NCBI GenBank assembly: GCA_026018925.1 | Contig: JAKSZU010000008.1 | Span: 60,000,027 to 60,064,026, forward strand | Reading direction: 5' to 3' | DNA: 64,000 nucleotides | Source of the DNA: Tupaia tana | Lineage: Eukaryota; Chordata; Mammalia; Scandentia; Tupaiidae | Made by a program: the position numbers and the translations under genes | The notes under the pieces: generated by a model | Databases searched by the model: none | Seen by the model: the letters and a program-made list of their open reading frames with translations, nothing else | What the model was told of the DNA's origin: nothing | Part shown: positions 1 to 64,000 of the stretch, in pieces | How the letters are laid out: every line of letters begins with the position of its first letter | How positions within the stretch are numbered: the stretch's first letter is position 1

Positions 1-62
1 AGCTAACAATGGAGCCAAATTTGAATCCAGGTCTTGACGACTTTGAATCTGTGCTCTTTGTG
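1..62 (-). mobile_element. MIR fragment (tRNA-head end)
   Basis: Reads like the 3' end of an inverted MIR: a 'gagccaaatttgaatccaggtctt' type stretch is the reverse complement of the MIR tRNA-like B-box region. It is cut by the window edge. Confidence 0.6.
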
Positions 63-154
63 TGATGTGACTCTGCCTTACCCCTTGTTACTATTAAATG
101 ATGAGTAAGGTCTCTCAAGTCACTCAGGCCTTTATGCCTAGAAATTACAGAGTA

Positions 155-319
155 GGGGCTGGCAGGTGGTATGGTGGTTAGAGACACTGGAATCCCATAT
201 GACCAACTAAGGTTCAAGTCCTGGACTTAGTGACTTGCTTTTTCACTTTCCCTCTCTCTCTCTGGTCAAATTCAAAAATAATAATAAAGTAAATAAAGTT
301 AAATTAAAAAAAAATTTTT
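155..319 (+). mobile_element. SINE-S copy
   Basis: tRNA-like head ending in GGTTCAAGTCC, then a pyrimidine tract, 'ggtcaaatt' and AATAAA-like repeats. It is bracketed by a perfect 13-bp TSD, aaattacagagta, at 142-154 and 320-332, so both ends are certain. Confidence 0.93.
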
Positions 320-367
320 AAATTACAGAGTAAAAATATGGCACTTTAAAAAAAAAAAAAAAGGAAG

Positions 368-557
368 GGAGCCAGCTGGTAGCATGGTGGTTATGGCACT
401 AGACTCCCACAGGGCTGACTGTGGTTCAAGTCCTGGACCTGGCAGCTTGATTTCTCACTTCCCTTCTCTCTCTGTGTGTCTCTCTCTGGTGAGTGTCATA
501 TGCTATAGCAAATTTGAATAGTAATTAATAAAGTTAAATAAATAATTCTTTAAAAAA
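368..557 (+). mobile_element. SINE-S variant copy
   Basis: Head with GGTTCAAGTCC and a pyrimidine tract, but the 3' part first shows the SINE-L-like 'tgctatagcaaattt' and then the S-type AATAAA / AATAATTCTTT tail. It looks like an intermediate between L and S. A short 'tggcacttt' repeat at 339-347 and 561-569 may be the TSD. A similar intermediate lies at 28899. Confidence 0.8.
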
Positions 558-655
558 GTGTGGCACTTTCCAAAATGTGTTCCACAGAAATCCTGATTAA
601 AGAAAAAGCTCCATGACCAAATATCCCCTGTCATATGCCCTCTTGAAAACTCAAT

Positions 656-845
656 GGGACCAGTCACAGCAGCATAGGCAGTAGGGCACTGCTGGTCAAG
701 GCTGTGGCTACCTGGCAGGCCTGGGTTCCAATTTGGACAAGCCTAATTAATTAGAAGGCTGGGGCAGAGGATTATAAAGGCAAAATCCTATCAAAATTCT
801 TCTCTCTTACTCTCTGTCCTCCTCTCACTCTCTTATAAACACAAG
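656..845 (+). mobile_element. possible old SINE relative
   Basis: Starts 'gggaccag', has a B-box-like GGTTCCAATTT near 725 and a CT-rich 3' half ending in an A-rich stretch. This is the general plan of the local SINEs but strongly diverged, and no TSD was found. Confidence 0.35.
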
Positions 846-1638
846 ATATACCTCAAAACTTGTGTTTGTGTTAGTGCTCTGAGAAGTCCTGAAGTAATCA
901 AACAAATACTAACTCTACTGACCATGTATTTTTATTTCTCTTTTCAACGAATGTTCATTGGAACTAGTGCTGCACTGGAAATAAACTTTGGAAAATTCTG
1001 GGGTAGACTCTACTCTGATACCTCACATATTCTGAATTCTATTAGGGGGTCACTGAGTATAGATAATCTAATGCTAGGAAGCCTTCCGACTCCTACCTGG
1101 ACCCCATGGGCTCTGAAGTCTTCAGTTTTTTTCCAGGCTGCAAGTACAATAAGCTACCTCAAAATCAAGGGGTTTTTAATAGGTAGAAGTGTTTGACAAT
1201 TTAGATTTTATAAGTAATAACTTGGACATCTGTGATATGTAAGGCATTTTCATAATGTGTACGCTGTTTATTAGTTCAGGCTCTTTTGATTCCAAGTACT
1301 GTAATTCCAGGTAAATTTGCTTGTGCAAAGAAAAGGTGTGTGTGTAGGTGGGGGTAGATGTAGATGGCTTTATCCGATTATGTAACCGAGTTCATAGATG
1401 TTCTGGATTTTAGGAATTGCTCTATCTAGTTGCTCAAAATTTGTCCCCAGACTCTGCTTGCATGAGCGTCATTCTCAATCAGGCTCTCCTCAAGTGCAAG
1501 CAGGCCTCACGCTTCTGCTACCAGCACCGCAATTGGAGTGAAGAAAAGGCTTCTCTGGGTGTTGATTAGGTCCCATCACATACTGGTCCCAGAACCACTT
1601 AGTCAGTCCCTAATGTCTAAGAAGTTCTGGCTAAGGAT
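846..1638. other. unique AT-rich sequence, nothing recognised
   Basis: No repeat, RNA gene or coding signal recognised. A 90-codon frame at 924-1196 has no recognisable domain and no supporting context. A fragment near 565-600 just upstream vaguely resembles a hAT terminal region but is too short to call. Confidence 0.5.
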
Positions 1639-1651
1639 GAAAGATAAATTC

Positions 1652-1900
1652 TTTTTTTTTTTTTCTTTTTTTCTTTTTCTTTCTTTTCTTTTTTTTTTTT
1701 TTTTAGTATTTTTGCTATAGGATATGTGTTCTCACTAGAAAGAGAAAGAGAGAAAGCACCTCCCAGGGGGATAGCGACACCATAGGCCCCTCTCTTCCAT
1801 ACCCTCCTCGGATATTCTGGACATGCACGCACACACACACCTAGCATATTTTCAAGCCACCACATAGTGGACCTTATGGGATCCAGCCATTGGCTGGCCC
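1652..1900 (-). mobile_element. SINE-L(b) copy
   Basis: Reverse-strand SINE-L with a long poly-T start, 'ttttgctatagg', the GA-rich complement of the pyrimidine tract, 'agaaagcacctcccaggggg' (b-type body) and a head with 'atgggatccagcc'. Likely TSD gaaagataaattctt / gaaaataaattatt. Confidence 0.9.
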
Positions 1901-2778
1901 GAAAATAAATTATTGATGCCAAATTTATTACCTTATTTGTTTTCTAGCTAAGAAGCTAAACTACTTAGGACTTCTATGTATTAATCAACAACATTATAGG
2001 ACCAGACTGTCAGCATATCAGTACTTATTTACAAATGTAATATAAATTGCATATGTGTAGCAATTTGATTTTTGTTTTATGTGTGAAGATAGGTCACTAA
2101 ATGTGTAACTATTACCATCAAAGAGGCATATTTGCTCCTCAGTGTTCCTAAGTGTGGACCACTAATAAATTTAAGTATAACTAGAAAGCTTTCACTTCCA
2201 GGGCATACATCAAATAATTATTATAAAATTATATGCTATCACTTAGTGCTGTTTGATGGGCTACCATCATCTTGTTTTTATCAAAGTAAAAAAGAAAAAA
2301 AGCATAGTACTTGGCATTAACGTTCTAATCTCATATTTTTTTTCTGCCTCAACTACCCCTTGCTATTCCAGAAAGTAATTAGGTCATCCAGACATTGAAG
2401 GACCAGACTTGTTGGGTCATCTGTTTTTTTGCCATTATTCTCAACAGACTCCAGATAATTCTAATTTACTTATCTCCAATGGAAAAATACTAAAAAGCAT
2501 CATGCTGAAGTTGAAGGGAGCTCTGTTGGCGGGTAGAATAAGCAAAGACCTGTCCACTTACTACTAAAATTCAGTCTGTTGAACATAGCCTGTTTCCTTT
2601 TTTACCATTTACCATTGTCCTTTACTTCCTAGTGTTTGTAAAGTATCATGACCTTTTCATACATGACCAACAAGTAGGTTACTTAGAGTGGTATACTTTT
2701 GAGTATTCAAAATTAAACCTTTGACATATTTCATGTAAGTTAGTTCATTCCACTTACTTTAAATCAAGGATAATTATA
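1901..2778. other. unique AT-rich sequence
   Basis: No gene or clear repeat. 'cagtgttcctaagtgtggacc' near 2139-2160 weakly resembles the end of a MER5/MER1-type hAT element; not supported further. Confidence 0.5.
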
Positions 2779-2790
2779 TTATTTAGTTTT

Positions 2791-3072
2791 GTTTTGTTTT
2801 GTTTTGTTTTATTTTTTAGATTTTTGTCATAGGGTACGTACACTCACCAAGGAGAGAGACAGAGAGACACAGAAAAAGGTAAAGCAAGAAATCACCCCAC
2901 CACTACCCCCCAGGGAAAAACCATGCCACAATCCTTTCTTGCCCATTCTCCTCTCAGGATTTCAGATGCACATGCACCTGACATGATTTTCAAGTCTCCG
3001 GGTCCACTCAAACCACAGTTGGCCACATTGGAGTCCAACACTTAAACCACTACACCTCCTGCTGGCCTCACG
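2791..3072 (-). mobile_element. SINE-L(a) copy
   Basis: Reverse-strand SINE-L with a GTTTT-rich tail, 'agagagacagagagacac', 'cacccccagggaaaaaccatgcc' type body and head complement ending 'cctgctggcctc'. TSD ttatttagtttt at 2779-2790 and 3073-3084. Confidence 0.93.
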
Positions 3073-3154
3073 TTATTTAGTTTTTTGTGGAGTTGTTATT
3101 AGTATTTCAAAGTAGTCACATTCTCTAGGTTCCTGATTAAGAGTAGACACTGTT

Positions 3155-3420
3155 GGGACCAGCAGAAGGCATAATGGTTAGATTGCTGGACTCCCAGGTA
3201 GTCAGCCGCGGTTTGAGTCCTGGACCTGGTGGCTTAAAACGCATGCCAGGCAAGTGTGTGTGCATGCCCAAGATCCTGAGAGTTAATGGAGGAGAAGAGA
3301 TTGCAGTGTGTCCATCCCCCTGCAGAATAATTTCTCACGTTGTGTCTCTCCATCTCTCTCCGTCTCTCTGGCAAGCACTTGTGACCCTATAGCAAAAACC
3401 TCTCTCAAAAGAAAAAAAAA
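3155..3420 (+). mobile_element. SINE-L(a) copy
   Basis: Begins GGGACCAGCAG, with head, 'gccaggcaagtgtgtg', 'aatggaggagaagagattg', pyrimidines and 'ccctatagcaaaaacctctctc' before poly-A. TSD gagtagacactgtt (3141-3154) against gagtatagacactgtt (3421-3436). Confidence 0.94.
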
Positions 3421-3436
3421 GAGTATAGACACTGTT

Positions 3437-4011
3437 CATCAAAATGTGCGACAATGTCAACTAGCTATCACTTTCACTTTCACCAGTTAAGATTTCTTTA
3501 TATGTGAAAGTACAATATCATGGTTAAAAATGTATTTCATATGTAACTTTAGACAGATTACTGGCTTTCTCTTAATCTTGGTTTTCTTAGCTGTAAAAGT
3601 CATATAACAAGGGCTACCTTTCTGAATTTTTGTGAAGTGCCCATAAACATGATTACATATGTTATAATCAGTATTATGTGGCTGATTATCCTATTTTTGG
3701 CCTGTTTTTCCCTGTGGTTGATGCAAATTTAGAGAAAATGAAGCCAGATCTTCATGTGACTATCACATAAGTGTGCAAGAAAACGTAATCATCTGGTATG
3801 AGATTTATGCTGAGGAATTCCATAGTTCCCGTTCAGTCACTTTGAACCTACATCTTTTCTGCAGAGATCTGTGTCATAGAATCAGGCCTGAAGCTTATGC
3901 CTGAGATAATCATTGGAATTTTTCCCCCCAGGGCACTTAAGATTTTTATTTTTAATGAAAATCTTACATAAAATGCTAATATAAAGATGACAATGATGAT
4001 AATGTTGATAC
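3437..4011. other. unique AT-rich sequence
   Basis: Start of a 3.9-kb SINE-free interval. No coding or RNA signal was recognised. Confidence 0.5.
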
Positions 4012-4220
4012 TAATAATAGCAGTTACCTACCTTATATTGAATTTTATTCTATTTCAGGCAGTTTTTAAATCATTTTACATGCATTTCATTATTTGCTAT
4101 TACAACAAACTCATAAGAAGCACTGTTCCCATTTTTAGATGCATAAACTAAGGTTTAGATATAGTAAGTAAATTCAAGGACAGAGAGCTGATATGTGCCA
4201 GAATTGGGATTCATTCATAA
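4012..4220 (-). mobile_element. MIR element
   Basis: Follows an inverted MIR throughout: 'tcattttacatgcatttcatta', 'acaaactcataagaagcactgttcccattttt', 'agctgatatgtgccagaattgggattcattc'. Heavily diverged, as expected for this ancient tRNA-derived SINE. Confidence 0.8.
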
Positions 4221-5109
4221 ATATGTTGACTTCAATTTCCAATTATACAATCAGAAAGTTTTGAAGATGCTGTTTACTAAGGCAGGTTTACAGGTTATTG
4301 CATTTCTTTCCAAATTTGCATATATGTTTATCAGCGAAATTTTCTTTCTCTAGTTTTATAAGCACTGAAAAAAGCAGCAATATTTTATGCTAATTTCTTT
4401 GTTGCTGCAAAGGCTACAGCAATTTAAAATCATATAAAAGACTACACCAATCTCAAAATCACTCAAAAATCATCCTTGAAGTTTTGATTTTGCCTGGTAC
4501 TCAAATTTAACCATGCAATTAATTAACATAACCCTTTATTGATTGTATTTTATGTTCAAGACCCCATTTTAGGCACTGTTGAAGTAATGACAGAAATTCT
4601 AATATGATTTTGCTTGTTTGAGGAACTTTCTGCACATTGACTAAATTAGTTAGGATTTTAAAACAAAAATCTTGCATTGTAAAGACTCTTAGAGAAGTCT
4701 GAACCATATTGCACTTTAAAACAGAGGAGCTATGCTCTGTTACCAGATTTTCGAAACAACCACCTGTCTAACATGGCCGTCAATTTTCAAAGTAGCCTAT
4801 AAGTTGATATGTAACTTCACCTAAAACGTCTGATATTAAATGAATAATAAGCTACTTTAAAAAAAAAGTGCTCAGATTTTAAGCATTTATGTACTATTCA
4901 GTAATTCATAGAAAATGTATAACTATTGTCTAGTTTTACAGTATTCTTAAAAGAGGGTGAGTGCCTGAACCAAATATTTAGCAGTGGGAATTATAAAATC
5001 GTAAGGCGATTAAGTTAGCTAGTCGCGGAATTCCAATATTGCTTTTTAAATGACTTCAGGATATAGGAGGTACTAAGGTTATTATCTGTTATCAGGAATA
5101 CAGTGGAAT
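4221..5109. other. unique AT-rich sequence
   Basis: No repeat or gene recognised. Short unsupported frames only. Confidence 0.5.
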
Positions 5110-5765
5110 TGTACAACTGGATAATAACCAAACAAACTGACACAATGTAAAATTACATTATCAGTGTGTTAAAACAAAATTGCGCCCTAAAGGAGTCCAC
5201 ATGCCAGCTCAGAGCTGCAGTGTAATTATGCTTAACTCTGATAATTAAAATACAACGGAGATCAACAGAATCATTTTCATTAAGAAAATTATTAATGATG
5301 GTGGTATAACAGTAATTGATTGCAGAGCACCACAGGATAACGCGATGCCGAAAACCCAACATGTTTCATGAACATCTGAGGCTTTTTCTGGTTATGTTCT
5401 ATTAGAATGAAAGATATATTTTGAGGCGTGAGCCATTTATTATGCCTGTTCTAGGAATCAGTGATTGTAAAAATGGTTTCTTTAGAAAACCAGTTTTGAT
5501 TCACATTGTCATATTTGAAGGGTTCTTAAGGTCAAGATGAGTGACCCCACCAATGACTGTGTTATTTATAATAGAGCTGTCTGTTGTAAATTGCAGAATG
5601 ACAGCAACTTCAGCAAATATTGGGCCCTCTGTTCTTTCTATTTCTTACCATGCATTTACTGTTTTTACAATTACATTAGTGATTTACTATTGTTATTTTA
5701 ATCTGGGTCTGATGGTACCGAGTAGTTTGTCTTTAGTTGTTATTAATGTATGCTATATGATGTGA
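5110..5765. promoter_or_regulatory. candidate conserved noncoding segment A
   Basis: Repeat-free sequence within the 3.9-kb SINE-free interval, more complex than its surroundings. It contains several homeodomain-type cores (TAATTA at 5223-5228 and 5242-5247, TAATTG near 5313) and unmethylated-looking CpGs in an AT-rich setting near 5335-5350. Its role as an enhancer or other conserved element is inferred from composition and repeat avoidance only. Confidence 0.35.
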
Positions 5766-6865
5766 AAAAAACATGCTTGCTTTGATATCAGTATCACTGT
5801 AAGTTTCCTTAATGAAATGTTGGTAAATAGCTCTGGAATATAATACCATTAATTACCTTAGTGGATTAGATGTGCTATCATGTGTTGGGGGAAAAATATT
5901 CTAAACTAGCCTGGATCCATGCATGAATGAAGATTCTGTCTCTTAGGGGTAAAAACCCAGTTAGAATGTAGGCAAATGATAAGAACTAAGAATATATCAG
6001 TTTTATAAGTATAAAAATGAGAAATGAAGAGCAGGGTCTTTTGAGAGGTGACTTACTATCATTCAGGGATGTTAACTTGTCATTCAAAGAGATGTTAATC
6101 TTGAAAGCTACCCCCAAAAGTATCTTTGACAGCTAATATGAGGGACAACTCTTTAGGGTAGTTTTTTTTTTTTTTTTTTAATAGTAAGTTACTGTGAGTA
6201 GTTCTTTTTTTAAAAAAAACCATATTACATAAAAATTATTATAAATTTAGGTGAAAAACAGAACATATTGTTTTGTATTTGATTGTGGTTATGTTTTAAA
6301 AGTATATGCATATTGGAACATATTAAAAAACACAAAATTATTAAATATTTCTGTAAAGGTGGCAAGAGTTGGGGAGGGTTATTTTTTCTTTCTAATATCT
6401 TCTTTATATAATTTTCTTCACTTGATTGTTTATAAGAAAAATATTTGGAAATGAAAATCTTTCATTGTCTTAACTGAGTTCTTACTCTTCTTTGCATAAA
6501 ATTCAATCTAAAGCACAACAAAAAACTCTGTTTTATCCAAAAACTCCCTCACTCAAAGAATTTAAATAATATCTTAGTGATATAGTAATAATTTTCTTTA
6601 GTATCTCTAAAAGGTCCTAAAACTTTGCTTTTCATAGAATAATTTTCCAAATAAAACTCAAATAATTGAGCATATGTTCAATGGCACATGTGGGTCAAAT
6701 GTCATGAGGGATGCAAATTAATATAGAACAACCCCCTGGCCTATGGAACTTATTAAAACAGCTTAATTGATGAAGGTTGCATAGTACTGAGTTCAGTCTC
6801 AATTGGTCAAGGAAAGGTTGACAGAAAGAGGTTGGGGAATTTTGGTTGGATACCAAAAATTGTAT
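5766..6865. other. unique AT-rich sequence with poly-T and poly-A runs
   Basis: A T-run near 6163-6179 and A/T-rich stretches. No repeat family or coding region recognised. Confidence 0.5.
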
Positions 6866-6869
6866 ATCA

Positions 6870-7150
6870 ATTTTGAGAAATGGGATGAAGGCATTTAAGG
6901 AGGTTGAAATTGTATACTACAAAGCATAGACTTCCATGCACACAATACAGTCACAATACAGTATCAGTGTAGCTGAGCTAGAGCAGAGAATTTACAATAG
7001 GACCAGTGAGGACAAATCTCCAAAAGTCTCTGAAGGCCATGTGTGAGCTCATGTGAATGCTTAGTCTGACGACTTTGGAGGCAGTGGAGAACTATTGACA
7101 GTTCTGGGGCATGATCAGATAGGAATTTAGAAAGATTACTTTGTCAAAAG
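6870..7150 (+). repeat. old dispersed mammalian repeat, family not named
   Basis: The run 'gtgtagctgagctagagcag', then 'ctttggaggcagtggagaac', 'gggcatgatcagataggaat' and 'tagaaagattactttg' follows a widely dispersed mammalian repeat in the same order and spacing that I remember from other genomes. I cannot name the family with confidence. Confidence 0.5.
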
Positions 7151-7333
7151 TTAAGCTTCTGTCTATCCATTAATACAACCAAGACTTTATCTGTCAAGGA
7201 AATAATGTTGGTAGTCACACCCCTCCTGAAGATAATAGTAAATCATTCAGTTTGCTTCACTCATTACCGGCATGCAAAAACTTGTTGAAATCAAATAGAC
7301 CTCCAATCCACTCACCCTCACCTCCATCATTTT

Positions 7334-7595
7334 TTTTTTTTTTTTAGAGATTTTTGCTATGGGGCATGTGCGCTTGCCAGACAGAGAGAGACAGAGAGAC
7401 AGAAAGCAAGAAATCACCCCCCGGGGGGATGGCCACGCCGCAATCCCTTCTCCTCCATTCTCCTCTCAAGATCTTGGGCACGCACGCACGCACACGCACC
7501 CGGCGTGAGTTTTAAGCCACCGGGTCCGGGACGCGAACCGTGGTTGACTACATGGGAGTCCAGCGACATAGCCATTACGTTAACTGCTGATCCCA
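7334..7595 (-). mobile_element. SINE-L(a), young copy
   Basis: Well preserved reverse-strand SINE-L with the GGGGGG/CCCCCC palindrome, 'gggcacgcacgcacgcacacgcacccgg' CpG-rich segment and an intact B-box complement. A perfect 14-bp TSD acctccatcatttt lies at 7320-7333 and 7596-7609. The retained CpGs point to a recent insertion. Confidence 0.96.
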
Positions 7596-7609
7596 ACCTC
7601 CATCATTTT

Positions 7610-8000
7610 CATACATCCATCCCTCCTGTCTTGATTAGCAGGGTGCCCACCTTGGAGTCCCTGGGTCTATCATTCTAATACCTCTCTTTCACCTCCTTCC
7701 CTTCTCTTTCTCTGGTCTTGACCAGCCTGGAAATAAGCAATGATGGTCAGTCTTCCCTTTCTTCTGGCTACCTCCAAGTGGCAGAAGTTGAATGAGTTAC
7801 TATTGTGAAGTGACTCACAGTGAGTACTATGTAGATGTGCAGTGAAAATCAAACCACCAATCACCACCACTACTGACAACAAAAGTAACAACAAAAAACC
7901 CAGTGCTGACCAGTTTTTTGTTACATTCAACCAGAAAGTGAATATGAGCCCTCAGTGTATGTAACCTGGCACTCTGAATTTATTTTAATAATCTGCCTTT
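7610..8000. other. unique sequence
   Basis: No gene or repeat recognised. An antisense frame at 7670-7930 has no domain signature. Confidence 0.5.
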
Positions 8001-8102
8001 GGGGATGGCAGGTGGTGTGGTGATTAAGGGTGCTGGACTTCCACATGGCTGACCTTGTTTTGAGTCCCAGACCTGATGGTTTGTATTATCATTTTCTTGT
8101 TT

Positions 8103-8144
<42 letters not shown>

Positions 8145-8211
8145 CCTCTCTGACCAAATTAAAATAAATAAATAAATAAATAAAGTTAAATTAAAGAAAA
8201 AGAAGGGTATA
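8001..8211 (+). mobile_element. SINE-S copy with expanded (CT)n
   Basis: S-type head, then about 40 bp of CT repeat near 8103-8141, 'gaccaaattaaaataaataaataaa' type tail and A-rich end. TSD aataatctgcctt (7987-7999) / aataatctgtctt (8212-8224). Confidence 0.93.
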
Positions 8212-8366
8212 AATAATCTGTCTTCAAGGTGACTGTTTCAGACTTCTGTCTCCCCAAATATGTAACATCCCCTATCAGACAATGACCTTCTTTTTGTTTC
8301 ACAGAGCGAATGTAAAAGTGGCACCCTGTGTGTAGCCCTTCAGTCACTTCTCAATTTGCCTATATA

Positions 8367-8576
8367 CAAGGGTTGTTTTGGTCCCAGAGCCATATCTGAT
8401 CCACAATCTGTTGTTGTAAATAAAGTTTTATTGGAACACAGCCAATGTGTTTATCCATTGTCTGTGTCTGTTTTTACACTGTAATGTCAGAGTTGAGTTA
8501 CAAAGACTATCTAGGCTGCAAAGCCTAAAGTACGTACCATTTGGTCCTTTGTAGAAAGAAAAATGGCCAACCACTG
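8367..8576. mobile_element. hAT-type MITE, near full length
   Basis: The core 'gtaaataaagttttattgg', 'aacacagccaatg', 'gcaaagcctaaagtac' and the end 'ggccaaccactg' match a common placental nonautonomous hAT element whose ends read about cagnggttggcaaac. The 5' end at 'caagggttgttttgg' is eroded. Family name not asserted. Confidence 0.75.
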
Positions 8577-8937
8577 GACTAAACCCACAAAATTATTACC
8601 TTAGTCTAACAGACCTCATGATCCACTCCAGGATACCTCTTTTCTTAGTGCTCTCCAACTACTCCAATAATAGATACCCTTTGGTTTTGCTTGATGATAA
8701 AAAGAATGTCTCTAAGCCTTGGATTGTACTCTGGCCCACGCTGCTTCATCTCTGACGTCCTTCAGAACTCCTCATGATGTTGTCTTCTCAGATGATTTGC
8801 CTAAAGCTTGTCTAAAATAGGCTCTCCTCCTTTCCTGTGTATTAATTAGCTCAGGCTACTGTAACAAATACCACAGACTTGGAAACTCCCAGATTAAGGT
8901 GTGGGAAGCTTCTGTGCCTGATGAGAACTGTTTTTCT

Positions 8938-9105
8938 TTCTTTCTTTTTTTAAGAGTAATTTATTTATTACTAATATTATTTTGTTAATTAGACCAGAGA
9001 GAGAGAGACACAGAGAGAGGGAAAGTAAGAAAGCAAGCCGCCAGGTCTGGGACTAGAATCATGTGGGAGTCCAGCACCATAACTACCATACCATCTGCTG
9101 GCCCC
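8938..9105 (-). mobile_element. SINE-S copy inside the LTR
   Basis: Reverse-strand S element with 'aatttatttattac' tail, 'ttaattagaccagagagag', head complement and end 'ctgctggcccc'. A perfect 15-bp TSD gagaactgtttttct lies at 8923-8937 and 9106-9120. Confidence 0.95.
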
Positions 9106-9171
9106 GAGAACTGTTTTTCTGATTTGCACATGACCACATTTTTGTGTGTCTGCAATGAGAAAGAGAGAGCT

Positions 9172-9447
9172 CTTTTTTTTTCCATTTTGGACAGGGTTTT
9201 GCCTTGTGATCCTCTTGCTTTAGCTTCCCAATGTGCCACCAGGCCCAGCTATTTTAAACAGGGTCTCACTGTGTTTTCCAGGATAGCCTCAAGCTCATGA
9301 TCCTCCTGCCTAGCTTTCCCAAGTCCCTGCGATTACAGGTACAGGCCACCATGCCTGGTCTTTAGGTTAGACTGGGAACTGAACCCAGAGCTCCCATGTA
9401 ATTCCAGCCTGCAGAGCACAGTGTCTTAGTAGTGCATGTCACCACAG
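9172..9447 (-). mobile_element. composite tRNA/7SL SINE (dimeric 7SL part)
   Basis: Read on the minus strand: a tRNA-like head with B box GGTTCAGTTCC (about 9376-9386), then a 7SL-like arm ('accaggcatggtggcctgta', 'gcaggaggatcatgagcttg', 'cacagtgagaccctgttt') and a shorter second 7SL-like arm ('agctgggcctggtggcacat'), ending in poly-A. Possible TSD agagagagctctttt / agagcgagctcattt. Strongly decayed, hence old. 7SL-derived SINEs are characteristic of Euarchontoglires. Confidence 0.8.
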
Positions 9448-9525
9448 CTGGGACAAGAGCGAGCTCATTTATGTCTCTTCTTATGAGGTCATTAATCCCA
9501 TCATGAGAACTCCACCTCATAATTA

Positions 9526-9593
9526 TATTGTCAGAAAAGTCATGATATATTTTTCTTTCCAAAAAATGCATGATGACTTTTCCAGCCACCCAA
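9526..9593. mobile_element. palindromic mariner-like MITE
   Basis: Near-palindrome: 'gaaaagtcatgatatattttt' against 'aaaaatgcatgatgactttt', right end 'ccacccaa' followed by TA. The same family recurs at 19376-19453. It sits inside the MLT1-like LTR. Confidence 0.7.
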
Positions 9594-9874
9594 TATGTCC
9601 CTAAGACCTCATCTCCTGAAACTATCATGTTGGAAGTTAGACATTCAGTATTTGATCTTGGGTAGGGGGGTGCAAGGGCAAGGAACAGAAGCATTGAGTC
9701 CATAACATCTCTGTGTCACTTATCATCATATGTGACATTTTATCATTCATTTTGAAAAGTAAATGTTAGTATCTCATTCCTGGAAGCTGGAAAATTGGTG
9801 GAGTAATGAATGACACAGAAATATGTAATATTCCTCAATAGTCCTAGAATGTGAGTTTTAAAAGCAGTCATGTT

Positions 9875-9965
9875 GTTTGTTTTTTAATAGTTGATGGCAC
9901 ACAGTGGATGCTCAGTAAAGATTTGTGAATGAATGACTCAGTAAAGATTTGTGAATGAATGACTG
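9875..9965 (+). mobile_element. L2/MIR 3'-end fragment with internal tandem duplication
   Basis: 'gatggcacacagtggatgctcagtaaagatttgtgaatgaatga' follows the L2 3' end. Its last 26 bp are duplicated in tandem (9911-9936 and 9937-9962), see separate entry. Confidence 0.7.
9911..9962. repeat. perfect 26-bp tandem duplication
   Basis: Two identical 26-bp units beginning ctcagtaaagatttgtg, at 9911-9936 and 9937-9962, with no mismatch although the L2-like source is ancient. The duplication is therefore recent relative to the element. Confidence 0.97.
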
Positions 9966-10087
9966 GATAAATCACTAGGTTGCATCTTTTTATTTAATAT
10001 ACAATACAATTTTTTCTGTAGTACTTGATTTTATTCTTGAACTTCACCATTGAACTCTATTTTTATTTATCTATTTGTAAAAGTTCA

Positions 10088-10305
10088 TTTTTTAAAAGAT
10101 TCTTTCTTTCCTCCGTGAGAGAGAGACAGACAGTCACTCATGACAGCATCTTCACACTGTTCTCAACTCCTAGCTTCAGCCAGCCCCTGATCATAGGCAA
10201 GCCTGTGCCTAGTGTGTTCATGGACATCTCCAGAGATGAACCTGGAACCTTTCTGTTTGGGTCAGCCTCATGGAGTGTGTCATTACACTGCACCACCATC
10301 TAATC
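10088..10305 (-). mobile_element. SINE-C copy
   Basis: Reverse-strand old SINE: 'gagagagagacagacag' block, 'catcttcacactgttctc', 'gaacctggaacctttctgtttggg' and the head complement 'cattacactgcaccaccatct'. Same plan as the copies at 31878 and 36430. Confidence 0.7.
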
Positions 10306-10338
10306 CCTGTTTAAGTTTTTATTTATTTATTTATTTTC

Positions 10339-10369
<31 letters not shown>

Positions 10370-10548
10370 CCCCCCCAAAGGGTCTTCATGTTGAGATTCT
10401 ACCACATTGACTTAGTCATCCTGGATTGTGTGTGTGTGTTTATGTGTGTGTGTATGTGTGAGTGCACTCGTTGTGCATAGCCTTGGGGCATGAACCTGGG
10501 ACCTTCCATAGCATTACAGAGCCTAGATTTGTACTGTCACAGCTTACC
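10306..10548 (-). mobile_element. SINE-C copy, abutting the previous one
   Basis: Tail 'tttttatttatttatttatt', (GA)n at 10342-10369, a TG-rich expansion at 10427-10464 and the head complement 'catgaacctgggaccttcca'. It joins the previous SINE-C directly, so the two form a head-to-tail pair. Confidence 0.65.
10342..10369. repeat. (GA)n microsatellite within SINE-C
   Basis: About 14 GA units, a local expansion of the purine block that all these SINEs carry. Confidence 0.9.
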
Positions 10549-10799
10549 TACTGCCGACATTAAGCTATCACATTTATAATGTGCGAGAGAATTTTCCTTG
10601 TTCTCTTTTTTTAACGTTTTGCTTTTTTTATTTGGATATTATTTCCTTTATCTCTGAAAATTGAAATTAGAGGATGTTTAGAAAGGATTTTTTTGTCTTG
10701 TTCATTGTTTCTTTTTTCTGTCTGTACCAGTTCCTGTATTTAATGTCAAAGCTTTCCTCAAGTGACTTAAGGGATATGGATGTCTGATTCATTTTTCAA

Positions 10800-10975
10800 A
10801 TTATTTATTTCATTTTATTTATCATTAGTATTATTTTTTAATTCATTACAGAGCACATGTGCTCATAGAGAGAAACAAAGTGAGAGAGAGAAAGCAAGCC
10901 ACCAGGTCCAGGCCTTGAACCAAGTTGGCTGTGTGGGAGTCCAGCGTGTTAACCACCACACCACCTGCTGGATCC
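10800..10975 (-). mobile_element. SINE-S copy
   Basis: Tail 'atttatttcattttatttatc', GA block, 'aagcaagccaccaggtcc' and head complement. TSD ctgattcatttttcaa (10784-10799) / ctgattcattttttaa (10976-10991). Confidence 0.93.
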
Positions 10976-10991
10976 CTGATTCATTTTTTAA

Positions 10992-12280
10992 TAGTGTCTC
11001 ACTCTTTAAGTGAGACACTTAAAGTAGAAACAGGAGTAGGCACACTTATCAACCCATGGGTTTCGTGCAGGTTCATAGGATGATAAGCTTTGATAATGAG
11101 GTTCCCAAATAACAGCACAAGTAATTTTTGGTTTTGTTTGTTTTTGTTAGAATGGTTAGCTTCCCTAGAGAATGTGGTTTCCTCTTTCTGAGATTTATAA
11201 ACTTCGAAGACAGCATTCTGAGGACTTAGTGGAAGTGTGGGATCAGATGTGCATTGGGGAAGTTGTAGGTCTTTGTTGAGAATGTAGATGACTCCATATT
11301 CTAATTCAGGGGGCACCTTAGTATCACCCTTTGCTGAGACTGTGTCCCTGGACTTTTCTCTTCCAGTTCTCTGTAGACTAAATCTCCATCTCCCAATAGA
11401 GTGAGCCGAGGATGTCACTCACTATACAGAATGGGTAGGCATGTAGGGTAATAGCTTCCCCCCTCCCCCCGATGCCTGTCCTCTGAGTTCTAGCTCCACT
11501 GGTGGGTCACCTTTCAATGTACGAGGTAGCCCTCACTTCCTAATCTTTCTAAAGAATAAATCTAATTATTTCTTGTTGGCCTGCTGCTCCTGAAATACTT
11601 AGATTTTAGCATTCTGTGTTCTGCAGTCATTTATCACTCCATCAATTTTCCAGCTTTAGGTATTTTATTGATTTCTGTTGCCCAATCTCTGTCCTTATCA
11701 TAGTTTTTTCTTCTTTACTGTCATTACAGTGAAAGGAGATTTATAAATAAGTGAATGTATTCAATTCACCATGAATAACAGGAAGTCCTCTATTTTTTTT
11801 TTCTATGCACACTTCTTCAAAGTTTTCTGCACTCATTTCTTTGACTTCTTCAGTTCCAGCATCTTCTTTCCTGCCTGTTTCAGTATACAACCCACACTGA
11901 AGTAGACTCTCTCACAGACTCCTATCTTCTTCTGTTGCCAGTTTACCATTCTATTAGGCTTAAACTAAAACCCCTTTCCCTGTCTACTGATGAGTTTCTT
12001 CATCACTATCCATCCCTTAAATGTTGTCACTCCCTAGTTTTCTTTTTTCTCATTTATGTACTCTCTAGATTATCTCAATTATAATTTTAACTATGCCACC
12101 TTTATAGCCTCATTTCTCACCCCTCCTTCTCAGATACCCTGAGCATCCACCATATTCAAGTATTTAATATTCCTCAAATGTCCCTTACTTGTTCATATCA
12201 ATATTTGTACATCATGTTTCCTTTGTCTAGTAAATTTCTTGACGTCTTTATCACTGTTAACAGATCCTATCAGATATGCC
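10992..12280. other. unique sequence, pyrimidine-rich in its second half
   Basis: No gene recognised. The antisense frame at 10999-11418 (139 codons) lacks domains, and the sequence does not look coding. The C/T-rich stretch 11880-12240 could be very old L2 sequence on the plus strand but cannot be aligned by eye. Confidence 0.45.
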
Positions 12281-12287
12281 ATTTATG

Positions 12288-12532
12288 GGGCCAGAAGGCA
12301 GCAAAGTGGTGAAGGCACTGGATTCCCATTTGTCCAACTATGATCAAGTCCTGGGCCTGATGGCTTGAAAGTCTTGCTGGGAGTTTGTGCATCCATGCCC
12401 AAAGTCCCAGGAGGAGAATGGGAGAGAAGGGACAGTGGTGTGGCCATGCTCCTTGAGTGGGGGTGATTTCTCACTTTCCCTCTCTGTCTCTCTCCAGTGA
12501 GTACATGCACCTTGTAGCAAAACCTAAAAAAT
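12288..12532 (+). mobile_element. SINE-L(a) copy
   Basis: GGGGCCAG start, B-box region degraded (atgatcaagtcc), 'ggaggagaatgggagagaagg', 'gtgatttctcactttccctctc' and 'ccttgtagcaaaacct' end. Older than the CpG-rich copies. Confidence 0.9.
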
Positions 12533-12624
12533 AAAGATTTACCACATATCACTGTCTTGAAAATGCCCTTCTTATATCATGCCTGTAAGTTTCTCCCTAT
12601 CCTGTGCATTGTTCCAGCTGGATG

Positions 12625-12722
12625 TGAACACCTGAAAGTCAGTGACTTCATTTTTCATCTCTTCCACTGCAGAGCTAGCATACAGTATACACTCATTGAA
12701 TTTTGAATTATTTAATGAGCTT
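12625..12722 (+). mobile_element. L2 3'-end fragment
   Basis: 'acacctgaaagtcagtgact...ttcatctcttccac', 'agctagcatacagtatacactcattgaatttt' follows the L2 3' end in order, strongly diverged. Confidence 0.5.
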
Positions 12723-14168
12723 TATGATGATGCATTATTGAACACAGCAGACTCTGCTGTGACATGATTTTGCTTTGGAGATTACTAGTGTGGCAATCAT
12801 TTGAAAAATATAGTACTTACAGTGCCAATTTTCCCATGTCTAGAAAAGTGTTTCAGGCCTTAGTGAGATTATTTTTTTTTAATGGTAGACACTGAAACAA
12901 GAGGATTTCTTTGGAATGTCTCATATATACGTAGCATATATTGTGCTACATCAGTCAGCATGAACATATATAAAAGAATTAAAAACAATTAAAATCTGCA
13001 TAGATGCAAAAGATGCTGCCAAGCCATAGGGTTTTATTTGACCTGTTTTCACAGCAGCCATGCCAACGTGTTGGCTCATTTTCATTGGACAGTTCTTTCT
13101 GGCCCCACTATCCTGTCAAACAGTAACTGTCTCGTTCTCAGCTCTTCCCTGGGAGAAAGTCGGCTGGACCTCAAGCCTTTACTCTGAGACCTGAAACTGG
13201 AGGTTTTTCATTTTACCATTCACATATAATTCCATCACATTTGAAGGCTATTTTTAAACTTAAAAGGTCACCTTATATGCCATGACATACCGTGGTACTT
13301 CAGAGAAGATATATTCTCATTAGTCTGTCTGAGGTTTGGGAAGACTGTCAGACAACTGTGGGGTCAAACCAGATAGTATATCATGGTGTTGCAAGCAAGA
13401 GTATGCCAACCAAGGGAATGGATCAGAAACACAGAAATACGTACATTTAAGTGTGAGTAGATAGATCTTTTGGTCTATCTATGTATGTAGTTGTATCTAC
13501 CACCCATTGAAATTAAATGAGAATAAATTACTTAAAGTCAGTTTTTCCTTCAGAAATCTAGAATTTATCATCATTGTCTCATCTCTCTTGTAATATTTTC
13601 AAGAATGACTGCTCTCCATTTCAGCAGCCTTTATTTTGTTCAGACTTTCAAGACATGGAAGTTTCAGAGATTTATTATGTAAGCTCAACATTTTCCAAAT
13701 ACTTGTCAAGTAGTTATAATGAGGAATTTAAGTTTTCATCATGAACTTGTTCAAATGTATGATACTTCAGCTCTCATCCCCCCAAAAAGATGTATAATTT
13801 GTCTATAAAATTGTAAATAAGTTTCAAGTCTCTCAGTGTCAGAATTGATTTCTTCTGTATATAAAATCTTAAGTAAAGTTCCTGCTATTTTGCTATGTTT
13901 TGAGTGTAGGTTTCTTGAAGTGTGTAATTTTTCAGTGAAACATTATCACCTGTCAAATCCAAAATGCCTTGATCTTAACCCTGTGAAAGCAAATAAGGTG
14001 GTCCAGAAAGGACATTTAGGCCAAACAATACTTCAGAAATTCTTAGCTTCCAGTTTAGCAGTTTCACTGGATACACTGATGAAAAACATGTTTTTCTATC
14101 AGTAAGGTGAAGTCTATAGAAAACGTAGTTTGAGAAAATAGATAAGTAACTTTTTATTTTACCCATGA
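12723..14168. other. unique AT-rich sequence, SINE-free
   Basis: 1.4 kb without recognisable repeats or RNA genes. Small frames at 13836-14105 and 13975-14166 overlap on opposite strands and neither resembles a protein. Confidence 0.5.
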
Positions 14169-14184
14169 CTTTAAGTACACTTTT

Positions 14185-14343
14185 TTTTTAACTTTATTAT
14201 TATTATCATTATTATTTTCCAGTTTGATCAGAGAAAGACAGAGAGAGAGGAAGTGAGAAAGCAAGCCACCAGGTCCGAGACTTGAACTGTGGTTGGCCAT
14301 GTGGGAGTCCAGCGCCTTTAACCACCATGCCACTTGCCAGCCC
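14185..14343 (-). mobile_element. SINE-S copy
   Basis: Tail with TTATTATTATTATC, 'cagtttgatcagagaaag', head complement ending 'cttgccagcccc'. A perfect 16-bp TSD ctttaagtacactttt is at 14169-14184 and 14344-14359. Confidence 0.96.
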
Positions 14344-14377
14344 CTTTAAGTACACTTTTAAAAATTTATTTACTTGG

Positions 14378-14622
14378 GCTCAGCAGGTAGTGTGGTGGTT
14401 AAGGTGCTGAACTCCCATGTAGCTGATTACAGTTTGATACCTAGACCCTGCGGCTTTAAATTCATGTCGGGTACGTGTGCAAGCATGCCCAAAATCCCAA
14501 GAGGAGAATGGAGGCGAAGGGATTATGGTAGGGCAATCCCCCCCAGGAGGTGATTTCTCACTTTCTGTCTCTGTCTCTCTGGTGAGTACAACACCCTGTA
14601 TCAGAAATCTCTCAAAAAATTG
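14378..14622 (+). mobile_element. SINE-L(a) copy
   Basis: 'gggctcagcaggtagtgtgg' head, 'gagaatggaggcgaagggatt', 'aggtgatttctcactttctgtctc', 'ccctgtatcagaaatctctc' end. Starts about 20 bp after the preceding SINE-S. Confidence 0.9.
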
Positions 14623-14770
14623 AGGAGTGTATGTTCTTCAAGTCACTGAACTTTTACTAGAGTTCCTACTGTAAAGCAGAGAGGGAATCTGTAAATTCTT
14701 TCAGTTATGGACAAGTTATATGTTACCTCAGTTGATACTTGGGTATCAACTTAATAAAAATTTTACTCAT

Positions 14771-15032
14771 GGGGAACCAGCAGTTAGCATAATGGCTATG
14801 TCGCTGGACTCCCACATAGTCAACCACGGTTCGCATCCCGGACCCAGTGGCTTAAAACTCACACTGGGCGCATGTGCGTGCGTGCCCAAGATCCCGAGAG
14901 GAGAATGGAGGAGAAGGGATTGTGGCGTGACCATCCCCCCTGGGGGGTGATTTCTCGCTTTCTGTCTCTATGTCTCTCTCTGTCTGTCTGGCGAGCGCAC
15001 GCGCCCTATAGTGAAAACCTCTCAAAAAAAAA
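14771..15032 (+). mobile_element. SINE-L(a), young copy
   Basis: Near-consensus copy: 'ccagcagttagcataatggc' head, CpG-rich 'gcatgtgcgtgcgtgcccaag', C6-T-G6 palindrome and 'cgcgccctatagtgaaaacc'. A perfect 15-bp TSD aaaaattttactcat is at 14756-14770 and 15033-15047. Confidence 0.97.
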
Positions 15033-15070
15033 AAAAATTTTACTCATAACTTTCTTACCCAGTAATATGA

Positions 15071-15451
15071 GAGGGTTTTTTAAAAGCTTGTAGAAAATGC
15101 ATATTATATAGGCCAGCCCTATAGCTCACATTTAAGGGAGCCAAATTCCACATATTTTAACTATGGTTTGAATTCTGGTTCTGGTGAGTTAAAACACATG
15201 ATGGGCATGTGTATGTCCAACTTGAAGGAAAAAGTATTGCTACATGACCACATTCTGTTCTAGGAGGGAGGTTCCCTCTCTCTCTCACTCTCTCTCTTTT
15301 TCTCTTTCGCCCTCTGGTGAATACATGTGCCTTCTGGAAATTAAGGAAGAAAGAAAATGCATAGTATGAAAAATTATGCATGGGTTCAATGTTTTTGCAC
15401 CAAAGTAAACTTATATTTTAATTTTATTTTCACCAACTTTTTGAAGTCCTC
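15071..15451 (+). mobile_element. tcaaaaagttc-type MITE split by a SINE
   Basis: Left part 15071-15107 ('gagggttttttaaaagcttg', 'tagaaaatgcatattat') and right part 15353-15451 ('gaaaaattatgcatgg', 'tttttgcaccaaagtaaact', 'ccaactttttgaagtcc') reunite into one roughly 135-bp MITE once the SINE at 15111-15350 is removed. Relatives are at 52934, 54035, 54278 and 59033. Confidence 0.75.
15111..15350 (+). mobile_element. SINE-L, diverged head variant, inside a MITE
   Basis: Head reads 'agggagccaaattccacat' instead of the usual CTGGACTCCCAC; a similar head is at 48897. The body has 'ggagggaggttccctctctc' in place of the C6-T-G6 palindrome, then 'gccctctggtgaatac'. TSD tagaaaatgcatattat (15091-15107) / aagaaaatgcatagtat (about 15351-15367). 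Confidence 0.85.
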
Positions 15452-15538
15452 TCATATGGCATCAGCTTGTTAGAAAGCAAAACTTCAGTCCCTATTCAGT
15501 CCTACTAAATCCGTATCTGCATTTAAAAATTTATGCAG

Positions 15539-15624
15539 GGGCTGGCATGTAGGTGGTTAAGGGTGGTGGACTTCCACATGGCCAACCACAGTTTGAATCC
15601 TGAACCTGGCATCTTGCTTTCTCA

Positions 15625-15679
<55 letters not shown>

Positions 15680-15733
15680 CCTCTCTGGTCAAATTAAAAT
15701 AAATTAATAAATAAAGTTAAATAAAATAATTCT
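15539..15733 (+). mobile_element. SINE-S copy with long (CT)n
   Basis: S-type head, (CT)n of about 50 bp, 'ggtcaaattaaaataaatta' and 'aaataattctttaaaa' tail. TSD about aaaaatttatgca / aaaaaattgtgca. Confidence 0.93.
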
Positions 15734-15745
15734 TTAAAAAATTGT

Positions 15746-16029
15746 GCATATTTAAGTCTGAGAAGCCAGGGTCTCCTAATTACTGACAAGACTTTAACAG
15801 AAGGGTACACCATGGAATGGAAAGAGTTAACCTTGCTCTGTGCAGTGTAATAACCCTGGCTGAGACATGTCCATTTATTTGCATATTAGAGACAAATCAC
15901 AAACCCAGTTAGAAGTTAGAGCATGAGAATATCATAAAGGAAAAATTAAAATGTTGAAAAGTTCTTCCTGTTTTGTCTTTGAATACACAACAGCTTGAGT
16001 GCTATCTTTTTTTGGCACTCCCTCTCATT
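15746..16029. other. unique sequence
   Basis: No feature recognised. Left edge of a 2.9-kb interval without young SINEs. Confidence 0.5.
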
Positions 16030-17360
16030 CCCACAAACAGGATGACACAAAAGAAAAGAAAATGCTGCCACACTCTATTTAATGGAACCCTTTATTGCTG
16101 TCTTTCTTTTTCTTTCCAACACCTCTTAATTTATACTAGGCATTAAATTGTAATGCTGTTTATTTTCATGGTAAAAAATGTCCCCCTGTGTATGTCTTTA
16201 AATCAATTCATTGTTATTTTGCAAAACAAAATGCTAAATAAGTACTTAGGGGAAACACAAGCCCCTTGACCCCTGGAATTCTCAGGAGGCTTGCCTCTGT
16301 CATCCTTCCTGCAAAGCAAAAGGGGAAAAAAAGAGAAGGGAAAAAACAAATTTGCTGAGCCACACATTTCAAGTTGTCGACAACCCCATCCATGAGAAAA
16401 CAGAAGAAAATATATATGCTCTCTGTCCTGTCAAAAGGCTTTCGCCTTATCTTGAGAGACTGTCAGGGCAGGAACATCAGTGAATGGACAGGAGTCTATT
16501 AAATTAATAAGCTGCTGGATGGTGTCTGGAGAGTTATGATGCTCCATAAATCCAGTTTGATCATGGTGGACAAGGTTTAAATCTGCAGACTTCTAATACA
16601 CATCCAGTTCTTGGATTGGATTTGAAGTTTTGTGCTGGAGACACAGAGATAGTCCTGCAGCATGTGAATTAAGATTTATCTTTTTTTTTTTCCCCTATCC
16701 TTTTTTATTTTTTTTTAACGCTACTTACAAAAATGAAAGCACCTTAGGGATCCTAGCAAATGTTACTGCTGGAAATGAAAAGAACTGTTGTCAAGGTGAA
16801 ACTGTGACCTAGAAACCTAAAATCAAACCTTGGTCATTCTATTCAGGCAGCCCCATCAGAATGGAGTGTAAAAGGTCTGTGTGGAAGGACAGATGCCTGA
16901 ACTTCTATAACCTATTTTATAGTGATGCCTGTCAAATTCCACTCGTCTATATTTATGACAGAAGGAAAACTAATGGTGTCAGATCTGCCCTATAGTAATA
17001 AAAAAATCAGGAAATATTTTCCTCACCCCATTAAATAAAGTCTTCTGATATAGCCTTTCCTATGATATAAGGTTTATTTGAGTTTTGGCTTTCAACCATT
17101 TAAAGCCAAAAACTGTGTTTTATTACTCAAATTGCCAAATAAACGATTAATTTTAGGTTGAAAACAGTTTATTTACATGGCACTGATAAATAAAAATTGC
17201 AAAATAAAAAGTGGAATTTGTTTAAAAAAATCATAACATTTTCCCCGTCGAGTTGGTTTATTTTACTGACTATAATAGTCAAACCATGAGGAAATTGTTA
17301 ATTACATGCTTATTTCATCAGCTTATGATTATTTTTAAAAAGTTAAGACTTTATTTTCTT
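16030..17360. promoter_or_regulatory. candidate conserved noncoding segment B
   Basis: About 1.3 kb with no recognisable transposon. It has varied composition, homeodomain-like cores (taaattaataag near 16498-16510, 'acgattaattt' near 17142) and a short hairpin (17083-17092 against 17102-17111). No frame is coding. A conserved developmental enhancer is the simplest guess; it needs alignment. Confidence 0.4.
17083..17111. repeat. 10-bp inverted repeat (hairpin)
   Basis: ttttggcttt at 17083-17092 and aaagccaaaa at 17102-17111 are exact reverse complements separated by 9 nt. This could be chance in AT-rich DNA or a paired protein site. Confidence 0.7.
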
Positions 17361-17539
17361 ACCTTGGGTTTTTGTATTACAGTGATAGACAGTACCTTGT
17401 TATAACCAGTGCTACACACCCATTTCAACTTATTTTAAAAGTGCCATTAGAACATTTGTGTAATAGAATTATCCAATTCATTCAACTCTTCACTATAACA
17501 GCGTGTTACATGACATCAAGGTCAGGGAGAGTGTGTGTG

Positions 17540-17725
17540 CAGGAGAGCATCCACCTACAGTCAGTACTTGCCGCAAACAAAGCACTGTCCTCGATACTGG
17601 ATCATCAGATCCTGCCCAAGAGATGTGATTCACTTCACTTTTACGATAGGGCTGTTGAGGTTCCTGGGGCTTAAATGACTTGTTCAAGACAAAAGCTAAC
17701 AAATGGTTCTATGCACATTGAACCC
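17540..17725 (-). mobile_element. MIR-like fragment, very diverged
   Basis: Order of blocks resembles an inverted MIR: 'agcactgtcctcgatactgg', 'atagggctgttgaggttc', 'aatgacttgttcaagac', 'ctaacaaatggttc'. Weak by eye. Confidence 0.45.
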
Positions 17726-17754
17726 ATCTCTACCTTTCCATAACTCATGAACTC

Positions 17755-17880
17755 ATTATTTCATTCATTCAACAGGGTCTGTTATGTGCCTGGCAATTTT
17801 CTAGGCACTGGAGTGAACAAAACAGACAACAAGACAATAATCCCTGTGCTAATAAGCTAATAATTTTAGTTAGGGTGTCA
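17755..17880 (-). mobile_element. L2 3'-end fragment
   Basis: 'cattcattcaacagggtctgttatgtgcctggcaattttctaggcactgg', then 'aacaaaacagacaacaagac' and 'atccctgtgctaataagct' follow an inverted L2 3' end closely. Confidence 0.85.
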
Positions 17881-17926
17881 AAATGAACAGTAAGCTGCTT
17901 CAAAGGTTTAATTTTGACACACATGT

Positions 17927-17928
<2 letters not shown>

Positions 17929-17959
<31 letters not shown>
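17929..17959. repeat. (CA)n microsatellite
   Basis: About 15 CA units with a 'catgtgcgc' lead-in. Confidence 0.95.
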
Positions 17960-17962
<3 letters not shown>

Positions 17963-17984
17963 TCCCTTCCTGCCTCCTGTACAT

Positions 17985-18688
17985 GGAACTAATTGAGGTG
18001 ATAAAACAAGGAACACGTGGATAAAATCCTCTTGGTTCCTAAGACTATCTGCTATGGAGTTTCCTTTGTGACCACTAAAAATGACTGATTTTTTTCAGTG
18101 AAAAATTGTTTGGGTTTTCCCCCTAATTTGCCAATAGGTTCCTAAACATCACGTTTCTATCCTGTAATACCAATACAATGTCCATTTGTAGTCAGAGATT
18201 ACATGGATATTTTGATAATTACCTCATGCGGTTTAGCTGTAAATCATTCTTCTCTGTTTCACTTCTCCCTCAGCTTCAGCAGTATCATGTCCCTAGCCAG
18301 GAAACATTTAAGAAAACAGATGAGTCCTCCAGGACAGAAAGTGCTGGCTTTGTGGGACAAATCGGAGGGGTCATCTGCAAGTCCATGACTTAGTGGAAAC
18401 TCCCTGCTTCTGGGTTTTCTAGTTCAATTCCAGGGGTTGTGGCAATGGCAAGAGTAGAATCTCTGCTGGTCTCAGAAGCAGTAAAGAGACCCATTGTTAT
18501 GTTCACTTTTATTGAAATGCTAACAGAACTTTAGGAAAGTGTATTGAAAAGTTTTAGAAGACCTCCTTCTAGTTAACATTCCACAGATAGCATCTCCCTT
18601 ATTCTGATTCCAGAAGATAAAATATGGAGTATTTGATTCTAGAATATATTTCTAGGAACAGAGAGTTTGGGTTCAATGTGTAACTCAT
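17985..18688. other. unique sequence
   Basis: No repeat recognised. Overlapping frames at 18178-18393 in two phases of the same strand have no recognisable protein domain. Confidence 0.5.
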
Positions 18689-18700
18689 AAGAAGCACTTG

Positions 18701-18983
18701 AGGGACCAGCAGTTAGCGTAATGGCTATGTCGCTGGACTCCCACGTAGTCGACCGTGGTTCAAGTCCTTTACCCGGTGGCTTAAAACTCACGCCGGGTGC
18801 GTGTGCGTGCGTGCCCAAGATCCCGAGAGGAGAATGGAGGAGAAGGGATTGCGGCGTGGCCATCCCCCCTGGGGGGTGATTTCTCGCTTTCTGTCTCTCT
18901 GTCTCTCTCTGTCTGTCTGGCGAGCGCACGCGCCCTAAAAAAAAAAGCAAAAACCTCTACAAAAAAAAAAAAAAGAAAAAGAA
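18701..18983 (+). mobile_element. SINE-L(a), young copy
   Basis: Near-consensus: 'ccagcagttagcgtaatggc', CpG-rich segment, C6-T-G6, pyrimidines, 'gcgcacgcgccct'. An extra A-run interrupts the 3' block before 'gcaaaaacctct'. TSD aagaagcacttg at 18689-18700 and 18984-18995. Confidence 0.96.
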
Positions 18984-19375
18984 AAGAAGCACTTGGGAAA
19001 GATTTATTGAATGAGTAGGTAAATTCTTTGAATTCTTTCTTCCTTTTTTTGCCCTAGTTTCTTAAGTCTAAAGAAGAGAATAGATGAGTTGTGAAGCAAT
19101 AAAAATAGGTAACAGTTTATATGCAATAGATTTATATTTAAATGACTATATAATATGATTATTTTCTTATTAATGCTTTTTATCTTTATGAGATTCTGTC
19201 TTATACAGTAGTAGCTTTGTTTTACATCCTGTTAAGGTTTCAGTCACATCAACATTGGAAGTATACCTTGTTCAACATCTGGTCTTCTATACAGAGATAA
19301 AACATTGAAGTTAAAAGACAAACAAGGAAAAATAAAACTGATCGTGCACATACTTTATGGCAAACTTTGCCTGCA

Positions 19376-19453
19376 TTGGGTCGTTGAGGAAATCATGATA
19401 CATTTTTGCATAGAAAAACAGAAAAATATGTCATGGCTTTTCTGATGACCCAA
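19376..19453. mobile_element. palindromic mariner-like MITE, complete
   Basis: 78 bp, ends ttgggtcgtt / ctgatgacccaa. Arms 'gaaatcatgatacattttt' and 'aaaaatatgtcatggctttt' pair over most of their length. Followed by TA, the usual mariner target. Confidence 0.8.
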
Positions 19454-19789
19454 TACATACTTATCTACTCTGCTAAGTTTGTCATAATACATGTGAAAAA
19501 ATAAGACTATGTTTTCGCCAACATTGTCTAGCTAGTGAAGGGTAGGGTTAGAACCTAGACCTAGGATCGTTGGCAACTCAGTGTTGCCTACAAATAAAAT
19601 GAGGTTCATTCATGCCTATGCATTTATCTTTTAATCATGTAAAATTTGACGTGCCTACCAATTAATGAAACAACTCAGCCTACAGTGGTGAATCTAAACA
19701 AAAATAATTATTTTGGAAAACATTGAAAGGTAGGAATAAATTACTATATAACTAAAAAAATAAATACAGCATTGTCAGATTTTAAAAAA
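19454..19789. other. unique sequence with a MIR scrap
   Basis: 'acattgtctagctagtgaagggtagggttagaacctag' near 19522-19560 resembles the end of an inverted MIR. Otherwise nothing recognised. Confidence 0.4.
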
Positions 19790-19977
19790 TCATAGTGCAA
19801 CTAATTCCAGTGTCCTGTTTTAAAAGATAACATTATCATACAATGAAATGAGCAAATATTAAGTGTTCAACCAAGATCTAGAATGTATCCATCATCCCAG
19901 AAAGATCTCACACATTCCAACAATCGACCACTGTTGATTCCTTTCTTTTTCTTTTTCGTTACCTTTTTCCTTCTATT

Positions 19978-20235
19978 TTTTTTTTTTTTTTTTAAGTTTT
20001 ACTACAGAGTACATATGCTTTCCAGAGAAACACAGATACAGAGAAAGGGAAGATAATAAAGCACCATCCACGGGGGATAACCGCAACTTAGTCCCCTCTC
20101 CTTCATTCTCCTCTTAGAATTTTGGGCATACATGCTCACATACTCAGCATGTAGTTTAAGTCACTGGGTCCAGGACTCAGACCACACAGTTGGCCATATG
20201 GGATCCAGCCACTTCAACCACCAAACCATCTGTTG

Positions 20236-20238
<3 letters not shown>
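19978..20238 (-). mobile_element. SINE-L(b), first of a stacked pair
   Basis: Poly-T, 'tactacagagtacatatgct', 'aataaagcaccatccacggggg' (b-type body), head complement 'atatgggatccagccac' ending 'ctgttggcc'. It lies directly before a second copy in the same orientation. Confidence 0.92.
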
Positions 20239-20267
<29 letters not shown>

Positions 20268-20505
20268 GTTTTTTCTAAGGGTATGTGTGCTCCCCAGAGA
20301 AAGAGAGAGAGAGAGAGAGGGAATTTACCCTCCAGGGAAGATGGCCACCTACAACCCATTCATTCACCTCCGTTCTTCTCTCAGGATTTTGGGCATACAT
20401 GCATCTGTGTCCAGCTTGTTTTTCAAGGCAGTGATTCTGGGACTTGGACCACACAGTGGGTCATGTGTATCCCACCACTTTAACCTCTATCTTACCTGTT
20501 GGCCC
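20239..20505 (-). mobile_element. SINE-L(b), second of a stacked pair
   Basis: Long poly-T (about 29) where its tail meets the head of the neighbour, '(ga)n', 'gggaatttaccctccagggaag', head complement ending 'cctgttggccc'. The pair shares one TSD: accactgttgatt at 19927-19939 and 20507-20519. Confidence 0.92.
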
Positions 20506-20750
20506 AACCACTGTTGATTTCTATTAGCATATATTAGCTTTGTCTAGTCTGAACTTCATATAAATTAAATCAGATACTTTATGATGTCTTTTATTCAACA
20601 TGATGTTTAGAGACTCAATCATGTTTTATGTATGTAGTTTGTCCTTTTTATTGCCAGCCAATGTTCCCATTTTGTGACTACACTACTATTTTTTTTATCA
20701 ATTTTCCTATTGGTGGATATTAATGAGTGGTTGCTCTCATTACATCTGCA

Positions 20751-22095
20751 GCAATGGATTCTTCAAAAGATGTGGAAGAAAAAATGGTTGAGAAAGTCTG
20801 GAATCCTTTGACAAGCTATGATTTCCAGTCAGAGGATATTTCCTCTGAAAAGAGTTCCATCAGAAAAGAAAGCATACAAGTCAAAAATTTTTGGCATTTG
20901 TATTTCAGTGACTTTTGAATATGCTTGACCCCGGTCAGTCTTTAGGAATCAAAACAAATTGCATCACGGGGTTTTTTCCTGTACCTCCAGTTTCTCAGTT
21001 ACCTTCCCATACCTCCAGTTTATCAATTTTCTTCTTGACTGCTTAACCAAAGCGATTCAAAGATGAATGAAATATAAAGATTTTTTCAGTGGTCTTGGTG
21101 AATATACATGGGCTTCTTCACTTTTTCGTGTCTTCATTTCTCTTTGTCTTATTAATTGCCTTGCACAAAGCAACAGAGCTATCTTAAAAGCACTTTGAAA
21201 TCCCTGGATGAAAACAGCCAAAGCTATGGAAAATATCAGCATTATTATATCAGTTAATAGGCAATTGAAGCTATGAAAGGAATAGCCAGAGACACAAATG
21301 AATGGCCAAGAGCTAAAACAATTATTTAAAGGAGAAATAATGGGTAATAGTAACCAGGGTTCTGAGAGCAGGAATAAAATACATCAGGAAGAGATAGATC
21401 TTAAAGCACGTGGTACCCTTACACTTAATTAGAGGACTGTGAAAACGGGCACTACCAGACAATATCAGATAGCTTTGGTAAACTTCTTACATGAATTAGG
21501 TAAAATATTAAGAACAATAGTGTTTGGTTTGATCTGTATTGTACAAAAGGATATGAATCATTGCCTGATAAGTACATTGTTGATAAACTTCTCAGAATCC
21601 AAGCTACTCATGTTAAAACGAAAAGAGCAAATAGAACATAAAAATCCTGAGAAACAAGAAATCATACAGTTAACAATTGGCGGCTATGCCCTAACCTTCA
21701 ACTCAGAAAGTATGATGAACTAATGTGGTTGATCTGTTAGTTGAAACAAATGTTCAGAAATGTTGGAACGGAAGCATTCGAGACATGAGGGAGTAAATTG
21801 GTGCTCTGGCCAGCCAGAAAGTCCACTGATATTAAAGGATGGCAATTCATTTAAAAACACAAGAATGAATAAATGACTTTTGCTATAGAAGCGAGAGAGG
21901 TGGCATAATATAAACATTAACTATTATAAATATTCTCTCACCCCACCCCAGAAAGAACTCTATAGATGTTTATATGGAGTTAAATTACAAAATGCTTTCA
22001 AATCTCCAAAGAATAGAACATTTCAGATACAAAATTTGGATTCAGACCCTTGCAGAAATACAGTTCTGTAGGATCATGTTTTTTATTTAGGCAAA
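20751..22095. other. unique AT-rich sequence, no young SINEs
   Basis: 1.3 kb. Frames at 20727-20918 and 21439-21723 (94 codons) have mixed composition but no recognisable domain, and no splice or promoter context could be shown. I treat them as chance or as relics of an unrecognised repeat. Confidence 0.45.
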
Positions 22096-22111
22096 CTATT
22101 TAAAATCTTTT

Positions 22112-22380
22112 TTTTTTTTTTTTTTTTGGACAGATGTTTGCTATAGGGCGCGTGCGTTCACCAGACAGAGAGAGAGAGACATAGAGACAGAAAGTGAGAA
22201 ATCACCCCCCAGGGGCATGGTTACACCACAATCCCTTCTCCTCTATTCTCCTCTCAGGATCTTGGGCACACACGCACACGCGCCCGGTGTGAGTTTTAAG
22301 CCACCGGGTCCGGGACGCGAACCGTGGTCGACTACGTGGGAGTCCAGCGACATAGCCATTACGCTAACTTCTGGTTCCCT
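22112..22380 (-). mobile_element. SINE-L(a), young copy
   Basis: Reverse-strand, CpG-rich ('atagggcgcgtgcgttcacc', 'acacgcgcccggtgtgag', 'gggacgcgaaccgtggtcga'). A perfect 16-bp TSD ctatttaaaatctttt is at 22096-22111 and 22381-22396. Confidence 0.97.
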
Positions 22381-22396
22381 CTATTTAAAATCTTTT

Positions 22397-23260
22397 GAAG
22401 ACAAGGATAATGATTTCTTCAATAATGTACATGAGTTTAAATTTAAAGTGGTAATGTAGGAATTTATTTACCAAACCACTGGGTTCTAAAAGAAGAGAAA
22501 GACTAAGGGTAAATAAAAGCTCATCACACATTCAGATTACTTTTGTGACGTTTTTCATGAGATAAGGGTTAGACAACTGCTAGAATTCATTGGGAAACAT
22601 AACTGTCTCGGAATGGAAAAAATGTCTTTTTGGTTTATCCCGTTACTAACAAAGAGTTTGGAAAAGAAAGATAAACTCTTTGCAAAACTCTTTAAGTTCT
22701 TCATATTAACTTACTTTATGAATAATCAGCCAATCTTTGAAAACTTCCTTGAAAGAGAAACTAGAAACTGGTAATTAACTACCTTTGTTGATTAAAGTTA
22801 GAAGTCATCTGGAGCTTAAAAGGCTATGGCTATACTCTTTCAGTATATTTTTTATGTTTTTTTCTTAGTCGTTGGATTCCAAGTAATGTCTAACCTGCCT
22901 ATAAGTACAGTTTCCACAGGGACGAACACTAATGAAACTCCAGCCAAACTCTGCCTAAACAACATTTCCCTTTTAAGTATTAGAGTTTACAGTCTTGTGA
23001 TGCAAGTCCACAATAGGTAGCACTTTCTCTTTCTGTAATAAAAATGCTGCAGACAATAGTATATAATTCTGATAGTGATGACTGACTTCCCATCAGTGAA
23101 TTCACCCAATGAATTAAAGACATTAAAGATAAAGTCTTTTATGTATGTTAGAAAATGATTGACAACAAGGACAGTAGGTCTAAGTATATACCCATACACA
23201 TACACATATACATATATGTGTAAGTATGTCTAAACAAATAGATATACATACATGCTAGCA
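22397..23260. other. unique AT-rich sequence
   Basis: No recognised feature. A short TA/CA-rich stretch lies near 23185-23245. Confidence 0.5.
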
Positions 23261-23267
23261 TATTCTT

Positions 23268-23540
23268 TTTTTTTTTTTTAAGAGGTTTTTACCTTAAGGT
23301 GCATGTGCTTGCCAGAGAGAGAGATGGAGACAGTGAGAGGGAAAGTAAGACATCCCTCCCACCCCCAGGAGATGTCCATGCCACAATCCCCTCTCCATTC
23401 TCCTCCCATGATCTTGGGTACACATGCACATGTGCCTGGCATGATTTATAATCACCAGATCTGGGACTCAAACCACAGTGTGTTGTGTGGGAGTCCTGCA
23501 ACATAACCTGCAACATAACCATTGCACCATCTGCTGGCCT
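23268..23540 (-). mobile_element. SINE-L(a) copy
   Basis: 'agaggtttttaccttaaggtgcatgtg', GA block, 'cacccccaggagatgtcc', 'gatctgggactcaaaccacag', end 'ctgctggcc'. It carries a short internal duplication of 'caacataacc'. Confidence 0.92.
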
Positions 23541-24639
23541 CTGCGTATTCTTTCTTTAGTAACTATAGCTAAGTTAATAGTAAAAATGGAACTTCTGGTT
23601 TTACCATGCCCCCTAGCTCCACTTTAAAGTATTATTTTAGCTTTAAATTAGATGGTTATTGTGTTTCTCCTTAAATCATTAGTAGATCTTAATAAACCCT
23701 AATACTACATAAGATTTTAGATCAAATAGAATAGAATAGAAAGCATGATACTGCAGATAGAAAATAAGTGATAATAAAGAGCATAAAGTAGTGTTTTAAA
23801 TATGTCCTAGTGGTCTAAAGATGCCAGTCCACCCTTATTCCAGCAATTGGGCAGGGCACTGAATAAAGGTTTCTGGGTCTGGCAGGGAGAGAAGGGGCAC
23901 ATTATGCTTTGAATTGCCCAAATTCGAAAGCAGAAAAGTGCTTCAAATATCAAAAGCATTCAGTTTGGTAATATGGTAAATATCTGTAATTCTGACCAAA
24001 CAAAAAAATTTTAGTCCAAATTTTATAAACCCCTGTATGTGTTGCCTAATAAATAAACTTTGAAAACTCAATTGCACACATTAAGAGGATTGCCTGTTGA
24101 CAACCCAGATAAAAAATAAAAATTGTGGAAAAATATGAGGAACAGAAATAGAAGGACATAATTTATATTTAATAACAGTCTATTGGTTTGTGTGGAAGTG
24201 GAATTATTTTTGTTTTGTTCTTTGAGTGGGCCTACTCTGAATAGACTAACATATTCATTTGGCTTTTAACATTTTTGTGAATACATGCTTGCATAAGTTG
24301 CTTATCCTAAGGGCTCATATACCTTTCTTATATGTGTTCAGAGGGAATATAACATTCTTGATAGAAAAGAAAATCTATAGTTCACCTGTCCCAAATAAGG
24401 AATTATGTTTTCAATTGTTGGACCACAGACCTCTGGAATACTTCCACTCCGAGTGGTCTGTTGGCAGTACAGTTCAGTAGATTCTTCGGGAAGGTGCCAA
24501 GACCAGCTTCACTTTTCCCCCTCTTCTCTTTTAATCCCTGTAGGGCTCTATGATTTTTTTTTTCATGGCTGGACTAAAGTTATGTCAACGGGAGACTTGC
24601 ACCATAAAGACTGAAATGTTAAAGAAAGCTGCAAGGAAC
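23541..24639. other. unique AT-rich sequence
   Basis: No gene or named repeat recognised. Frames at 24259-24614 overlap in different phases. Confidence 0.5.
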
Positions 24640-25505
24640 AGCTTTGAGGCAAGGTTTCAAGCTTTGTCATCACGCTTGAAGAATTTTCTGTTTAATGTAC
24701 TGTAATGCAGTATTCAATGGGGACACGTTTAATTGAGTTTTACACAACCCAGTTGGGAGTAGCGCTGCAAGGTAGGTGATGTCTAGGTTTTTAATCTTCC
24801 ACTCCGGAGAGGCTTGTTGACGGAGAGGTTCTTTCTCTTTGTAAGAAAAAAAAAGGAAGCATGAGAAATGATACATCCGTGGATAAAACCAATTGGCAAC
24901 CCCCAAAGGAATGAGGGCGATAAGGCGAATCCAGCACTTGTAAGAAATAAAAGAATCCAACTGTTCATTTAAATGAGAAACAACACGCAGGATGGAGGAG
25001 GCAGGGAGGCTGGGCTCGGGAATGGGGAGGAACCCAGACTGACAAATAGACCCGCTGATGCAGGAGGAAGGAATCCCAGCAAACAATCTGGGCTTGTTAG
25101 GGGGATTATCAAGGAGATATGTACTAGTGTGTATTTTTAAGGAAAGTAAGCGAGAAAAGGGGGCACTTTTACATCAGAACAATGAATGAGTGGCAGGAGT
25201 GTGAGGGGAGGGAGCGGCCGTTACACAAACAGCACTTAAAATAAATCACCATTTCTAAAGTCCTAACCTAACCCCGGTATCAACCTGGGTAAAAATAGCC
25301 CCGGACTGTGTCACAAAGACAAAATAATACCTTATATATCAGCCCCAAGGTATTAAACTTTCTTAGCTCTGGCAGTCCTTTTTTCTCCTTCTTGAACAGA
25401 CTAAGCTGGCAAAAGCACGAAGCAGCCGCATCATCCAAAGATTGCGTTTCTGTTTTGTCTCCATGACACTAGCATAATATGTAACTCCAAAGTTGGGCCA
25501 ACCAG
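24640..25505. promoter_or_regulatory. candidate conserved noncoding segment C
   Basis: SINE-free sequence with higher GC and scattered CpGs not explained by a SINE ('actccggagaggcttgttgacgg', 'agggcgataaggcgaatcc', 'gggagcggccgttacac', 'gcacgaagcagccgcatcat'). Two overlapping antisense frames (24670-25086 and 24783-24968) lack domains. Best guess is a conserved regulatory element. Confidence 0.4.
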
Positions 25506-25974
25506 AACCCTTTCAAAAAAAATTTTTTTTTTTTTTAAATATTAGCTATCTACTTTCTGGTCCCCAGCAGAGGAGGGCAGCTAGATAAAGGATTACTCAG
25601 TATACTCATATATTTTAAGCCTCCACTTAAAAAGGAATGCTGGTACTGTATCATTCCCCCCCCCCATGGAATATTTGGGGCGCTGTCCCTTTTGATGCTG
25701 TCCCTAAGAGTGATGGCTGGATTTGGGTGTGCCTGTGAGTCCGTGGAGGAGTGTGCATGATAACACGGGTTCTCCTGCATTCCTGCACTCCACCTGCAAT
25801 GAGAGACAGCACTCTGAGAATGTCCTGTTATCTTGCATCAGTGTTTGTGGCATGCAGATAACTAATGCATTGTTGCCTGTCAGGATGGTTGCTAATTTGG
25901 GGCTGCTGACGTGGCGCCTGGTAGCCTGCTCTTCAGTGTATTGTGAAAAGCACCACTTTTTTTCCCCTTCAATG
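25506..25974. other. unique sequence
   Basis: Frames at 25723-26088 (+) and 25704-25979 (-) overlap on opposite strands. The former reads into an L2 fragment, so neither is supported as a gene. Confidence 0.5.
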
Positions 25975-26085
25975 TTCATTTGCTTTATTCAACAAATATT
26001 CCCAATACTAAGACTGGGAATAAATTGTTCCTGTCCTCATGGAGTTTACAATTTAATAGGGGGTAAGATAAAAATCATAGATACT
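25975..26085 (-). mobile_element. L2 3'-end fragment
   Basis: 'tttattcaacaaatattccc', 'attgttcctgtcctcatggagtttacaatttaatagggg' follow an inverted L2 3' end. Confidence 0.85.
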
Positions 26086-26214
26086 TAGGACATTTAGAAA
26101 AAAAAAACAATGACTTGTGATTGGGTTGTAGATAGTAAGTATGCAAAAAAATAATATTCTTTTCATACATAGAATTGACCTAAGAGACCACTTGGGTCAT
26201 CTTACGTAGATCAC

Positions 26215-26345
26215 TTTATTATACATATTTATTCCGATATTTGTTAGGCACCTACTGTGTGCCAGGCATCATTCTAGGTGCTAGGTACAGAGCAGTGACT
26301 GAAACGTGAGCATTTCTGCCTTCATGGGGTTTGCAGTGTAGCATT
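26215..26345 (-). mobile_element. L2 3'-end fragment
   Basis: 'gatatttgttaggcacctac', 'tgtgtgccaggcatcattctaggtgctagg' and 'gccttcatggggtttgcagtgtag' match an inverted L2 3' end very well. Confidence 0.9.
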
Positions 26346-26379
26346 TTCTCACTTCATTCCCATTGCAGACTTATAATAT

Positions 26380-26600
26380 GGCAGTTACGATGACATAACC
26401 TAATGCTTGTGGAGCATCTTGCATATCACAAAGCACTTTTGCTCTTACTAGCTCATTAAATGCATGCATCAATCATGTGAGATAGGTATTAGCCCATTTT
26501 ACACGCAAGGAATCTGAGATACAGAGAGATTAAGTAAATTTGCCAAAGTTTCACAAGAAGTGAAAGTTAAATGTTTAGCTGTAATATAAGCCTCCAAATT
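26380..26600 (-). mobile_element. MIR element
   Basis: 'cacaaagcacttttgctctt', 'actagctcattaaatgcatg', 'gtgagataggtattagccca', 'ttttacacgcaaggaatctgagatacagagagattaagtaaatttgccaaag' follow an inverted MIR. Confidence 0.9.
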
Positions 26601-26689
26601 TAGTCCAGTATGATTTTTACTTTACTATGCTGTGCACGTGATTTTTATTTATTTATTTATATTTTTCAATAGTCTGGTGCAACTTTAGT

Positions 26690-26940
26690 TTGTTTTTTAA
26701 GGCTCTTGTCATTTGGGCAGGTGTGCTTGCTAGAGACAGAGGCAGTAAGAAGGAAAGTACGAAATCTCCCCCCAGGAGGGATCACCAGCCACAATCCCTT
26801 CTCTTCCATTCTCCTCCTAGGACTTTGGGCATGCACACACACTCATGGGGCATAATGTTTGAGCTACTGTGTCCAGAACAGAACCTCAGTCAACCATGAG
26901 GGAGTCCAGCACGTTAACCACCATGCCACCTGCTGGCCTC
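26690..26940 (-). mobile_element. SINE-L(a) copy
   Basis: 'ttttttaaggctcttgtcat', 'aatctccccccaggagggat', 'attctcctcctaggactttg', head complement ending 'cacctgctggcctc'. Confidence 0.9.
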
Positions 26941-27149
26941 ATCATTTAGATTTTTTGAAAGGCAAAGATAATGATCAGAAATTAGGGTCAATCTTTCTAA
27001 ATAAATACACCTACTTGAAGCTTCTGATTCCACTTTACTTGGGATGGGATTCCCATTGGAAATCAACCTGTATTTTGTTGAATTAAATAAAGAAAATTTG
27101 GCCTTGCACAAATATATAACTGGAAAATGGAGGGGTATATTTACAGCCA

Positions 27150-27378
27150 TTTTTTTGGGGGGGGATTTTTGTTATAAGGGAGGTGTGCATGCCACAGAAA
27201 CAGAGACAAAAAGCGAGGAATCACCCCCCTGGGAAAATGACCACACCGTAATATTGGGATTTGGGGCACAAATGCACATGCATCTGGCATAAGTTGTAGG
27301 CAACCAGGTCCAGGACTCGAACCATGGTCTACTACATGGGAGTCCAGCGACATAACCATTATACCATCTGCTGGTCCC
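27150..27378 (-). mobile_element. SINE-L(a) copy with internal deletion
   Basis: Reverse-strand copy missing most of the 'cttctcctccattctcctct' block ('accgtaatattgggatttgg' joins directly). Head complement is intact and ends 'atctgctggtcccc'. Confidence 0.9.
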
Positions 27379-27379
27379 C

Positions 27380-28239
27380 AACCTATTTAGATAATCATGA
27401 ATATTCCTTTATGATTGACAAAATAGACAAGGGATAGTTTCTTTAAGGTAGGTATATTCAGAAACCATATAAATGACTTTTTGTACTCCATCGTTTAAAA
27501 AGCCTTCAGCTTTTTACTCTGGTATTACACTTTGGTTATGTGACATATATTGATCCACCAAATGATAGAGATCTCCGAAAGGTTAGCACATTTTATTATA
27601 TCATATCAAACAATCATTGCTGCTACCACTGATTACATCATAAAAGTCTTTAAGTATTGGTATGCTGTCAAGTTTTCTAAAATTCTTATTTTCACTTGAA
27701 AGCTAGAATTTTATTATTGACATTAAACACTTTCAACTGTTTTCCTTGAAAAACAAAAGATCAGCACAGAGGGAGTTGGTGATACTTGTAGGCAGAGACC
27801 TTATCAGTCATGTGTTTTGGGACAGTCAAAAGGTGGAGGACAATGGTTCTGGAAACCACCCAGTCCTAATCCCAAGACAGTTGTCAGTGACTGGAACCTG
27901 CAGAACACAAAGCAAAAAAAAATGTACTAGGAATTATTAGGGTAATGAAGGACAAATACTTCTAATTAAAAATTGTTATAAATGTGCATGGTTATTATAT
28001 TGGCACAAAAATGATAATTGCTGAATTTTGTATTTATTTAAAGCACTTCTACCATGAAATTTAAGGTCTCTTTCTGAGACAGTCCCTAGATTTAATTAAA
28101 TCGTAATTTCAAAAATGAGTCTACAAAGTGATTACAGTCTCTGGCCAGGAATGGTTTAAAGATACATCTGTTTTTGTGAAGAATCAAGACAATCTGTAAA
28201 TGAGACAACAAAAGAGAGGTCCTCAGAATGCTAACAGAA
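27380..28239. other. unique AT-rich sequence
   Basis: Nothing recognised. A 64-codon frame at 27746-27940 is unsupported. Confidence 0.5.
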
Positions 28240-28490
28240 GGGTTTGTCTTGCTTCTGGCCTAGTGTTTATGCGAATGGACTGCTTAGAATTCAACCAGCC
28301 CTACATTCAAGTCTTGGCTCTGCCCCTTATTAGCTAAGAAGACTAAGGCATGATATCTAACTAACTTTTCCTCAATGTGATTTTAACAAAACATTGACTT
28401 TATAAGGTCATTTGGATATTAAATGACTATATGTAAAAGAATGACTCAATAGCAGTGGTTGGTACAATGCAAATGCTTAAAAAATTGTGA
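28240..28490 (+). mobile_element. MIR element
   Basis: 'tgcttagaattcaaccagcc', 'attcaagtcttggctctgcc', 'ccttattagctaagaagact', 'taactaacttttcctcaatgtg', 'tatatgtaaaagaatgactcaatagcagtgg' follow a sense MIR. Confidence 0.8.
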
Positions 28491-28898
28491 ACAAATGTCA
28501 CCTTCAGCCAGTTTCAGCATTTATATCACAGTGTAATATGGATGTACATCATAGATAAGTAATCATAATTATTCACAGTTCAGGAGATGCTAAGTTAATT
28601 TAATAGTTAATTAATACAGAGTTGGTATTATTGGTGTTGTTAGTCTTTGCATCCTTAGAGTGGTATTGAGTTTCAGCGACATAGCTCTGAAACACATGTG
28701 AGTTTTGAGGATGGGGGCAGCTGACTTTGTGGCAAGCCCCAGTTGAGACCAGTGCTATTTCACAAAACTGCCTATTTATTGTTCCATGTTCGCCTTAGAA
28801 AAAGAAGAAACAAACAAAACACCTCCTTTTCTAATATAATCAAGAGAGTACTTAAAGGGCCAAACAGCAGTCCCATGACTAATTAAAAGAAGGATGAA

Positions 28899-29119
28899 GG
28901 GGGCCAGAAGGTGATGTGGTGGTTAAGGATACTGGGCACTGGACTCCCACTTGGCTGAACATAGTTCGAATTCTAGAACTGGCGTCTTGTTTTCTCATTT
29001 ATCCTCTCTTTCTCTCTCAATCTCTCACTCACTCTCTGGTGATCACATGTGCCCTATAGCAAATTAACAAATAATAACAATAATAATAAAATTAAATAAA
29101 TAATTCTTAAAAAAATTTA
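28899..29119 (+). mobile_element. SINE-S variant copy
   Basis: Head with a small duplication (actgggcactggactcccac), pyrimidines, then the L-like 'gccctatagcaaatt' followed by the S-type 'aaataaataattctt' tail. This is the same intermediate structure as 368-557. Likely TSD aaagaaggatgaagg / aaagaaagaatggaagg. Confidence 0.9.
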
Positions 29120-29232
29120 AAGAAAGAATGGAAGGTCAGCTGGTAGCATGGTGATTAAAGCAGCTCAATCCATATGGCTGACTGTGAGTTTTGAGTCTTG
29201 AACCCTGCAGCTTGAAAAACACACTAGGTGCA

Positions 29233-29374
29233 GGGCTAGCAGGTGGCGTGGTAGTTAGGGTGCTGAACTGTGGTTTGGTTCCTGGACCTGGCAGTTCGAT
29301 CTCTTACTTTACCTTTCTCTCTCTCTGTCTCACTCTGGTCAAATTAAAAATAATAATGATGATACATAACTCTT

Positions 29375-29376
<2 letters not shown>
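29233..29376 (+). mobile_element. SINE-S copy nested in SINE-L
   Basis: 'gggctagcaggtggcgtggtagttagggtgctg', shortened head, 'ttctctctctctgtctcactctggtcaaattaaa' and an A/T tail. It sits between the two halves of a SINE-L(b). Confidence 0.88.

Positions 29377-29411
<35 letters not shown>
29377..29411. repeat. (CA)n microsatellite
   Basis: About 17 CA units at the junction where the nested SINE-S meets the second half of the SINE-L. Probably grew from the 'cacgcacac' segment of the host SINE. Confidence 0.95.
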
Positions 29412-29412
<1 letters not shown>

Positions 29413-29757
29413 CATGTGCATACCCAACAACCGAAAAGGAAAAATGAAGGAAAAAGGATTGTGGCATGACCATCCTCCATGGGGAGTACTTTCTTTCTTT
29501 CTCTCTCTGTCTCTCCAGAGATTACATATACCCTCTGGCCGATGGACCAGTTAAAAAAAGAAGGAGGATAGAAAAGATTATCACATTTTTGTCTCACTTT
29601 AACATGCCTCCTCAAAGAACAGCTCCCTACCAAAATAATTTTATGTGAGCATTTCAAAAAGCAATCCCTGAAAGATTCTAATAGATGTTAAGTTTTCTCC
29701 CTCTTTTCCATGTTCCACATTCCAAACTCCCAAGGTCATACTTTGAAAATCACTTTA

Positions 29758-29993
29758 GGGTCCAGCAGATAGTGTAGTGGTTAAGGCTCTAAACTTCCAT
29801 ATGGCCAAACATGGTTCAAGTCCCAGACCTGGCAGCTTGAAACTCATGCCTAGCACATGTGCATGTATGCCCCAAATCCCGAGAGAATGAAGGAGAAAGG
29901 ATTGTGGCATGGCCATTACTTCTGGGGGTGATTTATCAATTTCCCCCATCTCTCTGCCAAGCGCATGTGCCCAATAGTATAAAAAAAAAAAAA
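29758..29993 (+). mobile_element. SINE-L(a) copy
   Basis: 'gtccagcagatagtgtagtgg' head, GGTTCAAGTCC B box, 'gagagaatgaaggagaaagg', 'gggggtgatttatcaatttc', 'gcgcatgtgcccaatagt' and poly-A. Confidence 0.93.
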
Positions 29994-30176
29994 ATTAGAT
30001 ACTGTATGTCAGTGAAACTGTGGAACTGGATGTCATCATACAGACAAACCATTTTGAAAGTATGGTCTGAGAGGGTCCCAGTATACTTTTCTGGAAACCA
30101 TGGAGTCAAAATTATTTTCATAATATTACTGAGAAGTTGTTTGCCTTTTAAAAAATTATCTTGCTATTTGCATTGA

Positions 30177-31490
30177 TAATACAAAAGTAATGATGGATAT
30201 GGCTTCCAGAATGTTAGCATGAATCAAGGCATTGGCATCAGGCTGTACTAGAAGTCATTGTATTTTTTGCCACTAGACACTTAATGTTGAAACAGGCAAA
30301 CACAATGAAAGTATTAGTTAAGAATGTTCTTGATGAAGCAGTAAAATTTAATGCTCTTATTAAATCTAAACTCTTGAGTACATGTCTTTTCAATATTCTC
30401 TGTGAAAAAAATGGAAAAGCATAAAGCACTTTTGTTTCATATTGAGGTATCATGGTTGTCTCTGGAAAAAAGCATTTGTATGATTGCTGGAGTTAAAGTT
30501 GTAATTAATCACTTTTTACTTGAAACACTATTTTTACCTTAAAGAATGTTCAACAGACAAAGTACATTATTTAAGTTTGGATATTTGGCAGATATTTTCT
30601 CAGAAATGAATTTGGTGAATGCATTGCTTCAAGAAAAACAACTAACAGTATGAATGGTCAATGATCAAGTGAAGCTTTCGAGCCACAATTAGGATTTTGG
30701 AAATTCAGTGTCTGCACTGTGAGCCTAAGAGCTTTTCAACATCTGAAAATTTATCTGAAGAAATTGATGGTGATAACCACGAATGCAGTTTTTTGGTGGT
30801 AATTGCGGAAATGTGCCAACATTCAGAAGCTCTCATCAGTTTGGGAACCAATGTTGATCAGATGGTCAAGTGATGCTACAATATTGTTCATAGATATAAA
30901 GATCTATTCAGAGTATAATAGAGGTAAATAGATTAAAAGTATGAGAGCATGAAAAGTTCTTAATAAACTGTCAGATTCTACATGGTAGTCACCTTTAAAA
31001 AGTTAGCATAATGGCTATGTCGCTGGACTCCCATGTAGTCGACCGCGGTTTGAGTCCCGGACCCATGGCTTAAACTCACGCCGGGCGCGTGTGCGTGCGT
31101 GCCCAAGATCCCGAGAGGAGAATGGAGGAGAAGGGATTGCGGTGTGGCCATCCCCCCTGGGGGGTGATTTTTCACTTTCTGTCTCTCTTTCTCTCTCTGT
31201 CTGTCTGGCGAGTGCACGCGCTCTATAGCAAAAACCTCTCAAAAAAAAAAAAGGTATTGCTTGTTGAATTTTGGTGTGATATCAAATTATCTGAAGGAAA
31301 ATAAAACTATTCAAAAGCTATTAAAACACTCCTCTCTCATCCAACCACATTTCTATGTAATACAGATTTTCTACGTATATTTCTATGAAAACAACTTAGA
31401 ATAGACTAAATGCGTCAGAAATGAGTCCAACTTTCTTCTATTAAAATTAGACGTTAAGGAGATGTGCAAAAATGTAATACAAGTATAGTG
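30177..31490 (+). pseudogene. degenerate hAT (Charlie/ZBED-like) transposase
   Basis: A broken transposase of the hAT superfamily, the class that also gave rise to the domesticated ZBED5, SCAND3 and FAM200 genes. Readable pieces in one order: NVLDEAVKF near 30325, then KALLFHIEVSWLSLEK at 30423-30470 (family signature about KALLxHTEVRWLSRGK), FGYLADIF near 30576-30599, VEFWCDI at 31263-31283 and KTLLSHPTTFLC near 31324-31359, the C-terminal hAT dimerisation region. Stops and frameshifts separate the pieces, and a SINE-L (31001-31250) sits just upstream of VEFWC. The N-terminal BED zinc finger and first catalytic residue are absent. It cannot encode an active enzyme. The antisense frame at 30238-30453 is a shadow of it. 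Confidence 0.8.
31001..31250 (+). mobile_element. SINE-L(a), young, 5'-truncated, inside Charlie
   Basis: Lacks the first about 10 nt of the head (starts 'gttagcataatggc') but is otherwise close to consensus and CpG-rich. It interrupts the transposase relic between 'cacctttaaaaa' and 'aggtattgcttgttgaa'. No clear TSD beyond A-rich sequence. Confidence 0.94.
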
Positions 31491-31619
31491 CCACTTCCCA
31501 CTGTTTTTGGTTTGGAAAAATACGATTATTCATTAAAAAAATGTTTCATACATGTTGAAATGTCACATGTTTATGGTTGCTGTTTTAAATGCATAAAAAG
31601 ATACATTATAATTTTTTCA

Positions 31620-31780
31620 AGGAATTATTTAATCATATTTATTATTATTATTTTTAGCTTGCTATACATGCACTCACCAGAGAGAGAAAGTGAGAAAGCA
31701 AACTGCCAGGTCCAGAACTCAAACCACAGTCAGCCCTGTGAGAGTCCAGCACCTTAATCACCATACCAGCTGCTGGCCCC
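31620..31780 (-). mobile_element. SINE-S copy inside Charlie
   Basis: 'tttattattattatttttag', GA block, 'caaactgccaggtccag', head complement ending 'gctgctggcccc'. TSD about acattataatttttt (31603 on) / acattataaatttct (31781 on). Confidence 0.9.
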
Positions 31781-31877
31781 ACATTATAAATTTCTAAACT
31801 TTAATGTCTATTGTGAAACAGATCAGTAGATATAACCCATATAAACCAAAGCTCTTTGAAGTCCTCAATTTTTTTTT

Positions 31878-32084
31878 AAGTTTATTTATTACGTTAGAGA
31901 GAGAGAGAGAGCGGAGAATCAGAAGCCCCCAACTGAGTTCCCATGGCAAGATCTACCCCCAGTCTTGGCCAGCAGAGATCATAGGCATGTGCACAGGAGG
32001 GCCTCCGAAAGCCTGGGACCTTTTCACGTGGGACCAGTATTGCAGAGAACTTTGTTAACACTGCATCTCCATCTGGCCCAGGGA
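31878..32084 (-). mobile_element. SINE-C copy inside Charlie
   Basis: 'agtttatttattacgttaga', (GA)n, 'ccccagtcttggccagcag', 'cctgggaccttttcacgtg', head complement 'aacactgcatctccatctgg'. TSD gtcctcaattttttt (31861 on) / gtccttgattttttt (32085-32099). This is the clearest SINE-C in the window. Confidence 0.85.
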
Positions 32085-32146
32085 GTCCTTGATTTTTTTG
32101 ACAATTCAATAGAATCCTGGAACTGTAAATTTTGAGACCCCTTTAG

Positions 32147-32733
32147 GCAGATCACTTAGAAGGGATTCTTGAGGGTTTAATTCACAGGCTACTTAGTTCA
32201 TGGTTCAAGGCCCACATGGACAGGCCATTGACATCTCTCAGATAGATACACCTGAGGTAACACTGGCCAAATTGAGAAAGAAGCTCGACTGAGCCTGTAC
32301 CTCACTACCCCTTCTGATCTTTGCAAGCCTTTACAAACTGTGCTCTAATTCATTCAAAATAAAAAAGGATTTTAAAACATGTGCTGGCCTAATTTTAGAT
32401 GAAAGTGAAATGTCAATTAAGAAGTCTAATTTAGCTCTAGCCACTAAATTAGCTTTTTCTACCTTGCAAAGCAGTAGACAGTATGGAGCAGACATGGAAA
32501 AAGATGACTGAACTGACATTTCAGTATGCCAGCTTTGCTGACCTGCATTTTCTTACAACAGGAAAGATACTTCAAGCTGTCAAATTATCCCTCCCTTAAG
32601 AAAAAAGGAAGTAGAGTGTCTTCTTTGTCTGTATCTTCTGTTTCTACTGTTCCTTCTTTTCAGAACTCCAAGAACTGTTCATGATGGAAGCCATAGTTAT
32701 TCAAATAACTGAATTTAGACCATATGAGGTTTT
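32147..32733. promoter_or_regulatory. unique segment, candidate conserved element E (about 32300-32700)
   Basis: Repeat-free 0.6 kb between the Charlie and the youngest SINE, with balanced composition and repeated TAATTT/AAATTAGC motifs (for example 32390-32455). No frame supported. Regulatory status is a guess from composition. Confidence 0.25.
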
Positions 32734-32749
32734 AAAATATAGAAAAAGT

Positions 32750-33030
32750 GGGACCAGCAGTTAGCGTAATGGCTATGTCACTGGACTCCCACGTAGTCGA
32801 CCGCGGTTCGAGTCCCGGACCCGGCGGCTTAAACTCACGCCGGGCGCGTGTGCGTGCGTGCCCAAGATCCCGAGAGGAGAATGGAGGAGAAGGGATTGCG
32901 GCGTGGCCATCCCCCCTGGGGGGTGATTTCCTGCTTTCTATCTCTCTGTCTCTCTCTGCCTGTCTGGCGAGCGCACGCGCCCTATAGCAAAAACCTCTCC
33001 AAAAAAAAAAAAAAAAAAAAAAAGAAAAAA
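32750..33030 (+). mobile_element. SINE-L(a), best preserved copy
   Basis: Starts GGGACCAGCAG. A box TAGCGTAATGG (32762-32772) fits TRGYNNANNNG and B box GGTTCGAGTCC (32805-32815) fits GGTTCGANNCC, so the pol III promoter looks intact. CpG-rich 'gggcgcgtgtgcgtgcgtgc' segment, C6-T-G6 palindrome at 32911-32923, pyrimidine tract, 'cgcgccctatagcaaaaacctctcc', and a poly-A of about 25 broken by one G. A perfect 16-bp TSD aaaatatagaaaaagt is at 32734-32749 and 33031-33046. No AATAAA or T-run terminator lies within it. Confidence 0.98.
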
Positions 33031-33101
33031 AAAATATAGAAAAAGTTTTATGGAACATTCATTGAACCTATTCACTTTACAGAAGAATTAATAATGTCAA
33101 A

Positions 33102-33104
<3 letters not shown>

Positions 33105-33140
<36 letters not shown>
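33105..33140. repeat. (TA)n microsatellite
   Basis: About 18 uninterrupted TA units. Confidence 0.97.
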
Positions 33141-33142
<2 letters not shown>

Positions 33143-33267
33143 TTAATACTCAGCAAGAATGGGTTGTTTTCTTATGCCTAAATATTGCTACAGCATTACT
33201 CATGGAATTGAGATTACTTTAGTTTTTCAACTCAGTTTATGTATAAAAGGATAAGATCATATATTTT

Positions 33268-33520
33268 TTTTTCTTTTAAAATAAATTTTTCCTATAGGGT
33301 GTATGTGCTTGCCAGAGAGACAGAAAGCGAGAAATCACCCCCCCAAGGGAGGGGGGAATGGCCATGCCACAATCCCTTTTTCTTCGTTCTCCTCTTAGGA
33401 TCTTGGGCACACACCCACACGCTCCTGGCATGAGTTTTAAGCTGCTGAGCCTGGGTCTTGGAAGGTGGTCAATTATGGGGGAGTCCAGCAACATAACCAT
33501 TATGCCATCTGCTGGTCCCC
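33268..33520 (-). mobile_element. SINE-L(a) copy
   Basis: 'ttttcctatagggtgtatgt', 'gagaaatcacccccccaagg', 'ttgggcacacacccacacgc', end 'ccatctgctggtcccc'. Around the palindrome it carries extra Gs ('gggaggggggaatggcc'). Confidence 0.94.
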
Positions 33521-33747
33521 ATATTTTAACTATTTTTATTTTTATTCCAGGCACCTAGCAGAGTTTAAAAGTTCAATCAGTATTTCATCAATAGAACACA
33601 TTAATTGATTGCCTAACAGTATGAAAGGCCAAGTTATTTAAATATGTCTTGTTTTTATACCCGTTATTCAACCATATTTGGAATGTTTTGCTTTTACAGG
33701 ATAGACTAAAAAGAACAATAAACTGGTTATATAAATACATACTTTAG

Positions 33748-33911
33748 GGGCCAGCAGGTGGCATGGTGGTTAAGGTGCTGGATTCCCACATGGCTGACCA
33801 CGGTTCTAGTACTGAACGTAGTGGCTTACTTTCTCTCTCTCCCTCTCTCTCTCTCTGGCCAAATTTAAGAATAATAAACAAATAGAGTTAAATAAATAAT
33901 TATTTTAAAAA
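33748..33911 (+). mobile_element. SINE-S copy
   Basis: GGGGCCAGCAGGTGGCATGG head, CT tract, 'ggccaaatttaagaataata', 'aaataaataattattttaaaa'. TSD about ataaatacatacttt / aaaaatacatacata. Confidence 0.94.
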
Positions 33912-34325
33912 GGAAAAATACATACATATATACTTTATTCTTATAATTTTTGTGCCATAAATGAATGTTATATCCTATTTCTGAGAAATCATTTGAGAGA
34001 TTTAGTGAAAATAGGGTCATGAAAATCACAGTGGCCTCCCATGGATATAGACAATCATCAGTACATATGTAACTAATATCTTATCAGTTATTCCAGTTCT
34101 GTTCCTTCTACATTTCTCAAAACGTTAATTCTCATAACTGACTACTCAGAACATTTTGATTTTGCCTCATGTGCTGGGGTCCTGCATTTAGACGAAAACA
34201 ACTTAATGCCTAGTCTGAAGCAAAAGCCTAAAAAAGTACATATAAAAATAATGGTGCTAAACTACAAGAGGGCATTCATTTTTTTTCATCTTATTTTGTC
34301 TTTCTATTTTAAAGAGAAAGAACGT

Positions 34326-34368
<43 letters not shown>

Positions 34369-35154
34369 AGAGATTACTTTGTAAAAATCTAGTTGAGTCC
34401 ATCATTGTATTTATATTTAGATCCATCAGCTTAGGATCAAGCTTTTCGATAAATGTGACGGGGTCAGTAACCATAATCCTCTTATGCTCCTTCAGGCAAT
34501 ATTTACAAATATGATTCTCCTTTCAATTGAAGGGTATGGGACTGTAGCTCTAGAAGCAAAAGTGTTGGAAACACACCCAGCCACAGCTCAGTCATGTCTG
34601 ATAGCTCTATCCGCATCTTCTTGCCATTCTCATCCAACTAACCAGCCACTTCTTAAATTACTGGGAAAAAATAGTGGGAATCAACTATACATTAAGTTGC
34701 TTTCCATAAATTGCTTTATTTTTCACCATGAACTTTGAGGGTGCTCTAGCCTGTTTCACAGATAAAGTCCTTAATAATAATAGTTAGCAATGCCAGTATA
34801 TTTGTACTGAATGCAAGAGCTGAAATTGAGCTGAATTTTATTCTTTATATCCTTTTGAGATATGCCATTTCTTCAATACCTTTTCAAATGTTATTTTATA
34901 TGCGATGTAAACGAAAGGATGCATTCAGATTATTAAGCAAACCAGCAGCGATCATTAACGCAACACGTAGATTAAGAGCTAGAACCGTACAGGGACTTTC
35001 AATTTTTGTGCATCTTCCTCTTAGTCACACTCACATTTCAGTAAACTCTACAACCCCCACAACTTTGGTCATATATCTTTTTATAAATTACCCTCTCACA
35101 TCTTTTAAAATAACTTTATCACATGTGTATGTATTTTCTTCTTTTGTTTTTCTT
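33912..35154. other. unique AT-rich sequence
   Basis: No repeats recognised except a GT microsatellite. Frames at 34484-34738 and 34855-35196 (113 codons) have no recognisable domain and end in T-rich repeat sequence. Confidence 0.5.
34328..34364. repeat. (GT)n microsatellite
   Basis: About 18 uninterrupted GT units. Confidence 0.97.
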
Positions 35155-35159
35155 TTTAT

Positions 35160-35378
35160 TATTTTTAATTTAATTTTATTTTTGCCACAGGGCTGATGTA
35201 CTCACTAGAAAAAGAGACAGAGAGAGAGGGGAGTAGAGAAAGCACCCCCAATGGAGTGAGGTCATGCCCCAATCCCTTCTTGATTTCTCCATACCATCAG
35301 GATTTGGGACATGCACACACATGCACCTGGCATGTATTTCAAGCCACCAGGACAAGATTGAAACTATGGTCAGTCATG
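35160..35378 (-). mobile_element. SINE-L(b) copy, 5' end truncated
   Basis: 'tttttgccacagggctgatg', 'agagaaagcacccccaatgg' (b-type), 'gggacatgcacacacatgcacctgg'; the head complement stops before the usual 'ctgctggcc'. Confidence 0.82.
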
Positions 35379-35429
35379 CAAAATCTTACTTGATTTGATT
35401 TTATACATTAATAGTGTATTTTTAAGTTT

Positions 35430-35690
35430 TTAATTATTTTTTCTTCTTAGCTCTGTCAGAGGGCGCATGTGCTTTCCAGAGAGAAACAGAGAAAAGGAAA
35501 GAGAAAAATCACTTACCACTGGAGAATGGTCATATCACAATCCCTTCCCCTTCCTTTTGGGGTTGTGCGCACGCACACACATACACACACACCCGGCATG
35601 TTTGTTAAGCTGCAGAGTCCAGGACTCAAAGCGCATAGTTGGCCATGTGCATCCAGCTCCCTTAACCACCAGGTCGCAGGCTCACCCAAT
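35430..35690 (-). mobile_element. SINE-L(b)-like copy
   Basis: 'gtcagagggcgcatgtgctttcc', 'cacttaccactggagaatgg', 'tgtgcgcacgcacacacata', head complement 'gccatgtgcatccagctccc'. Confidence 0.85.
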
Positions 35691-35730
35691 GGCATATTTT
35701 AACATACTATTTTGTATTATACCTTTTCAG

Positions 35731-35902
35731 TTTTTTTTTTCTTTCTTTATTTCTTTCTTTTAAATTATGTATTCATTCATTTTAATTTGACCAGAGAGAG
35801 AGAAGGAAAGTGAGATAGCAAGCCACCAGGCCCAGGACTCAAACCATGGTTGGCCATGTGGGAGTGTCTAGCGCTTTAACCTCCATGCCACCTGCTGGTT
35901 CC
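35731..35902 (-). mobile_element. SINE-S copy
   Basis: T-rich tail, 'cattttaatttgaccagagag', 'agcaagccaccaggcccagg', head complement ending 'cacctgctggttccc'. Weak TSD tataccttttcag / ttacaccttttcaa. Confidence 0.92.
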
Positions 35903-36012
35903 CGCGTGTTACACCTTTTCAAATTGTTTTAGCTGTTTTCTTCTGCTAGATGAAAGAATAATTTTCTTTAGTTCCAAAATAATAAAAAATATAAAACAAG
36001 AAACCACTTGGG

Positions 36013-36045
<33 letters not shown>

Positions 36046-36272
36046 TGCACTCTCCAGAGAGAGAGAGAGAGAGAGAGAGAGGAAGTGAGGAGCACTCCCC
36101 CAACCCCAGAAAACGTGGTCACATCACTGTCTCTTCTCCATTCTCCTTTTGACATTTTGGTACATGTGCACACACACCCAGTCTGATTTTCAAGTTACCA
36201 GGGATGGAATTCGAACCAAAGATGGCCATGTAGGATTCGGCTCCCCTGACACAGAGGGCCTAACTACTGTGG
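36013..36272 (-). mobile_element. SINE-L(b)-like copy with expanded tail
   Basis: (GT)n at 36013-36047 and (GA)n at 36055-36081 take the place of the usual 3' block. Then 'aggagcactcccccaacccc', 'gaattcgaaccaaagatggc' and 'taggattcggctcccctg'. Confidence 0.8.
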
Positions 36273-36429
36273 GACAAGATCAGCCTTATGAATGGGATTT
36301 AAATATTCTTTTCCAAATAACACATGGAGACTAGCAGCTAAGTATTTTAAGGCTTGTTTTCATGTTATATAGTGTTGATAATTTAGAGTTTTGTAAAGCT
36401 AACCAACTGTAGAAAAAAGTTTTTCTATC

Positions 36430-36672
36430 ATTTTAGCATTTTTAAAAGTTCATTTATTCTTCTATGAGTAAGAGAGGCACATACAACCAACCCAAAGAGT
36501 TAGAGGCCGCACTCCTAACAGGGTCTTGAAGTCAGCCTCCAAGCAAGGACCATGGGCATCTTGCATGCCTGGTTTACTCAGGGGGTTCTACAAGACAGGA
36601 ACACAGAGCCTTCCCGTGTGGGTCAATCTCAAGGAGTGTTGTATTTTACCACTGCACCACTGAATGGACCCA
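36430..36672 (-). mobile_element. SINE-C copy
   Basis: 'gttcatttattcttctatga', 'taacagggtcttgaagtcag', 'gtgggtcaatctcaaggagtg', 'ttaccactgcaccactgaatgg'. Same order as 10088 and 31878. Confidence 0.75.
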
Positions 36673-37079
36673 TAGTTTTTATAATTTTATTACTCAGTAC
36701 ACTCAACTTTCATTTATTGAAGTTGGACATCAGAGGAAAAAGGATTACTAGCTTTTAACTCCTTTGATAATTACAAACCTTCACTGTATATGTGTATAGA
36801 TTCTTATGTTTATTTTTCCACCAACGTTTATTATTCACTTCTCTGTATAAGATGTTTTTCCATTTATTGTATACCTGATGCAACTTTTTATCACCAAGAC
36901 AGAGTAGATTATGGTGAGCACTGTTAGGTAGTTTCATAAAGATCTCTTTCCTCCCCGAAAGCTCTTCTACTAACATTTTTTAGAGCATAACTTTCCAACT
37001 TCTTGGATGTCATTCTCCAAGAATTAGTTTATTTAGGGCAAGAGATGGCATTTTCTTAACTGAAAGTCACTTCTTTCTC
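36673..37079. other. unique AT-rich sequence
   Basis: Nothing recognised. Confidence 0.5.
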
Positions 37080-37805
37080 AGGCTCATTCCATTCCTGTTA
37101 ATAAAATGTGTGACAACTGTTGTGTCAGGGAATTAATGATAGTAAGTAAAGAATGGGAAACCTAGCTGGATGAATTATGCCTGTACTTCAGTTCTTTCCA
37201 AAGAGGAAAATTGAAAGATCCCATAGCATCACACTTATTATGATATTAAAACTATGGGAATTTGATCAGATAAAATAAATGTTAAATGAAATCCTCTGTC
37301 TAAACACTCATGTCAAGAAAGGCAATTTTTGTTATGCAGTGGTGTAGCATTTTGTTTTTTTCTGCAATAAAGCCATCAGATCAATAAAAAATTATGTAGC
37401 AGATTATTATTACACTGTGCTCACCATAGCTCTAATCGTAAATAATACAGCAGTTATCCTGGTTATATTAATTATAATTAGAATGCAGATAATGCAGACG
37501 GTCTTTTATTACTAGAGCCAAATCAATTTTCCAGTGTTATTCAATGCAAGGTCACACAAAGTTGTGGGAGCTTTCAGACTTCTTATGAAATGGCTTTGCC
37601 TGTCTGTGTGAGAGAGGGTTTGGCTCAGCTGTGCAAGACACATTGACTGGGAAGAGCATTGAAATAATTACAGCCATGAACCCTTGCCTATGATGGCGGA
37701 ATTTCATTTTATAAAGTAAGCATAGCCGTAATCCAGCCTCCTTTATGGTAGGGAGCCTCATAAATCTTTCAGAGGAGACCAAGTCTTGTGTTTAGTGGGA
37801 AAGAG
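37080..37805. promoter_or_regulatory. candidate conserved noncoding segment D
   Basis: Repeat-free sequence in a 2.4-kb SINE-free interval. A double homeodomain-type core TAATTATAATTA lies at 37469-37480 and AATTAATGAT near 37131. 'caaggtcacacaaagttgtg' near 37547 contains AAGGTCA, a nuclear-receptor half site. No frame is coding. Regulatory role inferred only. Confidence 0.4.
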
Positions 37806-39111
37806 GAAATCAAAATGGATTTGTTTGCATGTTCATTTCTCCTCATTGCCTTTTCGTTCTGTACCTTGGCATCATATTTTTTAAAGGCATTCCATATGTA
37901 ATCATCTTGTAATGATGGAGGGGAAACCACAGAACGGCACACTAATAGAAATATATTAGGCGTTCAGTGTTGGTGGATAGGACAGAGGCTGTTTCTATTG
38001 ACTGTCATATTAAGACTTTTGTGCAACTGTGGGTTGGTTTGTCACGAAGAGGACTTGAAACGAGAAGAAAGCAAAAGAATGAGTTGGAGGTTACGTTTAG
38101 AAGAAATCCCTTAATATATGATTTTTACCATGGTCAAGGGGAAATAAAAGATGTATGCCTCAAAGCTTATGGAGCCAGAGACTGATTCAGAATAAACCCA
38201 TACATGCAGGCCACAGAAAGGGGTAGAATGGTAAATCTGGTACCTCTGGTTGAGCAAATCTCTAATGGCGATAGATGAAAACTGATACTTCCCACTTGAA
38301 AATACTCCCTCAGGTTGGTGGCACCAAGCTGCCTCAAGGTTACAGACTCGAGTGAGATCAGTAAGGAACATGGAATGAAGTGGACTGGAAAGGAAGTAAT
38401 AGAACTGGTAGAGAATATGTTGACATATAAATTGGAAAATGCGTGCCTGGCAAAAAGATATCAGCGTTCAAAAAATGTTCAATCACTGCTCTACTAGACC
38501 TTTGGGATCAGTGTGGCCCACTTGCCATCAATATTTGACTTGTAGCTACAAAGAAATGTTTGTTCTGCTGGTACTTCGGAAACTTGTGACCTATGCCATT
38601 GAGAAGATTTCTTCCTAGAACTTGATAAAATCACTAGTATTAAGGAGCAATACCACAGAACGTAGGAAATGGGAACGTTACTCTAATGACCGTAGTCAAG
38701 AGGCTATAACCAAAGAAGACCCGGTTGAGACCCAGAAATCAACTCCTGAGCAAAGAATAGACATAGGGGATAAAATCCAGTTTTAATACTCTGAATATCT
38801 GCTTTTGAAGTCCTGGACTAAAGAAAATATAGACCTCAGCAAAGTGGTTTCTTAAGGACTAAAGTGAAAAGTTGAACAATGATCTCTGTTTCAATCCTTG
38901 GGGGAGAGCAGGTCTTCAGTTGTTTGTGATTAAAAGTGAGGTATAAATAAATAAAGATACAGGTTTCAGAGGTAGAGATTGGCAAAAGGTAGAAAGCTCT
39001 AAATATCAGGTTATTAGACAACACAGTGCTAGAAATACAGAGTAATAGAAACTCTCTGACCCATGTTTTTAAGCTTATTAACAGCATACTCTCTTAAACA
39101 CTTTACACATT
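37806..39111. other. unique sequence, no repeat recognised
   Basis: Purine-rich on the plus strand around 38040-38900. Frames 37967-38185 and 38315-38497 are short and without domains. It could be an unrecognised old repeat or pseudogene; nothing firm. Confidence 0.4.
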
Positions 39112-39354
39112 TTTTCCCCTTTTTAAAAATTGTTAGAGGTTGCAAGCACTCACCACAGAAGTGGGAGAGGAAGTATGACCAATGGAGTATGGTCATGTGG
39201 TAATCTTTTCTCCTCCATTTCTCCATCTTGTGGGAATTGGGGGCACAAATGCACATTTTTCCTCATGTTTTTTAAGCCAGTGGGTCAGGATTCCAACCAG
39301 TTGAGCACGTAGGACCTGGCTTCCCTTTACTACCAGGTTATAGGGCCAGTCCTA
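39112..39354 (-). mobile_element. SINE-L(b)-like copy, diverged
   Basis: 'gaggttgcaagcactcaccac', 'ggagtatggtcatgtggtaatc', 'gggcacaaatgcacattttt', head complement 'gtaggacctggcttccct' and 'gggccagtcc'. Confidence 0.78.
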
Positions 39355-39389
39355 CATGTGCTTTATAATTGTGTTTTTATTCATGATGA

Positions 39390-39505
39390 TCTTGGGGGGT
39401 CCAGTCACTATTTTTACTAGCATATTGTAGATGTGAAAATGGGCTTTCCAAACTCACACAGTAAACAAAAGAAAGAGCTAGAATTCAACAGGTGACCTGA
39501 TCAAT
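39390..39505 (-). mobile_element. MIR fragment
   Basis: 'gtgaaaatgggctttccaaactcacacagtaaac' and 'gagctagaattcaacaggtgac' match the inverted MIR core-to-head region. Confidence 0.6.
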
Positions 39506-39506
39506 C

Positions 39507-39510
<4 letters not shown>

Positions 39511-39557
<47 letters not shown>

Positions 39558-39606
39558 TATATATATATATACGTATTGTATGTATATATACACACACACA
39601 CACACA
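39511..39606. repeat. (TA)n followed by (CA)n
   Basis: TA repeat to about 39572 with two interruptions, then TATATACACACAC up to 39606. It abuts the tail of the next SINE. Confidence 0.96.
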
Positions 39607-39651
39607 TTTTGTTTTGGAAAGGTTTTTGCCTTAGGGAGTGTGTGCTCACAG

Positions 39652-39684
<33 letters not shown>

Positions 39685-39872
39685 TGAAAGAGAAAGCACG
39701 AAATCACCCTCTGTGGGGCTGGCCACACTGCAATCCCTTCTCCTCCCAGGATATTGAGCATGCATATACATCTGCCTGGTGTGATTTTAAAGCCACCCAG
39801 TTTGGGACTTGAACAGGGGTCAGCCATGTGGGGGTCCAGCCGCATAACCATTATGCCATCTGCTGGCTCTGA
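39607..39872 (-). mobile_element. SINE-L(a) copy
   Basis: 'gtttttgccttagggagtgt', GA block, 'aaatcaccctctgtggggct', 'gggacttgaacaggggtcagcc', end 'catctgctggct'. Confidence 0.92.
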
Positions 39873-40892
39873 CATCTCAGTTCTTCACCATGAAACAAGA
39901 CTACCTCCAGGCTATCAGTACTTATAGAAATCTGTATTATAGGACAGAAACCCTTGAATCTTTTTAGACCTCTCAGTAAATGGTGTATTTTCTCAGAATC
40001 TAGATCTGGTAAGTGAGGGACTTGCTTGCTTTTCAGTGGACAGCAGACACATACAATCTTGTGTCTGCACAAGCATCCCTAACCAATTTCACCACAAATT
40101 GGAATCACAGTTTTTCTACTGAACATATTTATATATTTTAGTGCCAGAAAGCTTTATGAAATGCATTTGTACCATCTATAGACTTTGGTAACTTGATGTA
40201 AAAAATCCAATAGTGTAGATAATTCAAGACGGTAAAATAAACTCTCTGCTTCATGCTATGAACAACCTCGATCGTAGTACTGACATTTGCATTATCTTCA
40301 CAAATGTCAATAAAACTTTTCCACCTTCTTTTGAAACTTCAGTTTTATTTAAACACATGGAAAGAGAATTTTGAGATCTCAGTGTTTTTGACCTGAAACA
40401 TCATATGTAGTATTGGACTGCTTAGCAGAAGCATTCTTTTCCTCTCTTTTGTTGAAACAGTGAGTTGTAAAAATAGACGAGGGTATGTTATTATGTGTAA
40501 GAAAAAATATGTTCAAGTATATAAGAGAAATATTTGAAAATACCCAAATATCTCACAGGACAAGAACTATTGAAAGATGGAGTCAAGAGAATAAATTTAA
40601 TAAATTAGAAGTAGCTAGTTGAAGCTTCATTGTCGAGGAAAAAAATCTTTTATTTCACAATTACTTTCTGAAAAAATAGTTAATAGTTGAAGTATAGACT
40701 ACTTGGGGTTAATTGGCTTTTGCAAATGAATTTTCAAACTAGTCGAAGTTTCTAGAAAATGCACAAAAATGATTTTAACATATTCAAGATTAATTAATAT
40801 AGACTCCTTTCTAATTGCTGAAGCTTTATTTTAAAAGTTTAAAAGGAATCAAAATTCATTGTGCTTTAAATACAGAAAAATATTAAAGATGT
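39873..40892. other. unique AT-rich sequence
   Basis: 1 kb without recognised repeat, RNA or coding signal. Confidence 0.5.
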
Positions 40893-41140
40893 ATCTTTTT
40901 TTTTAATTCATGAGAGATTGGATGCATGTGCATGTGAGAGAGAGAAAGAGGCCCCCTTGACAAAGGCTTACCCTGATAAGATCCCTCTCCTGCTGCACTT
41001 CAGCTGATCAGGATCTTGGGCATGCATGCAGCAAGCATGATTTCAGGTTAACTATGAAATATGGACCTGTGATCAGCCATGTGGCTTCCAGCACTATAAT
41101 TCAGTATGCTATTATTGCACCACCAGGGTGGGCTTGTACC
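40893..41140 (-). mobile_element. SINE-D copy
   Basis: T-rich tail, 'aattcatgagagattggatg', 'gatcaggatcttgggcatgc', 'gatcagccatgtggcttccag', 'tattgcaccaccagggtggg'. Shares the head plan 'tgtggcttccagcactataa' with the copy at 44060. Confidence 0.7.
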
Positions 41141-41447
41141 ATTTTCATAGCCATAGTATTTTAGATATTTCACATTAATTCTGTGTAATTTTCCCTTTCT
41201 CCTCCAGAATAAAAACACAAGTCTAGTACAGTCCTATAACATCTTAATTATTTTCTGACATGATACCTTTTCATATTTTTGCTTAAAATATATTTTCTTT
41301 TGTACTATGAAATTGTGTCTTTGTTTTGGACAAAAAGTAATGGTAGTTAATTCTTTTTTCTTTTTCTTTTCTTTATGAGAGATAAAGAGGAAGAAAAATG
41401 AGGAAAGAAACGAAGATGAGTATTATTGTTATTTTATTTTATTTATT
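41141..41447. other. unique AT-rich sequence
   Basis: Nothing recognised; ends in a TTTA-rich stretch at the tail of the next SINE. Confidence 0.5.
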
Positions 41448-41702
41448 TATTTATTGAGAGGTTTTTGCTATAGGGTGCATGCACTCACCAGAAAGACAGA
41501 GAGAGAGAGATAGAAAGTGAGGAATCATACCCCAGGGGGGATGGCCATGCCACAATCCCTTCTCCTCCATTCTCTTCTTGGGATCTTGGGCATGCACGCA
41601 CACGCGCCCGGCATGAGTTTAAGCCACCAGGTCCAGGACTTGAACCATGGTCGACTACATGGGAGTTCAGTGACATAGCCATTACACTAACTGCTAGTCC
41701 CA
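41448..41702 (-). mobile_element. SINE-L(a) copy, first of a tandem pair
   Basis: 'gaggtttttgctatagggtgc', GA block, CCAGGGGGGATGG palindrome half, 'cacgcgcccggcatgag', end 'actgctagtccc'. The next SINE-L in the same orientation starts about 10 bp later. Confidence 0.95.
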
Positions 41703-41709
41703 TATTTTA

Positions 41710-41962
41710 TTTTTTTTAAGGGAGAGACTTTTGCTATAGGGCACATGCACTTGCTGGAGAGACAGACAGGAAGAAAATGAGAAATCACCCCCCAGGGGTG
41801 ATGCCACACCACAGTTCCTTCTCCTCCATTCTCCTCTCAGGATATTGGGCATGCACGCACACGTACCTGGCATGATTTTCAAGCTGCCAAGTCCAGGACT
41901 TGAACTGTGGTAGTCTATGTGAGAATCCGGCACTTTAACCACTATGCTATTTACTGGCTCCA
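41710..41962 (-). mobile_element. SINE-L(a) copy, second of a tandem pair
   Basis: 'agacttttgctatagggcac', 'tgagaaatcaccccccaggg', 'gcatgcacgcacacgtacctgg', head complement ending 'ttactggctcc'. Older than its neighbour (fewer CpGs). Confidence 0.94.
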
Positions 41963-41964
41963 AA

Positions 41965-42145
41965 TACAGGTATTTCCGACAAAGTCTTACTATGTGAGGA
42001 TCTTCCTGCTCCAGCCTCAACTTTAACTCCAACTATAGGTCATGCACAGCTATAACCAGTGTGTTCAGGTTGGCCCCAGAGCTGAGCCCAGGCATCCCAT
42101 GTGGCTTAAAACCTCCCAAGGAGTGTCAACTGTGACTGGGCCTGA
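41965..42145 (-). mobile_element. composite tRNA/7SL SINE, second copy
   Basis: Minus strand: tRNA-like part with 'gggatgcctgggctcagctctggggccaacctg', then a 7SL-like arm 'tagctgtgcatgacctatag', 'gaggctggagcaggaagatc', 'cacatagtaagactttgtc'. The junction matches that of the copy at 9172-9447 ('catgggagctctgggttcag', 'cagtctaacct'). Confidence 0.65.
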
Positions 42146-42149
42146 TGGC

Positions 42150-42380
42150 TAATTCTGAAGTAGTGCTTACTGTAGGTAAGGTGCTTTGCTAAGTGCTTTA
42201 CAGATGAGTAGAAGTAAATGCATACGAGGTGACTACTATCACCTACAGATGGAGAAATGGAGATACAGAGAGGTCTAATCAATTACCCCAGGTCCCGCAG
42301 TAAAGAGGTGGTAGAATGAGGCTTTGAAATCAAGCACACCACCTCCAGAGTTCACACTCTAAATTCCAGAACTGTTCTGC
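42150..42380 (-). mobile_element. MIR element
   Basis: 'taaggtgctttgctaagtgc', 'tacagatggagaaatggaga', 'tacagagaggtctaatcaattaccccaggtcccgcagtaaagaggtggtagaatgaggctttgaaatc' follow an inverted MIR. Confidence 0.9.
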
Positions 42381-43859
42381 CAAATTGAACCTTCATGGAA
42401 AGATGGTGCTAAAATCAAATACTTCTGCTCTGCAAATAAGTCTCTCTAGCTATGCCCCTTTCTCAAAACACCATCAACTCCATGATGGGTATCATAGAAG
42501 TTTCTTTATTTATTTGTTTAAGTGGCTCTCTATCTCAGAGGTACCTTGAATATGAGCAGAGCCATGAGTTGTTATAATAACTTCTAGTGCTTTGAATAAT
42601 AGGATTGGGGAATTATTTTGAAAGCAAACATAAGAAAATATAATGTCTAAATGTGACCTTGTCAACTGAATTAACTTCTAGAAGATTCCACTTTAAAATG
42701 ATACGTCTAGCATTATCATTTTACTGCTGAAAACTGGGAAGCTTTCCAAATTGTAACTTACAAAGTTATTGTAATTCCAAATGAGAAAAATGTCTTTTGA
42801 GGTACTGTAATAGATGGCTCTGTAATATCCAATGCAAATAGCCCATGTTGTAATTGGGAATTGTACATAAGAAATTATCATAAATTGGGCATTTTGGAGG
42901 ACTTTTAAGTATGTACAGTTTGTGAGTTCCACCTTCTCTGGATTACCTACCATTAAGGGTTTTTCTTTTTTATCAGACAAGTTATTTATACGTTTTCCCT
43001 CCTCACTCACTGACCCTTCCTATCATTAACATGTAAGAGGTGTAGAAGTTTGTCACAAAATTAATTCTGCATTCAAAGGAAGAAGCAATATTTCTAAGAA
43101 AAGCATTGGGCTTCTCTTGTGTTCCTTTTGTTAGTTCCCCTTTGATTTTCCATATTTTATTGTGGAGGCTGCATGACCACAGGACCTATCTAATCAGTTG
43201 TTAGTCACATGTAATAGGACCGCTAGCAAACTTGCTAAAAAATACTACCCTTTTTTCTTCATCAATTGCCCATGTCAGTAATACGGAATTATCTTTAAAA
43301 TTATAATCAGATTGAGTACTTTATTTTAACCAGTCTTGTGCATTTCCATCCTGCACTTACTTTCATTGCCTGTGTTTTAGAAATGGCCTTTATGCCTCCC
43401 GGTCTCAACATAGAGCAAAAAAGACCATCTGGACACTCCATATGAGGAAATCAGACATCTCTTGGTTAAATCATGCCCAAAAGGACAATTTCTTTTCAGA
43501 TAAGCTGCTGTGTACTAAGTCTGATAACTAACAAAATTACAATATGGTAATTTTAACTGGAAATTGTCCACTTTTATCCTCAGGTTTTCTCTTTTAGACC
43601 ATTGGTAAGCACGCTGTGAGTTCCTCTCCTGTGCTTGAGTACTCAAAGCAACCCCAGGTTGTGACAGTCTAGCTACAGCAGCTGGGAAATGTCTGAACAG
43701 CAGAGTGTGTTGTGTCGTTGGCCCAAGGAGCATAATGCCATAGAGTAGAAGCACATGATTGTATAATGACATAATTTGATTTCTCTCTCATTTCTAGACA
43801 CATTACAAAGTATTCAAGGCAGTGAAATGAAGTGTAAAAAGAAAGTAGTGAGTTTTGAG
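42381..43859. other. unique AT-rich sequence, SINE-free
   Basis: 1.5 kb without recognised repeats. Antisense frames at 42693-43010 and 43515-43863 have no domain signature. Confidence 0.5.
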
Positions 43860-43990
43860 TCATACCACTGCCACTTGTTAGCCCATGTGACCTTCTGCAA
43901 AATCAGTAACTCTTTCTGACCTCCAGCACTCTTATCTGTAAAGTGGGACATCTGTTCTCATTTGATTCCCAAATAGGAACATGTATACCA
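43860..43990 (+). mobile_element. MIR fragment
   Basis: 'ccactgccacttgttagccc', 'atgtgaccttctgcaaaatc', 'agtaactctttctgacctcc', 'agcactcttatctgtaaagtgggacatctg' follow a sense MIR core. Confidence 0.85.
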
Positions 43991-44059
43991 GAGGAGCTAG
44001 TGGATGGTCTGCTCTCTATGTGCTGCCTGCAAATTCAGTAGGTTTCAATTGCTTTTAGT

Positions 44060-44292
44060 TTACTTACTTTTATTCATGATAGAGAGCACATGTGTGCACA
44101 TTAGAGTGAAAGAGATGCAGCCTTGATGGAGTCTCCTTACACCATGATCCCCTTCCTATAGCCGTCCAGCTCAGCAGATTCCTGGGCATGCATGTTTACA
44201 GTTTATCTGGAAATCCAACCCGTGGTCAGTCCTGTGGCCTCCAGCACTGCAGCTCAGTTTGCCACCAACTGTCCCATCAGGCTGGGCCTATG
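44060..44292 (-). mobile_element. SINE-D copy
   Basis: 'actttatttcatga'-like tail, 'agagagcacatgtgtgcaca', 'agattcctgggcatgcatg', 'gtcctgtggcctccagcactgcagctcag', 'gtcccatcaggctgggcc'. Confidence 0.7.
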
Positions 44293-44737
44293 CTTCAATT
44301 TTAATTAATGCCATCATTAAAAAAATCACTTTTTAAAACACCGAGCATTCTAGATTCTGTTTATAAGCAGGATGATTTGGCAAAATTGGTCCTCTATTCC
44401 CACGTGGTGGCAAAAGGCTGTGAAGTAGCCCCCTTACCATTTAGTCGTGATCTTCACTACGTTCCCTTCAGTCCCCATCTGGCCTGATCTGCACATGTAT
44501 GTTTCCTGTCTAGTCCCTGGAAGCATTTGAGTTTGTTGCCTGTGTTGTTTTTAAAAATACTTTTTGACTTAGCTGCAATGTTCTTAACAAAAACACTCAA
44601 TGGAGCCTGAATTCCAGCTTTTAATTTTCCTAAAGTTGAGTAAAATGCAATGAAATTTGGGTTACAGTGGATACCCTGTGTAATAAATGTCCATAAAAAT
44701 AATCACACAATGGAATTATAGGAATTACCAACAATAA
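44293..44737. other. unique sequence
   Basis: Nothing recognised. Confidence 0.5.
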
Positions 44738-45000
44738 GGACCAGCAGATGGTATGGTGGTTAAGGTGCTGGACACCCACATGGCTGACAACGGTTCGAGT
44801 CCCAGACTTGGCAGCTTGAAATTCATGCCAGATATATGTGTGTGCATGTCCAAAATCCCAAGATGAGAATGGAGGAGAAAGGATTTTGGTGTGCCCATCC
44901 CCCTAGGGGGTGATTTCTCACTTTCCCTCTCACTGTCTCTCTGTCTCTCTCCAGCAAGTGTATGCCCCGTGACCAAAAAATGAATAAATAAAAATAAAAG
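44738..45000 (+). mobile_element. SINE-L(a) copy
   Basis: GGACCAGCAGATGGTATGGTGG head with GGTTCGAGTCC, 'gagaatggaggagaaaggat', CCCCCTAGGGGGTGATTTCTC palindrome, and an A-rich end containing AATAAATAAAA. Confidence 0.95.
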
Positions 45001-45059
45001 AACTAAAAATAACAACCAAAACTCAAATATGTAATAGTTGCTTGACTTTAGACTTTCTT

Positions 45060-45324
45060 TTGTTGTTGGTTTTGTTTGTGCTATGAGGCACCTGTGCTTG
45101 CTGGAAAGAAAGACAGAGAGAGAGAGAAAGTGAGAGCAATCCACATGTGAGGATGGTCATACACAATCCCTTCTCTTCCTTTCTCCTCTTGGGATTTTGG
45201 GCACACACACAAATATATACACACACACACGGTCAACATGTTTTCAAGCCACTGAATCCAGGACTCAAAATGAGCATTCAGCCATATGGGATCCAGCCTT
45301 CTTAATCACACCACCTGGCTGACC
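45060..45324 (-). mobile_element. SINE-L(b) copy
   Basis: 'gtgctatgaggcacctgtgc', GA block, 'gagagcaatccacatgtgagg', 'gccatatgggatccagcctt' (b-type head), end 'ctggctgaccc'. Possible TSD agactttcttt / ggacttttcttt. Confidence 0.9.
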
Positions 45325-45999
45325 CATGGACTTTTCTTTTTAAAGAGACTATATGTTGGATACTGCTTCAAGACAATACTTATTAGAGCTTAAGCTGACC
45401 AGTTTTTCCAAAATCAGATGCAGCAACACTGTATAAGGTAAATTGCACAAAATGTGATTTATTATCCTACATTTTGTTACAGGGAAGTCTGTTTAAACTA
45501 TTTTCCTTAAGTTTTTGAGACAAGAAATGGAGATAATGAGAATATTGTAAAACCAACATCTGTCAACAGCTATTTGTGCTAGCTTGAATAAGAACTGAGT
45601 ATCAACCACTGGGGCTCCATCACTTCACTGCTTTCCTCTGACCTTTCTTCAAGTCTGCTCTTTTCTTTTCCAGTATGTTTGGGTCACAAATGACGTTACC
45701 CGTGTTGGGATAGATTGAAAATGCTTACCACGGGGTTTTGCTTATTTTGAGAGTTTAAAGAATGGTAAAATGCAGTGAAACAGAACAAGAAAAGAAACAG
45801 AAAATCAGAAAATGTCTTTCTATTCAAACTGAGTTGTGTTCCCATTCCCTTCCTTTAAGCAACAAGAATAAATTACGGTTTATAGTAATAGCTTATAATT
45901 AATAATATCCTCCACCAAAAAAAGCAGGAAATATTTTTTATACCAGATCCTAATTCTGTATATTGTCACCTGCCTTTCAATTCATCTGTTTACAGAGAC
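45325..45999. other. unique sequence
   Basis: Nothing recognised. Confidence 0.5.
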
Positions 46000-46009
46000 A
46001 GGCATAAAT

Positions 46010-46145
46010 GGAGTGTGTAGTATTACCTTTATTTTATATGCAATAAAAGAAAAACAGAGAGATTAAGTGTGTTTTTCAAGGTCAGTCATATTGTGGAGAA
46101 ACTGGGGCTACCTGTGAGACTGCCTGGGTCTCCAACTCTTTTAAC
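46010..46145 (-). mobile_element. MIR fragment
   Basis: 'aaacagagagattaagtgtg', 'tttttcaaggtcagtcatat', 'gtgagactgcctgggtctcc' follow the inverted MIR. Confidence 0.65.
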
Positions 46146-46532
46146 AAAAAGAATCTCTTAGGTCCTTGATATACTTTAAGGATTTCAGTTATGTTTATGA
46201 AGTGAATTTGAGTCTATGAAATGCTTCATTAAACCAAATAATAACTATGCACTTACAATACAAATAGCAAACCTCATCTTTTCGTTGAATAGTCATACAC
46301 AAATATGCAGAGATAACAGGACAAACAGCAAATAATATAAAATATTTACCACAAATATAACAAAGCTTCAATATTCATATTTATTTATTATAAAAATAAA
46401 TTACATAAATAGGTAAGAAAACTACTAAAAACTTGAATGAAAAACTGTATGAAGGATGTAAAAATATAACTTGTGCATATGAATAAATTCAAATAACTAA
46501 TTAGGTATAGCCAGAGCATTCTTTGGAGTAAT
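46146..46532. other. unique AT-rich sequence
   Basis: Nothing recognised. Confidence 0.5.
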
Positions 46533-46547
46533 CAAAACTCATAAGTT

Positions 46548-46819
46548 GGCACCAGCAGAAAGCATAATGGTTATGTTGCTGAACTCCCACGTAGTTGACC
46601 ATGGTTCGAGTCCCAGACCTGGTGGCTTAAAGAAACTCAGACTTGGTGCATGTGCATGCATGTCCAAAATCCCAAGAGGAAAAGGGATTGTAGCATGGTC
46701 ATCCCCCACTAGGGGATGATTTCTAGCTTTCTGTCTCTCTGTCTCTCTGTCTCTCTCTCTGACAAGCACATATGCCCTATAGCAAAAATCTTTCCCTTAA
46801 AAAAACAAACAAACAAACA
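46548..46819 (+). mobile_element. SINE-L(a) copy
   Basis: 'caccagcagaaagcataatgg', 'gaactcccacgtagttgacc', GGTTCGAGTCC, shortened GA-rich middle, 'ggggatgatttctagctttc', 'gccctatagcaaaaatcttt', A-rich tail with (AAAC)n. TSD aaaactcataagtt at about 46533-46546 and 46819-46832. Confidence 0.95.
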
Positions 46820-46833
46820 AAACTCATAAGTTA

Positions 46834-47344
46834 TCTGTAGTTTCTTACTGTTCTGAAAAGGTCAAATTTATTGGCATGCCACTAAAATTTTTAAAAATTA
46901 TATGACCCCTTGTTAGTTCTCTGGTCATATCTTTCAACACTTCATCTGCTTATATCTCTACCCTTTCTCCTATCGATAGGTCCTCAGATTTCATCGTAAC
47001 ATGCCATCTCTTACCTCACCTCAGTCCCATTCCTTCTTGCCCCTTTATGTACCAGAATATACAGAATGTAAACCAGTTACAAAATGTAAGTCCGTTTCAC
47101 TCAAGTGACCTCATTTTTTGTAGCAAAACTTTACAGAGAAGCATGCCGTCCCTACTTGCAAGGGAAACTGGGGAATGTAATCAGGCTGTGTGCCCTAAGG
47201 GAGAAGTACAGCTGGTTTGGAGAGAACTAACCATTCCTTGTCATGGGATTCTTTAACTCCCATTCCAGATGAGTACTGTACAGGCTGAATGTTCCCTTGG
47301 GTATGACTCAAAATACAGTTCAATTCAATCAACCTGAGTACTGT
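46834..47344. other. unique sequence
   Basis: No repeat recognised. A 69-codon frame at 47047-47256 is unsupported. Confidence 0.5.
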
Positions 47345-47622
47345 CATATTTTATTTGGCCTGGGTGGTTTATGAACAACTGATGTATATAAAATTCTCAC
47401 AGTTCTGGAGGCTGTGAAGTCCAACATCAAGGCAGGTCAGTTTCTGATGAAGGCTCACTTCCTCACATTTTCTCTTTATATCGTCACATGGTGGGAGGGG
47501 AAAACAAGCTCTTTTGGGCCTCTTTTGTAAGAGCATTAATCTCACCGCTGAGGAATCTGCCCGCGTGACCTAATCACCTCCCCAAAGCCGCACCTTTTAA
47601 TACCATCACTCGGACTTAGCCT
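47345..47622 (-). mobile_element. MLT1/MST-like (MaLR) LTR fragment
   Basis: 'ctgggtggtttatgaacaac', 'ttctcacagttctggaggct', 'gtgaagtccaacatcaaggc', 'tcacatggtgggaggggaaa', 'ctaatcacctccccaaagcc' follow an inverted MaLR LTR. Only LTR sequence, no internal genes. Confidence 0.8.
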
Positions 47623-47639
47623 TTCTTTCTCTCTCTCTT

Positions 47640-48220
47640 TCTTCACATTTCTATATAAATTTTATTACTTGTGAGTGACATAATAATTGTACATATTTAT
47701 AGGCACAGTGTAGCTTTTTTTGGTGTATGAACCCAATAGCTATGATCAAATTAGGATAATTTACATAGTTGTCACCTCAAACTTTTGTTGTTACTATGTA
47801 CTAGAAACATTTAAATTCTTCTCTCCTGGCTATTTTAAAATAGAACATAAATTATTACTAACTGTAATCATCCTACTGTGCTATAGAACATTAGAAGTTA
47901 TTCCTCCTGGGACCAGCAGGTAGTGTGGTGGTTAAAGTGCTGGACACACCAACATGGCCGACCATGGTTCAAGTCCCCGACCTGGTGGCTTGCTTTTTCA
48001 CTTTCCTTCTCTCTCTGTGTCTCTCTCTGGTCAAATTAAAAAATAAGTGGATAAATAAATAAAAATAAATAAATAATTTTTAAAAAAAGAAGTTATTTTT
48101 CCTAACTACTTACAATTTTATGTCTATTAGCAAATATCGTCCTAGTCCCCTTATCCACTAGCCTTCCCAACCTCTGATAACCACTGTTCTCTATGAGATC
48201 AATTTAAAAAAAAAATCACA
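47640..48220. mobile_element. L1 3'-UTR-like fragment split by a SINE-S
   Basis: 47640-47907 ('gtacatatttataggcacag', 'atgatcaaattaggataatt', 'gtcacctcaaacttttgttg', 'cctactgtgctatagaacattag') and 48088-48220 ('cccttatccactagccttccc', 'tctgataaccactgttctc') are consecutive pieces of an L1M/L1MA-type 3' UTR, separated by the SINE-S at 47908-48087. Confidence 0.75.
47908..48087 (+). mobile_element. SINE-S copy inside an L1 3' end
   Basis: GGGACCAGCAGGTAGTGTGGTGG head, CT tract, 'ggtcaaattaaaaaataag', (AATA)n, 'aataatttttaaaa'. TSD agaagttattcctcct (47892-47907) / agaagttatttttcct (48088-48103). Confidence 0.95.
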
Positions 48221-48221
48221 A

Positions 48222-48384
48222 GCTTTTTTAATTAATTTATTTATTGTATTGTATTGAAGTTTATTAGAGAGAAATAGAGAGATGGAAGGAAAGTGGGAAA
48301 GCAAGCTACCAGATTCAGGACTTAAACCATGGTCAGCCATGTGGGAGTCCAGCCGCGTTAACCACCACACCATCTGCCAGCCCC
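48222..48384 (-). mobile_element. SINE-S copy, stacked with the next SINE
   Basis: 'ttaattaatttatttattgt', GA block, 'agcaagctaccagattcagg', head complement ending 'catctgccagccccc'. The next element's poly-T begins directly after its head. Confidence 0.92.
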
Positions 48385-48385
48385 C

Positions 48386-48650
48386 AATTTTTTTTTTTTT
48401 TTTTTTGAGAGGTTTTTGCTATAGGGCGCGTGTGCTCGCCAGAAAGACAGAGTGAGACAGAGAGATAGAAAGCAAGAAATTACCCCCCAGGGGGGATGGC
48501 CACGCCATAGTCCCTTCTCCTCCATTCTCCTCTCGGGATCTTGGGCATGCACGCACACGCGCCTGGCATGAGTTTAAGCCACCGGACCCGGGACTCGAAC
48601 TGCAGTCTACTACATGGGAGTCCAGCAACATAGCCATTACTGCTGGTCCC
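48386..48650 (-). mobile_element. SINE-L(a), young copy
   Basis: Poly-T, 'gagaggtttttgctatagggcgcg', CCCCCCAGGGGGGATGG palindrome, 'cacacgcgcctggcatgag'. The head complement lacks a few nucleotides before 'ctgctggtccc'. Confidence 0.95.
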
Positions 48651-48896
48651 CCCATTAAATGTTGAATGAATGAATAAGTACGTTCCAAAGAACAGAAACC
48701 ACCTGGAGGTATCATAATAAGCCAAGGAATACACCATAACACATTATATAAAACTTTCAGGTAAAGAAATCATTGATGAACTGATTCTTCTTCTTTGCAA
48801 GGTGTATTACAAGTGCACCAGATATAAATGTGTCAGGCCATATTACTAACCAGATCTGAGAATGTCTACACGGTACTGAATACAGAAACTACTTTA

Positions 48897-49171
48897 GGGA
48901 CCAGCTCCAGAATGCAGTAGTGAAGGGAGCCAGATTCCACCCTGTCAATTTCAGTTTGAATCTTAGCCCTGGTAACTTGAAAAAACATGTCAGACGCATA
49001 TGCATGTGTGCCCAAAATCCTGACAGGAAGGAGGAATGTAGGAAAAAGATGAAAGCATCGCAGCATGGCCATACACCATTTGTGGGGATGGGGGAATTCC
49101 CCCTCTGCACACCCTCTTTCTCTCTGGCAAGTACACATGCCCTCTGGTAATAAATAATAATAATAATAATA
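48897..49171 (+). mobile_element. SINE-L, diverged head variant
   Basis: GGGACCAGCTCCAGAATGC start, 'gtgaagggagccagattccacc' (as in the copy at 15111), 'catgtgtgcccaaaatcctgacagg', 'gggggaattccccctctgc' in place of the usual palindrome, 'gccctctggtaataaataat'. TSD atacagaaactactttag / atacagaatgacttta. Confidence 0.88.
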
Positions 49172-49644
49172 AATACAGAATGACTTTACTTAGTTATTAC
49201 TGAGTTTATATACACCTCTACTTTGTTTCACGAGGAAGTTGAGAGAGTGGTATGGAATGCCATATCACAGATTTAACTTTGCTGTGAAAGGATAGCAATG
49301 TAAAAACTTTTAAAAGTAAAAGAATTGGGGTGATAAAACATTGCATTAATTTTCACCTTGATAGAATAGTTTTCACTGGGTAGGATATTTTGGATATAGC
49401 AGCACACACAGTTTTGCAAAGCCACAGTACTGGGGATGAGGGAAATGTGGCAGAGAGCCAAAAGAAAGTACTGCAATTTGGTTGAAATTAATAGGCAACT
49501 GTTAGGTCATCTCTGAGCTCGCACTTCACTATGTCAAAAGTTTTGGATGGGTTAAAACCAAAGCTAATTCCAAATAAAATGTGGCAAGTTGAATTTTGGA
49601 TATGGTTAAAATAATATGTTAATAACTAAATCAGGATTGTGACT
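49172..49644. other. unique sequence
   Basis: Nothing recognised. Confidence 0.5.
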
Positions 49645-49897
49645 TTTATTTTGAGAGAGAAATTTTTGCTATAGGGTGTGTGCACTCACAAAAGAGACAG
49701 AGACAGGGAGACAAAAAGCAAGAACTCACCCTCCAACCCAGGGGGGACGACCATGATGCAGTCCCTTCTCCTCTACTCTCCTCCTGGGATTCTGGGCACA
49801 CATGCACACGTGCCCAATGTGAGTTTCAAGATGCTGTGTCTGAACTCAAACTGTGATCAGGCACATGGGAGCCCAGCAACAAGCCACCTACTGGCCT
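49645..49897 (-). mobile_element. SINE-L(a) copy
   Basis: 'gagaaatttttgctatagggtg', GA block, 'cccaggggggacgaccatg', 'gggcacacatgcacacgtgcc', head complement ending 'cacctactggcct'. Confidence 0.92.
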
Positions 49898-50235
49898 GGG
49901 AATGTGCTTTTTACAATTAGAAGAGTGGAGAGTGCTCACATGGTGCGTACTAACTCTTTTCAGTGAGCAGTTTCCTCATCTGTAAATGGGGTTAATAAAA
50001 CTGATCTTACAAGGAAAATATATATGGTCTACCTTAGCAAGGCCCAATCTATACTATCAAATCTTAATCCTGTTTCAGAAATTCCCTATGATGCTTTCCA
50101 ACGTAAGGAACTTATCTGCTTGGATAAGTGTAGCACTGATGCAACTGGACCCACATAAAAAGCTGATAAGTTTATGTCCTGGCACCTCTCTGTGCACACT
50201 AGGAACACTGGGCCTCCATGCACATACCTATCTAT
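49898..50235. other. unique sequence with a MIR scrap
   Basis: 'gtttcctcatctgtaaatggggttaataaaactgatcttac' (49970-50012) is the conserved MIR core on the plus strand. The rest is unassigned. Confidence 0.5.
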
Positions 50236-50345
50236 GACTTGGGCTGGTGGAGACTGGGGTGGACTATGGTGGACTACAACATGAATACCCTGTTGGAGGT
50301 ACCTGCCTCACTATTTCTCTCTCACTTTCTCTCTCTTTCACACAC
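50236..50345 (+). mobile_element. possible degenerate SINE-S
   Basis: 'ttgggctggtggagactggg' leads into 'ctgcctcactatttctctct', 'ctcactttctctctctttcac', resembling the 3' half of SINE-S. The head is barely readable. It borders the polypurine tract. Confidence 0.4.
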
Positions 50346-50448
50346 AGAAGAAAGGAAGAGAGACACGAGGGGGAAGAAACAAAAAAGGAAGGAAGGAAAG
50401 AAGGAAGGACAGAAGGGAGGGAAGACAGAGAGGGAAAGAAAGAAAGAT

Positions 50449-50487
<39 letters not shown>

Positions 50488-50492
50488 AAAAG

Positions 50493-50523
<31 letters not shown>

Positions 50524-50678
50524 AAGAAAGAGGAAAAGGAGAGAGAAAGAAGGAAGGAAGGAAGGAAGGAAGGAAGGAAGGAAGGAAGGAAGGAAGGAAG
50601 GAAGGAAGAGAAGGAAGGAAGAAAGAAAGAAGAAAAGGAAAAAGAAGAGAAAAGAAAGAGACAGGAAGAAAAAGGAAG
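50346..50678. repeat. 333-bp polypurine tract, (GAAA)n and (GGAA)n
   Basis: Only a handful of pyrimidines in about 333 bp. Central (AAAG)n at about 50440-50515 and (GGAA)n at about 50552-50607, with mixed units around them. Frames of 133-179 codons on both strands here are artefacts of the repeat. Such mirror-like purine tracts can form triplex DNA. Confidence 0.96.
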
Positions 50679-50695
50679 CTTTTAAAATTATTTTG

Positions 50696-50864
50696 AGGCC
50701 AGCCAGTAGTGTGATAGTTAAGGCAGCTGGATCCCACATGGATGACTGCGTGGCTTGTGTCCTGGAACCAGCAGCTTGAGAAACATGCCTGGTGGATGTG
50801 CATGCATGCCCAAAATCTCTAGAGAAGAGAAGAGATCGCAGCCTGGCTATCCTCTATGGAGGGT

Positions 50865-50896
<32 letters not shown>

Positions 50897-50955
50897 CCCC
50901 CCCCCCCTCTGATGAGCACATAAGCCCTATAGCTAAATTTTTTTTTTAAATCTTA
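50696..50955 (+). mobile_element. SINE-L(b) copy
   Basis: 'ggccagccagtagtgtgata', 'ggcagctggatcccacatgg' (b-type head), 'gcatgcatgcccaaaatctc', 'tatggagggtgctttctctc' (b-type body), (CT)n with a C-run, 'gccctatagctaaattt'. Confidence 0.9.
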
Positions 50956-51127
50956 AAAATTACTATCATTCACACTGTTGTTTCTATAATACATGTAAAC
51001 ATAGAGGGAAAAATAATTTCATTATTAAGCTACTGTCTTGAGTATGTTTTCTGAATAGTTTGTGCTCTGTCTTCAAAAATCAGCAACAATATACATTTCA
51101 CTGAATGGAAAGTGGTGTTAACTGCAG

Positions 51128-51312
51128 GTGCTGTCCATTCGAGCTCTCTGTGACAATGGAAATGTTCTATTCTGCACTGTCCAGTATGTTTGCCACTAAC
51201 CAGGTGTGGTTGCTGAGCCCTGGGCATATGGCTAATAGATTAAGGAACTGAGTTTAAAATTTTAATTAATTTATATTGATTATCCCCAGGTGGCTAATGG
51301 GTAGCATACTAG
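51128..51312. mobile_element. hAT-type MITE (ctgtccaat-family)
   Basis: 'gtgctgtccattcgagctct', 'ctgtgacaatggaaatgttc', 'tattctgcactgtccagtatg', 'attaaggaactgagtttaaaattttaattaattta', 'ccaggtggctaatggg' match a common nonautonomous placental hAT repeat. Family name not asserted. Confidence 0.7.
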
Positions 51313-51461
51313 CACAAAATTCCACAAATCTTTTCATTATACGAATAGATAAAAATTTTCAAAATAAAAAAAGAAAAGTCAGATAACAAGTACCATGCAG
51401 AGAAATAAAGCCATGGGGAGGATTGGGAACTATCTGTCCTTAATGAAACTTTTAAAAATTG

Positions 51462-51598
51462 AGACTGGCAGGCAGTGTAGTAGTTAAGGTACTGGATTCC
51501 CACATGGGTGACCACAGTTTGAGTCCTGAACTTGGCGGCTTGCTTTCTCATTTTCCCTCTCTGTCTCTGTCTGTCTCAAAAATAAATAATTCTTTGAA
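51462..51598 (+). mobile_element. SINE-S copy, shortened
   Basis: 'gactggcaggcagtgtagtagttaagg' head, 'ggcggcttgctttctcattttccctctctgtctc', abbreviated tail 'aaaataaataattctttgaaga'. Confidence 0.93.
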
Positions 51599-52219
51599 GA
51601 AGTAATTTAAAGTCCTGATTTATGGAAGATCTATAATCTGCTTACTTATGTTTCATTTCAATCATATATTATTTTCTACCCAGAAAACTGGAGAATTTTT
51701 TCTCTTTTTATCACAAGTGATATTTTTGAGATGATTTTTTTGAGGAACAAATTTGACTTTTTCCAAGATTGTACTGGTATCTCTATTTTTGTTTAGTCAG
51801 TATTGTGGCAAATTTTCTGTCAGGTCTTGAAAGCAACTAGAAAGGCAAATTGCAACTATTGCATTCCACTTTTGAGAAGTTGGTATACAGTTTAGCTAAA
51901 GCAAGATACAAAAACATGCCTTTATCATCACCAGACTGGCATGCACTTGATATATTTCTGGAACAGTGTTGAGAAGTAAAAGATATTTCATTCTGGAAAC
52001 ATAAAGACTCAATACTGTATAAAAGTAGGCAAAAGCAAATTTGTACTCAGTGAACTCATTATACTTGAGATAATGCAGAGAATTCTAATATTTTAAGAGA
52101 AAAATAGACCTTCCAGGCAGCTTTATGACACTACATAATTTTCTAAGCATTAATGTAGACAATAACCTAGTTTTGATTGGGAGCTATGTGAAACTAGACT
52201 GGGTCAATTGGGAAATGGA
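51599..52219. other. unique AT-rich sequence
   Basis: Nothing recognised. Confidence 0.5.
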
Positions 52220-52400
52220 GACCATCATAATGATCATAATATTAACAAATGCCTTAAAATTTATCGAGTTTCCCTAGTTCTCTACTAAGGTACTCAAAGC
52301 ACTTCACATATTTGATCTAATTTTTCTTCTCAACATTCTTTTAAAATAGGTAGGGGCAACAGTAATTTAAGATTGAAAGTGTCAGTTTACCGTTATTTAG
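52220..52400 (-). mobile_element. MIR fragment
   Basis: 'ttaacaaatgccttaaaatt', 'actcaaagcacttcacatat', 'ttgatctaatttttcttctc', 'aaaataggtaggggcaacag' follow an inverted MIR. Confidence 0.75.
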
Positions 52401-52636
52401 AAGACACATAAAACTTAAATCTATTTCTTTATTTTTGGTTACAGCATAATTTCCACTCTGCTTTCCATCAGATGAACACTGAATTTCCATCATTTTAATA
52501 CTGAGCTCTAGTAGCATTTCTTTGGAACCAGGTTTTGGAAGGCTACATTTTGTAAAATTTTGTTATGACGGAAGGGCACCTGTCGCCCCAGTTCAAGTTT
52601 GGGGCATTAGAGTATGAAAAATAAGTGCTTATTTGT

Positions 52637-52838
52637 GACCAGCAGGTGGTGTGGTGGTTAAGGCACTGGACTACCACATGGCTAACAAGGGTTGAAGTCT
52701 CAGACCTGTCTGCTTGAAACTTATGCTGGGCACACGGACCGCATGGTCATCCTCTCTGGTGGGTGCTATCTTACCTTCCATCTCTCCATCTCTCTCTGGC
52801 CAGTGCATGCGCCCTATGGTAAAATCCTTTAAGAGAGA
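52637..52838 (+). mobile_element. SINE-L(b) with internal deletion
   Basis: GACCAGCAGGTGGTGTGGTGG head, then 'gctgggcacacggaccgcatggtcatcc' shows the 'aggagaatggaggagaaggg' block is missing. The rest is 'ggtgggtgctatcttacc' and 'gcgccctatggtaaaatcc'. Confidence 0.92.
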
Positions 52839-52853
52839 GATAGAGATAGAGAT

Positions 52854-52889
<36 letters not shown>
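52836..52889. repeat. (GATA)n/(GA)n microsatellite at a SINE tail
   Basis: GATAGA units followed by about 14 GA units, growing from the tail of the preceding SINE. Confidence 0.93.
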
Positions 52890-52890
<1 letters not shown>

Positions 52891-52933
52891 TTCTTATTTC
52901 TTCCAAGTTAACATATATTTGATACAAATATGA

Positions 52934-53047
52934 GGGACTTTCAAAAAGTTCATATAAAGTGTATTATGTAAAAACCATAGATTTCAAAACTGTATAAAAA
53001 TAAATTCACACTTTAACTTTTGCTTTAATGAACTTTTTAAAGTTCCT
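52934..53047 (+). mobile_element. tcaaaaagttc-type MITE, complete
   Basis: Ends ggactttcaaaaagttca / tgaactttttaaagttcc form imperfect terminal inverted repeats. Its left 75 bp (52941-53015) are nearly identical to 54044-54118. Confidence 0.85.
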
Positions 53048-53529
53048 TTATATAGGAAATGTAACTAATTTCAAACATATTTCTTGATTTACCTGTTTTT
53101 TCATTTTTTTTTTTCATTTTGCCTGCTTAGTTCTCCCAAATTCCATGATATAGGGCATTTTTGTATTTTAAACATATAGTACTGCATAGTATAACTACAT
53201 GCTTTGGTCTCCCTAACTGTATTATATAGTATATCCATGCATGTTTATGCAGAGATAGATATAGATATTTTAAGCATATAGTGCTACGTAGTACAACCGT
53301 TCTTCAGGCAAACAGTGACACCCTCCCTAATAAATACATACTTTATAAAATGTTAACATTCATATTTAGCATACACTATTGGTGTAAAAATACTTAAAAA
53401 ATTTTAGAAGTGGTTAACTTAGAATTTAATTTTAGTGTTTCTACAAAATAATTATATTATGCATCTTTTAGTTTCATAATTTATTTCCTATTTCTTATTT
53501 ATTATTAACTATCTTCATCAGTAATTTTG
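53048..53529. other. AT-rich sequence with a diverged direct repeat
   Basis: 'attttaaacatatagtactgcatagtataac' near 53165-53195 recurs as 'attttaagcatatagtgctacgtagtacaac' near 53268-53298, a direct repeat of about 30 bp spaced by 103 bp. Origin unknown. Confidence 0.6.
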
Positions 53530-53958
53530 AGGAATATTTTCTTCAATTTGTGTGGCAGAGATTGCTAGCTATTCACCAGATCAAGGGTCCCCTCCTCTTC
53601 CTATGCATGTCACTGGACAAGATTTCCCAGTACCCTTTGTGGTTAGGTGAGCCAGATGACTGCTTTTATTGAAGGGATGTACATGGCATGATGCTGCTAA
53701 CTTCAGGCAGGCCATATGGTGCTCCTTGATGTTTTTTCTTATGCCTGGCTAAAGTTAAGATAATGCCCACCATGGCTCTGAAAGCCACATTTAGAAGGCA
53801 TCAGAGTTTTCATCAGCCTAGATCCTTGAATGACTCTGTGGAGGCAGGTCATGCTGCCACCCATTCCCCTCTGCACTGCATAGAGTTACGTTTCTATTGT
53901 GTTTAAGCCATTATAACCTGCAAGGCCATTTATTCTAGCAGTTATCCTATAATAAATA
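53530..53958 (+). mobile_element. MaLR/ERVL-like LTR 3' portion
   Basis: 'gaagggatgtacatggcatg', 'cctagatccttgaatgactc', 'tctattgtgtttaagccatt', 'ttattctagcagttatccta' follow the typical 3' half of an old MLT-type LTR. Solo and eroded; exact family unsure. Confidence 0.6.
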
Positions 53959-54034
53959 GTCCATCACTTAAAACAAATTTTATGACAAGAGTATAAATTT
54001 GTAAGAGAATCTCGACAACTCAGGTAGATGTAGA

Positions 54035-54145
54035 ACTTTTTTTTCAAAAAGTTCATATAAAGTGTATTATATAAAAACCATAGATTTCAAAACTGTATAA
54101 AAATAAATTCACACTTCAAAATTTTTGACAAACATTTATTTAGAG
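54035..54145 (+). mobile_element. tcaaaaagttc-type MITE, 3' part lost
   Basis: Positions 54044-54118 match 52941-53015 with two mismatches in 75 bp. The right terminal repeat is missing ('cacttcaaaatttttgacaa'). Confidence 0.85.
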
Positions 54146-54277
54146 AAATCATATTGGCCACAAACTACTAGAAAAGAATGGAGAAGGTAAGAAGCCAAGA
54201 GATTACTCCCTTGATTGAAACTGATTAGAGACTTGTAAACAAACTCATAACTGCATACATGGACACAGGCACAGAAA

Positions 54278-54397
54278 GACTTTAGAAAGTTCATGAAAAA
54301 GATTGAATTAAAATGTGAGTTTTATTTGGTGCAAAATGTTCTGAAACCCAGGTCTAATTTTTTCACAACACGCATTTTCTAGGAACTTTTCATAGAC
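54278..54397 (-). mobile_element. tcaaaaagttc-type MITE, inverted
   Basis: 'gactttagaaagttcatgaaaaagattgaattaaaat', 'tttatttggtgcaaaatgtt', 'acgcattttctaggaacttttc': the inverted form of the family, more diverged than the two copies just upstream. Confidence 0.8.
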
Positions 54398-55590
54398 ACG
54401 GGTATATATTCCCAGCACTGGTCTTTCATAGTATGATTATGTGTCCAACTGATATGAAACCTTACCCAAATATCATGCCTCACATTTAGACTTTTGTAGA
54501 TATTTACTTGGAAGACATAAAAAAGGGAGTGGAAATGTGAAAATGGACATCAAAATCTAAAGCAGTGAAAGAAGAGCCTCAGAAGGAAATTAGATCCTAA
54601 ACTGGAGTTCCTGAATAGGAAAAATATTAGAACATGGTTATAAGTATTATATTGAATAACATATATGAAAATTTAGCTGTGTAAAGTATGTGGCATGAAG
54701 GGATCAATCAAGGATCAGGAACATAAAAGAACACATTATGAAAATGGAGACAAGAATGAAATAAAAGAATGCATAGTATATTGAATATAAATTTTTAAGC
54801 TCTAAGGGCTAGAAAGGGCAAAAAAGAAAATAAAGTTGAGTGAATTAATGTTGGCTAAAAGGGGTAAGTGGAATCAAAGGAGCTCTTACAATTATATCAG
54901 GTGAAAAAGAAACACCAGAAAGTGGGTCCATAAATAACTTGAAAAGTAGATTAAATCAATAATGCTTAAATGGTTGAACTACTCAACTTTAAAATGTTTT
55001 AACTAAAATAATGGAAGTTATAGAAAATTATTAAGTTATGAAGAGCCTATAAATATGGCTAATGATAAAATTCTATAAAATAGTATTAGACCAATTAAGT
55101 ATAAGTTGATCAAGAGTTCTGATGATATGTATCATGAAGATCAAAGGAATTTTACTAGTAAATTTTTCAGGCACTTGTGATACATTTTTAAAATCATAAT
55201 GAGGAAGATAGCAAAAAATTAAAAGGCAAATGTACACAAGATAGAATCTTAAAAATATATAGTAGGTTTTATGATTCAGGAAAATTATAATTTGTTTTAT
55301 TCAAACAAAAATTAATGTGTTATTTGGTACTAGTTGCTTCATTTATGGAATACATTTGCATGTGTGTGTGTAATTTAAGCAAACTTTAGTTGGAAGAAAA
55401 AATATTTAATGACAGAAAATAATATAAAATATTGAGTAAGACATTTAAATTTTCTGTGTTTATACATTATTCATAGTTTCTTTTATTGAAAATAAATGTG
55501 ATAACATAGAAAACCCTTTAAAACTCATGAAGAAAAAGATGTTATACACATATTCTCTTATATATACTTTTATTCGAGGTGTATATATAT
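54398..55590. other. unique, very AT-rich sequence
   Basis: 1.2 kb, purine-rich on the plus strand, no recognised repeat or gene. Confidence 0.5.
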
Positions 55591-55862
55591 TCTTTTTTTT
55601 TTAAGAGGTTTTTGCTTTAGGGCATGTGTACTCACCAGAAAGAGAGAGACAGAGATAGTGACAGTGAGAAGAAAAGTAATAAATCACCCCCTGGGTGGAT
55701 GACTACACTGTAGTCCCTTCTCCTCCATTCTCCTCTCCAGATTTTGGGCACACACACATATGTGCCTGGTGTGAGTTTCAAGCCACCATGTCCGGGACTT
55801 GGACCATGGAGAGCCATGTGGAGAGTCCAGAAATGTAACTGTTATGCTACCTGCTGACCCAC
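55591..55862 (-). mobile_element. SINE-L(a) copy
   Basis: 'agaggtttttgctttagggc', GA block, 'aaatcaccccctgggtggat', 'ttgggcacacacacatatgtgcctgg', end 'ctacctgctgaccc'. A second SINE-L follows within 15 bp. Confidence 0.93.
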
Positions 55863-55876
55863 AAGGTATACAGTTG

Positions 55877-56160
55877 TTTTTTTTGTTTTGTTTTGTTTTT
55901 GTTTTTTTTTTTTGAGAGAGGTTTTCGCTATAGGGCGCGTGCGCTCGCCAGACAGAGAGAGAGAGACAGAGAGACAGAAAGCGAGAAATCACTCCCCAGG
56001 GGGGATGACCACGTCACAATCCCTTCTCCTCCATTCTCGGGATCTTGGGCACGCACGCACACGCATCCGGCGTGAGTTTTAAGCCACCAGGTCCGGGACG
56101 CGAACCACAGTCGACTACGTGGGAGTCCAGCGACATAGCCATTATGCTAACTGCTGGTCC
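55877..56160 (-). mobile_element. SINE-L(a), young copy
   Basis: (GTTTT)n and poly-T tail, 'ttttcgctatagggcgcgtgcgctcgcc', 'gggcacgcacgcacacgcatccgg', B-box complement. Lacks the 'ctcctct' step before 'cgggatcttggg'. TSD aaggtatacagttg / aagggatgcagttt, two mismatches. Confidence 0.94.
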
Positions 56161-56569
56161 CAAGGGATGCAGTTTTGAATTAACATTATTTTCTAGGTTA
56201 AGACAATAACCCTGAATCTTCACAGATATATGACACTGTTCTCATCATCTATGATGCACAGGGCACATTTTGGTTGCCTTTCCTATACATGACAATGTAA
56301 ATTACTCTTAGAAGTATTTTATTAATATAAGAACATTGAAATATGAAGATTATAAGAAAAAAAATACCCCATAACCAATAAATTATTCATCATTGTCCAG
56401 AGGAGTTGCCTACATGGTGGATCTACCCTACTGTTCTCCCACTGTACTGACCTGTTCTCCATTCTTCATGTGGATGAGCCTTTGTCACAGCCAAGGTCTG
56501 CATATATAGGTCACCTCTTAGTACTCCCCTCTTCACCATCCACCTCCTCGCTCTCTTTCTCTGATCTAA
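56161..56569. other. unique sequence
   Basis: Nothing recognised. Confidence 0.5.
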
Positions 56570-56720
56570 GCATTTTCTCCTCTTCCTTCATATCTAAGGC
56601 AGGAATAGTATAATTTCTTCCTGAAAGCCATCTCTAACACCCTCAACCAGGTCAAGTAACCCTATTCCTCCTAATGCATATTATAGCAAAACACACATAA
56701 TACTTTTTTTTAAATAATAA
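56570..56720 (+). mobile_element. L2 fragment
   Basis: 'ctgaaagccatctctaacaccctcaaccaggtcaagtaaccctattcctc', then 'tgcatattatagcaaaacac' parallels the L2 3' coding end to 3' UTR on the plus strand. Confidence 0.55.
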
Positions 56721-57589
56721 AACATAGATGTTGATGTAATTCCTAAATTTGAAATGGACCTGAAACTTCATTTTTATCTCAAATATAAAATGTTTTTCTC
56801 TTACATTTTTTGTAGACATATTACAAAATGCTCATCAATTAAAAGGGTTCCATCACTTAACAACAAACACCAAATCCACATGAGCATTACTGATGACATC
56901 CAGGCAACTAAATGCAATTCACTTTTTTCTTTATTGATGGACCTTTTCTTTATTTTGATTTTGTTATTAAGATGCTCATTGTAAAACAGTTGTTTGAAAA
57001 ACAATTAATTATAGCCTTGTCATTTTGGGCTAAAGAAGTTGAAATCTCCTGTATCAGAAGCATGATTAAGCTGTTTATGGTGGTGGCAGTGGCTGCACAG
57101 TGGCAAGAACAGTGGTCATGATAATGATGGTGATCATGATGAATGAAGATGACAGTTGTGATTAATATTCTATCATAGAATCTTTTGCATTGCATTTTTA
57201 AAGAATAGTTCTTGGATGGGAACTGAATACTCTGTTCTTGTATCTTTTTTAAATTTCAAAGGCTCAAGATACAGGCAGCCAAATAAGTCATGAAATTGAG
57301 TGTCTTATTTTCCACTTTAATATAGAGACTTGGATGCAGAGAGAGATGGCGCAATATGCTGTCCATAATCTAGAGAATACAAATTCAAAGAAAGTGTGAA
57401 ATTATTTATTTCATCATCTTTTGAACTTTATTAATTTACTTTCACAATGCCAGCTTTAGGTCTATGGGATATTAGTAGGCAGAAGCACTTCTAAGCTTCT
57501 AACCATCTTTGCACCCTGAACACAGAATATCCAGAGGAACTTGGATAACATTAACTTAGTGGTGCAAGAATTGCACATGACAAAGACCT
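56721..57589. other. unique AT-rich sequence
   Basis: A (GAT)-rich patch lies near 57115-57150. Overlapping frames at 56754-57195 on both strands are not credible genes. Confidence 0.5.
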
Positions 57590-57730
57590 CAATTAGGATG
57601 GCAGAGTGAGGTTATAGTCTTCACTTTGGCACTGCCCAGCTATTTCATTCTGAGTAAGAAAGTTATGTCTCTAGGCTGAAGTTGCTCAAGTGTAAGAGCA
57701 TAATAAGACAAACAATAAAAATAACACAGT
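57590..57730 (+). mobile_element. MIR fragment
   Basis: 'tttggcactgcccagctatt', 'tgagtaagaaagttatgtct', 'ctaggctgaagttgctcaag', 'tgtaagagcataataagac' follow a sense MIR. Confidence 0.65.
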
Positions 57731-57900
57731 TATAGTTACTTGATGATGCTCCACTAGAGTACTATGACAAAATGATATGCCTTACTTGATCCTCAAAACA
57801 AACCAGTGTTACTTTTATTTCCACTTAACAGTAGAAGAAAAAGAGATTTCCTCAACTCTTCGGTGCAGTGGCCACTAGGTGCCATACTTTCAGACTCAGA
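57731..57900 (-). mobile_element. MIR fragment
   Basis: 'acttgatcctcaaaacaaac', 'cagtgttacttttatttccacttaacagtagaag', 'atactttcagactcagaatg' follow an inverted MIR. It lies back to back with a sense MIR. Confidence 0.7.
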
Positions 57901-58165
57901 ATGCTCCCATAGGGTACATTGTGCCACTTCACTGAGAAGCCTTTAAGAGGGGAGCAAGGAGCTTCAGCATCAGGCTTTCTGCTCCATGAGAGTTCTTGCA
58001 GTTCTCTATACAGCAGTCCATTTCTCAGTCAGTTTAGCTGCCCAGGAAACATTTATTTATGTGACAATGCAGGAACAAGGAGATGAGACTCATCTTGGAC
58101 TTTGGTGGGATTAGCCCTGAGTTGGAAGCCTCACTGCTCTTAGGCACTAAAACCTCTTCATTTAA

Positions 58166-58421
58166 AAAAAAAATTATAAGTTTTTGCCTTGAAGGCATGA
58201 GCATTCTCCAGAAAGAAAGAGAAATCGAAAAAGTGAGAAGAAAAATGAAAATCACCCCTCAGAGGTGATTCCACCATCCCTTTTCCTCCATTTTCTTCCT
58301 GGGATTTTGGGCACCCATGAACACATACCTGGCATGAGTTTCAAGCCACCAGATCTGGGACTTAACTGTGGTCAGTCATGTAGGAGTCCAGTGACGTAAC
58401 CCCTACATCATCTGCTGGCCC
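58166..58421 (-). mobile_element. SINE-L(a) copy
   Basis: 'taagtttttgccttgaaggc', GA-rich block, 'aaatcacccctcagaggtga', 'gggcacccatgaacacatacctgg', end 'catctgctggcccc'. TSD aaaacctcttc / caaacctcttct. Confidence 0.93.
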
Positions 58422-58585
58422 CAAACCTCTTCTAATAATAACTCATACACAGAATTTCCAGGGATGTCAGTTACAAATGTCACCGAACTCTGAAAAACCC
58501 AAATATAGCTTCCTCATTAGGTATTCAGTAAGGTGTTTACAGTTCTTCCAGCTCAGTTGTAATCTGTCAATCAGTGGTCATTTTT

Positions 58586-58760
58586 TTAAAAAATTATTTT
58601 ATTTAACTTTATTTATTTATTTGTTTATTTTTTAAATTTTACTGGAGAGGGACAGAGCAAAAGAGAGAGCAAGAAAGCGAGTCACCAGATCTGGGACTCG
58701 AACTGTGTTTGGCCATGTGGGAGTCCAGAGCCCTTAATCAACACGCCACCTGCTGGCCCC
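58586..58760 (-). mobile_element. SINE-S copy
   Basis: 'aactttatttatttatttgt', 'ttactggagagggacagagc', 'agcgagtcaccagatctggg', end 'cacctgctggcccc'. TSD aatcagtggtcattttt (58569-58585) / aatcagtagtcattttt (58761-58777). Confidence 0.95.
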
Positions 58761-58777
58761 AATCAGTAGTCATTTTT

Positions 58778-59032
58778 ACCATCACAAATATTACCTAGTG
58801 GTATAGTTTACATTCTGCCTTTTGTCAAATTAGCAGAGAAACTACCGAGAGAGTTAAATTCAAATTAATTTCACATGTAAAAAGAGTTTTATTAACCTGC
58901 TGCCTGTGACTAAGTTTTCCAAACTTACAGAGGTGATAGAAGAGGGACTAGCATTTAATCCCAATTCGTCTGATTCTAGAGTTCCTAATCAAAATTCTTG
59001 TTAACCATTCCCTGCCCCACAGGTGTATAAAT
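58778..59032. other. unique sequence with a MIR scrap
   Basis: 'ttccaaacttacagaggtgatagaagagggactagcatttaatccc' near 58917-58962 looks like an inverted MIR end. Confidence 0.45.
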
Positions 59033-59150
59033 GGACTTCAAAAAATTTGTGGAAAATGGGATTGAAGCATGGATAAATGGAATTAAAGTATGAGTACAAA
59101 AAATGTTTAAATTTATCATTTGTATTTTCCATGAACTTTTTGAAGACTCC
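59033..59150. mobile_element. tcaaaaagttc-type MITE, complete palindromic copy
   Basis: Ends ggacttcaaaaaatttgtgg and catgaactttttgaagactcc, with internal 'ggaattaaagtatgagtac' and 'ttatcatttgtattttcc'. Terminal inverted repeats of about 16 bp are clear. Confidence 0.85.
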
Positions 59151-59264
59151 CCAGCCCTAATAGCCTTCTTTTTCTTCTTTAAACCCTGGAAGTTTATATC
59201 TACTTCCTTAATTCTTTTGAACTCTCCCATGAAGTCTCTGTTTCCTGCTTTTCCTTCTCTTCTT

Positions 59265-59578
59265 TCAAGGTTGGCTCAAGTTCCCCTGCCTCCAAAAGAG
59301 ACTTTTTAACTACCTTGATGATTTTTGACCATACCCAACTTCCCCCACGACTATCTAATCATTTCCTGTTGTATCACAGTGTTTTGTTTCCCTTCTAACA
59401 CATTCAAAATATGTTAATTTATTTTCTACTTACTTATTGTCTACCTCTCCTCTCCTCACAGGAACATAAACCCTATGAGAGTATTAATTAGAGCTGCTTG
59501 TTCATTGTTACATTAATATCTAGAATCGTTCCTGGCATGTGATGGGCATGGAGTGATTGACTGAAAAATTTATGATCT
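59265..59578 (+). mobile_element. L2 3' end
   Basis: 'tttcctgttgtatcacagtg', 'ttattttctacttacttattgtctacctctcc', 'aggaacataaaccctatgagag', 'tgttcattgttacattaatatctagaatcgttcctggcatgtgatgggcatgg' follow the last 300 bp of L2 in order. Confidence 0.85.
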
Positions 59579-59724
59579 CTTACTGAGTTCACTTATAAAA
59601 TTCTAGTGAAATTCAGAGAAAGATAAGCAAGCATGTTTTTATTTTATCAAGAACTATAAAAAATACAAATTGCAATTCTGCCTGAATAATAAACTAAACT
59701 GCCTTTAGGCAAAACATCTAGACA

Positions 59725-59835
59725 ACAGTCTAATAATCTTCATTCATTTAAGAACATTGTTATTAAACATCGATTATGTACAAGTCATTCTGTTTTAGGG
59801 TCTACAGTGGACTCTAAAGAAATAAAATCATGAAT
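59725..59835 (-). mobile_element. L2 3'-end fragment
   Basis: 'cattcatttaagaacattgt', 'tattaaacatcgattatgtacaagtcattctgttttaggg' resembles an inverted L2 3' end. Confidence 0.6.
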
Positions 59836-61464
59836 TTGTTAGGCATTCATCAAATTATGTTTCATTTATTTTTCATGTTTATTTTGTACAGAATCTATGC
59901 ACCTGGCTTAGAAGCTGATTAGGACCTTGAAAAGTGTTTGATTAATTTTTACACTGCTAGTGTCTACAACAGTAGTCTCAAAAGTCAGGTGCATGTATCT
60001 ATTAGAACTCCTGTAACTTCTAACATTCTAGATTAGAAAGAAATCTATTAGAACTTGTATTTTTATTCATTTTTTACTTCTATGTCTTTTTATAAATTTC
60101 CCTATGTATACATTATAATGACTATAAATCTATTCATATAGTAGAATATGAATATAATTACAAAATAAATATATGTTGGGGTGTCTACACACAATTTTGC
60201 TTTTGAGTATACAATTACAAAAACAAATTTTAAAGACCACTGGCATGGAAGATTCAGTCATATAAGAAGCTCTCCATTTTTTTATCATTATTTTATCTTT
60301 GAATTATAAGATCATATTTCTGCAAATGTTATTTGATTAAGTATGTAATTCCATGCAGTATAACAAATGGCTTATGAAGGATGCAGAGCACCTTCTACTG
60401 GATTATAGAGGAAGAAGAGTTACCTTTTGCCTGTGCAAGCCCAAAGAGTTGGAATTAGTGTTTGCCTATGAAACAAGGGTGCTATTTATTAAAGTCCAGA
60501 TGTGGAGTATGCTCATTCTGGAATCTGTTGTAAACAAACACAGAACAACAGAACAAAGCCTTTTGTGTTAAATAGCAAACTGTCCAGCATGGAGGAGAAG
60601 GTTTATGACAAGGAGGTTTACGAGTGGGAAAATAGTTCTCAGACAACTGTGATGGGCTTTGAATACAAGGTGAAAGATTTCCTGGCTTAACAGTAAACCA
60701 CAGAAAGCTAGCAATTTTTTCTGCACAGAGAAATGATATTTTCAGAATTATGTTTCAGACAAAAGTATTAGCTGTGTGATGGACTGACTGGGAAGTAGAA
60801 AGCAAACAGAAGTGCCAGGTGAGCCAACATAAAGAGTCTGAGCTATGGCAAGCATGGTGCTCTGCTCTTGGATTGGAATAAAAACAGAAGAGTGGAGATT
60901 TTAGAGGATGAAAGTTCATTTAATGAACTCTATTTTCTATCATGAAAGTGTTACATAAATATTCCATGTGGAGCAAAAGAAAGGGGTAATGAAAAGAAAA
61001 TACTGATGCAGTCTTCCACTGAGAGAACCAGCATTTCTTGGATGAGCAATTAAGTCAATGGAGAAACAGCAAAGAACCATGAATAATGGTTTTGCTCTCA
61101 CACAAATGGCCATGTATATAAGGTCAAGTGTTATGTGCATTGGTGCAGATTATTCGCCAGCTTGTTGGCAGCTCTGTGGTGCTCAGCATGTCCTAAAGGG
61201 CATTTATGACTAAATGCCTGAAATAAAATTCATTTTCTTGCACTCTGCAAGTGATGCTGTGAGTTTTTATTTTCTATGGCTGCATCCAAGATGGCTAGAC
61301 TACTGTCAAGTGGATCCACCCTAAATTACATTTAAAAGAGGTCAGAGGGAAGAAGAGTGGATGAAATCCTTGATGGCATTCTTTGTCTGAGGAAAGTATA
61401 GCCAAATACACCAAGACCTAGAAGATATACATATTGGTATAGGCAATTAAAAATCAGTTACGTT
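59836..61464. other. unique AT-rich sequence, SINE-free
   Basis: 1.6 kb. Frames at 60353-60571 and 60502-60690 overlap in different phases, and 60940-61140 lies on the other strand. None shows a domain. No repeat family recognised. Confidence 0.5.
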
Positions 61465-61689
61465 GGGACTGGTAGGTGGCATAGTAGTCAAGGTGCCAGA
61501 CTCCCATGTGGTTGATGGGACCCAGCGTCTTGAATCTTAAACTACTTGCATGTGCATGTATGCCCCAAATCTCGAGAGAATGGAGGAGAAGGGATTGGGG
61601 TTTGGCCCTCACCCCTGGGGGGTGATTTTTCTTCCTGTCTCTCTAGTGAGAGCATGTGACCTTTAGCAAAAGTCTCTCTCTCAAAAAAA
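61465..61689 (+). mobile_element. SINE-L(a) copy with deleted B-box region
   Basis: GGGACTGGTAGGTGGCATAGTAG head, but 'gttgatgggacccagcgtc' shows that the segment holding GGTTCAAGTCC is missing. The rest is normal: 'gagagaatggaggagaaggg', 'ctggggggtgatttttcttc', 'gacctttagcaaaagtctctc'. Confidence 0.92.
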
Positions 61690-62029
61690 TCAATGACATG
61701 TATGATAATAATAAATCTAATTTTGGTACCCATTTTTAGATAAATTCAGATTGTTGGTCATATATTCCTTATATAGATAGCCATAAAATTTACTTGTTGC
61801 CAATAAATTTACCCATAATTAATACCTGTAGGTATATTATCCAAATTTTGAAAAGTCTCAGTATTCTCTTTCCTTAATTAAAATAGAGTTTTCTGGTTTT
61901 TTGAGTTTTCTGTTTCCTTGGACTTTAAGAAATCCAAGAGGAAAAGAATCACAAGTATGATGCTTTTTAAAAATATCTCCATTTAGCAATAAATATGTCT
62001 AATTTTTCTTGAATCATTCCACCATAAAA
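61690..62029. other. unique AT-rich sequence
   Basis: Nothing recognised. Confidence 0.5.
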
Positions 62030-62205
62030 ATATTGAGCAAGTTATTTTACTTTTCAGAGACTCAAATCTCTCATCTGTAATATAAAAACTATAGTAGTAA
62101 CACTTTATGATTGTTGTGGGAAAACTAAATGAAAGATTTCATGTAAAGTCCTTATCACAGTACCTGGCAGTTGATAAGCAATCCATGTTTAGTATTACCC
62201 GTAAT
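62030..62205 (+). mobile_element. MIR element
   Basis: 'gagcaagttattttactttt', 'cagagactcaaatctctcat', 'ctgtaatataaaaactatagtagtaac', 'aaagtccttatcacagtacctggcag' follow a sense MIR. Confidence 0.85.
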
Positions 62206-62449
62206 ATTTCTGAGCATGTGATTAAAAATAATCAATGCCTGAAGGCCCCCCTTTCACTATAATTGAATGAATACATTAATTTTACTTAGTAATAGAATTC
62301 AATTTTCATTGAGGAAGTTGGACTTAGCTCCAAATAGTCAGCTAGTATAAAATTATAATTTTATAAAATTAGTTATCATGAAAATATTTCCCTATTTCTT
62401 TAAATTAAGAACACATTTCAAAGATATATCTCTATTCTAGAAATTAATA

Positions 62450-62625
62450 ATAATGACTAACTTTTATCAGGAATTGACTTTGAATCATGGCCATCCAAAT
62501 GATTCTCATATATTAAATCTCGTTTCATTTTTTAAGATAACCTTCTAAGGTAAGTGCTAAGTTATCTCTATTTAACCAATGAGAAACCACCCTGAGTAGA
62601 ATCAGAAGTCAGTCTATATCTATCT
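62450..62625 (-). mobile_element. MIR fragment
   Basis: 'actaacttttatcaggaatt', 'ttctcatatattaaatctcg', 'agataaccttctaaggtaag', 'atctctatttaaccaatgag' follow an inverted MIR. Confidence 0.65.
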
Positions 62626-62739
62626 GTCATCATAGGATCAGCACAGAATCATCAGCCATATTGCCATATTTTATAAATGTAATATAACTAAATCACTAAA
62701 ACCCATGATATGATGTATTTTTAAGAAATGAAGATTCTG

Positions 62740-62991
62740 GAGCCAGCCATGGCATGGTGGTTAAAGCACTGGGCTCCACATGCACAACCACAGTTCAAGC
62801 CTCAGACCCAGCAACTTGAACATCATGCCAGTTGTGTTTGTGTACGTGCCCAAAATCATGAGAAGAGAGTGGAAGAGAAGGATTTTGGTGTGGCCTCCTT
62901 CCTGGGCATGATTTCTCACTTTCCCACTCTCCATCTCTCTCTGCCTCTCTCTGGTGCACATGCCCTATAGAAAAACTTTAAAAAAGAAAAG
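62740..62991 (+). mobile_element. SINE-L(a) copy
   Basis: 'gagccagccatggcatggtgg' head, GTTCAAGCC B-box remnant, 'gagaagagagtggaagagaagg', 'catgatttctcactttccc', 'gccctatagaaaaacttt'. TSD aagaaatgaagattct / aagaaatgaaaattcc. Confidence 0.93.
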
Positions 62992-63218
62992 AAAGAAATG
63001 AAAATTCCTATTAATCCTTGTACATTATGTGTTTCCTTGTAATGTGGTGGACAATATTTCTTCTGAGAAAATATGTAATGATAGATGATGGCCATGGAGA
63101 AGGAAAGGAAATTATAAATGTCTCTCCACAGATTATTCTGTCTACATTACACCAAAATATTTGAGTTAGGCAAATTTGGTGTGTGTTTTGTGTTGCTGCC
63201 ACTGTAACTGATTTTTTA

Positions 63219-63377
63219 AAAGAATTTTTTCATTTTATTTCATTTATTATTATTACTTTTTAAAATTTGACCTGAGAGAGAGAAAGTCAAAAAGCAAACC
63301 ACCAGGTCTGGGACTTGAATTACAGTTGACCATGTGGGAGTCCAGCACCTCAACCACCACGTGACCGGCTGGCCCCA
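63219..63377 (-). mobile_element. SINE-S copy
   Basis: 'tttcatttattattattact', 'aaatttgacctgagagagag', 'caaaccaccaggtctgggac', end 'ccggctggcccc'. TSD actgtaactgatttttt / actgaaactgattttt. Confidence 0.94.
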
Positions 63378-63395
63378 CTGAAACTGATTTTTAAC

Positions 63396-63631
63396 CTCAA
63401 CTCATCCTTTTTTGTGTTTAACTACAGAAATCAACTCATTAAGTACTCAGTTTTAGGAAAGCAACAGTACCCTTCCTTGTTCTGAGTTTAAGTTTAGATT
63501 TGGGCTTCATCTAAATTATTGTAAAAGTTAGATTTCTACTTTTCATATTTCATGTATTGTTCTATGTAGATTCCAGCTATATTTGATGGAATCTAAATTA
63601 CATATGTAAAAATGAGATTAGCCCATTACTC
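63396..63631. other. unique sequence
   Basis: Nothing recognised. Confidence 0.5.
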
Positions 63632-63647
63632 AAAACTAAGGAAAGTG

Positions 63648-63902
63648 GGACCACCAGAGTTGTAATGGTTAAGTCACTGGACTCCCACCTAGTCGACCGT
63701 GGTTGGTGTTCTGGACCTGGAAGCTTAAAACTCATGCCAGGAGCGTGTGCCCAAGACCCCAAGAGGAGAATGGAGGAGAAGGGATTGCAGTGTGGCCGTT
63801 CACCCTAGGGGATGATTTCTCACTTTCTTTCTCTCTGTCCCTTTCTGTCTCTCTGAAGAGAGCATGTGCCCTATAGCAAGAATTTCTCTCTTAAGAAAAA
63901 GA
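63648..63902 (+). mobile_element. SINE-L(a) copy
   Basis: GGGACCACCAGAGTTGTAATGG head, 'ctggactcccacctagtcga', 'gaggagaatggaggagaagg', CCCTAGGGGATGATTTCTC, 'gccctatagcaagaatttctctc'. TSD aaaactaaggaaagt / aagactaaggaatag. Confidence 0.93.
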
Positions 63903-64000
63903 CAAGACTAAGGAATAGAAAGGTGCTTAAGATATAGTTATGCAGGTTAGATATTATACTTAAAATATTATGAATGACAAGTAAACATCCTAAGAATGTA

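Follow-up and report, generated by a model that had tools for sequence, protein, structure and literature searches.

A young SINE-L copy in a treeshrew genome very probably belongs to the known, dominant tRNA-derived SINEs of Tupaia, beside a shorter sister form with AATAAA tails

Treeshrews reportedly carry Tu type SINEs with a 7SL/tRNA chimaeric structure, said to have been described by Nishihara, Terai and Okada in 2002. SINEs of the T- class are copied by L1 and combine internal RNA polymerase III boxes with a terminator-less genomic A tail, target-site duplications (TSDs) and a TTTT/AAAA cut. In Tupaia belangeri, the Tupaia-specific tRNA-derived Tu-SINEs2/3 make up 21% of the genome, TUS and Tu-III together form the majority of the transposable elements in piRNA clusters, the element classes in these clusters roughly track genomic frequency, and the lineage-specific Tupaia transposon sequences came from Repbase (PMC4408798). 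TUS has a poly(A) tail, a mean identity of 98% to its consensus and is seemingly still active, and antisense piRNAs target its least-paired part outside the tail, at 105-160 (PMC4408798). The distinction between T+ and T- SINEs is treated in PMC9599045, PMC11240701 and PMC8466645; both forms occur within the Ere family of odd-toed ungulates, which has T+ (EreA_0TD) and T- subfamilies (PMC11240701), and the T+ SINEs with a polypyrimidine region include Can, C, Eri-1, Tal, Dip and Ves (PMC8466645).

The stretch of DNA that was analysed (the window) is 64 kb long and lies at C1086:60000027-60064026 of a 2.948-Gb assembly. A sequence-only reading had singled out one SINE copy in it, crediting it with intact-looking A and B boxes, a poly-A of about 25 and a perfect 16-bp TSD, and all of these are borne out by the limits and parts of this target copy:

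32734-32749, + strand: left TSD, AAAATATAGAAAAAGT, matching the right copy at all 16 bases
32750-33000, + strand: 251-base SINE-L element, belonging to the youngest subfamily
32762-32772, + strand: pol III A box, TAGCGTAATGG, fitting the canonical pattern
32805-32815, + strand: pol III B box, GGTTCGAGTCC, fitting the canonical pattern
32842-32853, + strand: GC-rich arm, GGGCGCGTGTGC, which could pair with 32971-32982 (92% complementary; no covariation support)
32874-32895, + strand: purine-rich middle, GAGGAGAATGGAGGAGAAGGGA, as read on this strand
32911-32923, + strand: C6-T-G6 palindrome
32930-32967 (limits approximate), + strand: polypyrimidine (TC) tract
33001-33030, + strand: A-rich tail of 23 A, one G and six A
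33031-33046, + strand: right TSD, identical to the left

The tail at 33001-33030 contains neither AATAAA nor a T4 or TCTTT terminator. The left TSD is directly preceded by GGTTTT, so that the cut site reads TTTT/AAAA, which is of the L1 type. In a 32-copy alignment, the final base of the purine-rich middle of the target copy was the sole invariant column. The target copy is a real, young, well-formed and typical SINE.

A profile built from the copies gave 68 matches in the window, compared with a single weak match of 19 bits in the reversed window used as a control. Near-full SINE-L copies, spanning more than 150 of the 243 model positions, numbered 40, in good agreement with the roughly 41 given in the earlier reading. 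A TSD score of at least 10 was obtained for 13 of these 40 copies, compared to 13 of 776 control pairings in which downstream flanks had been exchanged; the one at 20237-19996 consists of little beyond an A run, leaving 12 convincing cases. Nine copies in the window, the target included, are young, with 2.8-6.6% non-CpG mismatch to their own consensus, while the remaining 31 are graded in divergence up to a K of about 0.9. The other eight young copies are the following:

18702-18960, + strand: second young SINE-L copy, with a 12-bp TSD
14773-15024, + strand: young SINE-L copy
30993-31241, + strand: young SINE-L copy
7344-7594, - strand: young SINE-L copy
22128-22378, - strand: young SINE-L copy
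41455-41701, - strand: young SINE-L copy
48406-48650, - strand: young SINE-L copy
55915-56161, - strand: young SINE-L copy

In four places (41455-41961, 55602-56161, 19990-20507 and 48205-48650) two SINEs are adjacent, one of them inside or next to its neighbour's A tail. A GAAA/GGAA microsatellite of about 300 bases (50346-50654) lies just upstream of the SINE-L copy at 50697.

The marks of an L1-mobilised SINE, namely the TSD, the A tail and the TTTT/AAAA cut, are present, the cut motif having been read for the target copy. As a T- SINE, SINE-L would be transcribed by RNA polymerase III from its internal A and B boxes, transcription would continue beyond the genomic A tail into the adjacent sequence, and the L1 reverse transcriptase would use the transcribed poly(A) in target-primed reverse transcription at TTTT/AAAA sites. 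Direct observations cover the pol III boxes, the A tail, the TSD, the cut motif, the number of copies and the host; we infer the transcription by pol III, the partnership with L1 and the present-day activity of SINE-L. The parent tRNA was approached by several routes. ARAGORN, in its bacterial setting, called no tRNA in the window, and Rfam gave no tRNA match there even at E 1, negatives that count against the identification proposed below. Among the eight best of 23 human tRNA genes compared in working versions, the young L head scored best with Asp (46/69) and the S head, from the shorter form described below, with Glu (45/70), other tRNAs in these best eight having more identities at lower scores.

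Both the young and the old L consensus are predicted to fold into hairpins. The fold energy of the target copy is 1.4 SD below that of its dinucleotide shuffles, 21 of 200 of which fold equally well, and the energies of the body were equalled by 33 of 300 local shuffles for the young consensus and 57 of 300 for the old. Covariation in the 12-bp stem was within the shuffle range; the stem as drawn pairs 79.9% of cells compared to at most 68.7% when slid, which is expected of a structure derived from a single sequence. With fold energies and covariation both within the range of the shuffles, the body hairpin was rejected as a conserved structure.

A shorter sister form, SINE-S, is present in 17 copies in the window and has its head in common with SINE-L. 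In SINE-S the head leads directly into the TC tract and then into a tail with AATAAA, as in this example:

47909-48090, + strand: SINE-S copy with head, TC tract, four AATAAA, T run and A tail (a T+ tail)

AATAAA was found in 16 of 17 SINE-S copies compared to 9 of 40 SINE-L copies; a terminator-like run accompanied it in 9 of the 17 S and 1 of the 40 L copies, with terminators counted leniently and some of them lying in flanking DNA. About half of the S copies therefore have the AATAAA and the terminator before the A tail that define the T+ class, and L does not. AAUAAA-dependent polyadenylation of pol III transcripts is reported for Ere and Can. TSDs scoring at least 10 were found for 12 of 17 SINE-S copies, against 8 of 323 control pairings. 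The S head is identical to the older-L head at 76 of 82 positions and to the young-L head at 63 of 82, while the best shuffled S head had 51 identities to the older-L one. In the open literature searched, we recognised no account of a T+/T- split in a Tupaia SINE family, and we claim no priority for it.

A block resembling the 3′ end of SINE-L stands before the AATAAA tail in four S-type copies (368-558, 10787-10975, 28899-29116 and 31613-31780), of which the first is given here:

368-558, + strand: S-type copy whose T+ tail is preceded by an L-like 3′ block, GGTGAGTG...CTATAGCAAA, with 28 identities to the L block over 38 aligned places

The corresponding block of the older-L consensus is GGCGAGTACATGTGCCCTATAGCAAA, with which the four copies share 24-30 identities over 36-38 places, a comparison made without a control; the likeness is weakest in 10787-10975. 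These S-type copies may be transitional between T+ and T-.

The relative age of the two forms bears on which of them came first. Among 33 long S copies in 274,835 bases, K had a minimum of 0.072, a 5th percentile of 0.07, a median of 0.159 and a 95th percentile of 0.318, and only L, not S, has young copies in this sample. With decayed as well as young copies of L set against S copies in the middle range, L appears both older and younger than S, which is suggestive given that different consensuses and regions were used and that S is shorter, so that decayed S copies are easier to miss. We tentatively propose, as an order of events that falls short of an even chance, that an L-like T- ancestor gave rise to SINE-S as a short T+ branch, through the loss of the purine middle and the gain of AATAAA and a terminator, and that S later became extinct, leaving the T- form as the active one. 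The opposite polarity, in which the T+ SINE-S is ancestral and the T- SINE-L was derived from it by gaining a purine middle and losing AATAAA, would sit well with the 76/82 identity between the S and older-L heads and with the L-like 3′ block in some S copies, but we consider it unlikely, as it is L-type sequences that make up the window's most decayed long copies (K to about 0.8), and the K of S spans only 0.07-0.32.

With respect to other mammalian SINEs, the S/L pair resembles Ere in having T+ and T- forms within one family. It differs from Ere in sequence, as judged against a working Ere consensus, and in that the T+ subfamily was the most actively amplified one in equids and rhinoceroses (PMC11240701), whereas here only L is young in the sample. 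Like Can, C, Eri-1, Tal, Dip and Ves, both L and S have a TC tract before the tail; SINE-S further resembles these polypyrimidine T+ SINEs in its AATAAA and frequent terminator, both of which SINE-L mostly lacks. When two copies of L and one of S were compared with working consensuses of Can, C, Ves, a hedgehog SINE, Ere, Sor and AfroSINE, no match exceeded 41 bases, and most matches fell within the TC tract, B box or A/T-rich tail. The Tu type 7SL/tRNA chimaeras share with SINE-L a treeshrew host and a tRNA-related part. SINE-L shows none of the 7SL parts of Tu types I and II, as it matches a working version of the Alu left arm over 10 bases at most, and these types do not fit it. A single 7SL/FLAM-like fragment was found in the 274,835 bases, at 9254-9358 of the window on the - strand (E 2.5e-8 with the working Alu left arm, E 0.81 with Rfam Metazoa_SRP); it is perhaps a relic of Tu type I/II or of an early monomer akin to Alu, or simply a copy of 7SL.

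SINE-L and SINE-S together occupy 12,748 of the 64,000 bases of the window (19.9%). Across 18 sampled stretches at round coordinates, eight from the window's own contig and ten from others, they occupy 19,477 of 109,061 bases (17.9%), single stretches ranging from 0 to 40%; this figure leaves out three starts of small scaffolds (L018-L020, with 0, 13.3 and 0%) and falls to about 15% when they are included. These shares roughly agree with the approximately 21% given for Tu-SINEs2/3, and between about one sixth and one fifth of this treeshrew's DNA consists of the SINE. For a 55-base core taken from the youngest subfamily, the genome contains 29,701 exact matches (14,756 + 14,945), compared to none for the same core reversed.

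The target copy differs from the sequence held unchanged at locus L026 at 2 of 251 positions, one of them at a CpG. Using the mammalian average of 2.2e-9 substitutions per site and year (PMC12026660), these 2/251 differences give a rough age on the order of a few million years. Among 183 long L copies in the 274,835 bases, K had a minimum of 0, a 5th percentile of 0.013 and a 95th percentile of 0.446, with young L over-represented since this set includes 30 loci picked by an exact 55-mer. The 30 copies selected in this way, a choice that favours close copies, showed non-CpG mismatches at 1-7 of 156-162 positions in the first 198 columns, their consensus being 198 columns long and ending inside the TC tract. 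The A box is present in 29 of these 30 loci and a perfect B box in 14.

Taken as a whole, including its T- mode, the best explanation, to which we assign a probability of about 0.9, is that among the tRNA-derived SINEs of treeshrews (Scandentia, Tupaia) SINE-L is the dominant one and that it falls within the described Tu-SINEs2/3. The two agree in a treeshrew host, a tRNA-derived origin, a share of about one fifth of the genome, a poly(A) tail and a young member of low divergence; they differ in that Tu-SINEs2/3 are known from T. belangeri and the present species is another Tupaia. The likeness is one of description rather than a base-level comparison. The youngest SINE-L subfamily, that of the target copy, is most likely TUS, again matched by description and not by bases, and the older L copies and SINE-S would belong to Tu-III or other subfamilies. 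L, rather than S, fits TUS, since no S copy in the sample is closer than 7% to its own consensus, and the position given for the centre of TUS, about 105-160 bp (PMC4408798), agrees with a length of about 250 bp plus tail. The pairing profile of the SINE-L consensus lends no support to this equation, as 105-160 was not its least-paired stretch outside the tail, in a test whose folding program and consensus differ from those of PMC4408798 and which concerns a feature that does not define the family.

The family is thus very probably already known and the target is a young copy of it. Of the sequence-only reading, the dominance of a tRNA-type SINE and the young, well-kept state of the copy hold, while its view that the type was unfamiliar is not supported, given that Tupaia-specific tRNA-derived SINEs are published (PMC4408798); the families that it had excluded did not include those of treeshrews. 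The alternative that SINE-L stands apart from the Tu-SINEs of T. belangeri, as a SINE not yet described and peculiar to a single treeshrew lineage, draws on the comparison being by description only and on the absence of a 20-mer of the copy from the literature searched, in which such sequences are rarely printed. We regard this as very improbable: a second family would need to fill about 15-18% of the genome beside or instead of the 21% of its congener, and the divergences of L span from near 0 to above 0.6, a range that makes the family look older than one species.

The host was placed by a cytochrome b family search of the assembly, which found 21 places, one of them on a 16,812-base contig (C1198). 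Translated with the vertebrate mitochondrial code, this cytochrome b differs at 7 of 379 positions from a Tupaia tana record, at 8 of 379 from the nearest T. montana records and at 26 of 379 from Dendrogale, and at 46 from the first non-treeshrew listed, a shrew. Treeshrews take the first 31 of the best 120 matches among 7,999 proteins scored, with 7-26 differences of 379. These distances put the host within Tupaia, near T. tana and T. montana. Moles (suggested by Tal, as a T+ SINE with a TC tract), hedgehogs, solenodon, pangolin and colugo had been considered as hosts, and the literature searched (PMC7547651, PMC12026660, PMC6009670, PMC8288019 and PMC9859602 included) pointed to none; the cytochrome b was decisive. 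The 20 other cytochrome-b-like places are probably nuclear copies or pieces of them, on contigs that include C220, C419, C420, C308, C864 and C231, the one on C220 being nearly full length. MIR copies in the window, found with a working consensus (best E 3e-15), fit a mammal. A host other than a treeshrew, with C1198 as a contaminant, is barely credible: the host call does rest on a mitochondrial gene and C1198 is the only stand-alone mitochondrial contig, but the same assembly holds the 20 further cytochrome-b-like places (some of them pieces of one copy), its tRNA-SINE share matches Tupaia, and the 7SL-like fragment of the window, although perhaps just a relic of 7SL itself, would agree with Euarchontoglires, the only mammals with well-defined 7SL SINEs (PMC7245038).

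Searches in other sequence collections gave no match to the SINE among viral contigs or phage records, and among prokaryote genome contigs only one 21-mer, in a Bacteroidia MAG, with flanks unlike the SINE. A Pfam search of 147 of the 237 ORFs, mostly outside the SINEs, returned two families with one member each (E 0.0014 and 0.0074), which were taken as chance. Translations of the SINE match at least 95 proteins (50 + 45 listed), each from one ENA contig, mostly of 500-1000 bases, where the same contig may match on both strands; these contigs are probably animal (host) DNA in mixed-sample assemblies or metagenomes.

What had been taken for an unknown SINE is replaced by a very probably known and very abundant treeshrew SINE. 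If the tentative origin of SINE-S from an L-like T- ancestor is true, SINE-L may be held on the T- route by its purine middle, a potential pairing partner of the TC tract (the tau signal in T+ SINEs). The two forms are a natural T+/T- pair with near-identical heads in one genome, which would allow the determinant of the poly(A) route to be tested.
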